A stretch of DNA of 64,000 bases. It comes from Physcomitrium patens. Lineage: Eukaryota > Streptophyta > Bryopsida > Funariales > Funariaceae. Below the pieces are notes generated by a model. It saw only the letters and a program-made list of their open reading frames with translations. It had not been told where the DNA came from and made no database searches. Positions 1 through 64,000 of the stretch are shown piece by piece (the stretch's first letter is position 1; each line of letters starts with the position of its first letter). The stretch spans positions 19,415,602 to 19,479,601 of the forward strand of contig NC_037253.1 in assembly GCF_000002425.4 (NCBI RefSeq). The letters are read 5' to 3'. Made by a program: the position numbers and the translations under genes.

Positions 1-1798
1 ACAGATACTGATGCCTCCAAGGGCCGTTTGCCCAGTCGTTTCTGAGCACCCCTTCCATCCCATTCTTTCCCATAGCGGGCGACTACTTCTTCCAGTACTT
101 CATCTACTAGCGACTCTGCAATCACATTTCGGGATTGTCTTGCCAGTCAGCAACCGAAAGGTTTTGTCAAAAAGAAGAAAAGAGCATTTTCAAATCAATT
201 TCTAGAGGAAATGGCACTCTGCCCTTCAGTACAATATGCAGGTCGATGAGTGGAGAGGAGACACCATAAGCGACCTGACACTTCAGCAATGTGTAGTAGA
301 ACCCTATTTGCATGTCAGCTTGATCTATTGTTGAAGTAATACTGCTCAGAAAGCCAAGGGGCGAAGATGTACAAACCCAATTTTAACTTAACAGTCAATG
401 CAGGGATTCTTATACAAATTCTATCCCCAGAAAAAGGATTCAATCTAAATAGTCAATTGAGGGGCTGTTATGAGCTACATTGTCCCCGAGCTTTTTACGA
501 TGTCGGGCAAGAAGCAATTCAAACTAACACAAAACACCCCCCCCCCCCCCCCCCCAAAAAAAAAAAACCCCTAAACCCTAAACCTGGTCACGAACCTGTG
601 TCCAGCAAAGTGCCGTCCAAGTCGAATATAACGTGAGAGACATGAGAGAACGTCTTCGAGAGTTGCTCTCGAGGAACACACGCATCAATGTCCTTACCAG
701 CCATGAACTCGGGTCACAAACAGAATAATGTGTCTGCAATGACTTGACGGCTAGCTGTGTGATCCCACCATCGCATGTGAGAACAACGATGCTGTGGGAA
801 AACCCTCGAGTACTTTTCGGATTGGGAAGATAATCTGGATCGCCAGGACGTGGAGTTCCAGGCAATTTTGTCATGTTCTTGAGTATAAATATCCAATGTT
901 TTTGTATTTGTTGAAGTTTCATCTTTTTACTACTGAGAAATGAAAAATGACCAGAAGCACCAGAAGCTGCAGCTACTTGGAGGGGTCCACACGGGAAACC
1001 ACCAGGTGGAATTGGTGTGACTAGTGAAAAGAAATGCCCAAGGGTGGTGATTTAGCATCAAGGAACTGCTACCAGTCTTTTTTGATTTGGAATCGGCCGT
1101 GGTTTGCCATATTTACTCGAACAAAGGCGAGGTATCAACATACTTACGAAAATAGAGTGCGCGTCATCATGTGAGTTCATCCTTAGATTGCTTGGTTGGT
1201 CGTATAAAACGTCTTACATTCCTTGTAATGGGAAGGATCAAAGTTTCGATTCGACTCGGCATCTGTCAAATGATTACAAATATATCTACATACAGTGAAT
1301 TGTTCTCCCGACTCTTCTAAGAATTATGAAATGAGACTAGTGTGTGGTTGAGAGTGAAGACTGCGACCATGCACGGCAAGTGATTGCTCAGCCTCAAGCT
1401 CTACATAGAAAGTTCTTCGAGAGTGAAAGAATGCGCGTCAAGGATGCTATTACCCATGAAGTCTGTCTCTTAGCGAAACAACTAATTTCGGCGGACACTT
1501 TGTGCACAAACACATCGTATAGTACAGAAGCTCAAAAAGTCACAGAAATGGCTACCCAACAGCAACCACATTGGTGGTAGGCATTTGGCCATTACCGAGC
1601 TTTGCACGACCTTGTTGGAGGAACTTTGTCACTTTGTATCACCACGGTATATGAAAAAGAGGAATATCGTCCAAAAAAAGAGATTCTCTAACTCCCAGCT
1701 GCACATGAAAACAATACCATGTCACAATGAATTCACTCAAAGAAAACTACCTCGCAAATACAGTTCGCAGCAAATACAAATATTTTGAAGGATAGGAA
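1..1798. other. Intergenic DNA downstream of the CAX gene; no supported gene
   Basis: I could not recognise any protein or RNA here on either strand. The open frames are short, have no matching splice structure and resemble no family I know. The stretch probably includes the 3' UTR of the minus-strand CAX gene just below position 1799. The only distinctive feature is the poly-C/poly-A run with telomere-like units described separately. Confidence 0.5.
537..584. repeat. C19-A12 homopolymer junction followed by telomere-like units
   Basis: Nineteen C residues (537-555) run straight into twelve A residues (556-567). They are followed by about two CCCTAAA units (568-584), the complement of the Arabidopsis-type plant telomere repeat TTTAGGG. 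Two units are too few for an interstitial telomere and equally fit a 'telo-box' promoter motif. Homopolymers this long are prone to length error in sequencing. Confidence 0.7.
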
Positions 1799-4700
1799 CT
1801 ACGCACGATGCTTGTCTGGAATGTCGACATGAACAAAGAAGCTGGCACCAACTATCAAGTAGCAAAGAATCAGCATTAAACCCTTAAAATAATTTGCAGT
1901 ACCCTCCTGTCACATTCATATACGAATAGATGTTAGTGTTGCAAAAAGCAAGAGCATGCTTACAAGATAGCCAAAAACCTTGCATTTTTATCAGCTTCTA
2001 TGCAAGGCGGGAAGCAGCACTGAAAGATTACCTGAAGCATCAAAGCAACCACTAGAACTGTTATGAATAGTGTCGCAGTTTCAAACAGTTCAAAGTTGAG
2101 GTCCATATGCGTTCTCATAGGCCACCCGATCACTACACAAAATGGAATCTGGACAAAAGCATTGCATCAGGTTAATAAGCCTCTGCTTGCAGAAGTAAAA
2201 AAATATTATGCCAAGAGCTTAGTATATAACATGAAAGGCTTGATGCAACTTACCACAAACATGGAGATCTGAGTGGAAGAACCGATGGCCACCCCAAGCG
2301 AGATATCCTGGCAGTGAGTAAAATGATCATAGAGTTGTAAGATAAAAACCAGGCCAAATATTTCCAGAAAACATAGTCGATTACTGACGGCCGGCAAAGT
2401 GACGAGTTATTCAGTAGAACTTCAAAACATTGACCTCAAATAAATATTAAGTTGCTGTCCGGTCGTCCTTGCAAAGAGAGTGATATTTTCAAAAAAGACC
2501 ATCATGAGAAGACATACCAGCTTGTCTTTGAGAGCAAACATAATAGCACTCGCATGTTCTGCGGCGTTTCCAACAATTGGCAATATGATCACGCTTATAA
2601 ATGCAATGGGTACGTTCCATGCAGTTGAAGCACCCTACACACCATGTAACAAACGCAAGGTTCAGAAAGAAAAAATAAATTGAAAACATTTAGGACACGA
2701 CCTTCAAAACCAAGGCCCAAGAGCAGCTTTCGATTTGAAAGATCTCTTTGGAAGGTTCGCTATCTATAACTATCGGCTCCCATTGAAAATATGCGTATAG
2801 AACCACAAGTAGCAATAAGGATGGTCTGTACAATTCACTTTAATTTTAAACTAAATCGCACCAGTAGGCAACCTGAGTGCCCACAACAGTTGCAGGTGTG
2901 ATTACATTGAAAGTAGTAACGAAGTCAAAAGCATACCTCGATTGCATCAACCAAATATTCCGACAGTATGGAGATAAAGAGAGTCAAAATAGTAAGCCAG
3001 CCAATTGAAGTCCAAAAACCTAGCAGAACCTCATCCTCGTCAGAATCACCATCATTTTCTACCGCATCCTGTTAGCGAAAACACAAACAAAGATTTGTTT
3101 CAACATCACATTCAGGTGACGAGTTATATGCACACGAAGCAGAGATAATTCAGTCAACAACACAACTGCATTCAAAAAACGATAATATATCAAATAAACA
3201 AATAACCGTTCTAATATAGAAACTAGAAGTTGCGGAAAACATCACTCATCAGTGTTTGGAAGATAAAAAAAATAAAAAATAAAAATGACGGCAATCTTTC
3301 TCCCACCTCTGAATCATAAAGCAATCTGTGACTCTTTAGTTGGAAGTACAAATAGGAAATGTAGGCCACCAACATGACAATGCTGCTGAATCTCGACAAA
3401 ACGAGCTCCGACTTTCCAATTTGCAGCTCAGTACCAGTGGCATGAAGAACGGCAGGAAATAGGAGACCCATGACTGCCATCAATAACAAGCTTGCGCTGA
3501 CCTGGGCCGTAACCTGCAATGGATGATAGCCATACATCATTAGTGATCACATAATGTGAGAAGATCATTGAGAAAATAACCCAGCGCAGAGAGGGTGTAC
3601 TGAAAACAAAATAAATACTACAGTATATTCTCCCAAAGGACGTGATCCCAAAAATGAATCAACATCTACAGTGCAAATACCTTGTTGAACTTCTGATCTT
3701 TATGTGGATGTTTAAGACCCCCAAAGTAAAATGCGCATCCCAACACCAGCAACATGTTGGAAAGTATGGAACCAAGTAGAGATAACTGTACAACTCGTAT
3801 CATTTTCTTCCGTAACGCCATTATGCATATGATCATTTCCGTCGCATTTCCAAAAGTCGCATTCAGGAGACCTCCAACTGGAAATGAAAAATAAAGTCAA
3901 CATCCTCGATAATAATAATAAGTATAACAGATCATTCGAATCTGTTATCTGTTAAAGGTGCTTACAATTCACATTGAACACGAACTACACGTACAGAAGT
4001 TAATGTCAATGCGAAACTTGAGTTTCCGAAAACAAGGATCGATTTTGAACTTCAGAATTATCAGCATTAATGAGTTCCAATTCGAAAAACTATAGGAACT
4101 TCAACCCATCATACTCCGTTAAGCTGCAATGTTCCAACACCAAGAATTACCTGTCGAACCAGTGTAAAAGGCCAGTTGTCTGCAAACACCAGCAGAACGT
4201 TTGATTAAGATGTTTCAAAACAAATCGGACTATTCGTCAACCGCCATTTTGGTCCTAGACCTTGCTTCTCAAAATGAGATAAACATATACCACACACGCT
4301 TGCTATAACTTGTGTGTGTGTGTGACATTGAACAGCCACAATAAATACGATTAAATGTTCATCCACAAATCCCTGTTGCCGTAAAACTCTGGAAATTAAA
4401 AGTATAACATTGAAAATGAAACATAAACGCAAGGAGTACAGCAACTCACTCGGTGACAAAGCCCAGTCGCTCAGCCAAGGGAGCCATTCCTAGTAAACTA
4501 AGTACAAAAACCCAGCCCTGGAGAAGAAAAGTAACTGTGTCTTAGTATGCTCTATGTTACAGACACTACTATTTTTACTCACTGAGATGATGTTTTCTCT
4601 GCAGTGCATGAATTTAAGACTTCGGTAAAATCAACTAGCATTCAAGTCAAAAGCTGAACAAAACGTGACAGAAAACAGTAGCTGAAAATGATGAAATTAA

Positions 4701-5056
4701 GCAGTGTAGGATGGAAGGCAATCGGCAAACACACAAGCTCTCATAAACTTGTAGTGGAGAGCAAGACGACCAGACTAACAAGCCGACCGAGCGGAGGCAT
4801 TCATTGGGCTTACATGTCCGAACAGCCCTTGGCCACCGATTAACGCCATTGGAACGCATAGCATCAGCCAATTCAGCTTTGTCCCAAACAATACAGGACA
4901 AATACTCCTAGATATACAAGTTAACAATCTGCTCATCCGGCATCTTAGCCTGTTCCTCCTGTTGCAGCAGGAGCCCATCATTGCATCATTCCGATAGCTG
5001 TCATTTCTGAGTAACGTTGAGTCTGAGGGTGGTGAAGCCCCTTCCACTAGAGCCAT
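1799..5056 (-). CDS. CAX: Vacuolar-type cation/proton exchanger (CAX family)
   Basis: This gene encodes a Ca2+(cation)/H+ antiporter of the CaCA superfamily, expected in the tonoplast, where it uses the proton gradient to load Ca2+ or other cations into the vacuole. Coding exons (minus order): 5056-4814, 4517-4450, 4179-4151, 3877-3681, 3513-3307, 3068-2937, 2634-2518, 2307-2254, 2148-2032, 1906-1799. They join in phase to 423 aa, close to the usual CAX length. Visible hallmarks are the c-1 repeat with GNATE (residues 123-127), the c-2 repeat with GNAAE (314-318) followed by an IGSSTQ segment, and an acidic linker (about 249-261, [13 protein letters not shown]) in the position of the acidic motif between the two halves. 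The first ATG lies just after an intron acceptor (CTGCAG at 5060-5065), so a 5' UTR intron is likely and an upstream non-coding exon near 5.1-5.2 kb is plausible. The soluble N-terminus (about 60 residues) may be regulatory, as in Arabidopsis CAX1; that is inference. Confidence 0.93.
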
Positions 5057-8000
5057 TAGCTGCAGAAATACACAAACAATGCATAGAAGAGATGAGATAG
5101 TGCAAAAATTCAATCACCCTGGCTAATTGCTCGTACAGAAAAGCCTTCAATTGCAATTTTCTGAAACACAAAATGTGGGTGATGTTACAGCCTCTAAGCT
5201 CCAAAAACTTCACTCGAATGTGAGCTCGGAAAATTGCTCAAGAAAAGAAGCGTACAGAGATGCATACAGAATCGAATCACCTCAAGATCTGTACGTCCGT
5301 TCTGATGAATGTCGTTTTTTGGCGTTCCGGTGTAATCCTCCATAACCGACTACCCAAATCTCCCTGCTGCTTCAAACCCTAATCCACGTACAGGAGCACC
5401 TGGGTTCTCGCAGCTATCAATCGGGCTTATATTACGAGGCACTTATACCAACCAAGGCTTAGAATATTTCTTAGAAAACAAAAAGTTACTTCCTTTGAAC
5501 AAGTGTAAGGAAGTTCCTCATTAAGATATACTCCCTGCATTTGCGTTCCTGCAACTTGCTGTGCGTGAGTCCTTTGCAATGGAGGCGAAAACGATACACA
5601 GATGATTGTAATTAGGCCAGTTTTGAGTGGATTAACGCCATCTCGACCTGGGCTGAAAACCAACTAATTAACAGGCTTCCAGACACGATTTGAGTCCAAT
5701 TTCCAAAGGTCCTCCGTCAAATACCATCCCTTGAGTCCATCCTGATGCCCAAATTGAAACTTAGCGTGAAGACCTCTCTACTAGAAACCCACTCTGCTAA
5801 TTACTCACTTCAACCTTAGAGCAGAGGTACCACTGCATACACGATGTTTGCAGAGCCGCAAAGTGGCAGATCCGATCTAAACACCAATAACAGATTTTGA
5901 AAAGGCTGTGATCCAAAGAGCTAACAACATCAGTAAATTGAATGACAGACATGAAGTTTAGACTAACTCCCTGATGGTTCTAACCCCTACAACATCGTAA
6001 TAACAAGCTCCGTTCATGAGGTCGAGACACATGTACCAAGCCACACGTGCCACACCACAGAAACTAAGAAGCTCTCAGTTTCCTACCTTCACAAGCTAGG
6101 AAACTGAGAGCTTCAAAAAATGCGAGAGTTCTAATCACAGCGGCCTACCATACAATCTACGTTCTGAAGGTTAATCTTCCCAATAGTACTAAGCTCCCAG
6201 TACCTTTCTAGAGCACGAATACAACCATCAACATGGACATAAAAAATTCGAGCTCCCCGTCTCTCACCGACAAGAACCCAAATCTTTCACGTTAACACCA
6301 AAAAATGCCAAACAGAGAGCAAAATTTCTCCCTCGGCACTCACCAAACCTGTGACATCAAACAGAAGAAAGCCATCTCCTGAAGAAGCAAACGAGCAAAA
6401 CCCAGTTCCCAAGAAGGAAAAAAACATCGATCTCCCCAACTTACCTGCCAATCAAACTCCTCTTGCTTCAAGCTGCGACTATTCATTGAGCAACACAACA
6501 ACACAGTTCCCTCCTAAACTCCCATACAGTCAAACCGCGCCCTGAAACTCATGCGACGAGGAGGTCTGCTGCCAAAATGCAACTGTTCATGGAACTGGCT
6601 GGCAGTCGAAAAACAGGACTTGCAAACTCTCTGAGATTATATCCCTTGATAATTCACTTTCTGCGAAGAATCGCTTAGGATCTCCCAGTATCAGTCCCAG
6701 GCAATAGGAGGTGCAAGGATGCTTCCTTGTACACCCCCCTCACTGCTGCTTCTGCACATGCAACGAAGTTTCCTGGCCCGGCGACCCGTTCTCTCGGTGG
6801 GCGACTTTCGCAACTGGATGCCGTCCAGTGCAATCCACGTTTATCCTTCACCCATCACGCAGCGCGGGTGACAATTGCTACTACTGCGAAATAGGTTGCG
6901 GCATACAGAAAAAGTTGGAATCCATTGGAGAACGAAACAACTCCCGAACGATGCCCTATTGGATAGATATGATATCTATACAGTAATCACCATGACTAAA
7001 ATCGACGAACCGCCTTTTCATCTTAATACATACAAACACATGGAAAAAAAGAATGTTGAGAAAATACAACAATATTGGAACCCTACATTCGTACCGTAGT
7101 CTCCAGCTTTGAACGCTGAGCCCATCTTCAGATAAACTAGAACGGGAAACCTAGGATTCTGTAGTGTACAAATATCGGCCGTAATGTATAAATACAGACG
7201 CTCAGAGACGTTGTTTACGTGTTCAACAATCAAGCCCAATGAGTAGGAGGAAGACGTCGAATCAGCGAGGAGGTTCAAATGCCCATCGAACCAGGCAAGC
7301 AGTCATGGATGCAAACATCACGTGTTCAGAACTTGAATAACAGTTTTTCAGTTCGAGTTGCGGAGTGAAATCATCGCCACCACAATGATGTTGTTGACCG
7401 CTGAGGTCCCATGCTGAACTATTCTTATCAGTACTGTTGAAACATAGTTCGTCAACTTGCTCCTGAATAACCCAGGCTATGCTTTCTTCTGTACCCATCA
7501 CATAATGCAACAAAATTCACTCTATTTAAGAATTCGGTCACGGCAGAGTAAAGAGGAAGGGGCTGTCGATGTAGTGACAAAATCATTGTAGTCTATCTGG
7601 AATAAACAGCTTACACATAGACGAGGGAGTTGCAATCATCAGCACATGATCAAGAGGATAAAAATGAATACTGGTCTTCATTTGTGACGCAAGTTGCGTG
7701 ATACATAATCACCGTGATCAATTAAAAGGAGATCATTGATGTGAGTAGAGAAGAATTGAAGTGGACTATCTTGCATTTGCCGATAACTGTAGGGTAATCA
7801 ATCGCTAGCACATACTGTTGCCCTATACGTACAACGTTACCAAGATTCATCCGGTGCAGCTACGTGGGAATTTGTGCTGTTGATTTAGTTCGATTTACCC
7901 ACGCAGCAACTCATGTTTGATAATGCTGCATGTGCTGAGTAATCACCCACAGTGGCAGATGGAGGATGCTATAGAACTGTTGTGAGCAGACAAAATCAGG

Positions 8001-8516
8001 TCGGCGAGGACAAAAAAATTAGGTTAACTCCCAGCAGGATAAAAATCCCGTTACATTTTCGGAACTCCTTCCAGAGAGGCAGGCCTAACACAGGAAGAAA
8101 AGCTGAAGTATTGGCGCACAGATAATTGTGAAAAGGTAGAGGATCGGTTTCCACCAAAAAAATAAACAAATTGAGAAGATAACGACATGTATGTTTCTAT
8201 TGGTAACCAACACGATGCAAGGGTATTGGCATTTGACAAATACAGAAATAATGGCTAATATAAACTAAATTAAACAAATTCTTCCACAAGAGAACGACGA
8301 GTAAAAGAAAAGCTGAGCCAATTTGTTTCAACTTAACGAAGCACTAAAACTAACCTAATTAAATAATAACATATTTGTACAAACTTAATAGTCTTCAAAA
8401 GACACCAACAACTAGTTCAGGAAGCAATCTCCATTGTAACCATACATATTAAGTACATATAAGCACTAGTATACATTCTAATTCGAGTCCATTTATATCA
8501 ACAAAAGCAATAATTG
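5057..8516. other. Upstream region of CAX and intergenic DNA; no further gene recognised
   Basis: The part nearest the CAX start (about 5060-6700) probably holds its 5' UTR, at least one leader intron and the promoter. A consistent leader exon would end near 5118, before a GTGATT donor. From about 6.7 to 8.5 kb I see only short open frames with no family resemblance. An 18-bp perfect inverted repeat at 6068-6114 is listed separately. Confidence 0.5.
6068..6114. repeat. Perfect 18-bp inverted repeat with 11-nt loop
   Basis: Positions 6068-6085 are the exact reverse complement of 6097-6114, separated by 11 nt. As RNA this would form a strong 18-bp hairpin with mixed-sequence arms, about 1 kb upstream of the CAX start codon. 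The loop and stem are too short for a standard plant miRNA precursor. No T-run follows it on the plus strand (an A-run does), so on the minus strand the hairpin would be preceded, not followed, by U residues. Confidence 0.8.
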
Positions 8517-9294
8517 CATGTGGGGGGATGGGCAGACAAGCGGGTCTCACATTCCTGCGAGACCAGGCATGGATGTCAAGTCAAGTCAACTCTACTCTAC
8601 TCTTCGACTCCGTCTCTTTGGCTGGCCAGGTCTGTGCAACGTGATGGCTTGTGGCGCTTAGCTCGGCTCAGCTGCGTGTTTGTTCGGGGTTCTCATTGCG
8701 ACTTCATGGCATGCGAGCCTAACCCGCTAGATGCTCGACTCTCTGTGTGTGCTTTCAGCGAAATTTGTGTGTTCTGAATGCTAATGCCGGCGTAGTTCAC
8801 AGAATCGCGTTCTACACTGGGGTTGCAGTCCTTCAGTGCAACGGCAGATGGCAGCAACATATTGCGAAGCCAGAGACGGAGGCAAGCATGTGTGGCGCCG
8901 AGCCAACCACGAGCGTGATGTGTGGTTGCGAGACTCGCGGGGCGAAATTGGAAGTGTGGGTGTGGGTGTGCGCGCGCGTTGTTGAAGTGAGAGCGGGTGC
9001 AGTGGCAGTGATGGGATTGTGAGGCTTGGTTGTTGGGTCGCAGGATGTTGTTTGCATGCAACAGGCAAATGCGTGAGGATGTGTTTCCGTGGTTTGGTAT
9101 AAAGGAGGCCAGCATGGCTGAAGATGTGATCCGGAGTGACGGAGAAGAGGGGTGAAATTGTGTGTTTCCACGATGTGAATGTGGAGGGGGTGACAACGGC
9201 GGTGGAGAGGTAGGCAGGCAGGCAGCGTAGGGACCAGTTGGTGCGGCGTATGGATGCGAGGGGATGGAGGGGGGAGGGGAGAAGGAGAAGTGCA

Positions 9295-9338
9295 GACCCA
9301 CATGGATTGGAGGGAGATGTTGAGGCAGTTATATAATG
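9295..9338 (+). promoter_or_regulatory. Pol III-type U6 promoter: USE-like element plus TATA box
   Basis: GACCCACATGG at 9295-9305 matches 9 of 11 positions of the plant snRNA upstream sequence element RTCCCACATCG. A TATA box (TTATATAATG, 9329-9338) lies about 24 bp further on and about 31 bp before the U6 start. The short USE-TATA spacing is the arrangement known for plant Pol III snRNA promoters; Pol II snRNA genes use a longer spacing. Confidence 0.8.
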
Positions 9339-9360
9339 TGGCGATGCTACATCTCCTGTT

Positions 9361-9380
9361 GTCTCTTCGGAGACATCTGA

Positions 9381-9412
<32 letters not shown>

Positions 9413-9463
9413 GGCCCCTGCGCAAGGATGACACGCACAAATCGAGAAATGGTCTAAATTTTT
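9361..9463 (+). ncRNA. U6: U6 spliceosomal snRNA gene, copy 1
   Basis: This is the catalytic-core snRNA of the spliceosome, transcribed by RNA polymerase III. The sequence shows the 5' stem-loop (GTCTC TTCG GAGAC), the invariant ACAGAGA box (within GATACAGAGAAGATTAGC) and the AGC triad downstream. It then follows the plant U6 consensus to the 3' U-run, giving a length of about 103 nt as usual. Compared with the common plant U6 5' stem (GTCCC/GGGAC), one pair is changed C-G to T-A on both sides, so pairing is kept. Promoter elements lie upstream and a T7 terminator follows. An identical copy lies on the minus strand at 22919-23021. Confidence 0.96.
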
Positions 9464-9465
9464 TT
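9459..9465 (+). terminator. Pol III T-run terminator of U6 copy 1
   Basis: Seven consecutive T residues end the U6 gene. They supply its 3' oligo-U tail and the RNA polymerase III stop signal. Confidence 0.9.
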
Positions 9466-10438
9466 CTCTCTCCTCGTCTGCAAAGTCATCTTTATTTTTT
9501 GTTTTTATTTATTTTTTAATATATCATGGCCATAAGCAAATATACACTGCTGCTCATGAATTTCCATCTCCCGAGTTGCTCTCAAGCATCATTAATTTTG
9601 TAAGTACATCCCACTCTTTAGAACAGATAATGAATCAACTTTCAATGCCAATTTTTAACATTTCATTTAGCACTAAATTCATTTGTCTCCACTCTTAATA
9701 CAAGATTCTAGAATTCTATGTGCTCAAGAAAATCACAAGGCTATGTGATCTATCAATACATGTTTTTATCTATTGTATTATTTTGTAGAATTAGCCATCT
9801 AAAATTGAATAATAATGGATTTATAGAAAATAATGTAATTAATCTAAAAAATAGTTGTGGTGGAGATTTAAGAGATTCTTTTGTAGTCTATTTCCTATTA
9901 TTATTATTTTGTATAAAGGGCCTCAATTGTTTCAAGTCATTAAAATTATGTCTAAATATTAAATAGACTTACTTTTTTACTAAATCAATCCACTTTATTT
10001 GAACCATCATTAAAACCATCATTTCCAACCCTTGCTCTTTTTGTTCCTAGCTCTCATCTTGACCTCCTATTTCCACTCATAGGTTTTGTTGTTGTATTGT
10101 AAAACAAAAGGATTAATACAAATTTGTGTGTTTTACCATATGGTGCAATGAAGCTGCACCAATGGATGGAGGAAGAAAAGGAGAGGGGGAGAGGAAGATG
10201 ATGTGTGGATGTTGTAATATTGAGCATGAGACAAGACCTTTTGAAAAGCTAGTTGCAAACAATGCAACATATAAATCATGTCTTTTATAGTGTTTTGATA
10301 AAGGCCAAGTCCTAGATTCTTAATATTGTGAATTCATGTAGAAGCAGATACAAACAGATACAGACACATATATACACATACACCTTGAAGTTGCAATTAA
10401 AAGCAAAACTTCTTAGTTTGAGTGATCTAATTGGCATG
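9466..10438. other. AT-rich arm DNA between U6 copy 1 and the LTR
   Basis: I see no gene. The stretch is AT-rich and contains an 82-codon open frame that I regard as chance. Its inverted copy is 21944-22916. Confidence 0.6.
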
Positions 10439-10987
10439 TGTCACGGATATACATAGGTACTCTAATAAATATCTATATGATTGGGTCGAAGTAGATAAAA
10501 GTAGATAAAAATAAATTAATTTCATAATACCTTCTAAAAAAGCTTCTTAGAAGCTTCATAGATGTTGCTTTGACTTTACATGTATTTGTAGTTGATTGGT
10601 AGGTTAGAAACTTGATCAACAAATTAACTACGTGTTGGTAGCTTGCGGAACAAGCTAACTATGTGGCGTACATATAAAAAACTTACCTTACAAGTTAAGA
10701 TACGTGTCTTGCAAAGTCAACACGCTTTGGAGGTCTTATAGGACATCACCACATAGCTCCTAGTTAAGAGTATATATGGAGGCAAGAATATAGTTTTTTT
10801 TTACTCTTGTCAACGCCTTTCTAGTCCTTAGTCTTATTTCAAGACTTTCTAGTCTTATTGTTTTTGGCAATAGACATTCTAGTTCAATATTATATCATCT
10901 TTGAATGACTTTCTAGTTCCTTTCAGTGACACAAGAATGTATTGAGGATTTTTTTTTTTCAAGATTCATGTCTTTGATAATTTGTCA
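10439..10987 (+). repeat. Gypsy LTR (plus orientation), in left arm
   Basis: It begins TGTCACGGATATAC and aligns throughout with the LTRs of the chromovirus at 14917-21317: the shared GAAGCTTC palindrome near 10548, the TTGACTTTGCAAG-like tract, a TATATATGGAG TATA-type box near 10772 and an end near TTTGTCA. It is clearly diverged from them, so it is another member of the same family. Its inverted copy is 21395-21943. Confidence 0.85.
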
Positions 10988-12560
10988 AGAGTGCTAACTT
11001 ACTATTTTTATCTTATTTTAGAAGTGAATGGATTACTTGATTTTTATTGTTGTATTTTGAAGATTGCGGACTATCAACCTTTTAACAAAAAATCTTATTT
11101 TCTAACATTGATCTTTTTTGAAAGAAAGTGAATTACTCTTCTTTGTAGAAATTTTCATTTGATATTAGATGTTGCAGATTACTTTCTTTTGATTTAACTT
11201 TTTGAATTTGTTTGAGTTGCCTATAGAAAAAAAGATTATTGATGCTACTCTTAGCAGAAGTAAAAATAGATTTATAACTTTTGTAAGTCTTATAAGCTTT
11301 TGAATACTCTAAGAGTAATAATTTCATATATTTCCATCGTGAATTATGGAGGTACTATGTGTATGCCTATAGAAGAAGTTCAGAGTCTGCAGCAAGAAGT
11401 TATATAGTTGAAAGAAGCAAGTTGATCAACTTGGCAAGCAAATTTAAGGATTTTTGCTTCTATAAGTATGATGAGGATAAAGATTAGTATCCTATAAAAG
11501 TTTAATGGAATAACTTCAAAATTTCAAAGATTTCTGTAATAAGTCAAGCTCTATCTAAGGTTAAATCATTTTTCCTACTCAAGAGGATTTAATCAACTCA
11601 GATTCATAGACGCACTTCTATCGAGAATTAATCTCTCTTGGTTTGCACATTTAATGAAAAAAAGATTTGCAACTGCATTATGATTTGAATTCATTCTTAG
11701 AAGTATTTATGACAATATTCATAGAAAGTATTAAAAAAAGAATAGCAAAGACCAAATTCTTGTCTTTATGGCGAAGATCACGGTCAAGCTCCATATATGC
11801 TACTAAATTTCAAAGCCTAGCTTGCGACATGGATTGGAATCATAAAGCCTTTGGCAATGAATTTTGATATGGATTAAACGATTATATCAAAGATTTGTAA
11901 CTAATATTGCCGAAGATAAAATCTTTTGAATAATTTTTTGCTTAAGCCATTGCATGCAAAAATTGATTATTTAAAAGATGTGAAGAACAAAGATTTTGGC
12001 TCAAAAGAAATAATTAAAATAATGATGATAGCCCTTAAGTTTACAAAAACGTATTCAATAAGGCCAAAATCAATGCAAATTGATATGATACATTTTAAAA
12101 CCTTCACAAAGTAGGAAAAGACTCAATGAGGTCAAAAAGGCTTATTTTTATATTATAGAGAAGATAAATCTACTACTCAATATTTTCCAAAAAAAATAAT
12201 GCAATCACAAAATGAGAAGCACGATTGCCAAAGAAGGCGAGTTGTCAAAAAACATATTTCTCCAGCTACAATAGGGACCGTGCGGTTAGAATCTTGCATA
12301 ATACCTAGTAAAAATCTAATTCTTTCCTCAAATCCCTCACCTCTTTTTACAATAGAAGTTTATTTAGGACCGAAAATTCACAAAGTCTTATCTTTTGTTA
12401 GATTCAAGAGCCTCAACCTGCTTTATAGATGAAGACTTTATCAAAAAATAGGAAATATCATTAGTCAAAAAAACTAAACATGTACATGTAGAAGTCATAG
12501 ATGGTCATTTGTTATCTTATTAGTTATAAATTCTCAATTACAATAGGCCTTTTGATCTAT
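10988..12560 (+). mobile_element. Decayed 5' half of a gypsy element (gag to protease remnant)
   Basis: This stretch directly follows the LTR at 10439. It aligns piecewise with the 5' leader, gag and protease parts of the neighbouring chromovirus. At 12190-12460 it mirrors the region around the aspartic protease (16650-16880 in the intact-length element), with the DSGAS active-site motif altered to DSRAS. Stops and frameshifts are dense and no reverse transcriptase part follows, so it is a truncated, dead copy. The first 213 bp (11067-11279) are also the inverted partner of 14704-14916. Confidence 0.75.
11067..11279 (+). repeat. Inner arm segment of the inverted repeat (pairs with 14704-14916)
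   Basis: Base i pairs with 25983-i. I count about 7 mismatches over 213 bp (about 3%), and similarity ends at 11279. It continues the left outer arm without a break. Its partner is separated from the right outer arm by the 6.4-kb retrotransposon. Confidence 0.85.
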
Positions 12561-14703
12561 CATTTTTTACAACCTTTATTCAATATAAATATTTTTGTTG
12601 CTTTGTATCATAATATTGAGTGTAGATCATACTCTTGAAAAATTTATTATTTATCTTTTATTTCATTAAGATGTATCTTATTTAGGCTTTGAAATATAAA
12701 GATTGTTAGCTTATAAAAGTTAATGTGGAAAAGCATAAAATATAGAAACATGTCTACATTATAATCTAATTAAATTTATGGAATTAAAAAATTATAATTA
12801 TGAATTTTTTAAAAAAATATGCAAATAAAAATATTATATTAAAAAATGAGGTGCATTATAGTTGTTATGGTATCTTAATAATTGATTTTCTAAATAATAT
12901 TACTTGTAAATTTTATAGTTATAAAAAAACTTATTTCAAATTTATTTGTGATTTTATTTTTCATCTTAATATCTAGTAGTATGTATAGAATGATAAGCTA
13001 GTATTGGTTATCAACAAGAGGAAAGCTTTAGTTAGGCAGTCAATTATCAAAAAGTATAAAAAGACTTAATATTTAAAAAAAATTATAGGATACCAAAGAC
13101 ACCATTAGTACATTTCAGACAAGAAAAGTGCAAGAGATTGATCCATGCTATATAAATATAATGATGTTGGTTAGAGCAAGGGATGATGGAGAGAGATGGC
13201 AATGGTATTGCCAACAACACCACCGCTACTAAGGAGCTACTGCTAAGACAATCTTAAATGGTGTTGCAATAAAGAATGATATCACATGTGCAGATCTTAA
13301 GGTAGATCAATCTTATTACATCTTTCTTTTTAGATTGAATGTAGTAGATTCAAGCCTATATATTGTTTTTGGATTATATTGTATTTGATATTCATGGAAT
13401 GTTATTGATAGAAGATGTGTTGGATTTTTAGGATTTTATAATTTTATAGTATAGAATTAAATTTTGAGCCACTTTTATTTATATAAAGAAGTTTATATTA
13501 TATTGAAGAGTTTTAGGATATTTAGTAAAAAGCATTAAATGTATTAATTTAATAGTTGCTAAATTAGAAGTAAATTAATGAACAATTCATTAGTATTATT
13601 TTTTCAATTAATTTCTTCAATGATTTAATTTATATTTTTTACTAAATTTTTTTTTTACCTTATTTTTTTTGGTATTATTGATGCAATTAATTTGCATCAA
13701 TAGCCAAAGTTTTCAAACCCATTATGTATTCAATTATGATTTATTAGCCTTTAGATGTACTTTCAATCAATTTTTTATAGATCTTATATATTAGCCTTTA
13801 ATAAAGAGTTAACTTAGATTGTAGAACAATATAAAAAAAAGAAAAGAAAGTACTAATGGAAATGGTAGATTATTTAATGCCACAAAAATAAATATTACAA
13901 TTTTTTTTGCATATATATTGTTTCTATAATGTTATATTGCATTTGATGATGATAAATAAGTTTACAAATGAAAGTCACTTTTAATCTGTTGGATAAAGGT
14001 AAACATTTATAAATTTATACAAAAGCTAGAAGTATATATCTTATATAATGATAATCATAAATCCACCTTCACATTACTAAACAAACTCATTTTATACCAC
14101 CCACATACCAACTATTTTCTTATTAAATAAGCATATGTACATATTTATTATATATTTCATTATATTTGAAATATACTTGTAGATAGTTGTAAAGACATGA
14201 TAGTTCAAATAAGACAAGTATGCACATTATATCTATATCCTTTTAAATTATTATAATGCCAAATAATTCTTGTTGCTTCAACAACCTTAAAGAATGAAAG
14301 AATACATTGTGTAAAAGATTCTCAATCTAATTGTCTCATACAATTAGGTCTTTCGTGCAATCAGTACTTTGAACAAGTAACTATTATATTTTCTAACCTC
14401 ACAATTATCAATGCAAGATATAATAGTTTAACAAACATTCTTTCTTATTAGTAGAAAAGAACTCAAAATATTTGACAAATATGATTAGTAACAATGTGAA
14501 CATCTTTGAAAGATACAAGTTCATTCTTTTGTAGTAATAGATATAATAAATAAAAAAATATTTACCAAATAATATTAACGATGAAAAAATTCTATCATGA
14601 ACATACTATTATTACATAACATAGTTCAAATCTTATGCCTAAATGGTATTTCTAATGTCTTTATAAATGTGCTTGTATAGGAGTTAATATTGAAGATCTC
14701 ATT
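12561..14703. other. AT-rich spacer at the centre of the inverted repeat
   Basis: There is no recognisable gene or intact transposon domain. The DNA is very AT-rich with many short T and A runs. It may hold unrecognisable remains of the truncated gypsy copies on either side. Confidence 0.55.
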
Positions 14704-14916
14704 AGTTATAAATCTATTTTTACTTCTGCTAAGAGTAGCATCCATAATCTTTTCTTCTATAGGCAACTCAAACAAATTCAAAAAGTTAAATTAAAAGAAA
14801 GTAATCTGCAACCTCTAATATCAAATGAAAATTTCCACAAAGAAGAGTAATTCACTATCTTCCAAAAAAGATCAATGTTAGAAAATAAGATTTTTTGTTA
14901 AAAGGTTGATAGTCCG
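14704..14916 (-). repeat. Inner arm segment, internal region of a minus-strand gypsy copy
   Basis: This is the reverse complement of 11067-11279 with about 3% mismatch. On the minus strand it reads as the leader just inside an LTR. That LTR is now found at 21395-21943, beyond the chromovirus that interrupts the arm. Confidence 0.85.
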
Positions 14917-15486
14917 TGTCACGGATATACTTATATAAGCTAGTAATTACATATACAAATAAGTGAAAGTAAGTAAAAGTAGGTAAAAGTAAGTTAATTC
15001 TATAGTATTGAATATGAAAGCTTCCTAGAAGCTTCATAGATGCTGCTTTGACTTCATAGGTGTCTTTAATTGACTTTTTTGGATTAGAAACATGATCAAT
15101 AAGTTGGCCATGTGCCACACATGTTGTTAGCTTGAAGATCAAGTTAACTATGTTGCCCACACATAGAAAAACTTGCCTTGTAAGTCAAGGCATGTGTCCT
15201 ACAAAGTCAACACATATTGGAGGTTCTATAGAATGTCGCCACGTAGTCCCTAGTTGGATAGTATATATAGAGACAAGAGTGGAGCCTTCTTCACTCTTGT
15301 CAACTCCTTTCTTGCTTCTAGTCTAGTTTCAAGGGTCTCTAGTTTTCTTGTCTTTTGGCAATAGCCATTCTAGTTTCTCTTTCAATATACATATTTATTT
15401 ATTTATATTTTGTTACCTTTCTTTGAGTGAAGGCTCACTTGTCTGGATTATTTTTTCATCGAGTTTTTGTCCTTGACACATTGACA
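14917..15486 (+). repeat. 5' LTR of the chromovirus
   Basis: It starts TGTCAC and ends TTGACA, giving short inverted ends (TGTCA/TGACA). A TATATATAG box near 15261 is a likely promoter element. The 3' boundary is uncertain by about 12 bp because the recognisable primer-binding site starts only at about 15499. Confidence 0.85.
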
Positions 15487-15498
15487 AGAATACACGTA

Positions 15499-15510
15499 CA
15501 ATATCAGAGC
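15499..15510 (+). other. Primer-binding site, initiator-Met tRNA type
   Basis: CAATATCAGAGC matches the last 9 of 12 bases of the TGGTATCAGAGC site, complementary to initiator tRNA-Met, that is used by many plant gypsy elements. The first three bases have changed. Confidence 0.6.
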
Positions 15511-15708
15511 TTTGTCTAATCTTAATTAAGAGTGGATTACCTCTTTTTCTTGATAAGATATAAGCATATTAGAAGTTGCGGATTATCCTCTTCTAAACTG
15601 ATATTGTTCTTAGTATTTTCTTTGTTCTCAAGTCCTCTTTTCTATTTGTCTTGAGCCATATTAGATAGCTTCTTTTTTCTAAGTGTTATCATTGCAGAAC
15701 TTATTGAA

Positions 15709-16637
15709 ATGAAGAATGCAATGGCACAAATGCAAGAGCAATTGAGGGAATTAATGCTTGTGATGCATCAACTCAATTTACCACCACAAAGAGCAACAAG
15801 ATTGGCAGGAAGTGAAGATATAGAAATAGTTGGAGCTACTTCAACATCTACACCAAACCATGTCCTTTCTCTTATGGTGGAATACCCTTCCAATATTAGA
15901 GAACCAAGAATTGCCCTACTCAAGAAGTTTGATGGCACCACATCCAAGTTTCGAGGATTTATCAATCAAGTGCAACTTGTGATTGAACTTCAATCCCAAA
16001 GCTATCCAACTCCAAGATCGCAAGTTAGATTCATTGGTACGCTTCTTTCAGGTTCAATACTATCATAGTTTTTATCTTTTTTAGAATGACGAGATCCAAT
16101 AATGGATAATCTAGAGGCTTTTCTGGCGGAGTTTTGATCCATGTATGGAGAACATGATGCAATTCGTGTTTCAATCAATAAGATCCGTATTTTACGATAA
16201 GGCAATTGATCAGTAACGTTGTATGCTTCACAATTTTGACAACTTGCAACTGATATCAAGTGGGATGATGCTGCACTTATTAGCCATTTTCTCTATGGAC
16301 TATAATATGAGGTAAAAAAATTAATGCTCAACTTATTTGATTCTCAAACATTGAGTCAAGCAATTGACTTTGCTGTGAAGTGTGACAATCGCCTTTTTGA
16401 ATTTCGATCTGAGAACCGTACAAGTGGACCTCAACGTTACTATAATTCAATGGCAACACCAACACCTCTTCAACACATACATTCGAAAGTAGAGGATATG
16501 CAAATTAATGCAGTACGTTTCAAACCTCTTACTGAGCAAGAAAAGACTCGTCATCGTCAAGAAGGATTATGTTTATATTGTGGAGAGCAAAGCACACTGC
16601 TCAACATTGTCCAAAGAAATTACTCAATCACAAAATG
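15709..16637 (+). pseudogene. Gag pseudogene of the chromovirus
   Basis: An open frame of 119 codons from the ATG at 15709 carries a short coiled-coil-like N-terminus (AQMQEQLRELML) and a capsid-start-like block (LLKKFDGT). It stops at 16066-16068. Gag-like coding continues in shifted frames to a zinc-knuckle remnant near 16570-16615, where the CCHC pattern is recognisable only across a frameshift. The product is nucleocapsid/capsid of a retrotransposon; this copy is dead. Confidence 0.8.
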
Positions 16638-16639
16638 AG

Positions 16640-19600
16640 GAGTATGGCTGTGAAAGAAGACATTATATCGGAAAACGAGTTTGTCCAGCTACAATAGGGA
16701 CTATGCAGCTGGAACCTTGCACAACATCTAATAAAGGTACTATTCTGTCCTCAAAGCCCTCTCCTAGTTTTACATTAAATATTATTTTAGAACCTAAATA
16801 TTATAAAGTCTCTGCTTTGTTAGATTCGGGAGCCTCGAGGTGTTTTTTAGATGAAGAATTTATTAAAAGACATAGCATATCTTTAATAAAGAAAACTAAA
16901 CTTGTTCATGTAGAAGTCATAGATAGTCGTCTATTGTCTTCTGGAGATATTATTCACGAAACCCTTTCTATAGAAGTAATAATCAATGGTCATAATAGTT
17001 TTGTAATATTTAATATCATTAGATCTTCCTCTAATCTAGTCATTTTAGATTTATCGTGGTTAGAAAAATACAACCCTCAAATAAATTGGATTTCTCGAAC
17101 TCTTACTTTTTCTAAAAGTATAGCTAACAGTGTAGTTAATCAAATAGAGAGTCATAAATCCAGTTCAATTGAACCCGTATTTATAGGTACAAAAGCTTTC
17201 TTGCATGTTGCTATGAAAGAATCACCATATATTATTTATGCCACACCTGTTCTTACAGGTGAAAAGACTTCAAGTGGCATTCCAAGCCAATATCAAGAAT
17301 TTCAAGATGTATTTGAAAAAAAGAATGCGGATACACTCCCGGAACATCGTTCCTATGATTGCTCAATTGACCTTCAAGAAGTAGCACAACCACCATTCGG
17401 ACCAATCTATAGTTTATCACAAAATGAGTTGACTGAAGTCAAGGAGTATATTGAAGAAAATCTAGCTAAGAATTTCATACGCCATTTTAAATCTCTAGCA
17501 GGAGCTCTAATTCTATTTGTGAAGAAAAAAGATGGATCATTGCGGATGTGTGTTGATTATCGAGCACTCAACAAGATTACCATCAAGAACAGGTATCCAC
17601 TACCTTTAATATCTGGACTTCTTGATCAACTGAATAAAGCTAAGATCTATACAAAAATAGATCTTCGAGGAGTATACAATCTAGTACGCATCAAACAAGG
17701 AGATGAATGGAAGACTACGTTTCGAACTAGGTATGGATATTTTGAATACAACGTCATGCCTTTTGGACTTACATATGCACCAGCAGCTTTTCAACATCTA
17801 ATGAATGATGCTTTTTGAGAGTTCTTAGATGATTTTGTGGTCTGTTATCTAGATGACATCTTGATCTATTTTAAGAATCCAGAAGAACATGAATTTCATG
17901 TTCATCGTGTGTTACAAAAATTAAGAGATGCAGGACTCTATGCCAAGATAGAAAAGTATATATTCCATACTACTCAAGTCGATTTCTTAAGTTACATCAT
18001 TTCAAATGATGGACTTATGATGGATCCTAAGAAAGTTCAAACTATTATAGATTGGAAGATTCCAAAAACGGTAAGAGATGTCCAATATTTTTTGGGATTT
18101 GCCAACTATTATCAGATCTCCATCAAAGACTTCTCTCGAGTTGCAGCTCCACTTACACATTTGACTTGTAAAGACAAACTCCAATGGAATCAAGAAGCAG
18201 AAGTTGCTTTTGAATCTTTGAAGACAGCGTTTGTTTCTACACCAATCTTGTATTATGTTGATTTTTCCAAAGCATTCTTTATGGAAACAGATGCATTAGA
18301 CTTTGCTCTGGGTGCGGTTTTATCACAAATGAGAATAGATGACAAACTTCATCCAGTAGCCTTTCATTCAAGAAAATTCTCAACAACAGAAATCAATTAT
18401 GAGATCCACGACAAAGAACTTCTTGTAATTATGGATTCTTTTCAAGAATGGCATCATTATCTAGAAGGCGCTTCCAGTCGAGTCACCGTGTATACGGATC
18501 ACAAGAACCTCAAATATTTTATGTCAGCACGCGTATTAAATCGTCATCAAGCTCGTTGGAGCATGTCTTTATTAAGATTCGAGTTCATCATCACTTATCG
18601 GCCAGGAAAACAACAAGGTTTGTCCGATGCCTTATCTAGACATTCTTAACTTGCACCAAAAGAAGGAAATGCAGCATTTGAGCAACAAAGAACGGTTCTC
18701 TTGAAGCTAGAGCAATTTCATCTTCGAGCAATAAAATCAACATTGACTATTGATTTAACTTTTTTTAAGCAAGTCTAGTTAAGTATGTCTTGAGACTCTC
18801 TTGTTTATGATATGAAGAATAATTCTTCTAAATCTCATGATCCCTCTAAATTTGAATTCAAGAACAATCTACTCTATTTCGAAGGACACCTATATGTTCC
18901 AGAAGGAGAAGCACGTTTACGTATTCTTCAAGCTCGTCACGACTTCCTAGCAGCAGGACATTTTGAATATAATAAGACTTTGGAGCTGATATCTAAGAAT
19001 TTTTGGTGGCCTCAAATGTGGAAGGCAATCAAAGATTTTGTACAATCATGTGATGTTTGCTCGAGATCAAAAACTCCTCGTCATCGATCTTTTGGACTTC
19101 TTCAGCCATTACCCATTCCAGAACAACCATAGTCTCATGTTTCTATAGACTTCATCACGGATCTTCTAATCTCAGGTTCTTATGATTCTATATTCGTGAT
19201 AGTAGATTGTTTTACCAAGATGGCACATTTTGTACCATGTACAAAATCTATCACAAGTGAAGAAACAGCTTAGCTCTTTCTTGACAATATCTATCGCTGT
19301 CATGGATTACCCAAGGATATTATATCAGATAAGGGAACTCAATTTGTATCAAGATTTTGGCGGACTCTTTTTAAGATTCTAAAAGTGAATATAAAACTAT
19401 CTTTGATATTCCATCCTCAAACTAATGGACAAACGGAGCATGTTAATCAAGTTTTGGAGCAATTTTTAAGATGTACCATTAACTACTAACAAGATAATTG
19501 GACAACTCTTTTGCCATTGGTAGAGTTTGCTTACAATAACATGGTACATTCTTCTATAAAACAAACACCTTTCTTTGTTAATTATGGTTATCATCCATGA

Positions 19601-20191
19601 CTTGATACTTTTGACTTTTCAAAAGTTGATAATCCTGCTACGAAAGATTTAGCAATTTATTTATCAAAGCTACATGCAATGATGAAGGCGCAATTAAAAG
19701 AGGCTCAAAAACAACAAAAGGCCAATGCGGATGTCTATCGAAAGATACAACCATCATTCGTCTTGGGTGATAAGATATGGCTACTTCATCGCAATATCAA
19801 GACCACTCATCCTTGTGACAAGTTGGACAATCGAAGGCTGGGACCATTTTCTATTTCTGTACAAATCAATCCAGTTGCATATCGTTTACATCTACCAGAG
19901 TCAATGAAAATCCATTCAATATTCCACATGTCTCTTCTTGAACCATATAAGATAGTGGACATACCAAGAAGACGACAAGCTCCACTTCCTCCTATAGAAG
20001 TGGACAATAATGAAGAGTTTGAAGTAGAAGAAGTCTTAGATTCAAGGTGGCGTCGAAATAAATTTGAATATCTTGTCTATTGGCACAGATATGGTATTAG
20101 TGAACGTGCATGGGAGCCAATAAAGAATCTTGCAAACATAGCAAAGGTGGTAGAGGCTTTTCATCGACGACATCCATCAAAATCAAGATGA
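16640..20191 (+). pseudogene. Pol pseudogene: protease, reverse transcriptase, RNase H, integrase, chromodomain
   Basis: Domains in order: aspartic protease with DSGAS (Asp codon at 16823); reverse transcriptase with the VDYRALN block and YLDD catalytic motif (17846-17857); RNase H with a DALDFALGAVL-type block and YTDHKNL (about 18290-18520); integrase HH-CC zinc module (about 18935-19070) and DDE core; and a chromodomain (about 20018-20170, ending in an AWEP motif). A TGA at 17816-17818 splits the reverse transcriptase. Further stops lie at the end of the zinc module and inside the integrase core. The last 170 codons (19679-20191), including the chromodomain, are open. In chromoviruses this domain is thought to guide integration to heterochromatin. 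Confidence 0.9.
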
Positions 20192-20735
20192 AAACCTTTT
20201 TTATAAAAGAAACAACATCTACGCAAGATAACATTCTACTTTCAATTATTGTTCGTAGCTTCTTTGTAGTAGTGATGCTCAGGAGATGGAGAACCAATAA
20301 CCAGCAGATTCGACTCAAGAGCCTTCATTTACTGACCTGTCGGATGAGACATTATGATTTTCACAACCTTGAAGACGATGCAATCGAGATGAAGATCTTC
20401 AAGAATGACATGTTCTTCCTCAAATAGATGGCGAGATACAACGCATTTGGTATCACGATTTGAAAAGAGACTCCCAATGTTTGGTGATTTTGCTAGAAGT
20501 AGGAACAATTCCTGATGGTGTTTCAAATGTTCTATTCGAAGGAAGTTATGATGGCCTCAACAACAATTAAACAATTGGGTGGTCTTCTTGCCCTGGTATG
20601 GGACACTACCGATGGTTGAGAGGCCCTATCAATCATCTTCGAAGAGAACAAAGATCAGAGTATGTGACGAATACAATTCGTTACATCATAGATTTCTTCA
20701 ACATATGATGATCGCTCCTCATAAAACTCGTCCCT

Positions 20736-20745
20736 AGAAGGGGGG
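20736..20745 (+). other. Polypurine tract
   Basis: AGAAGGGGGG lies three bases before the 3' LTR, the standard site where plus-strand DNA synthesis starts in LTR retrotransposons. Confidence 0.85.
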
Positions 20746-20748
20746 TAA

Positions 20749-21317
20749 TGTCACGGACATACTTATATAAGCAAGTAATTACATATACAAATAAGTGAAA
20801 GTAAGTAAATGTAGGTAAAAGTAAGTTAATTCTATGATATTTAATATGGAAGCTTCCTAGAAGCTTCATAGATGCTGCTTTGACTTCATAGGTGTCTTTA
20901 ATTGACTTTTTTGGATTAGAAACGTGGTCAATAAGTTGGCCATATACCACACATGTTGTTAGCTTGAAAATCAAGCTAACTATGTTGCCCACATATAGAA
21001 AAACTTGCCTTGTAAGTCAAGGCATGTATCCTACAAAGTCAACACATATTGAAGGTCCTATAGAATGTCGCCACGTAGTCCCTAGTTGGATAGTATATGT
21101 AGAGACAAGAGTGAAGCCTTCTTAACTCTTGTCAACTCCTTTCTTGCTTCTAGTCTAGTTTCAAGGGTCTCTAGTTTTCTTGTCTTTTGCCAATAGCTAT
21201 TCTAGTTTCTCTTTCAATATACATATTTATTTATTTATATTTTGTTACCTTTCTTTGAGTAAAGGCTCACTTGTCTAGATTATTTTTTCATCGAGTTCTT
21301 GTCCTTGACAATTGACA
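20749..21317 (+). repeat. 3' LTR of the chromovirus
   Basis: It starts TGTCACGGACATAC and ends TTGACA. It aligns end to end with the 5' LTR with about 25 substitutions and one single-base deletion. Most differences are C/T or G/A, as expected of methylated, deaminating DNA. Confidence 0.88.
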
Positions 21318-21394
21318 ACCTTCAAAATACAACAATAAAAATCAAGTAATCCATTCACTTCTAAAATAAGATAAAAATAGTAAGTTAGCACTCT

Positions 21395-21943
21395 TGACAA
21401 ATTATCAAAGACATGAATCTTGAAAAAAAAAAATCCTCAATACATTCTTGTGTCACTGAAAGGAACTAGAAAGTCATTCAAAGATGATATAATATTGAAC
21501 TAGAATGTCTATTGCCAAAAACAATAAGACTAGAAAGTCTTGAAATAAGACTAAGGACTAGAAAGGCGTTGACAAGAGTAAAAAAAAACTATATTCTTGC
21601 CTCCATATATACTCTTAACTAGGAGCTATGTGGTGATGTCCTATAAGACCTCCAAAGCGTGTTGACTTTGCAAGACACGTATCTTAACTTGTAAGGTAAG
21701 TTTTTTATATGTACGCCACATAGTTAGCTTGTTCCGCAAGCTACCAACACGTAGTTAATTTGTTGATCAAGTTTCTAACCTACCAATCAACTACAAATAC
21801 ATGTAAAGTCAAAGCAACATCTATGAAGCTTCTAAGAAGCTTTTTTAGAAGGTATTATGAAATTAATTTATTTTTATCTACTTTTATCTACTTCGACCCA
21901 ATCATATAGATATTTATTAGAGTACCTATGTATATCCGTGACA
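21395..21943 (-). repeat. Gypsy LTR (minus orientation), in right arm
   Basis: Exact inverted counterpart of the LTR at 10439-10987. Its own internal region would continue leftwards and is now found at 14704-14916, on the far side of the chromovirus. Confidence 0.85.
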
Positions 21944-22916
21944 CATGCCAATTAGATCACTCAAACTAAGAAGTTTTGCTTTTAATTGCAACTTCAAGGT
22001 GTATGTGTATATATGTGTCTGTATCTGTTTGTATCTGCTTCTACATGAATTCACAATATTAAGAATCTAGGACTTGGCCTTTATCAAAACACTATAAAAG
22101 ACATGATTTATATGTTGCATTGTTTGCAACTAGCTTTTCAAAAGGTCTTGTCTCATGCTCAATATTACAACATCCACACATCATCTTCCTCTCCCCCTCT
22201 CCTTTTCTTCCTCCATCCATTGGTGCAGCTTCATTGCACCATATGGTAAAACACACAAATTTGTATTAATCCTTTTGTTTTACAATACAACAACAAAACC
22301 TATGAGTGGAAATAGGAGGTCAAGATGAGAGCTAGGAACAAAAAGAGCAAGGGTTGGAAATGATGGTTTTAATGATGGTTCAAATAAAGTGGATTGATTT
22401 AGTAAAAAAGTAAGTCTATTTAATATTTAGACATAATTTTAATGACTTGAAACAATTGAGGCCCTTTATACAAAATAATAATAATAGGAAATAGACTACA
22501 AAAGAATCTCTTAAATCTCCACCACAACTATTTTTTAGATTAATTACATTATTTTCTATAAATCCATTATTATTCAATTTTAGATGGCTAATTCTACAAA
22601 ATAATACAATAGATAAAAACATGTATTGATAGATCACATAGCCTTGTGATTTTCTTGAGCACATAGAATTCTAGAATCTTGTATTAAGAGTGGAGACAAA
22701 TGAATTTAGTGCTAAATGAAATGTTAAAAATTGGCATTGAAAGTTGATTCATTATCTGTTCTAAAGAGTGGGATGTACTTACAAAATTAATGATGCTTGA
22801 GAGCAACTCGGGAGATGGAAATTCATGAGCAGCAGTGTATATTTGCTTATGGCCATGATATATTAAAAAATAAATAAAAACAAAAAATAAAGATGACTTT
22901 GCAGACGAGGAGAGAG
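21944..22916. other. AT-rich arm DNA between LTR and U6 copy 2
   Basis: Inverted copy of 9466-10438. I see no gene in it. Confidence 0.6.
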
Positions 22917-22923
22917 AAAAAAA
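22917..22923 (-). terminator. Pol III T-run terminator of U6 copy 2
   Basis: Seven A residues on the plus strand, that is seven T residues on the U6 sense strand. Confidence 0.9.
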
Positions 22924-22969
22924 TTTAGACCATTTCTCGATTTGTGCGTGTCATCCTTGCGCAGGGGCC

Positions 22970-23001
<32 letters not shown>

Positions 23002-23021
23002 TCAGATGTCTCCGAAGAGAC
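22919..23021 (-). ncRNA. U6: U6 spliceosomal snRNA gene, copy 2
   Basis: Same sequence as copy 1, on the opposite strand, with the same 5' stem variant (GTCTC/GAGAC), ACAGAGA box and T-run. The two genes point toward each other across about 13.5 kb. Their promoters are also identical, so both should be transcribed if either is. Confidence 0.96.
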
Positions 23022-23043
23022 AACAGGAGATGTAGCATCGCCA

Positions 23044-23087
23044 CATTATATAACTGCCTCAACATCTCCCTCCAATCCATGTGGGTC
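23044..23087 (-). promoter_or_regulatory. Pol III-type U6 promoter of copy 2 (USE-like plus TATA)
   Basis: Inverted copy of the elements at 9295-9338, with the same spacing to the U6 start. Confidence 0.8.
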
Positions 23088-23865
23088 TGCACTTCTCCTT
23101 CTCCCCTCCCCCCTCCATCCCCTCGCATCCATACGCCGCACCAACTGGTCCCTACGCTGCCTGCCTGCCTACCTCTCCACCGCCGTTGTCACCCCCTCCA
23201 CATTCACATCGTGGAAACACACAATTTCACCCCTCTTCTCCGTCACTCCGGATCACATCTTCAGCCATGCTGGCCTCCTTTATACCAAACCACGGAAACA
23301 CATCCTCACGCATTTGCCTGTTGCATGCAAACAACATCCTGCGACCCAACAACCAAGCCTCACAATCCCATCACTGCCACTGCACCCGCTCTCACTTCAA
23401 CAACGCGCGCGCACACCCACACCCACACTTCCAATTTCGCCCCGCGAGTCTCGCAACCACACATCACGCTCGTGGTTGGCTCGGCGCCACACATGCTTGC
23501 CTCCGTCTCTGGCTTCGCAATATGTTGCTGCCATCTGCCGTTGCACTGAAGGACTGCAACCCCAGTGTAGAACGCGATTCTGTGAACTACGCCGGCATTA
23601 GCATTCAGAACACACAAATTTCGCTGAAAGCACACACAGAGAGTCGAGCATCTAGCGGGTTAGGCTCGCATGCCATGAAGTCGCAATGAGAACCCCGAAC
23701 AAACACGCAGCTGAGCCGAGCTAAGCGCCACAAGCCATCACGTTGCACAGACCTGGCCAGCCAAAGAGACGGAGTCGAAGAGTAGAGTAGAGTTGACTTG
23801 ACTTGACATCCATGCCTGGTCTCGCAGGAATGTGAGACCCGCTTGTCTGCCCATCCCCCCACATG

Positions 23866-25068
23866 ACTTTGCGTCGGCGACAACTAATCTGAGTTCTGTG
23901 ATTTTCTGTGGGAGCATATTCCTTTAGTATTGGGAATTTCATAAGGTTCCTGCATTGTGAGACGCTGGGTCGAACTTACTGTTAGGTTTTTTGATCCTTC
24001 CGTACATAATTGAGATGGAACAAAGAGTTTCGGTTTGCATATTTGTTGTTATCACATGGGTTTGACTGGTTTGATGTTACTTTGTCATTACATTCCGACA
24101 TCCAGCGAGCGGCTTCGCATGTCTTTGAAGTTCTTTAACACCATACTAGTTTCTAGAAAAACCATATCTGAGGGAATTTATCTTGTTGATGTTTGTTTAT
24201 TCATCTTTTTTGCATTATGTGTGGATGGAACTACACTTTAGAATAGAATGTAGTGTGCCCTTCGCTGAAGCGCACAAGCTCGTAACCTAATTTGACAACC
24301 ATCATATTTTATAAAAGGTTAGCAAAGAAGTAAACCTCATGTTTTTTAAACAACAAAAGCATACAGTGGGTAATGTTTTTAGTGGATGTAAAACATTGAA
24401 TTAACACAATAAAATTCTTATAATATCTTTGTTGTTTGTAATATATTTAGCATGTTGAAATTGTGCCATTGCAAGACCCCATCTCTCCACTCTTACAGCA
24501 TACAAGCTTATGAATCTTTTCATCTGACAACAAAGGCACTGTACACAAAAAATTCTACTTGTATGAAGGTTGCACGAGGCTCAAATCTCATCACTCCATA
24601 TGGCTTGTTATCTTCACCATATGGTTCGATTTGATGCTCAAGTCTGCCACACTAAGGATCATGCACAAGCACTACGCTCCCTTACACCATCTTCTTAAAA
24701 TAGGTCTGTGAAATGCAATCTCAAAATGGACTATATTATTTGGTTGAAAGGGGCAACCACGAGGGTTACAATTACAAAGATAGAAATCATTTGCTAATTT
24801 TAATTATTTCCAACTACAGAAATAAATTTTGAGTAAAAACAACTTGGTTGCACATAGCTGACCATTTGAAAATATGATGCCAGTTTGGAAGCCTTACCAT
24901 GCTTGATCAATACACAAAATCTGCGCATGGACAAGTTCAAATGAATGATCCTAGCAATCTGCTTATAGACTGGCCAATCTGAATCCTTGCTGGCAACGCC
25001 TTCTGCTCACTGGAGGTTGACCCGAGGATGAGAGATTCCCAAAATTCATGACCGGGTTTGCCATCGCT
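23866..25068. other. Intergenic DNA; no supported gene
   Basis: The stretch lies between the right arm and the stop codon of the minus-strand VOA1-like gene. The part just below 25069 is probably that gene's 3' UTR. I recognise nothing else. Confidence 0.5.
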
Positions 25069-27683
25069 TTATGATTCCTTAGCGGTCTCAAAACGAGCAG
25101 GTGACTTGACTGCTTTCATACAGCAAATACCAGATACCAAAATAGTGATAAGCGTAAACGCCTGCATCCATCACAGATTTGCGTTAAATTTGAATCACAA
25201 CAAAAATAAAAGACTGTACTTTTAAAAATTTAGAGATAACAGAAAAAAAACTCTATTCACTGCAGGATAGTCTTACCACAAAAATCCCTTCAAGGATCAC
25301 TGCTCTACTCCTGCAAAGCGCATCACAATCTGTACTTCCAGTGCCGGAGCCTTCGAGAAGGTGACGTTCCAAAATTCCATGGTGCTTCACACTAGAAACC
25401 GATGGCTCAGAGAAATAAATAGCGACATTGCTAGTTCCAGAAGACTTCACGGTTGATAGGACCTCTTCCAATACAATCCCTGCAATGTGTAGACGCCAGA
25501 TAAAAGAAGTTAAAAATTAACTGTTTCTGTGCCAATGACAATAGATAGCTTTGTAGCCAAGCCTTCCAATCCAAGAACGTCATTGAGCATTCAGTAGAAA
25601 GTGTCTTGGTTGACAATAAAAGCCTAGATCAAAGTGAAAAATGTTTATAAACACATGTGACAAAGCAACTCCGAAACTGGTAGTGTTGCAATCCTCTCAC
25701 TGCAGTCCACAAAGCAGCAATCAATCAAAATCGCGTATCACCTTCTGAGTTGGAGACACCATCTGTGCTCCAGTGCAGTGTAGGGCTGTAGCAGATGACC
25801 ATAACATCAGTTTCTCCTTGCGCCCGAGAAGTTTTCCTTCCGAAAATGTAACCCTGCATCACAGATATATTTGAAATAAGAGGCATAGTTTTGCAACCCA
25901 AATACTGAAAATAATCTTACATGAACAATCATTTAAATGCACTAAACACCTATTGTGCTGGGCTATAAGACCATGATGTTTAAACTTTCATCACAGAGCT
26001 TCGATAGCACCAAAATACCTGAATATCAGCGACATCAGCGAGCCTTTTGACAGCATGGTCTCCGGTAGCACAAGATCCAGAAACCGCTACTACCCCAATT
26101 TTAGGAGTGGTGTCAAACTTGTTCCGAATGTTTGAGAGGAAGGACTCTGAAATTGAGGCTTTGTCACTTGCCGAAGTGACATAAGGAATTGACATTGAGT
26201 ATTTGACACCTGTGATAGATTTCTGCAATCGAGCAAATAATGATTCTTAATGTGATTTATCATAACGCTAAGCTGTTTGGAGCTCAAAAAGCGTAAAAAT
26301 GACATATCCAAGAGACACGATTCCATTCATGACACCGCTCAAAGCCTGCCCACCTGCCAACTATCTAACCAGCATAAACAACATAATAAGCACAACAATT
26401 ACCTGAAGAGTCTTCAGAACGCTAGATGATGCGCTGCGAGAAATGTCCTCGGATCTGAGCTGTTCAGGATAAGAGACTCTATGAGTGAGATAGACAGTAT
26501 ACGTAAACCCTAAATTATCAGAGGCACCTGATACATGTACCCTGCAACAGTAAAAATTCATTCAGTGCTCAAAATCCTCCCAAAAAACTAAAAATCAAAA
26601 CCAGAGAAACTCGCCTCTTTTCCGATAAACATAATAATCATCTCTGGCTTTGCTTCTTCTTGGACTTCATCCTGCAAGAACAGAATTGTATTAGAGAAGG
26701 CTGGGCAGCAACATCCGAGTGCTTGAGGCGCAATATAGACACTGTAAATAAAAATTCGTTTTTTAAGTGTCACTTCAAACCTTCAAATACCAGCCACCAT
26801 CAATCTGAACAATATATAAATAACCAGAAACAATATCTCAAAAACCACAAAGGCCCCCGCAACACCTGAAACACGTGTATTCACTTGATCAAGATGAGTA
26901 TGTAGACTTGGTGTGAACAATTCTAACAATGCTTACCTCAGTAGCTGCGCACCTTCCAAAGTCATGGAAAATTGTATCCACTAGGGTCTCGGACGTTTGA
27001 AATTCATAATTGACACGTCGATCCTGCGCAAACAAGCATCTGTGCGCAAAATCTCAACGAACACACTCTCCAAAGTACAAGTCCTGCTTAGCTTCGAGAT
27101 TTATTATCAACAAATAAAATCATCTTTCCATGCATAGGGTTCCCAAATAAAACGAAATTCACAAACCTGTGCACCGGCATTCTGAAAATTTTCGACCGAA
27201 TTATATATAAAAAAAAATGAAGATGAAAATGAAAATTGAAAATTATGAACCAAATAACGTGCACCGACCGGGACCCAGATCAAAATTATTACAACAGCAG
27301 CAAGTGTATAATTGAAACTCACCATCTGATAACCTACATGGCTAATATTCGAATCTTTTTTCTTCTTTCTTTCCCCTAAAGGCTACTTCCCAGAAGAACT
27401 AAAAAATCGCAAACCCGATACCAGACCCTGGAGACACGAAATACAAACCTACGCTCTACTTCATTCTCTTCAAAGAAAACAGAAAAGAATAGTAGCAGGG
27501 TCAATCAACGAGACAGGTCTGTAGCACCAAGCCATACCGCAGATCCGACCATATGAACGCCGGGGTGACGGTTGAGGAAGAAGACTCCACGGGAAACTCC
27601 TGAGACACAACCAAGAGCAGAGAAGCGAGACCCAGCATGAAGAACCCCACGACTCCAATCTGCATGCCCTGGCGACGCCCCAT
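25069..27683 (-). CDS. Type I membrane protein, plant VOA1/Ac45-like family (At3g13410-like)
   Basis: A signal-anchored luminal protein with one C-terminal membrane span. It resembles the conserved plant family of Arabidopsis At3g13410, which has a V-ATPase S1/VOA1-type transmembrane segment; a role as a V-ATPase assembly or accessory factor is inference. Exons (minus order): 27683-27538, 27341-27323 (19 nt), 27181-27167 (15 nt), 27023-26937, 26671-26615, 26459-26403, 26222-26019, 25853-25742, 25479-25277, 25161-25069, giving 330 aa. The N-terminus is hydrophobic (VGFFMLGLASLLLVV), followed by the family block TPAFIWS. Later blocks include MIIMFIGKE, YSMSIPYVTSA and LVSGICCM, with a span at about 296-317 and a short polar tail. 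The ATG has a good context (CAACCATGG). Intron 5 appears to be GC-AG (GAG|GCGAGT): the canonical GT alternative breaks the frame. Confidence 0.85.
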
Positions 27684-29506
27684 GGTTGCGAATCTCTCGC
27701 GAGTTGCTTCAATGCGAGAACCCTTGAGAAGGAATCAATCCCACAGATCGCAAATGAAGGCACGCAGGCAGGCAGGCAGTGCCGCGCTGCTCACACGGCG
27801 CCCTTCTCTTCTCCTGCTTTGTGCTTTCAAGCTTTCCAGTCGTCACACTCGCGACACGGAAGGATGAATAAATGAAAATCATTAAGGGATGAATGAACCC
27901 ATGGATGGATGGATTCATTTTTGGATGAATGTATTTCGGTATCAGCGCTGTTTGATCGCAAGTGCCGCCGTTTGTTACGTTGTTCTTGGAAATTTATCCC
28001 ATATTGCAATTGGGTGTTTTGATTTTGGCATACTTTCATTGTAGATTAGTTTGGAATACCTTTTTTATATTATTTTTTAGAATTTTATAGAATTTCTTTT
28101 GTTGAAGAAAATTGAAGGTAAGAAAAAAAATATAAAAAAATGGTTGTTGTTGTTGTTGAGTGACACGTTTTTGAACTTAGCATACATAAATGAAAACTAC
28201 TTTTGTAAAATTTGAGAAATAAGGTGTATATTATTATTTTGAATTTTTCTAAATATATGCATTGTTAAAATTAAAAATATTATCTCTTAAAAAATGATCA
28301 ATAGGAATTAGATGTTCACTAATCATTTTTGAATATATTATGATGAAGTATAGTACAAGTAATTGTAAATCTGTCATTAATTTTAATTGCATAACAATTA
28401 GATTTTAAATTTTAAAACCACAATGATTTTATGCAAGTTTTTGTTATTTCTAAAAACAAGTAGTAGAAAAGTAGCTCCACTTATAAAGATACAACAATAA
28501 AAATAAATTGTGAATTTTAGTCATTACATTTACAGTTTTTTACGTTTAAAATCTATTTTGGAATCTATTTTTTGCTATATTTTACAATGAGTCTATGGTT
28601 AATTAATTTTTAATAAAATAAAATAAAATATGATTACAAAATTATAATGGTATTTTAAGGTTTTTATTTGCCTATTTATTTTGCCAATATTTAACATGCT
28701 CTAAAAGTTAAATTTTCCTATTAATAATTTATAAAAATTATAAAAATAAAAAATAATATAATCTTAAATCATCAAATTTTTATTTTTAAAGGATAACAAT
28801 AAGGAAAATAAAATATTAAAAATATTATTTTATAAGAATACTAGAAGATTATAAGAATAAAAAATAAAAACAATGATTTTTACTTGAATCAATCTACAAC
28901 TCATTAAAAATTATTTGAAACCTTGCTGAGAATAAATATATACATGGGTTGAAATCCAATGTTTTTAAATAGAGAGTTGCTTAGTTGTTCATGTGGATAA
29001 ACAATTATCCAAATTTGATGATGAAATGAAACATTTTATATAATCCAAGCATACAAAGACTATCTTAAATGGCATATGTTTAAAGTTATTAAAGGTCAAC
29101 TATGATAATACATCATGACATGGCACCAAGTTATGTAAAGCATAATATTATGCTCTTAATAATTAGATATTATTATATATATTTTAAAATAAATAAATAA
29201 ATATATATATATATATATTAAGATCTTAATAAGTTTATAAAGTGGTTGGAGATAAAGTGGTTGGAGAGTATGTTTTATGTTTCTAAATTAGAATATGAGA
29301 TTCTAACCTTTGATGGTAGATTCTTGTACTTGTTCTTCATTTATAATTTGGAATTTGACTTGCTCCTTCTCATGCCATAAAAATCTTTGAGTGTAAATTT
29401 AACATGTCTTAGATCTTTTTTAGGCCAATTTATAGAACTTATTAGTTAATTTGTATATTAAAATTACTTCTATAAGTTTTGGTTGTAATTATTGATGTTG
29501 TTTTTT

Positions 29507-29550
<44 letters not shown>

Positions 29551-32500
29551 ATATTGACGTATAAAAATTGAATAGAATTTATATAAAGATTGTATTCAAA
29601 GTCTTTGATATAATTTCTTTGTTTTGTAATTTCTTTGTAATGTCTTTGTTTTGGAACAAAATTTGATTCTAAATTTAATTATCTAATGTTTGTCTAGCTA
29701 TTGTCTATTGTATCATTTAAGTAATTGGATCTATTGTATCTTAAATTTGAAAAATATTAGTAAATTCAAATTTTCTAAAATAATTTCTTTGAATATTCAT
29801 CTCTTTAATAAAGTATTAAGACCTATCTTTGATCTAGTAAGTCAAGTCTTCTATTAAAAAATGCATTGGCTTCTTATAGCCTATAAAACTCTTCTTTATG
29901 CAAAGTTTATTTTTATTTTTTTATTTGTTTTACCTTTCTTTCTTCTTCCCCATAAGAAGTTCTTTGGTAAAATGCCAATTGGTTTTTTTTAACCTTAAGT
30001 GAGGCATTTTACAACATGACAAAGAGGATTATAGAAACCATAATAACAAAATTAACTATTAGAATTTGGCTTGTTAGACTCAATCTTATAGAATACCAAT
30101 ATTTGAGTTTGTTTTGAATTTCATAATTTAAGAACTTGTCAATATATCTTCAATTCATCTAAATTGTATTATAAGTCATATTTTTCTATTCATATTTACA
30201 ATACTACTAAATTATTTTAATTTATTTTGAACCTAAAATCCTATTAAATATGCTCAACTTATCATCAATTGTGTCAAGAATATATTCATATACTTTGTAA
30301 ATGTTTCCAAATCATCTACATATTAACTAATGATTAAATATCCTTGTTTTTTTTGGAAGATTGAGTCTTTTGATTTGGAATTGATTTTTGACACATTTGA
30401 AGTAAACATAAATGGAACAAAATGGCATCTTCAAGATATTTTCTTTTGAATTTGAAATTTTTTGAAAAAAAATTCATCCATATTAATTATCTATTATCTA
30501 TTAAATAACATTTTAGTCACACAAATAAAATGAATGTGCCAATATCTAATGTAGCCATTGGATTAAATACAAAATGCCAACAATTAATATCAAATGTTGT
30601 AATAAAACTTAGATTGAGAGGTAAGAAGTCTTGCTTTGTCTTCTTTGTCTATTAGACTCCCTCATGGGCAAGCATTACATGGCCTAATATGCACCAAAAA
30701 GGTAGAAAGATTAATTGGAGAAAAATAATTAATTGGCTTAAATATTTAATCTTGTCACTTAGTTCATAAAAGACATGACATTGAGTTGCGTATCAGTTTA
30801 GTAAGACTTTTTCAGACACAGACCTCACTGCAAGTAGAACAAGATTTATTGCAGAGTAGTGTATTTTAAATGGACTGCATGCACTAAGAGGTGCAAGCAC
30901 ATACTACTTTTGTTTCACCTTGATCAACTCCTCCAAATCAGTTAATTGTATAGATTTGCACTAAATAGTCACAACAATTAATTCTCAGAGCTCCACTGCA
31001 AAATCACAGTGCCACTATTGCAATGCCAGGATTGATGGGGTAAAATGAAGTATGCCAATTCAAACATCTTCTCGAGCTCTGCCACAAATATTCAACATTG
31101 AAAACTACAATTGCTTCACAAGAATCAAGGACAAATTCTTTAGAAGTAGTGAGAGTCTTGATTGCCTGCTCAATGAAGGAGATTTCAGTCCTTGGGATGA
31201 CTATGTGTGGTCAAGGATGTCCATTGGCCATACTTTAGCAGCCTTTTCATTTGGGCTGAAGTTCCATATCCTATGTGAACCTTGCATTGGCAACCCCCTA
31301 TCAACACAACCCAGCATCCACTGTGAGCTCAGGTGAAACATGAATATTGAGCACATTATTTGTACCTAGAAAGGATGAGCCCTTGAAATAGAGACTTCCA
31401 CGCCGCTAAGGAGTTAAGTGTACTTGTACATTCAGCGTTTAATGGATTGAAAGACAGAATAGGGCTTACTTTTCATAAGCCAGCATCGTGAGATCACTAG
31501 ATACCTTTCCAAATGCAGCATCTACTGCAATGATGTGGCACCTCCCATCTTCCTGTATACATCGAAGATTTCTGTTCGTGATAACTGAATGAGGAAGATT
31601 CACTGCAGCATATCGTTCCGACATCGAACCTCAGACCCGACATATGAGAGAAACGTTGAAGAAAAAATATAAGAACATGTAATACATTGCTTTTTATAGA
31701 TTTTGCAGCAACTACCACACGTATCCTTGCATTTCGTCGAGATTAATTCTTAAAATCTACTGGAGAGTGCATGCCAACAGTAAGAATCTTGTTTGCAACG
31801 ATATAAGGAAACCGAGCAAACAATTTTCATCACTCTCGTGCAACTAGTGTTTACAGCACACTCAGGATCTCAAAAAAAAGGTTTCAATATCCTATGTATC
31901 CCTGCTCGAATCTGGTTTGTATAGGAAAGCGTTCACGAGCGTTTCAATATGGAAATGCAAGCCCTAGCCAAGACCTGAACTAAAGCCAAAGTTAGTATTC
32001 CGCATGAAACATTCAATTATGGTTGCTCTGACATTGATGAAATGATCATGGCATTTACAAATACAATTGCTGAAAGAGACGAACGTGGTTGTGATGTGTA
32101 TCAAATAGCAGGCACTTCAATCATGCATCTGCAACAGCCTCGTCAAGAACATGCTTCGAATTCTCCTCGCACATCATTTCCTTCTCTCAGTCGATATTTC
32201 CGCCAGCTATACCATAAACAGCGTGCCTGATCCAGTAAGGTAACGAAATATAAATCATAGTTTAACATGCTGGAGTGTAGCTGCATAAAGGTCTCATGAA
32301 CAGTAAAAAAGAAAGGATTCCTGTACTTTCGTACCATCCATCAAAAATCAACGGGAATGTTTTTCGAGAAATGAGATTCTATATTCTACGTAGTGCATTT
32401 TCGAAAAGTAAAGAAGACCAAGCAAAGCCAAATATTACATCCAAAGTAAAGCACAATGGGCAGGTCATACCTTGTTAACATAAAGCCTTCACGGATCTCT

Positions 32501-32559
32501 GGAGTAAAAAACCTACAACAGTTATAGCAATCAAACTCGTTGCATGGCTTCCAAATAAA
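27684..32559. other. Intergenic, mostly very AT-rich DNA
   Basis: The first 250 bp are the likely promoter/5' UTR of the VOA1-like gene. From about 28.0 to 31.0 kb the DNA is strongly AT-rich with simple repeats, including a (TA)n tract at 29509-29548 and a shorter one near 29190-29218. From 31.0 to 32.5 kb composition returns to normal. This part may include the 3' UTR of the minus-strand MurG gene, but no coding exon is recognisable. Confidence 0.5.
29509..29548. repeat. (TA)n microsatellite, about 20 units
   Basis: An uninterrupted alternating TA tract in AT-rich intergenic DNA. Confidence 0.9.
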
Positions 32560-34481
32560 TCATGATGCCAAGGAGAGCACATGTTTGGCGAGCTGCTGTG
32601 CTGCATCTGGTGCTGCCATACGTAGTGCAGCATTTTGCATCCTCCTCTGTTCTGCATTGTCTCCTGTAATGAGACAAAGTCAATATATCTGGACTATATT
32701 GGGAATGCTGCAAGAAGCACCTGGCATTTGGCATTCGAATGTTTCCCCTAATTAATAACATTAAAATAGTTGAAAATAAAACAAATCTAACAAAGAATAA
32801 TGTAGAGGGGATCTCAGTAGAATTATGCAACAAACAGGAGAGGTTCATGAAACATAAAGCAGCAAGAGGAGTTATACGCGGCACCTAGAATGTTCAGAAT
32901 CACTGTCGCAAGTCTTTCTGCAACAAGATCCCTCTCTGGTAGGATAGTAGCAGCACCACCCTCAGCCATGGCCCGTGCATTCTTCATTTGATGATCTTCA
33001 GCTACAGAGGTGGCCGGAATCTGACAGCATCTACCAATTCTTAGAGCATTATTTTTTCCCTGAGTCACAAGCCCATAGGTATACATTGCCACAAGCCAGA
33101 ACAGATAACAGCGAAGAATTCTGTCTCTACGTAACTCATTTCTAGAATTGGTTCACTCTTGTTACCCCATAAATATACATGTCTGAGCACAAACCAGAAT
33201 GGCCGGCGTAGCTGTGACCAGCAACTCGCTGCAGGTTATTGCACCCGCCCTTGCTACAACAATATCCGCAGCAGCATACATCATCTCCATGGCGTCTACA
33301 TATCTGCCAACCACCCAGACAAGGAACCAGTCAACTCCTTTGATTTCGGAAACGACACAAAATTGCTTTGCAGAACTACAGCTACGGGTTTATCCTACCG
33401 TTATAACTTATCAACAACGGACAGTACTTGGTTGCAACTGTTCAAAGATTGTTGTAAATACAAGGACCTAACGAAAACATGAAGAGGAAGGTGCAGAGGT
33501 TCACGGTAAGAGAGCTAATCGTGGATGGCTGCCGACTCTCCTCATTGTAGAATCGTAATTGATTGTCCCTGTCTGCCAGATAATGTACCTCCCACGCTTC
33601 TGCTCCAACAGGGATGAAGCAATTTCTGCCATCGTCTCGTTGATAATACGTGCTCCAAGTGAACCCCCCATCACGACAACCACCTCCAGATCCTCATGGC
33701 CATCCACATTTAGATCCCCAAAAAAGTAACGTAATGCAGACAATCGATCAATACGCTGCTGGAGCACTCTCCTGGTGGGGTTTCCGATAAAGACACATTT
33801 CTGCTTTGGGAAGTAGGAGGTAGCAGCCGCAAAAGCTATGAATATGACCTTCGCAACTCTACCAAGGATGCGGTTGGTCACTCCCGCATATGCATTTTGC
33901 TCCTGAATGGCAACCGCGGTTCCAGCCAGCGCGGCCATGAGACACAATGGACCTGCGACATAGCCCCCTGTTCCAACCACCACATCCGGTCTAAATTTGC
34001 GTACTATTCTCCACGACATCCACAAACAGAGAAGCAAGCGGAACGGTAAGAGTACATTTGCCAAGCTCCAAAATGGCCGCCGTATCGCCACAGCAGGAAT
34101 TGGAGAGATTGGAAAGCCTGCTTTGGGAACTGCAACCCACTCCATGCGCTCTATGGTACCCACAAACTCAATTTCAGCTGCTGGATTCAACATCTTCACT
34201 TCGTCAGCAATTGCGAGAGCTGGGTATACATGACCCCCTGTACCACCCGCAGCAAACATAATCCTAGGTCCTGCTCGCACAGTCTCCCCACTATTCTCAT
34301 TCCCAACCGATGCACAAACGCCCCTCGATCGCAGCTTCAAAACCAACGGCCACGACATTAAAATTGCACTACCCCCTTGCTTTCGAGCTTGAAATGATAC
34401 ACACAGGGAGCTACATTCTGCTCCACGTTCTGGAGCAAATCGGAGCGAACCAAAACTTGCCCGCGACAACAACGTCATCAT
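32560..34481 (-). CDS. MurG: Plastid-targeted MurG: lipid II synthase (N-acetylglucosaminyltransferase)
   Basis: MurG adds GlcNAc to undecaprenyl-PP-MurNAc-pentapeptide (lipid I) to make lipid II, the last cytoplasmic-side step of peptidoglycan synthesis. In mosses Mur homologues act in the chloroplast. Exons (minus order): 34481-33505, 33303-33195, 33020-32885, 32663-32560, joined in phase to 441 aa. Bacterial MurG has about 355, so about 70 extra N-terminal residues rich in S, R and A fit a transit peptide. Motifs: GGTGGH (79-84) near the start of the enzyme part, QEQNAYAG, GNPTRR, GGSLGAR, and in exon 2 the ARAGAITCSEL block holding the conserved Glu, followed by DHQMKNA. All are placed as in bacterial family GT28 enzymes. 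I chose the ATG at 34481; an in-frame stop lies about 40 bp upstream at 34518-34520. The final exon (35 codons) encodes a helical tail. Confidence 0.93.
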
Positions 34482-37400
34482 GTCCAACACCACCCGGCGA
34501 ATTGATTGTCCGTGCCACTACAAATCGACGTCAGAACAAGCAGTTCCTTACTGAAATGGACGAAAGAAGGCTACTCTTGCACTGACACCCGGATCATCAA
34601 TCTGCCATCAAAACAAGTCGAAAGAAACATCATAAACGAATGGTGAAATTCTCCCGGGCGCCCTAAACCCCTAAAAGCGCCATTGCCATGCTCAGGCTCA
34701 AAATGCAAACCCCCCTGTTGATTTACGAACTAGGCCGGATAAGGCCCAAGTGAACAAGCCCAGGCGGGATTGCTCCCTGCAATGTCGCCTTGTCAGCACT
34801 TAGAGGATTTCTCGTGGTCATTACAAGAGAAATTAACCAGGTACGTGAATTAAAACGTAGGGGAGGGCATGAAAAAATTTCCAAAATTCGTCGGAAGATT
34901 GGGTCTTGTGACATTGAAGTTCTGCCATGGAGAGCTATGTGGCCAACAGTTTATTGTAAACTTTCTTCGTGTTGAAGGCCTGTGTGGGCTGATTGTTGGG
35001 CATACATGACACTAGGAAAAGAATACTCGGAAATCATTAGGGCTAGGGCTATGGCTAGGATTGTTGTGGGGATTGTGGAGATCTCGAGGCGATCAAGGTT
35101 ATGGCAGAGTTGGAGAAGCAAGCGTGAAAGGGTATCTAAAAATGTGGAGCTACGGCTAAAAAGATTGCCAGGGTGATACCCCGAGGTCCTGCCTGATGCG
35201 TTCACTGGGAACGATCTGTGTGGCGATGGTGGCCCCGGTATTGCCAAGATCTCGTTATTACGTTTCTTTGCATGCGCGCGATGGATTCTACCTCTGCATG
35301 GATCATAAGTTGGGCGTTTTCATTGTTGGGTTCACATTGCGTATGATTTAGGTCTATTGGAGATGTATTTGAGGGAGCCTTGCTTTAGATTAGGTGCTGC
35401 TAATAGAGCCGAGGTTGTTCCAGGAATTGGGTCCCTCAACATTTCGGACGGTGTTTCCAAGACAATTCTGAGCATTGTGCGGTTTTAAACTTCAGGAGCA
35501 TTTACCTGTGGAGTTTTTGCAAGTGAGAGGTATGAAAGCCTGTTTGCCAACTCTTACTCAGGTGATGGAATCGCCTGTGAGTGTTGATGTCGTTCAGCAA
35601 TCCAGCAATGGTTGAAAAGCTCGAAAGAAACGCATTGACGAAATTGAAGAAGATGTGAATTTGATCAGCTACACGATGCAAGAGGGGTGCCCTGGTGAGT
35701 CCATGAGGGCAAACATCAGACATGCCGGGTGAGGATGGTGCCTCCTCAATTACGGCTTTCAAGACCGAATACGATGTCGATGACTCAGGATAGAGATTTT
35801 CAGATAAGATTATTGGAAATGATCTTGTTGATGCAGACAAGCTTGTGTGAGTTGATGGTTGCCAATCCCGCATTTGAGCAGCAGCAAATCAACTAAAATC
35901 CCCTTGATATTGGTTTCTTTTTCGTCACGTGCAAGTTTGACCACTTTGTGCAAGCCTAGTAAATGCTGCGAAGATTAGGCCGCCAATGCGTCTGTCCCGC
36001 AGGCGTGAAATTACGGAAACCGTGGCATTGGGTGCATGAATGCTTTTTTCCTTGTGGTTTCCTGTTTGTCAAAAAGTCTGAATATGATAATCCTCGTATC
36101 ATGTACTGCCCTGATCAAGTTTGTTGGCTCGCATGATGCTTGGATTGCTGCTGTTTACAAGGTAGTCTAACAGTTCTGATTGCAGAGCCTAAAGTTGATC
36201 GTTGCTTAGCCTGAAGTGCTTTCTATTTGAAAAGCCGTACGATTGGTTTCCGCAGTATTGTTCGTTGCGCAAATAAACTCCAGCAGACGATCTTGAGATC
36301 ATTTGAGTGAAGGATATAAACCTTTCATTAACATCAATGTTACTTGCGTCCACCCTTTTCGTTTCGAACTCTCTTGATGGCGAGAAAAGTAGAGAAGTGG
36401 TACTCGTGAATAGAGTTAGTCAATCGCTTATCACGAACCAGACGACGATCGGAGTTGAATTGGGCACTTGTTAAGAGAGCAGTCTGTTGACTGTAGCAAT
36501 CGACATCTTCCAGGTAGTGAAGTTTTAAATTTCTAATGTCAAGTCTACACAAAGTAGTAACCCAGGGAATCTAAGTTCAGGCAAATGGGAGATAGCTTTT
36601 TACTACCAGCGCGGCCTTGAGCAATGGAACATGTTACGGGCAGACAATTACAATTACATGTTGGCTTGCGCTGCGTGTATTGCTAACAGTTGGCCAAACG
36701 CTTATGCATGTTCGTGACATATGTCCAAATAGCAAGACTCCATTCAGAGTTCGAGTCGTAGTAAACCCGGACATTCATGTAAAAGCACTACCGACTACAT
36801 GACACCCTTTCAGAGCTCAGATCCGAAAAGATGAGCGCACATCTAGTAATAAAGCTACTAGGTTTGAGCATGTTGTGTAGTTAAAAGGTTGAGAAGCTTG
36901 CTATGGTCAAGCAGGGTATGAAATCTTTCCGACCTGGACACACACGATACACTACCGTGGTACACTGGTCAATGGGCTGGAGTCTTACACCTCCAATCGC
37001 GTCTAGAAAGTCAAGCTGCGACCACCAATTGAAGAGTGTTTCTTCCCTGGATTGAAAGTTTATCAGCCTCATTAAGACTCAACACTGTGTTGCGCGGATG
37101 CTGAAGACATACCTTAGGAATATGCGACTGGCAGCTATGAGGTAGAAGCAATCGGATACGATCCACACCTAACCTAAGAGCGTAAGAGAAGGAACATGCT
37201 GTGCCATGAGGAACACTTCACGCAATTGTTGAGTCGGTTGCTTTTTCATCACGTTTGTTGCTTGGCGAATTGGGATAATCGCAATCGTCTTGTGATATGC
37301 AGAGAGATGTCGTTGCCGCGTCTTCTTATTCACATTTTGTAGATCTCGAGGGCGTAATCTGGCTAATACCGGTCTGCTCTTGTTCAGACTGCTGTGCCTG

Positions 37401-37665
37401 CGATGCGATACCTTCGGTTGAAGAGATTTTTTTTAGTATTTGCTTCAATTGAGCAACAATATTGTATTGCCAGCGATGTCGTCCCTGACGTGAGTGATCG
37501 AGTCAATCAGCTGCGTGTAGAGTAGGTATTCCTGTGGGTTCGACGATGTGTTGGAAGAAAGAAGAATAGGGTTTGTTGGAGCGGAAGTTTGTCGACGGAT
37601 AGGGTAAAGTGGATTTGTGGATACAGGTCTATGCAGTTGCAGGAAGTAATTCGAGTGTGGTGAGT
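34482..37665. other. Intergenic region between divergent MurG and RABC genes
   Basis: It includes both promoters. Just upstream of MurG there is a telo-box-like CCCTAAACCCCTAA (34661-34674). Between about 35.1 and 35.9 kb the plus strand has normal base composition and fragmentary coding-like frames that I cannot assign to a family; it may be a relic. A 5' UTR intron for the RABC gene is possible (acceptor-like TTGCAG at 37636-37641). Confidence 0.45.
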
Positions 37666-38301
37666 ATGGCTGGCCCCGGAAATGACTTCGATCACCTGTT
37701 CAAGATCCTCCTGGTCGGGAATTCAGGTGTTGGAAAGAGCAGTCTCCTTCTCCGGTTCACTGCCAGCAAATTCGACGACCTGTCGCCAACAATTGGAGTA
37801 GATTTCAAAGTGAAAATGGTGAGCTTGCAAGGAAAGCGTCTGAAGCTGACGATTTGGGATACTGCAGGGCAAGAGAGGTTTAGGACGTTGACGAGCACTT
37901 ACTACAGAGGTGCTCAGGGCATCATCTTGGTCTACGATGTTACAAGGCGGGCTACATTTACAGATTTGTCAGATGTGTGGTTGAAGGAGGTGGACCGATT
38001 CTCCACCAACAAGGATTGCATCAAGATGCTAATCGGCAACAAGGTGGATCTGGAGGAGAGCGAACGCGTGGTCGCTAAGAAGGAAGGGATTGCGTTTGCG
38101 AGGCAACATGGGTGCTTGTTTCTGGAAGCAAGTGCCAAGACGAGCATCAATGTTCAGCGCTGCTTTGACGAGCTGGTGCACAAGATTTTGGATACCCCCA
38201 GTTTGACAGCCGACACAGCGCAATTGGAGACAAATCTCTTGAGATCCGATCAGATGTGGGATCAAGGGTATCTCGCACTAGGCGGCGTATGCAGCTGTTG
38301 A
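37666..38301 (+). CDS. RABC: Rab GTPase, RABC / Rab18 type
   Basis: A small Ras-like GTPase that cycles between GDP and GTP states on endomembranes to control vesicle or lipid-droplet/ER-linked traffic. The single exon encodes 211 aa. Motifs: P-loop GNSGVGKS (18-25); switch I with SPTIGVDFKVK (40-50); switch II WDTAGQE (64-70); NKVD (125-128); a SAK motif. It ends with CSC, a double-geranylgeranylation signal. The LSPTIGVDFKVK and YYRGAQGI blocks and the overall match place it in the plant RABC (Rab18) class. I chose the ATG at 37666 because family members begin a few residues before the conserved FKxLL(V/I)G strand; the in-frame extension to 37609 lacks an ATG of comparable fit. Absence of coding introns is unusual for plant Rabs and could indicate a retroposed copy, but no poly-A tail or decay is evident. 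Confidence 0.93.
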   Translation: MAGPGNDFDHLFKILLVGNSGVGKSSLLLRFTASKFDDLSPTIGVDFKVKMVSLQGKRLKLTIWDTAGQERFRTLTSTYYRGAQGIILVYDVTRRATFTDLSDVWLKEVDRFSTNKDCIKMLIGNKVDLEESERVVAKKEGIAFARQHGCLFLEASAKTSINVQRCFDELVHKILDTPSLTADTAQLETNLLRSDQMWDQGYLALGGVCSC

Positions 38302-41300
38302 TTCTAAAGCTGAGAGTATCTCACCTCGATTGTCGTCTTGATTCCTTCAAAATGTGCAATTGCCTGATTCTTTTTTGTGTAGGCATCCGTAACTTCGGTT
38401 TCAATATAGATAACCACACGTGTAGCTGCAGCACTCGCGGTTCCTAGCGACTCAGTGGTGAAATTAAAACAGAGGATAGCGAAGGTAACAGTTCCTGCAC
38501 AGACCCATAGCTTAGAGCTTAGGCCTCAATCTGTACAAGTATGTTAAAGCGAGGATAAACCGAGCCGTTCCAGCACTTCAATTTGATTGTATAGATTTCC
38601 ATCATCTTCACGGATGTGTACCTTGGATCTACTATTGCTCATTGCTCCTTGCCAATATGGAGCATAGCCTTTGCCGGAGATGCATTAATCTCTTTAATTA
38701 CTGAATGTGAAACTCCTTTGTGATTTCTAGCATTGGAGTCTACTTGAATTGCATTATTCTTATCTACAAAGACCCTACTCCTTTTAAATATTCCACTTTA
38801 CTGTTTTATCTGGGTAGTTGAATAACAATACTAGAAACTTTTGCAGGGGGAGGCATTATTGCTTCTGTCAATATAGCACTTTCCTGGAGCAATGTCATCT
38901 GCATCTGCGGTCCAATTCATCGACGCATATCTATCTTGATTAAGTGGCCCTTAACACTTGAAAAGCTGATGGATCAACTGGAAAAAATTGTACAGGCATC
39001 GATCTGAGGGTCTTCTTTTCAACGGAAACTTTTATACTTTCCATGAATAGGCTCTGCTTTTTTATATCTCACCTTAGTGGTGAAGTAGGTATGTTGCAGT
39101 CTACATGCCCTCTATGATTTACACTGCTCACCACTGAATTCGTCGCTCTCGTTACATAATTTGCTGTAATGGACTTCAGTGGTGCTTGCGAGATGTGTTT
39201 GCTTACTATTTATCACATCCATTGGAGGAGATCGTACTCTGTCAATTTAAATACGGTGCATCGAGAATATTATCTCAAGACAGCTATTTCTCGACGAATT
39301 GCCACTCGTGCAGGGAACAGTAGTGTTGTCCTACTCGTGGAGAATCTGTTGCAGTACTTGAGTCATGCGGATCAATCTTTCTCGCTTATTTTCCTTCTTA
39401 TCGTCCCTTGACTCCGTATTAAATCGCAACATTCAGTGTCCTCCGAGTTGTATCATTTTCTCTGGGTCAGCTTTTGAGGGAATTGCCCGGTATGATCGTG
39501 GTGTCTTCATGCTTATATGAAAGGTTGAGTGCACATCTGGATTTGTTTTTACTTTTCATCACGGCATTGATTTAAATGATGAACATAGCAATAATAATAT
39601 CAATAAAGAATTGCTCTCTCGTTGGGCTAGCTAAGCCTTAGGTGATGCAGATCGAAATTTCCTTTCATTCGTGCGGCAGAGAGAATTTTTTTTATAAATA
39701 AATAAGCAAATCTAAATAACAGAAATCCAGCTGAAATCTTTCGAACCCTGACAACCACCACAAGAGTAAATTTCTTCCCATGCACGGTATTCGATCGGTC
39801 CAGCGTGGATTGGGTCGCTTTTGATGAGCTAGTGGGTCTTTTGAAAACGATTACCAGGATGCTGGTTTTCTTCAAAAAGCAATTCCATGTTGAGCGAATC
39901 CTGACGTTAAATAGTTACACCCTTCTCTGACTCGCACACAGTCAAAGAAATCAACCGCAGAACTGGTGGAGTTCAGTTCGGCTCCTTTAACTAACACCCC
40001 ACATAGTGAAGGAATCATGATTTTAGCATGAAAGCACCCTCAATATCTCACACTGTTGTAACCACCGTTCGCAGAGCAAACACAGATTTTACTTAGGCTG
40101 GTCTTTTCTTTCTGTCACGTGGGAACTTCAAATGCCAAACTCTATGCAGCAGATTGCAAGACGTGAATTTAGACCCGAAGCTCTGACCTTTTCCAACAAT
40201 TCTCGAGAAAGGGTCAGCAAATTCTTATCATACGTGGGGGATTCAAACTCACAACCCAATAAAGCTCCCCGACGAGACCATTGATAGTCCTTAGCGGGGC
40301 CGGCAAATCCGAATCCAAGTGGCATGTTACGAAACCAAAAGCGGCAACCGCACTGCCGGGAGAACAGTTCAAAATTAGCAGGCTCATTTGGAGGCGATGT
40401 CTCACAAACCAATCATACTTCCCTCCACGAGAATTCTCTGTGGCTCGCACTCTGGGTTTAGCCCACGCTGGTCCGCAGAATCTAAGCGCATGCGCGGAGG
40501 ATGAACATCACGGGGCAGGAAATCGAGAGCAGCACCGACCCAGTTGGTATCCCACAGCTGTCGCTTCACTGCAATACGATGCGATACACTGCTCCTGCCG
40601 AATGTGCGCGATTCGGAGGAGAGGCAGCGTCCATGGATCCATGGATGGAGTGAGTGAAGATGGTTGGGATCCCATCTGCGCCGGAACCCAGTTTCATGAG
40701 ATCCGAATGACGACGACGACGACGTCGGAGGAAGAAACGAGGCCCAGCTCCCGAAATAAGGCCACATTTCTCTGGGCACCGCTTGGATTAATCCCATAGC
40801 GCAGCTCCAGCCCCTCGACCCCACAACGACAACGCGCACACTCACCCAGAAAAAACTCACACACACAGACTTAGTAATTGCGACCCAGGGGTTAAAAAAT
40901 TTAAATGTTTATTTTTAGGACATTGGCAAATGTTGTTGATGGGTATGTGGTTTTGATTCTTATGAATCTTTTCATAGAGACCCAGAAATGGTTAGTTTTT
41001 GTTGTTTTTTCTTTGTTTTGCTTGTTTGTTATGTTTTGTGTTTTTCCTTCCTGTTCATAATTGGTAGTGGATGTGACTGGTTGGGTGCTTTATAAGGTGG
41101 TTTGCCATGTTGCACGTTTGTTTGTAGTCATCTTCAAATAATGAAATGAACAGGATACAAGTGGGGGCTCACTCACCAGGGACCGTTGCCAAAGTACTGT
41201 TATTTACATGTTAAATATTACAAAACAGACAGCTATTAAACATTCGAACGTAAGGGCTTGGAATACACAAAACCGATAAAAAAACAAAAAAAAAAAAAAC

Positions 41301-41928
41301 GAGTGAAGGTTTTGTTGTTAATTTATGTGTTTTAAGGAAAAACTATTGCAATGTTGTTATTTGTGGTATTTTAAAATCACTTACGAATAAATAAATAAAA
41401 ACAAAACCAACTATTAAAGATTATTTATTTAATGGCTAGAACTAAAAAAATCATGCTTTCATATAAAACAATTTTATAGTATATTATATCATTCCTCAGT
41501 CATTGATGTTACATGTGTCATTAAACATACTTCAACTTGCATTTTTTTTTTAAATGTTTATTTATCTTGTCATTCTTTCTTTTCTTTTCTTTTTTTCTAT
41601 GAATTTTTTGCATTTTAAAATTCAAAAATCATGCAATCTGGTTAGATTAATTTAATAAAATTGATTTGATTTTACAAATTAATTTCTTTCTGCTTTGTTG
41701 TTTCAGACTCCCTTTATACTGTTGTTAGCAAATAATTTTCATAAGTATTTCAATCTCTCTATATATAAACAATTAGGTTTGGAAATTAGCTTATTTATTT
41801 TTTTTATTCCAGCATGGAAGTTAATACTAGATTAAGATTATTTTGTTTGCATCAGGTGAAAAAAAATTGACCTTTATCTAGTGAAATATCTAACATAAAA
41901 ATTGCAAGAATGTCAAGTAATCAAAATG

Positions 41929-41955
41929 AAAAAAAAAAAAAAAAAAAAAAAAAAA
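41929..41955. repeat. A27 homopolymer
   Basis: An uninterrupted A-run of 27 bases in AT-rich intergenic DNA. It could be a retroposon tail, but no element body is recognisable upstream. Confidence 0.85.
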
Positions 41956-42560
41956 CCACCAAATACCAAAATTAAAATAAATAAAAATTAGATGCCATAT
42001 AATATCACTACATGATAAATAAACAAAATGTGGTGCCTAAAACACATCACAACAATCAGTTGTTGTTAATGAAGATCTTGGAATGAATAGCAATTGCATT
42101 TTTTGCATCCTAGAAACAACAAAATTAGTTATATATATATATATATATATATAGAAAATCAAATTAAAATATAGAATTTGGTAAATTATAATATCTTAAA
42201 TTTTTGGAAATAATAAACAAGTCTCTTTTGTCAATTATTCTCTTTCTTATCTATTCTTTCAATTAACTTTTGACAATAATATTTGTCATTGAAATGACAT
42301 TTAAGATTTTATTGCCTCTCAGTGTTGGAGCTTGCTTTTAGATATTATGGAAATAAAATAAAATAAAATAATCTTCAAGAGAGAAATATTGCCTCCTAAC
42401 ATGATAGAATTACTAATGTTGAATCCGTTTAGAGAATGTGACAAAACCAATTGGTACAAAATAAAATAAAATAAAATAAATCAAATAAGATCACCTTAAA
42501 AAAGACTCAACTTGTTAAAAAATGACAACACCACAAGGTTTGAAAAAAATAAAATGAAAC

Positions 42561-42605
42561 ACAACAACAACAACAACAACAATAACAAAAAAACAACAAC
42601 AACAA

Positions 42606-42636
<31 letters not shown>
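42561..42636. repeat. (CAA)n microsatellite merging into an A30 run
   Basis: Interrupted CAA repeats (about 42561-42606) run into about 30 A residues (42607-42636). The arrangement resembles the tail of a non-LTR retroposon, but the body is not identifiable. Confidence 0.8.
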
Positions 42637-42638
<2 letters not shown>

Positions 42639-43826
42639 CTTCTATGCCTTGAAGAAGGAAAGGAAACAAAACAAAAATACAAAAATAAAGTGAGAAACTT
42701 CATCCACTTTTCCAATCACCCTAAATAAATACCAAAATGCCATACAAACAAGTCATGACGTAAGTCCGACCACACGCTGACGTGGACCGCGGCATGCAAC
42801 TTGGAAACGCCACCGAAGCCCACGGGATCCCGTCTCCACGGTGATAAGACCCCTAAGTTGCCGCGGGCGGCACGAGCCCACCGAAGGGGTTTGACCGCGC
42901 GCGACGCCGGGCGCGGGGAGATCATCGGCCGAGGGCGTCGAAAAACAGGAAGGACGAGTGGACCTCAGATTGAGATGGCGGAGATTGACTTGCTGGTGCC
43001 TATGTTTTGTCTTAATCTGGAAATAGATTTCGTGGGTGCGGGACCATTTGCATGGGTTTGATACCAAACTGTGCTAGACCGACGAAGATTGATTGATTGA
43101 TGGATTCATTGATTCTTCGTCTCTACTGCCTCACCGCCTGCAGCTCTCCACCTCCTCCCTTCGGCTTCTGGGTGCTTCTTCCTTCCTGTCGATCCCGGCT
43201 TTCATTGTTGCATCGCCGTCATTGTTTTCGAGTAAGAGCGAGACAGCACGCGAGAGAGGGGTTCTGAGAGTAAATGAGATCGCCGCATGAGGTTCGCTTA
43301 TCTGGACAGTGCTCATGGGTGGGATTTTGTTAGCGACGAGGCTTGTTAGGCTGGTGTCGATCCTCCACGAACTAGTGCTTGTTAGTGCGGCAAGAAAGGT
43401 AGTATCTCAAGTCTTTCTAGCTGATCGCGGCCGGAGGCTGCGGGTGACTGGTCACTCGTGAAAACATCTGCTGGTCGATGGTTTTGCGCAAGCATGCACG
43501 AGAATCGATCGTCTGAAACGAATACTGGTGCAGTGTAGTGGAAGGTGTTTATAGTAATGAGGAGAAGTGGGATGTCTGACTGTGGAGGCCTGACAGATGA
43601 GGATCATGTCTGTTTGGAGAGTCAGCTACTTTTCTTTTGGCGTCGCATCAGCGCTGCGCGACGATTGATGGCTTCGATGCAGGGTGGAGAGGCGAAAGAG
43701 ACAACAGGGACAGATGAATATTTGACTTTCTGTCTTGAGTCCTGAAACTTCCGTGTCACAAATGCGGAGCAAAAACGAGGATCGGTGAAAGATTGGGTTT
43801 TCGAGGAGCAAGACACTGCTGGAGTG

Positions 43827-46800
43827 ATGGGAATTGATTTGAGAACGTTGGTGTTGGTGTGGTGGCTGCTCCTTGCGTCGCCCTGGGTATTGCTTTCGAA
43901 GTCGATGACACTGGAAGAATTCAGCGTTAAGGAGAAGAAGGTTCAGCGTTTGGCATCCGATGTTCTCCATAATGCGCGAGATACGGATGAATGCGGTGAG
44001 GTGCCCAATTCTTCATAGCATTCGTTTTCTGGAGACACGTCCATCTGACACTGCAGATTGAACAGCAGATGATACGAAGAATACACGACAGGCCTCCCCA
44101 TTGATTTCACAGATCGGTGTTTCTACGGGCAATACAGCAATTCTTGATTTCCATAAACTAGATCACCACGATGGGGGCTCCAACGTTGAGTACTTACCAA
44201 GGTTTTGTCTCTTGGTTCTTCCTCTGCAGGGCTTACGCTGTGCATCGACAATTGCGCGCGTCATGCCTGCTCGGCCGTTCACACTGACAATTTTGTGTGT
44301 GCCAATACGTTGCGAAACGTTTCGGATTGCCAATCTCTTGACACTGGAAAACCATGCTTACAGCTGAAGCTCAGCTTTGACATGAAGGGCTTCGTCCGGT
44401 AAGTGGATTAATTCACTTGCTCGGTATGATGTGCCCCCAAGTTGTGCTCAATGCAGTGTTGTATCAACCGAGCAGCGACTCACAAAATATGCATTTCTTG
44501 AACTGCTTCGCTTGTAGGCTTCCGCCACCCATCATCGACTACTCGAATGACAAGCTGAGGCCGGAAATCACGAGAGCAATTTGCTCCCAGTCAAATCTTG
44601 CGTTCCAATCGAGCAGCGAGGTTACCCACACTTTCTGGAACTACTTCGGATCTGCAGAGGGTGTTTGGAGAAGCTTTCCTGGACGAGTACTTTTCAAACT
44701 GTCCCATGAGTCTACCACTTTTTTTTATTACAAGTTCTTGTTTCCGTGGGATTGCAAAGTCTCACAGCATGCATGAATGTGTGGTCAACAATTCCTTGAC
44801 AGGTAGCCGATCCTAATGGGGGTTGCATAACCTACGATCCCCGCAAACGGCCGTGGTATATCTTGGCAACGGCGGTGGTCAAAGATCTGGTTATCCTTCT
44901 GGACACCGGACAGCAAAATGTCGACGCCTTTAAGTTGGCTGTGAATGTTGTTTCAGAACTTTTTGATACCGTTCGGATCGACGATTTGGTAAATGTGGTT
45001 ACTTTTGATTCCACAGCCGCGACTCCACTGCAACCGAGTTCGGTAAGTGTTTTTCTTACTACTCGGAATGACTTATCGTTGCTTTTTCTTCTTCTTTTTT
45101 TTTTTTTTTTTTTTTTTTTCCCATTGCGCCGAAGTTGCGTGATAGATACAGTAAAATTTTCTGACATAGTAATCGACGTTTCTGGATCATGCCGTCAACC
45201 TGCAGCTGCGCATTGGAAAAGATAGCAATGCCGCAGAGTTGTCCAAGAGGTTTGAGCTGTCCAGCGTGAAGAATACAGCTAATGGTTACTCAAACATCAG
45301 TGGAGGATTTAAGCAAGCAAGGTCGATGCTTCAACCTTTAAGTAAGCTGAAGGTGCGGTTCTTCGTACCTTGTCAATCCCCAAACCGTCTGTGATATGTG
45401 TTTTCCATTTTCCCAATGATCTCTTCAGAATCAGGGAGATTTTCTCTCAAATACCTCTAAACCTACGCACATGCGTCGTCTTTGGATAATCCCATCGGCA
45501 GATATTTTTGGTATTCACCGACGGCTACTTTTCCAAGAGCTCCACCTTCTACGACCCCGCTCTTCAGCGCGAAGTTGCAACCCTCAAAACGAACAACGTC
45601 GTGGTATTCTTTTTCAGCATTGGGCCGGGTGAAGCTGACAACCCCCCAGATCCACTTACAGAACTCCGCAAAGTCTCATGTTCTATGAACAGCACCGTGA
45701 CTTATGTGAGCCAATTAGATGCTCACTGGAATCCTCTCTGGGCCATTCGCCCCTACTACGATTACCAAGCGCAACTCCGAAATTCAAGCACGAATGGCAG
45801 TTTCTGGACCGACCCATACATGGATTTCGATGGTTTAGGCGAGGTCGCCACTGTTGCTCACCCTGGTTCGCAGATCCCCACCCTAGACCTGAACTCTATC
45901 AACATTGCTGGATGCATAGCTAAGGAGACTGGGTACAATTGAGGCAGAGACTTTATGTTAACTGATCGCAATGGGTTGTCATTCGTTCATTTGCAGTATA
46001 CGCGAACGGAACGTTGTATGGCGTCGCCGGCATTGACGTGTTTGTTGATGAGAGAGACAATTCCATCATCAAGTCTAAAGCTGTTGATCCAAATGTCCCC
46101 ACCGCCCAATTGACGTGTCACTTAAAAAACGTAAGTAAGATTTTTGACATGGTATTTTAATTTCACGAATATTCTGGGTGATGTTATGGACGCGGATCTC
46201 TGAAGCCTGAGCAACGCCCGGTGGATCTTGTTGGTTTGCATGGGACGTGCTGATCACACCTTTTAAGATGACAGGAGTTCCTCGATTTTAATGTGCAGGT
46301 TAACCTTAGCGGGTGCACCAAAGCTGTCGACCCCAATCTTAAACCTCTGTGTCAGCAAAATATGTATCTCAACGAGGATCAGGAAAAGGTTTACAAGAAT
46401 CTGCTGTGTTGCGGCACTTGCACTTTCCGGAACACCAAGAATCGTAATCTTGTTCCAGTGTATCTAGCCGCGGTGGGAACGAGTGTTGTCGTCATCGTAC
46501 TGATAATTATCATTGCTGTCTTTGCTTTGAAATACAGAGCTGCCCGGAGATACGTTCAAGAGATCCAAGAAGGTGAGGGTGAAACTTTGAACGCTTCGCT
46601 CCGTAACTTCAAGCAGAATTGAGCGCTCCTCTCATTTCACACTTACATATACATACATTTAGATACAAATACATATATGGTCGATTAAGCATAGAAGGAA
46701 TTAGTTCATTGAAAATCTGGTGGTGTGTTTTTGCCTTCAGATTTTGCAAAGGCGTCTATATCAACGAATTTGTACACGTATAAAGAGCTGAAAAAGGCCA

Positions 46801-48430
46801 CTCGAAATTTTCACAAAGACAATAAACTGGGCGAAGGTGGATTTGGAGAAGTTTTCCTGGTAAGCACCCTCGAAATTGCCTATCACGGAACATGACAGCT
46901 GATAGTTCTTGAAGTAATAATTGGAGGGCAAAGACCAAAAACTTTTGAGTTTCATGGTCGTGCAAGGTTAAGCCGGATTGCCAGAGTTGACCTGCTGTGG
47001 TGGTTCTGGACAGGGAAAGATTAGGGATGGTTCGCAAGTGGCAGTGAAGAGGCTTTCTGAAGACTCCAAGCAAGGGAAGCCTCAGTTTCTGGCAGAGGTG
47101 ATGATCATCAGCAAAGTGCAGCACAGGAACCTCGTGAAATTGCGGGGTTGCTGTGTCGAGGGACGTCACCGACTTCTTGTGTACGAATATTTGGAGAACA
47201 AGAGTCTTCGTGAAACCATGTTGGGTAATCCTCTTCTTCCGAAGCTTCACTTAGCAATTTTCTGCACATGAAGATCGATGTCTAAAAATATTACAGTATA
47301 CCCTAAAATCAATTCCGGAAGTGTAGGGGCCCCGGAGCAAGTGGTACATATCAGTTGGCCAACTCGATTCAACATTGCGGTTGGAACTGCTCGAGGTCTG
47401 GCATACCTGCACGAGGAAATTACTCCTCGCATTATCCACAGGGACATCAAAGCAAGCAACATCCTTCTGGACGCTAACCTCGAAGCCAAGATTTCTGACT
47501 TTGGTCTAGCCAAGCTCTGCCCAGATGAACGAACACATTTGACAACAGCCATTGCAGGCACATTGTGGGTGTCTCTAACCTAAAATTCAGAATAATTGTG
47601 TCCATTCTAGTTCACCAATGTCGCACAGATTCACGAATGGATTCCAATCATAGTTTTGTGCACTTAACAACACTTCGAGGAATCTAACGTGCAGCTGTTT
47701 GTTGTTGGGGATTGCATAAAAGAGGCTACATGGCTCCCGAGATGACGCGCGGGCAGCTTACAGAGAAGGTGGACGTGTATAGCTTTGGCGTCCTATTGAT
47801 GGAGATTGTCACTGGTAGGGCTACCATGAGCATCACCGATTTTGGATCTTCGATTTGCCTTATTGACGAGGTGCATCTTCTCTCACACTCTCTCTCTCTC
47901 TCTCTCTCTCGCCCACATGTACACACGCTTCCGCGCTCGCGCGAACAAGTGCTCCTTTATCTTCAATGCTCAGAATCAAGTGTAAACCATCCTTGCGCTC
48001 GATTGAATACTCTGTTTGGATGCAGATGCGGGACTTGTCCAGAAAAGCTCACGAAACAGGCGCAGAAGAGCTGATGCTTCGCTATGCGGATCAAAAGCTT
48101 CAAAACGACTTCAACAAAGAAGAAGCCATCAGGGTGTTAAAGGTGGCCCTTCTGTGTACAAACGACGCTCCAACGTCCCGGCCTTCCATCACGCAAGTGG
48201 TCCAGGTGCTGATCGGCGCGCGAGAGTTTCCCGAATATCTCCTCAAACATCTCCTCGAGAGCTATCAATCTACCCCGAGACCACGCTGGTATGACTCCGA
48301 TTTATCCAACGCCAACTCTTCGTATACCCATACTGGACGCCATTTCAACTCGCCCACAGCCGTCACCACCACCAGCGCCAGCAGAGATGAAATAGGGTGC
48401 GTTTCTTCAGTTAACATGGAAGGCAGATAG
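43827..48430 (+). CDS. Receptor-like kinase with extracellular VWA and Cache domains
   Basis: A predicted plasma-membrane Ser/Thr receptor kinase. Exons: 43827-43995, 44230-44398, 44518-44686, 44803-45042, 45206-45352, 45502-45865, 45997-46130, 46299-46572, 46741-46859, 47014-47224, 47327-47564, 47723-47870, 48026-48430, giving 928 aa with all phases closing. Order: signal peptide (about 1-24, [16 protein letters not shown]); Cys-rich N-terminal part (about 55-90); VWA-N-like block (FPGR...YDPRKRPWY); VWA fold (about 195-340, VNVVTFD, FLVFTDG); Cache block ([36 protein letters not shown]); membrane span at about 515-541; kinase with GEGGFGEV (586-593), Lys607, HRD (703-705), DFG (723-725) and APE (749-751). 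The kinase is a complete RD type, closest in look to the LRR-VIII/DUF26-related RLKs. The ectodomain resembles voltage-gated calcium channel alpha2-delta subunits. Its MIDAS is DTGQQ (203-207) instead of DxSxS, so metal binding is doubtful. Ligand unknown. Confidence 0.88.
45095..45119. repeat. T25 run in an intron of the receptor kinase
   Basis: A long T tract inside intron 4, between exons 44803-45042 and 45206-45352. It is upstream of the acceptor by about 85 bp, so it is unlikely to be the functional polypyrimidine tract. Confidence 0.85.
47888..47910. repeat. (CT)n microsatellite in the last intron of the receptor kinase
   Basis: About 11 CT units just after the donor of the intron 47871-48025. 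Confidence 0.85.
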
Positions 48431-51400
48431 TCCCCTGCCCATTCGTGCACTGCGCACATTCGGCTGAGTCTACATCCTCTGGACTCTTTCCTCTTGAGTT
48501 GAATTAACGAACAGGATCGGGATACCTGCCCAGGTTCGAGGCTTCATCGGAATCTACAACTCTGTAAGATTACCGAAAAAAACAATGTCACCAACAACAA
48601 CAAAATACCCTTCAAAACTAACGCGGAAATCAACAATTAGGTTGAGCATCTCGTTCACGGCGCTAGAAAACATGCTGCTCCTTCGACTACAGGGTTCATG
48701 TTCGACAGAGCCGTCACGCATCATATTTGTGAGTGATTTCATTGTTAGTCATCGGAGCCACCTCGTAATCCACGCCGCCATCGTAGGGTCAACGATTTGA
48801 CTTGGTGGTGTCGGATGGTAATTTCGTTGCTGTTTCCTTCTGGCAGGATCCCTTTTCACACCGTGTCCTTTTACCCACCATGGGGACCCAGTTCTCAAGG
48901 GTGGCGTTGGAGGAATTTTGTATTGTGACATAAAAGATAATTTTCTAGTTTTGAAGACCATGGAGTCCAACTGTCAGTTCTGCTTCTAAGATGTGGAAGA
49001 TTTTGCTGGAGGGTCAGGAGTTTTCATTATGCTTTAGAACGTGGTCAAACTTGACACTTTCAAGTTTTATTGTAGATTGTCCATGCTTAGATAGCAAGCA
49101 TATTAGACTTGCCTATCTTTTTTTCTTCAAAACTTTAACAAAGTTCAAAAAAAATCTCAATATTTTACATAAATAATCACTTTAAAATACAATATTATAA
49201 CCTTTAATTATATAGATTCATATAGAAGATGCATATTGTCCACTAAGTGCTTCTTTTTACTTTTTAAAACATACTATATACTTAAAAAATTCTAAATGCT
49301 AAATCAAATTTCTCAATCTATTACTTATTAGTACCTCAACACCCTTCTTGTATTTGTTAAATTTCTTTTTATTGTATTTTCTTTAGTCTAATGAGAATCT
49401 ACTATCAACTGATTAGTGAAAAGCCTTCATATGTGATCAATAAATAGGTCTTATCATTTGATCCAATAAGAATTGTATATATATGGTTAACAAATAGGCA
49501 TTGTCATTTGATCCATCAAGAAGTCTTGGAAGTCTTTGTATGTCTACCTTATTTAAGCTATCCTATTCTACAAATCCAAGTCATTTGAAATTAGAAAAAA
49601 ATATTTTGGATGTTAACAAAAAAAAAATGGTTTGTAATAAGATGCTATTAAATAACTTATCTTGCTATAAAAAAATAAAAATTAATTTTTTTATTCGTAT
49701 AAATTCAAATTTTTAATTTAAGATAGTCTTTTAATAACAACCACTATATTTCTTACTATTTTTTTATTTTTTTATCAAGAATTAAAATTTTAAAGAATGA
49801 TTATTAGATAAATTTGTTGATATACTTTCTTATTAATATAGAATAACTATATTAGAAATTTGAAAAAATGTAATATATATTAATTTATTTATTTATATTT
49901 ATTTCTTACAATTTTTTTGCTAGTAGAATTAAATATTTTTTTATACATTTATTTTATAATATTAATAATTATTAATAATAAAAATACTTCTACTGAAGTT
50001 ACAATCAACACAACTTATGAAACACAGATAATTGCTTTTGATAATTTGATTACCATGTAGGTATCAATTAGCCTCTTGTCTGGGTCCAGTATGCATGTTA
50101 ACATGTCAATTGACATAGTTACGTTCACAAATTTTGGAGGCTATATCTCAATACTAGGGAAAATAAGAAGCCATGTGCTTTTCTACAAATATTAAGATCT
50201 TTATAATAATAATAATACCTCTTGTACAACTGTATATATAAAGATACACCTACTTTAATTATTAAATATTCACAAGTCAAATTTGATGCGAATTGATGAT
50301 ATTTTTTGCAATATAGATAACAACCTTCATGCATTTAAATAAAAACTATATTATTAATTTTATTTTATATAGATAAATTCTTTTCTAAATTATTAATTCA
50401 TATTTTAGCATACATTAGTATACGCTAATAAAGATGGAAAAAAGAAAAAAGAAAAGAAAAGAAAAGAAAAACTAGCACAATCTTATCAAACTTAAAATAA
50501 AGGTCAAAATGATTATATTTGTTTCAAGGAGTAATATTTAATTACTATCCATTTAAAATTTTAAATCTTATATTCTATTTTTTTTAATGTAAAGATTTAA
50601 AATAAGATTTTATAAAAAATATTATTTAATTATTTATAAATACAATAGAAGAAAATTATATCTATGCATTGCTTAAGCAAAGGTACCAATTTTATGAGCA
50701 TTAAACTTGATATCAATTGCAAATTCCTTAAATATTTTAAAACAACCAAACATTATAAAATTTTTTTAATAAACCAAAAAATATATAAAAAACTAAAATA
50801 TTTAATTCTTTTTTAAAATATAAGAACCATGTTAAATATTTTAAAATACATCTAAAAAAGATATTGCTATGATTGTAGATAAATTTTTTGATTCTTCAAA
50901 TTGACAAAAACAAGAGGTTCTTGGTATATACAAAAAAATCCAAGTATACAACATTGTAGGTAATAAAGACCTCATCATTTCCAAAGGCCAACAAGGCCCT
51001 CATGAAGAAGCCAATAGTTGTACAAGATGGTGAAGGTTAGGAGGTGAGTCAACAATTGATTGTTGTTCATACCATAGAAGCTGTAGACATAATAAAAGCC
51101 AATATTATGACTAAATCTATGGCTTAATCAGGAATACAAAAAAAGAAAGGCATATAATCATATATTGATATTTAAGAATTTAAGATGTTGATTACAAAAA
51201 GTGCATCATTTTAATAATGAAGCATCTATTACTTTTTTAAAAATATGTTTTTTGTTTTAATATATTCTAATAACTAGTCATTAATTGCGACTAAACTTGA
51301 CAATTCTATTGATGGTGGATATTTAATTTTCACTCAAAGATTGAACATATGTCTTGAAGTGACAATGGTTATTTTAATGCCATTTAGATAAGGTTGAACA

Positions 51401-51465
51401 CATTCTTCTTTCATCATGTAAATAGATAATAAAGCAACCATACAATTATTAAAACTTATAAGTAT
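48431..51465. other. Receptor-kinase 3' flank grading into AT-rich DNA
   Basis: 48.4-48.95 kb is likely 3' UTR. 49-50.95 kb is very AT-rich and contains an imperfect duplication of a ~30-bp unit (about 49441-49471 and 49493-49521) and an A/G-rich tract near 50435-50470. From about 50.95 kb coding-like but interrupted sequence appears, possibly transposon remnants; I cannot name a domain. Confidence 0.5.
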
Positions 51466-51977
51466 TAGGGACAAGAACTTGATGAAAGAAAATTAACAAG
51501 TATAACAAAATGGAAATAAAGAAGTATGTATATTAAAAGAAAACTGAAATGGCTATTGCCAAAAGTCAAGGAAACTAGAGACTCTTGAATCTAGACTAGA
51601 ATCAAGAGAAGAATTGACAAGAGTGCAGAGGGCTTCATTCTTGCCTCTATATATACTATGTGACTAGGAGCTACATGGTGATGTCCTATAGAACCTCTAA
51701 TATGTGTTGACTTTGCAAGATACATGCCTTAACTTACAATGCAAGTTTTCTATATGTGTACCATATAGTAAGCTTGTTCTTCAAGCTATTAACATGTGTG
51801 GCACATGGCTAACTTGTTGACCACGTTTCTAACCTAAAAAGTCAATTATAGACACCTATAAAGTCAAAGCAATGTCTATGAAGCTTCTATAGAAGATATT
51901 ATGGAATTAACTTATTTTTATCTACTTTTATCTAATCATGTAGATAATTATTGGTTTACATGTGTATGTCTGTGACA
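51466..51977 (-). repeat. Diverged solo LTR of the same gypsy family (minus orientation)
   Basis: On the minus strand it starts TGTCACAGACATAC and runs through the family's landmarks in order: the Tn-AGTAG tract, a GAAGCTTC block, TTGACTTTATAGG, TTGACTTTGCAAG near the middle, a TATATATAG box and a CATCAAGTTCTTGTCC end. It lacks the final few bases of the LTR. No gag or pol belonging to it flanks either side, so it is a solo or truncated LTR, more diverged than the copies at 10-21 kb. Confidence 0.85.
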
Positions 51978-54900
51978 ATAAATTATGTTTCAGGGTTTAA
52001 TAGTTCTTATTTAGTAATATATTTTCTTCTTATTTAACATTATATTTAAATTTTATTTATATATTGTCAAAGAAGATATAGCTAAAAAGATTGTGACTCA
52101 TCAATATGATATGATTTTATAATAAATACAATAGAATATCATAATTAGTTTATAATAATTGTTATTTTTTAATACTCTCATTTAAACAAAGTGTGATATA
52201 GGATTGATTCTCCTTTGCATATACCAATCATTGGAAGATGTTAAACAAGCTTTGATCCTAATAGAGCTTATATAAATAGATCAGCTCTCATTTAGATTGT
52301 TGGATACTTATTGAATTGAATGTTTTTGTGAGCTACTAGTTTACAAATGAAGTAGTAAAAAATAATTATATATATTTTGTACAAAAGTGAAATTTTGTAG
52401 TATCAATTAAAACTAAGACACACTAATTGTCACACCAAATAAAAGTGACACTATTTACAATTTCAATTAAAGCAGATTGTATAGCAAGTATCAAAGCCAA
52501 ATTATTTTTGAAGCCATCAAAGCCATAACCATATGTTTGACTTTGATACTAGAAAAGATAGTAGATCTTTAGCGAGTAGAATATCAACTAATATTGCCTT
52601 GAGTCAAAAAGAATATGTAGCCTAAAGTAGAGCAATGTTGGTCTATTTTGCTAGTCTAGTTGGTATTGCTGAAGCCAAATAAGTACAAAGGTATATTATA
52701 TAGTAGTATTCTAGTTTATATTTGAGCAAAACATGGATATAATAAAAGATATGCTTATAAGCTTAGATATGTTTTTGGCTGAGATTATGTATATATTGAA
52801 ATAAAATACTAACCTTGAAGGCCAAATTGGATTAGGTGGAAATGTTGGCTCAATTGAAGTAACACACATTGTGGACAAATGAAAAGGAAATTTGTGAGTC
52901 AGGGTTATCAATGATTTGCTTGGGGTAGTAAGCTATAAAGAAGAGTGTTCTAAGGGCAATAGAAATAAAGATGGATTGAATATGAAAGAATCCAAATTTG
53001 ACCAAATTTTATTTGAAGTAGAAGTTCTAGGTGATTTAGAGCCAACCATAGTGAATGTTGCAGATGACTTGTAGGCTAAGGATGTAGTGGACTTTGTCAA
53101 AGCTGAAGAGTAAAAATTTGGAGTGAAGTTGATTCTTAATTGATTGGAGAAGGAGGAGGCAATTGTTAGCAATCATAGTTTTATTGACATATAATGTGAG
53201 TATAGCAAAGTCATGGCTATGGTGGAGGTAGTATATGTTGTGATTGACAATGGAATTAACAAAGCCAAAAGTGACTAGAATGGAGTTGATAACTTTGAAC
53301 CACTTTCAAGGAGACTAGTTGTGCTCATAGAAGGTTTTCTTGAGGTAACATATGAAGCCATGGTGCAGAGAAGTGACACCATCTAGGATTTGTATTTAAT
53401 TCTTTTTGCAAAATAAACTATTAAAGAAAGTTGTTTTAACATCCAATTGATAGACATAGAGGTTTATTTGAACTGTAAGGGCCAAAATTAGCCGAATGGA
53501 TTAGACGTAGACAAGAGAAAAGAAGGTTTCAAAATAGTCAAGCCCCAAAATTTGAATGAAGCTATGAATAATGAATACATATAAGAGGAAGAGATATGAG
53601 AGGAAAGAAAAACATTCTAATGAAGCTTTAACAAAATATATTGACAAACAAATTTAATTTGATGCAAATTAATCTAGTACTATAGTCCATAATTTGCAAA
53701 TATGATGGTACTACAACTTTTTAGATGTAAGAACAAGTTGTGAAGTTTGCATGTTTAACATCACATTATAATCATAAAAATATGACCAAGACATAATAAA
53801 TGCAATTATATTTACAAATGATCTATTGAACTTGTAGAGAAAAATAATGTAAAACTTAGAATACATATCAAGAATCTTTTTAGTTAAAAACATATCATTA
53901 GGCCAAACTAAGATGTCAATATATTATAAAATTGATTTCCATATCACTAGATGAAGTAGAAGAATAATTATTCTTGCTTAACATTCATCATATTAAGGAT
54001 GTAAGGAGAGTGGGGGGATTATATTAGTGAAAGAGAATTATGTAATTATATAATTTATTTATTTTTAATACATCTTTTTGAAATTTTTATATATATTATG
54101 GCTTGAATTAAACAAAGAAAATTACAAATATTGACAAGTGTTTTTTTATCTAATTTTTTTTTTGATAACTTGATCAAAAAGAACAAGTTGTAATTATGAT
54201 TAATACTATAATTCTACTTAATAAGTAAAAACATAGTTTATATGAGTTTGAATTTTGTAATGGATGTTGTTATAACTCTTGTATTTTGAGTACCATACTG
54301 TTTTAAAATCATCTAATAACAAAGTTTTTAACCTTTTAATAATGTTTTTTGAGCCAACTTCCACTGTCTTCAGTCTTAGAAGGTAGCTTTGTAAGGTCAG
54401 AGTTCTAAAGCCTTCTGAAGTTCCCTTAGTGTAATTGTCTTTTAGAAGCCTTGGAGATAGCATCAAGCAAAAAGAGGCTATGACATAAACTAGGTCATGT
54501 TTTAGTTACAATCATAATTATGGCAACTTAAGTCTTGAACATGACTATTTAAACAAACATTGATTAAATAGTTCCTTTTAATTTTCATAGACCTTCCTAA
54601 CAACCTTATACACAGGTTGGAAATAAAATACATTCCACCTTATTTTTTTCACATTAACTCTGGACTGTTTTTTCTTTAGTATAAAGCCACCTAAAGGATC
54701 CTTTTCAATTTCAAATGGTCACAAGATTTATATTTTGCAAACTCTCACCTTCTCCCATAAACCTAAAGACCTCAATATTATATGCACTTCAAAATTCAAC
54801 ACCCACTTACATTTCCATCTCCATGAATGTGCTTTGTTTGATTTAGATCTATTAGTGTTTACTCAAAATATACACTTTGCGCACGATAAGGACAGGGCAG

Positions 54901-55601
54901 TCCACCTTACTCATTTGTCGATAGCACGACTCCTACCATTAAGAATACTGTCAATGTCAAGTGAATTGAGACACATATGACATAATATATGTCCATCGTT
55001 AATAAAGACAGCACAGGATTATCGACTTCGGTTCCTGAAAAGGAAAAGTTTCAATTCAAGAGCAAGCCACTATTCTAACTGCTGTTGTTCAATATATAAC
55101 AAGGAATGGAACTCGACACAACCTCATACAAGCGTCTTAGCGAGTTTGATAAGCATGCATATCTTTCTGCACTTGAAATAGCGGACGACCAGCTCGGATG
55201 AAGGGGTAATCAAGGGATGCCCGTGGGAGCAGTCGTTAAGAAATACACAGTAGGTCTGCTTGTGTTAATGCTTGGAAACTGAACCACGCTATCAACGTAC
55301 TCAGCCGAAGATTGAAGTATTTAGAACTGTATTCAGAACATAAGAAACAGAAGTGAACAAAGAAAACTCATAAAACAAAATCACGCATTCCAACTCATGA
55401 TGTAGGGGAAATTGTAAATGATTGTGTAAATGTGGTACATTATTTGCAGAATTGCAGGGGCTTAACTGGCCCCTCAATCAAGTACATCATCAAAGCTTCA
55501 TGAAAGACAATTGAGCATTTTCCCAGTAAGTTATTGGGCATCATGAGCTGGATGAAGAAAGCAAAAGGAAGAAAATTATAAAAAAAAATCTCACCAGTGA
55601 C
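51978..55601. other. AT-rich DNA with transposon debris; no intact gene
   Basis: Apart from the copia-like remnant listed separately, 52.8-53.4 kb has coding-like codon texture with several stops on the plus strand but no domain I recognise. 53.5-54.7 kb is AT-rich. The last few hundred bases before 55602 are probably the 3' UTR of the V-ATPase H gene. Confidence 0.5.
52533..52682 (+). mobile_element. Short degenerate Ty1/copia RNase H-like fragment
   Basis: Read from 52533 in one frame with an in-frame TAA at 52623-52625, the stretch gives IALSQKEYVA and later LVGIAEAK. These resemble the LSxxEAEYxA...EA(x)W block near the end of copia RNase H. It is about 50 codons long with no recognisable LTRs. 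Tentative. Confidence 0.4.
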
Positions 55602-58600
55602 TTATTGCATGTAGCTTGCATACTTGGCACTAAGTAACACTTTCTGCACGCATAGAAGGGCTTGCGTTGCAACCTCAGGATTGGGATGCGACATATGCTT
55701 CATCACCCGCTCCTTGGCCTTCAAATCAAGGATGATCCCTCGACCAGCTGGATGATTTTGAATAAACTGGGCTATATCGTGGCAAGCCACTGCAAGGGTT
55801 TTAGGATCTCGGGAGTTGTCCAATAACGTAATCAAAATACGTAGTACCTTCACGCACAGCCAACGACAATCTTTAGGAACGTGCGAGAAATTTTGTTCGA
55901 TTCATTAAAAAACTAAGAGTTGAATGGACGTGCACGCGTATATATATTTGTGTATATGTGTCAATTGCAATTTTGTTAGCAAGAGACGGAGTGAGCCAGA
56001 GAGACAAGGAAGGAGAAGAATATGGAAGAAAGAGAACAACATTGAAGACGTCAAGAAGAACCTGAAAGTCGCTTTCTTCAAACTTGGAGATGTTCTCACG
56101 CCAGAACACAGGATCTTTGTGCATTGGAGACCAATCCAGATTCCCGGAGAATACTTCACCTTTGTACCTGTCAAATGAGCTCAACTTGCGTATAATATCC
56201 TTCAAAGCTGCGTCTACTACATCCAACGCTTGCAACAAGTCCTGCAAAAAGCACCCAAAGTGTGTGTTTGATGTTAGGTTCCTTCTTTGATGTCAATAAG
56301 GTTCAATGCGGAGGCATTTGAAAGGGATTACAAGCCACCGCTCAGCTCCACAATTAAATGTGGCAAGTTTAGTTTGGTAGTTTAAATATACAATCACCAT
56401 TCGCAGCTAAGAACAGAAATTAGTAGAAACTGACCTCGTCATTCCATGCTTGCAATTTCAAGCTCTGTACAACCTTGGACATGCCCAAATCTACCATCTC
56501 TGCAGCAAAGTTCCCCTTGCTTGAAAGGTTGTTTAATGCCATCATAGCAATTCTCACAACCTGTTGTACACAGTAGCTTGATCAGTCAGCATTCAAATAA
56601 CTAAAGATGCTGCAGAGGAATACTTTCTCCTAATTGAAGCAACTCAGAGTAACTGAGAGATAAAGAGGTACAAAGATGAGATTTGCAAACTGCAGTTTTG
56701 CCATTGATTAACTATCATGTAATCTGCCGAACGAAAAGAGAGAAATCGCAATGCACAGCACAATACAGCTGTCATGAAGTTTATTCCCAATCCCACTGTG
56801 CAAGCGTATTAAAAAGACTTTGTTGCTTGAGAAAACAAACTCAAAAGCAAGACATTACAAACTAAAGCTCTGTAGGTTGCATCAAAAACACCTTTTCTTT
56901 AGTGGATATCTTCACAACTTCCACTAGGCGGGATATGACTCTCGCTGTGGAAAACGATTCCACAACACCATCATAAAAAGATAGAAGCCATATGCACAGC
57001 AACGCCTCATACAGCAGCTGCAACAATTAGGGGCTTGAGAAGTTGTTAGAATAAAATCTGTACGTCAGTTTCAAAAAGGAAAACAAGAGGATCATAGAAG
57101 TTCACAGACAACTAAGAGAAACTTAAATCTAATCTACCTAAACACCCTATAAGAAAAAGCTTAGACACCACAACACTATCGGCAGTAAAAGTGCATCATT
57201 AATAACAGCAATAGGAGGGGGAGGATAATGACCTGAATGTATTGCTGGTTGGTAGCAGGGGTAACTAAGGGAGCTAGAAGCTTGACGCCATCAGCCTTCA
57301 CAAACATAGCTCGCACTTTTGAAACACGTAAGAGGGTTGCCAAAGAGCTCACAGCAGTGGGAATCCCCCGAGATGGATGTGACGGGTTTCTTAGCTGCAC
57401 ACAGATGCCACCGGTTAAATTATTTATGAATTAAACTTCAAGCTATATTGAATGTTATTGCAAGAAACGAACCACGCCATGATGAATCTGCTAGTCAAAT
57501 CAAACAGCCCTAAATGAAGCTTCCTAAACCAAACAGGTAGGACCTCTACCTGTGTGATGAGCCAATCCAGAACACTCCGGAGAACCTCGTTAAATGTGTC
57601 TGCCTTTTTCTGTGAAGCTGTAATATCTTCAAGATCTGTCTCTTCATACTGCCGGGCACTGCAACACCCTAGCCACAAACTTGATCAGTCAAGCACCTCG
57701 CGGATATAAAAAGGAATTGTGCTTATTCATGTGAAATATTGGTGAGACATTACCATTCAACGTAAAAATAACTTTTAAAGCGTTCTCTGACCAAAGAAAA
57801 GGCACATCTATAAATGCCCCTTCCGGTAACTAATGTCAGAATTATAGATTACTTACCTGATAATCAATGTGAGAATCTTGCAGCTCTTCTCTTGAATAAA
57901 CCAATTCTTCTTTGACAGCAACCTGAAGCAGACCCGCGGTAATATGATAAGTGGGAGGAGGAACTCTCTTTCTCTTTTTCTTTCTCTATCTCTAACACTC
58001 TCTCAGTACTTCAAAAATGAATGAGCCTGTAAATGAGCAGGAACTAACCTTACAAACGGTCGGTAAACATCCTCATTGTCTTGGAAAGACTTGTCATGAA
58101 ATAAACGAGCACGCGTTGGGTTCGCTGCCAAAATGAGGACAGAAATTTATTCAACTAAGTTATGATCATATAGCCCTCCCATGATATAGTATCCCCACAT
58201 TATCAAACGACACGTCGATGAACACTCTACATCATGTCTTTGAAGTCGCCGCTCATAAATACTAGATATCTATTACTTTAAACACATTCGACTTGCAAAT
58301 CGAGGCCGAGAATAGGAAGATATCAAAATTCAGTAAAATTCCAGCAATGGCAGTCTAACCCCAGTCCAGAAAACCACCAATTCACGATCATTTTGTGATT
58401 CCTGTCAACAAACTGTCGTGCACATACGAACTTAAGATCGCGTATTTTTTAGCAAAGTACCTGTGAGCATCTCGTCCACCATTGCGAGCATATATTCAAC
58501 AGTTTCCTGCTTGGAGATGTCTCGTAGAATGCCCACGAACACTTTGACGTAAGCTACTCCATTCTGCATTCCCAATTCAGGTACAAAGATTCTTAGAAAA

Positions 58601-59725
58601 ACAATATCAACAATCCGTACCGTAAGGAAACCAATATTTGGATTTCGCATTACGAACAGCAGCAATAAAAAAAACCATAAATCGACTCAAATGGTCTATT
58701 CTTGAAAACACGAAATTCTAGAAAACTAATACTAATTAAACATAGATGTAAATTTAAGTGAAGAAGATTCAGTACTCTACGAACCGCTAATGATAGACGT
58801 ATCTCCATATCACTTGTGACTGGAAAAATATACGATATTCTTAAGAAAGGGATCAAAACTAAGATTATAACAATGCAAGTTTCCAAAACTGAAATCCAAT
58901 TTAGATCCTGACATGAAGGTCATAATTGGTCTCTACAGTAAAACCCGGCAAATTTTGTTTTAGGTTTAACCGCAATCTACTCAAGATTGGTTGTTTTCTT
59001 GCTTGACGAACGGAACCAGTACAATCTACTCAGGTGTATACTATCTTCCTTCACAGAAACTCAGCGAGCAGCAGTTGAATTCGGTTCAGCTGCACACCGA
59101 ATTGGCAACATGGATCCACCCCAGTTGAGATAACAAGCCAGCACGTTTCTATCCAGATGCTAATCGCTAGGTAGAAGTGTCCTGCAGCTCTCGACCAGAG
59201 AGCAATGGCAGGGCAAGAAATTCAGCAAAACGTGAAAATATTTACCTCATCCAGCAATGCAGCTTGCACGTTGTCCGGACGGTGGTCATACCGCCTGAGT
59301 AGTTGCAATCCAGTGCTGTTGATCAGCTTGGCTGTCATGTACGTCTCCCATGGGATATCCCTTTTCAACACCTACAACAATCAAATCATCTCTCCATCAG
59401 TCCTACTATTGCGCACAACCAAACCCACCATCCATCACTCAAAAAACCAATCTCCCTACCATTAAACCTAAAATCCCTCACTGGATCGTCTCCTCCTCTG
59501 TCGTTGCCCTAATCCTCACCTCTGACCCCATCCCGACCAACATTCCTTTCACCACTTCCCATCACCACCGCTTGCCATACCCCGAATAAGCTGCCCTCTA
59601 TCACACTACGAATCACTGCTACACACCACAAAATCACGTCACCGCAAAAATCTACTACTACCCAAACATGAAAATCACAATCTCCACAGTTGTTTCACCT
59701 CCTCTCTAGTAAGCTCGGTGTCCAT
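55602..59725 (-). CDS. VHA-H: V-type proton ATPase subunit H
   Basis: Subunit H sits at the V1-Vo interface of the vacuolar proton pump; it is needed for ATP-driven proton transport and silences free V1. Exons (minus order): 59725-59699, 59371-59246, 58563-58461, 58124-58049, 57922-57857, 57658-57550, 57394-57233, 57017-56892, 56560-56435, 56241-56062, 55847-55602. They join in phase to 448 aa; Arabidopsis VHA-H has about 441. Family blocks seen: [17 protein letters not shown] at the N-terminus, EETVEY-like [27 protein letters not shown], the HEAT-repeat middle, and [19 protein letters not shown] with KYASYMQ at the C-terminus. The 27-nt first coding exon (MDTELTREE) matches the usual position of the first intron in this family. 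It is a single all-helical armadillo/HEAT protein, cytosolic side. The 5' leader contains a CT/CG-rich tract (59781-59822). Confidence 0.96.
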
Positions 59726-62394
59726 GACGCTCGATCAATTGATCGATCTTGCCCTCTCAAGCTCTCTCAATCCCTTGCTTCTCGCTCGCTCTCTCTCTCT
59801 CTCTCGCTCTCGCTCGCTCGCTGATGTCAATCAAAAGCACCGCTGGTGCTGGAGATCTGGCCTCATTAAACACCACAGAGTGACAGACGAAGAGTGCAAA
59901 GCCGATTGAAAGAGAAAGCAAACAGGGGAGAAGGTAAGCAAAGCACAGCTAAGCTAGGGCAGACCACGAGAAACAACGGACGATTTAAGGACGAAGGCCT
60001 TTGAACTCCGCTTCAGGCTCGGCCATATGTACACAACCAAACCCATTCTTCGATTGCCAGTGTGAACGCGTTCCGTCTCTCCCGTCTCTACCGGCTACTG
60101 ATACCCTCAACTGATACCACTACATATATCCTTATTGATACCCGTTAATATTCCGAGGCGAAGATGTTACCGGGCTCGGGCGTCGTGATGCCTGGTATCT
60201 GGTTGGCGATGTCGCAGCCCGAGTATCACCCAGGTGTAACTCTCTTAACTGTTCAACCTCATGGATTGTTTAGAGAAGAATTTGTAGTTACACAGTAAGT
60301 GTGACAACTCCACATGTCAATCTTGTTTCAAATAAACGTGGACTAAAATTCTGAGTCTTGAAAAAGATACTTCCCGGGCTTGGTAAAATTTCCTAAGGTT
60401 AAATTAGTTGGGATTTATTGATGTCAGTAAATTCATGTTTTGCTTATACTTTTTTTTGCTTTGATGTGTGTTGTTTAATGTATCCATCGTGATAAGATTT
60501 TTTTTTTTTTTTTTAATTAAACCTTCAAAATTAAAATTCTAACTTCATGGGAAATGTAGATTAGACCTATGAAAATTTGAGCATGATTATACATGGTGTT
60601 TTTTAACTGTTTCTCTGCTTAAATCTAATGTGCAGATGTTTTGATTCTATCCATGTGATGGTTTTATAATGAGTAATCCATTTGAAATGCCTCAATATGT
60701 GTTATAATATTATTATAATAAATATTTTACACTACAATCTTAATCAATCTGATTTTATTTATGTCTCTATCTATGCATAAATAATAATTGAAATTCATGA
60801 ATTTTAATAGTTGAATCCTTTAAAATACAATTTACTTCAAAATATACTTGCATTGTAACTTTAATAAAACAATAATTATGTTCATAAATGTTATTTTAAA
60901 CCAAGGATTTTGTTGTCAACTCCAGCTCTTTCAAAATTCCTACATAGATAATACTTAAGGGACTTTCTGAAGAATTTCTCTTAGTTGCCAAAGAAGCAGT
61001 AGGCAGCCTTGGTCACACCTTAGACACTGGCCTTGACAATGGACACTCTCTGGAGCCTCAGTTTGCATGGCCATGAACTCAGGCACTGGTTGGGAGCTTG
61101 AACTCAGAGTGTCCAACCTCATGACAAATGTGAAGAAATTTGTGTACATTACTTATCTATACCTACCTATCAACTATTAATTTTGCCTATAGACTACTCA
61201 CTGTATCAAAAATTGCCCAACTTTAAACTTACATTATTCTTTCATGGATAACTCGCTAATATTGATCTTAAGAGATTAATTTTGATTATGCATTGAACTG
61301 ATCAGATAAGAGGTACTTGCCTCTGAATCTATACTACCAACAAAGGCACACTCAAATTCTAACGTCTTCAACAATTCTAACGTCTTCAACAAGACATGTG
61401 ATAAATTTGAACATCATCAAGCTATGGACCTAAACACATCTGTCAATGGGTACAATTCAATATCTGTGTCCACATCTGCTCATAATCTATGTTTAGATCA
61501 AATTGTCATTGCTGTTCTTTCTCAGCAGCAACTAATTTTTTCTTAGCTAATATTATTTTGGAGCAAGAATTTAGCAAAGCAGCTTCATGAGTAGGCTACA
61601 AAGCTCTCCTTCCAACACTTCCAAACTAACCTACAACCTACACAAATGGATCTTCTTTGGCATTGGCTTTATTAGAGAACTTGTTAATGTAAATTTCACT
61701 CCTCAATCCCAATTACAAGATGGCCTCAATGAAGAATTGCTTGTAATTGGTGGTATGAAGGGAAGTAAGCAATTAACAAGAACAAAAGATGAACAACCAC
61801 AAAACAATTGAAATGAATGACATGAAGCAAGTACACAATCAAAAACTAAGTCACAATTTGTTCATTGTATTTTTATCTGGTAAAAAGTAAAAGTAAAAAG
61901 AAAAAAGTAAGTTTTTAGATAGTTAAATTTATTATCTTTCCAATGACGTAAGGAACATATAAATCCGAATTACTATGAGTAAGTTATAAAGTTTTAAAAA
62001 AAAGGAAGTAAATAATTAAAAGTGAAGTGAAAATATTTTACCTCAAGGGTAACTTGCTTATAGATCAAGGGTTCGAGCTTCACCAAGGCTCATTGTAGTG
62101 TAAACCAGTTTTTTAAAGAAGCCTTGAGGCCTTAGTCTTATCTTCCTACCTACATCCAAGGTGCTACAACCCATATGGGACTTGTGCACCTCCCTTCTTA
62201 CAAGGATTATACTGGTCCTCATATTTTTTACTAGTAGAATTAATATTTTTGCATTTTTGACTTCACCATGGTATTTAAAAACACCCAATTAGCCTAGAAA
62301 CATTGAGTGGCCTTCAAACCTTGTTCCATTTCTTCATAATGGCTCCCCGAGTGATAAAACTTAATTTTACTAAAGTCTTGAAAATTACCCTAAA
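59726..62394. other. V-ATPase H promoter region and AT-rich intergenic DNA
   Basis: 59.73-60.3 kb is the likely 5' UTR/promoter, with a CTCTCT/CGCTCG tract at 59781-59822 of the kind common in plant leaders. 60.3-62.4 kb is AT-rich with T-runs. A 17-bp tandem duplication lies near 61356-61391. I see no gene. A minus-strand frame at 60955-61149 is uninterrupted for 64 codons but resembles no family I can name. Confidence 0.5.
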
Positions 62395-64000
62395 AATTCT
62401 TAGAAAATTCTAAATAAATTCTAAATAAATTCTAAATAAATTTTAAAAAAATTTATAATGTTTCCATAATTTTAATAGAAATTTAAGGATATAATTTCAT
62501 ATATTATTGATTTTTTATAGTAATAGAATAAATTTAAATCTATTATAAATTCTACTTTCTATATAAATAACTAAAAAGACATGAGATTCTTTCTCATGCT
62601 TCTTTTAACTACTAACTAAAATTTATATTTTTTGTACAAGTAATACATATAGATATAAGATCAATATAAATATTGATTTTAGTAACTAATCCTTACTCCT
62701 CAATAATAAATAAAAATACTAATTCAAGTAAAATAATTACCTCTAAGACTTACTAAGACTCCATTTCTTCTCCGCTAATACTATTCTTCTTTCTTTAATA
62801 TCTTCTAAGCATATCTTTAGCTAATAATTGTAATTTTGGCACTCTACATGTATTCTTTTGTCCTAAAACAACTAGTGTGCCAATCTGTTGATTCACAGAA
62901 CCTTCCTTCAAATGGATGTAGCAATTCTTTGCACCGCAAAGAAGACTTAAGTCTTCTTTTTCTCCCTCAACTCATTACATATTGAATCTTCTGTACACAT
63001 TACAACCTGCAACTAAATTTTAAAAATCACATTCAATTGCTGGTAATTATGCATCTTCAATAAACAAAGCAACAAAACATAAGGAGTCCAAGTACATGAG
63101 TTGGCAACCTGAGAAAACTGTAAGACTTCACAATAATCACATATGAAACACTCAAGTTGCAAAGGAATAAGTTGCATAGGGATGAAGATGTCGTGTCTCC
63201 ATGTAATCACAATTCACAAAATCTAGTTGCTCCTACACTTGATGCCATTGTCAACTCTAGAATTTTCATAGTGCTTAATGAAACTCCTTAGGAGGGTGCA
63301 AAGTATGTTATAGATAATATAGGGCTTGCATTAATGTGAACAACACCTTTAAGGGCCAAGACCCTTGATCACATCTCAAAGAGAGGTTCTTCTCAAAGGT
63401 GTGCAACTATCTTGTAATCCTAGATTGGCTACAAATAGAGGGCAATAAGTACCAGAAATATTGACATCAATTTATAGTTGTGAATTCCACAAATTGATCT
63501 TAATTAGTGGATTAGTTAAAAACATAGTTTTAAGTCATTCAATTATACAAATGTTAAGAATAGAGAGTTTTTGTTTGACTATTTGAGTATTTATTATAAT
63601 TTAAAAGTATTTATAAATTAAAAAAGTGTTATTAGAAGAAAATTTATAAAAATAGAGACTTAGTAAGTCTTAGAGGTAATTATCTTAGTTAGTTTAGTAT
63701 TTTTCTTATTGTTAATTATTAAGAATTAGTTATTGAAACCAATATCTTCATTGGCTCCTTTTTACATGTATTACTTATAAAATCCTATCAATGATTAGTT
63801 AGTAGTTAGAAGAAGCATGAAAAAGAGCTTCATGTCTTTTTAATTAATTATATATAAAATAAGATTTTTAGTGGATTTAAATTGATTTTATTACTATAAA
63901 AAATCACTAAGATAGGAAAATACAGCCTCGTATGGATATTAGTATTATATAAATAGTATAGGATTTATTTAGAATTTATTTAGAATTTATTTAGAATTTT
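62395..64000. mobile_element. Inverted-repeat (foldback-like) element, truncated by the window end
   Basis: The left arm (about 62395-62765) and the right arm (about 63652-64000) are imperfect reverse complements. They share, in mirrored order, a triple TTCTAAATAAA unit (62408-62442 against 63965-63998), a block around ATGAGATTCTTTCTCATGC (62581-62599 against about 63815-63833), and CCTCTAAGACTTACTAAG (62741-62758 against 63659-63676). The intervening 0.9 kb shows no transposase. The layout fits a long-TIR non-autonomous DNA transposon or two LTR remnants in opposite orientation; the outer right end cannot be seen. Confidence 0.65.

What the first reader, a model, noticed from the sequence alone, without database searches (positions are those of the whole stretch)
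43827..48430. Receptor kinase joining an alpha2-delta-like VWA-Cache ectodomain to a plant RLK kinase
Seen: one continuous 13-exon model with signal peptide, VWA and Cache blocks, one membrane span and an intact RD kinase. The phases close across the ectodomain-kinase junction (46572 to 46741). Known: VWA-Cache is the ectodomain plan of animal voltage-gated Ca2+ channel alpha2-delta subunits, and Cache domains sense small molecules in prokaryotic chemoreceptors. Flowering-plant RLKs as I know them use LRR, lectin, malectin, DUF26 or LysM ectodomains. Inference: a bryophyte or early-land-plant receptor class for a small amine, amino acid or similar ligand.
Basis: partly seen in the sequence, partly recalled or inferred. 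Interest (0 to 1): 0.85.

Follow-up and report, generated by a model that had tools for sequence, protein, structure and literature searches.

The report
Moss receptor kinase with calcium-channel-type sensor
A moss gene encodes a cell-surface receptor whose outer part is built like the amino-acid-binding half of the animal calcium-channel subunit targeted by gabapentin, joined to a plant receptor kinase, which makes it a strong candidate for a plant amino-acid sensor.

The parts
43827..43995 (+). exon 1: start codon and signal peptide (residues 1-26), start of ectodomain
   Evidence: hydrophobic stretch; relatives P0002, P0003 also have a signal-like N-terminus
44230..44398 (+). exon 2: N-terminal cysteine-rich part
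   Evidence: cysteines invariant or nearly so in the alignments
44518..44686 (+). exon 3: first half of dCache_1 ([18 protein letters not shown])
44803..45042 (+). exon 4: end of Cache first half with motif YDPRKRPWY, then start of VWA
44833..44859 (+). [quoted passage not shown]
   Evidence: motif from passages of PMC9901441
44884..45708 (+). VWA domain (residues 197-367, across exons 4-6), inserted in the Cache domain; MIDAS DxSxS replaced by DTGQQ
45206..45352 (+). exon 5: VWA
45502..45865 (+). exon 6: end of VWA and start of the second half of Cache ([21 protein letters not shown]), motif Tyr404 at 45817-45819
45997..46130 (+). exon 7: end of Cache ([15 protein letters not shown]), motif Asp433 at 46035-46037
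46299..46572 (+). exon 8: membrane-proximal cysteine module (CCxxC) and transmembrane helix (about 46452-46529)
46741..46859 (+). exon 9: juxtamembrane and kinase N-lobe (GEGGFGEV)
47014..47224 (+). exon 10: kinase, catalytic Lys (VAVK)
47327..47564 (+). exon 11: kinase, HRDIKASN (47437 on) and DFG
47723..47870 (+). exon 12: kinase, APE region
48026..48430 (+). exon 13: kinase C-lobe, C-terminal tail, stop codon

Best explanation
This is one gene for a plasma-membrane receptor kinase of mosses. Shown by sequence: a signal-like N-terminus, an alpha2delta-type ectodomain (dCache_1 with a VWA domain inserted in it), a cysteine module, one membrane span and a kinase with its catalytic motifs. Inferred: a free amino acid or close analogue (proteinogenic amino acid, GABA, proline) binds in the split Cache pocket through Tyr180, Arg185, Trp187, Tyr188, Tyr404 and Asp433. 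Inferred: binding shifts the Cache/VWA arrangement against the cysteine-rich stalk, changes pairing with itself or a co-receptor, and activates the RD kinase in trans. Inferred history: an old eukaryotic VWA-Cache membrane protein was present in plants, survives without kinase in liverworts, and in the moss line was joined at least twice to different RLK kinases. Architecture about 0.97 likely; amino-acid ligand about 0.55.
Against: No ligand, localisation or kinase-activity data. Part of the family has changed the pocket: in class I-b Arg is Gln in 4 of 4 rows (and Trp is Gly in 2 of them); in Riccia Asp is replaced in 4 of 4; in class II the first Tyr is Phe in 8 of 8 rows with letters. So binding is not under constraint everywhere. 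The MIDAS site is broken, so the VWA may not act as in alpha2delta-1. The ectodomain model that was searched by itself is a relative's (class II), not this protein's; the full-length model of this protein (pLDDT 77.9, pTM 0.55) gave only kinases among the 50 rows shown in each search. The Cache half by Pfam alone is below the curated cut-off.
Confidence: 0.6

Rival explanations
1. The ectodomain is a protein-binding module, working like CACHD1 (a membrane protein with a broken MIDAS that is solved in complex with FZD5 and LRP6): it binds a cell-wall or membrane partner through VWA and Cache surfaces, and the amino-acid pocket is empty or permanently filled, a structural relic.
Against: In class I-a all six pocket residues are kept in six of six rows, whereas 40% of 445 ectodomain columns are invariant there. 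Kinase fusion suits a ligand-triggered receptor.
Confidence: 0.3
2. The protein is an auxiliary subunit or regulator of a moss calcium channel, keeping the animal alpha2delta role, with the kinase phosphorylating the channel.
For: Homology to alpha2delta-1 (relative's model).
Against: MIDAS, which mediates the channel contact in alpha2delta-1 (passages of PMC9901441), is broken; the second dCache is absent. That land plants lack classical CaV alpha1 channels is recalled, not tested.
Confidence: 0.05
3. The model joins two separate neighbouring genes, an ectodomain protein and a receptor-like cytoplasmic kinase.
For: The join lies at an intron (46573-46740); kinase-less ectodomain proteins exist in Riccia.
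Against: Frame and phase close. The transmembrane segment sits on the last ectodomain exon and the juxtamembrane part continues in frame. Fused relatives are named from Ceratodon, Sphagnum and Physcomitrium, and an uninterrupted 945-residue ORF spans the join in P0005.
Confidence: 0.02
4. One fusion only: class I and class II kinases descend from one ancestral VWA-Cache RLK and class II diverged fast.
For: Class II sits on a long branch; the trees warn of long-branch effects; the AU p of 0.01-0.02 is not extreme, and the grouping was noticed before it was tested. Most P. patens reference loci were picked as the best matches to the class I protein.
Against: The class I kinase scores higher with 20 loci of other P. 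patens kinases (205-243 bits) than with six class II loci (152-174). In the other direction, class II P0029 and P0033 score higher with FERONIA, SYMRK, BRI1 and BAK1 (169-196 bits) than with class I kinases (at most 167). Class II shares one side of a branch with FERONIA, SYMRK and four P. patens kinases, 98/95.
Confidence: 0.2

Closest known systems
[quoted passage not shown]
   Same: dCache_1 split by an inserted VWA domain; the amino-acid motif Y-R-W-Y ... Y ... D; homology at E 9e-14 and 5.8e-27
   Different: No second dCache, broken MIDAS, a transmembrane span plus kinase instead of a GPI anchor (passages of PMC9901441); no proteolytic alpha2/delta split known
CACHD1
   Same: VWA-Cache ectodomain with disrupted MIDAS (passages of PMC6231325) on a transmembrane protein (passages of PMC9901441)
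   Different: CACHD1 has four Cache domains (passages of PMC9901441) and no kinase (recalled)
Bacterial dCache_1 amino-acid chemoreceptors (PctA/PctB, PscC)
   Same: The same amino-acid motif; PctA is a weak PDB match (0.026); [quoted passage not shown]
   Different: No VWA insertion; methyl-accepting signalling part instead of a Ser/Thr kinase (recalled)
Plant RLK/Pelle receptor kinases (BAK1, BRI1, FERONIA, SYMRK)
   Same: Signal peptide, one membrane span, RLK kinase; closest solved kinase BAK1, 44% identity over the kinase
   Different: Ectodomain not among the LRR, lectin, WAK, DUF26, LysM, malectin, PERK and thaumatin classes named in passages of PMC10834447; that survey leaves about 30% of RLKs outside its seven main classes

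Membership tests
Plant RLK/Pelle receptor kinases | RLK-type kinase domain with catalytic Lys, HRD, DFG | tested here: met
   Pkinase 3e-48; K, HRD, DFG present; best PDB matches are BAK1 and BRI1
Plant RLK/Pelle receptor kinases | signal peptide plus single membrane span between ectodomain and kinase | tested here: met
   the 20 most hydrophobic 19-residue windows start at 513-529 or 5-8; no dedicated predictor was run
Plant RLK/Pelle receptor kinases | kinase activity | not testable with these tools
   needs a biochemical assay
alpha2delta / CACHD1 family | VWA domain inserted into dCache_1 | tested here: met
   hhalign spans Cache half 1, VWA and Cache half 2 in order; fold match of a class II relative
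alpha2delta / CACHD1 family | amino-acid motif Y-R-W-Y ... Y ... D | tested here: met
   all six in P0001; placing of alpha2delta Asp491 at the GV-x-x-D step is recalled
alpha2delta subunits (1 and 2) | intact MIDAS DxSxS | tested here: not met
   DTGQQ; Gly at the first Ser in 26 of 28 rows
alpha2delta / CACHD1 family | second dCache domain | tested here: not met
   match ends at position 496 of 1081 of the alpha2delta protein, and the moss ectodomain ends about 75 residues later at the membrane span
alpha2delta subunits | association with a CaV channel | not testable with these tools
   -
dCache_1 amino-acid sensors | binds amino acids | not testable with these tools
   motif only
LRR-VIII / DLSV kinase subfamily | kinase groups with that subfamily | not tested
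   resemblance recalled; the trees hold no named member

The most novel reading that the evidence does not exclude
Plants have a dedicated receptor-kinase class for extracellular free amino acids. An alpha2delta-type dCache-VWA sensor, old in eukaryotes and kept as a kinase-less membrane protein in liverworts, was captured by at least two different RLK kinase subfamilies in mosses. Its pocket could be blocked or triggered by gabapentin-like drugs.
Probability: 0.4. Interest if true: 0.92.

Novelty: new variant of a known kind. Interest (0 to 1): 0.8.

Why it matters
Receptor kinases are a main class of plant cell-surface signalling proteins, and the ectodomain classes named in the survey passages I read do not include this one. 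[quoted passage not shown] A Cache-VWA receptor kinase would give mosses a route for sensing free amino acids outside the cell. It would link bacterial chemoreceptors, the animal gabapentin target and a plant receptor by one homologous pocket. It is testable in a model moss by gene removal, with a ready list of candidate ligands and point changes, and at least seven loci to remove.

Tried and rejected
Two-gene artefact: rejected (see rivals). Contamination or foreign insertion: rejected; the gene has 12 GT-AG introns, lies on a contig of a 470 Mb assembly and has relatives in other mosses. Simple 'VWA then Cache' tandem: rejected; hhalign shows the insertion order. Public names: P0002 is called 'L-type lectin-domain containing receptor kinase IX.1-like' in nr, but the Pfam domains listed for it are VWA and kinase. 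Full-length fold searches of P0001 showed only kinases and say nothing about the ectodomain. NCBIfam gave generic kinase matches, and for P0003 one weak VWA-type match below cut-off. Kinase exon phases (1,0,1,2,0) were set against PMC10152718 section 6, read whole; not decisive. tRNA scan empty.

Literature (10 of 10 searches): nothing found that describes a Cache or VWA-Cache receptor kinase in plants. One search (cache domain + receptor-like kinase + physcomitr) found 0 papers. One search (cache domain + moss) found 11, listed 10; by title and abstract start none concerns such a plant receptor; I read passages of one of them (PMC6231325). Searches found 272, 1,229 and 79 papers and listed only 20, 15 and 10. 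PMC10834447, PMC10868138 and PMC10152718 hold no occurrence of VWA, Willebrand or Cache in the main text. Only openly licensed papers are held. The key paper on the amino-acid motif (Gumerov 2022, PNAS) is not held, so I cannot exclude that it, or a paper on early RLKs (Gong and Han 2021, seen only as a citation), lists such proteins.

Limits: each protein search scored only about 8,000 candidates, so absence of vascular-plant members is weak evidence. The genome search scores only the best candidates, so seven loci is a lower bound. P0008 lacks part of its kinase in the predicted isoform; P0012 and P0036 lack the N-terminus; P0034 lacks a kinase, probably because it ends in an adapter-like sequence (recalled). 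In the first kinase tree P0030 and P0031 were lost by a script pattern and were added; one search stopped with an error in my script. In one search I used 6 of the 11 class I and 5 of the 8 class II kinases, plus 3 genomic class II loci, 19 other P. patens kinase loci and 4 solved kinases. L026, L029 and L033 were dropped as repeats or interrupted copies; L021 and L024 fell out because my script keeps one row of identical sequences. The loci called 'other P. patens kinases' were not checked for their own ectodomains.

Full report
THE GENE. The window lies in a 470 Mb assembly (G000, contig C1). The protein is identical over residues 27-928 to the Physcomitrium patens record PHYPA_001229, so the species is taken to be P. 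patens. Thirteen exons with 12 GT-AG introns from 43827 to 48430 give 928 residues. The public model starts at Met27; the window supplies an upstream ATG that adds a hydrophobic signal sequence, as relatives such as P0003 have.

THE POCKET. PMC9901441 (passages) gives the universal amino-acid motif as YxxxRxWY in the first Cache and Y...D in the second, with Arg241 and Asp491 of alpha2delta-1 important. In both alpha2delta (YDVRRRPWY) and the moss protein (YDPRKRPWY) the spacing is Y-x4-R-x-W-Y, one more than the text prints. In the 28-row alignment all six residues stand in 9 of 28 rows: six class I-a moss proteins including this one, the eukprot protein P0013, and the jgi proteins P0014 and P0015. 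P0019 keeps the first five and ends before the Asp. Of the 8 class II rows with letters there, 7 differ only by Phe for the first Tyr, and 1 (P0035) also has Phe for the second. In 4 of 4 class I-b rows the Arg is Gln, with further changes in all four at one or more of the other places. In 4 of 4 Riccia rows the Asp is replaced. P0012 and P0036 have gaps. The MIDAS first Ser is Gly in 26 of 28 rows, Ser only in P0014 and P0015; CACHD1 also has a disrupted MIDAS (passages of PMC6231325).

THE FAMILY. Three searches gave 48 proteins, of which 21 join this ectodomain (P0012 and P0036 only in part) to a kinase: P0001-P0012, P0020, P0028-P0033, P0035, P0036. 17 of 48 carry an organism name: Physcomitrium (P0001, P0002, P0008, P0035), Ceratodon (P0003, P0004, P0006, P0011, P0029, P0030), Sphagnum balticum (P0033), Riccia (P0021-P0025, no kinase), and the thrips Frankliniella (alpha2delta, P0016). 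No vascular plant is named. In the genome, class I loci are the window gene, C10:2.28 Mb (the P0002 gene) and C27:2.65 Mb (the P0008 gene); loci with both ectodomain and kinase matches of class II are at C1:20.38, C2:5.21, C9:2.37 and C15:12.64 Mb. Seven is a lower bound.

TWO KINASES, ONE ECTODOMAIN. The ectodomain tree (32 rows) puts classes I, II and Riccia each on one side of a starred branch, apart from alpha2delta and the jgi proteins. The class I kinase is closer to 20 loci of other P. patens kinases (205-243 bits) than to six class II loci, from four genes (152-174 bits). Class II P0029 and P0033 are likewise closer to four solved plant kinases (169-196 bits) than to class I (at most 167). 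In a tree of 37 kinases class II lies with FERONIA, SYMRK and four P. patens kinases on one side of a branch (98/95), class I with BAK1 and BRI1 on the other; one clade of I and II is disfavoured (AU p 0.0165; 0.0112 with 23 kinases). The idea was seen before it was tested, class II is long-branched, and the reference loci were mostly chosen as best matches to class I, so I hold two fusions at about 0.75-0.8. Class II kinases and class I-b have HGD where this gene has HRD.

MECHANISM. Shown: order and homology of parts, pocket residues, catalytic residues. Inferred: secretion to the plasma membrane, amino-acid binding, activation by changed pairing. The ligand class follows from the motif and from dCache_1 sensors with known ligands, such as PsPto-PscC with GABA and L-Pro (passages of PMC9452764). 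The membrane-proximal CCxxC module and the nine N-glycosylation sequons of the whole protein, seven of them before the membrane span, fit an extracellular stalk.

NOVELTY. [quoted passage not shown] Ten paper searches found no contrary report, within an openly licensed library and capped listings only. The parts are known and the combination is not in what I could read, hence 'new variant of a known kind'.

CHECK.

Noticed in passing
43827-43904: The public protein PHYPA_001229 starts at Met27 and so lacks the signal peptide that the window's ATG at 43827 gives.
   Followed up: yes
P0007, P0009, P0010, P0011 (class I-b): A moss subclade has changed both the pocket Arg (to Gln) and the kinase HRD Arg (to Gly): a possible decoy or ligand-independent branch.
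   Followed up: partly
P0021-P0025 (Riccia): Liverwort kinase-less VWA-Cache membrane proteins; in the four aligned the motif Asp is replaced (His, Asn, Thr, Gln).
   Followed up: partly
P0014, P0015 (jgi): VWA-Cache membrane proteins of unnamed organisms with both MIDAS serines and the full amino-acid motif; a possible protist form of the ectodomain.
   Followed up: no
15655-20188: Retroelement-like ORFs (reverse-transcriptase-like YLDD, read by eye).
   Followed up: no
8696-9485 (-) and 22897-23686 (+): A pair of inverted copies: three ORFs of the same lengths and the same first 70 residues on opposite strands.
   Followed up: no
37603-38298 (+) and 55876-56292 (-): ORFs resembling a Rab GTPase and V-ATPase subunit H (labels recalled from residues): ordinary plant neighbours.
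   Followed up: no
P0002, P0008, L033: P0002 is named 'L-type lectin-domain containing receptor kinase' in nr although its listed Pfam domains are VWA and kinase; P0008 is an isoform lacking part of its kinase, although its locus (L033) holds matching kinase sequence.
   Followed up: partly
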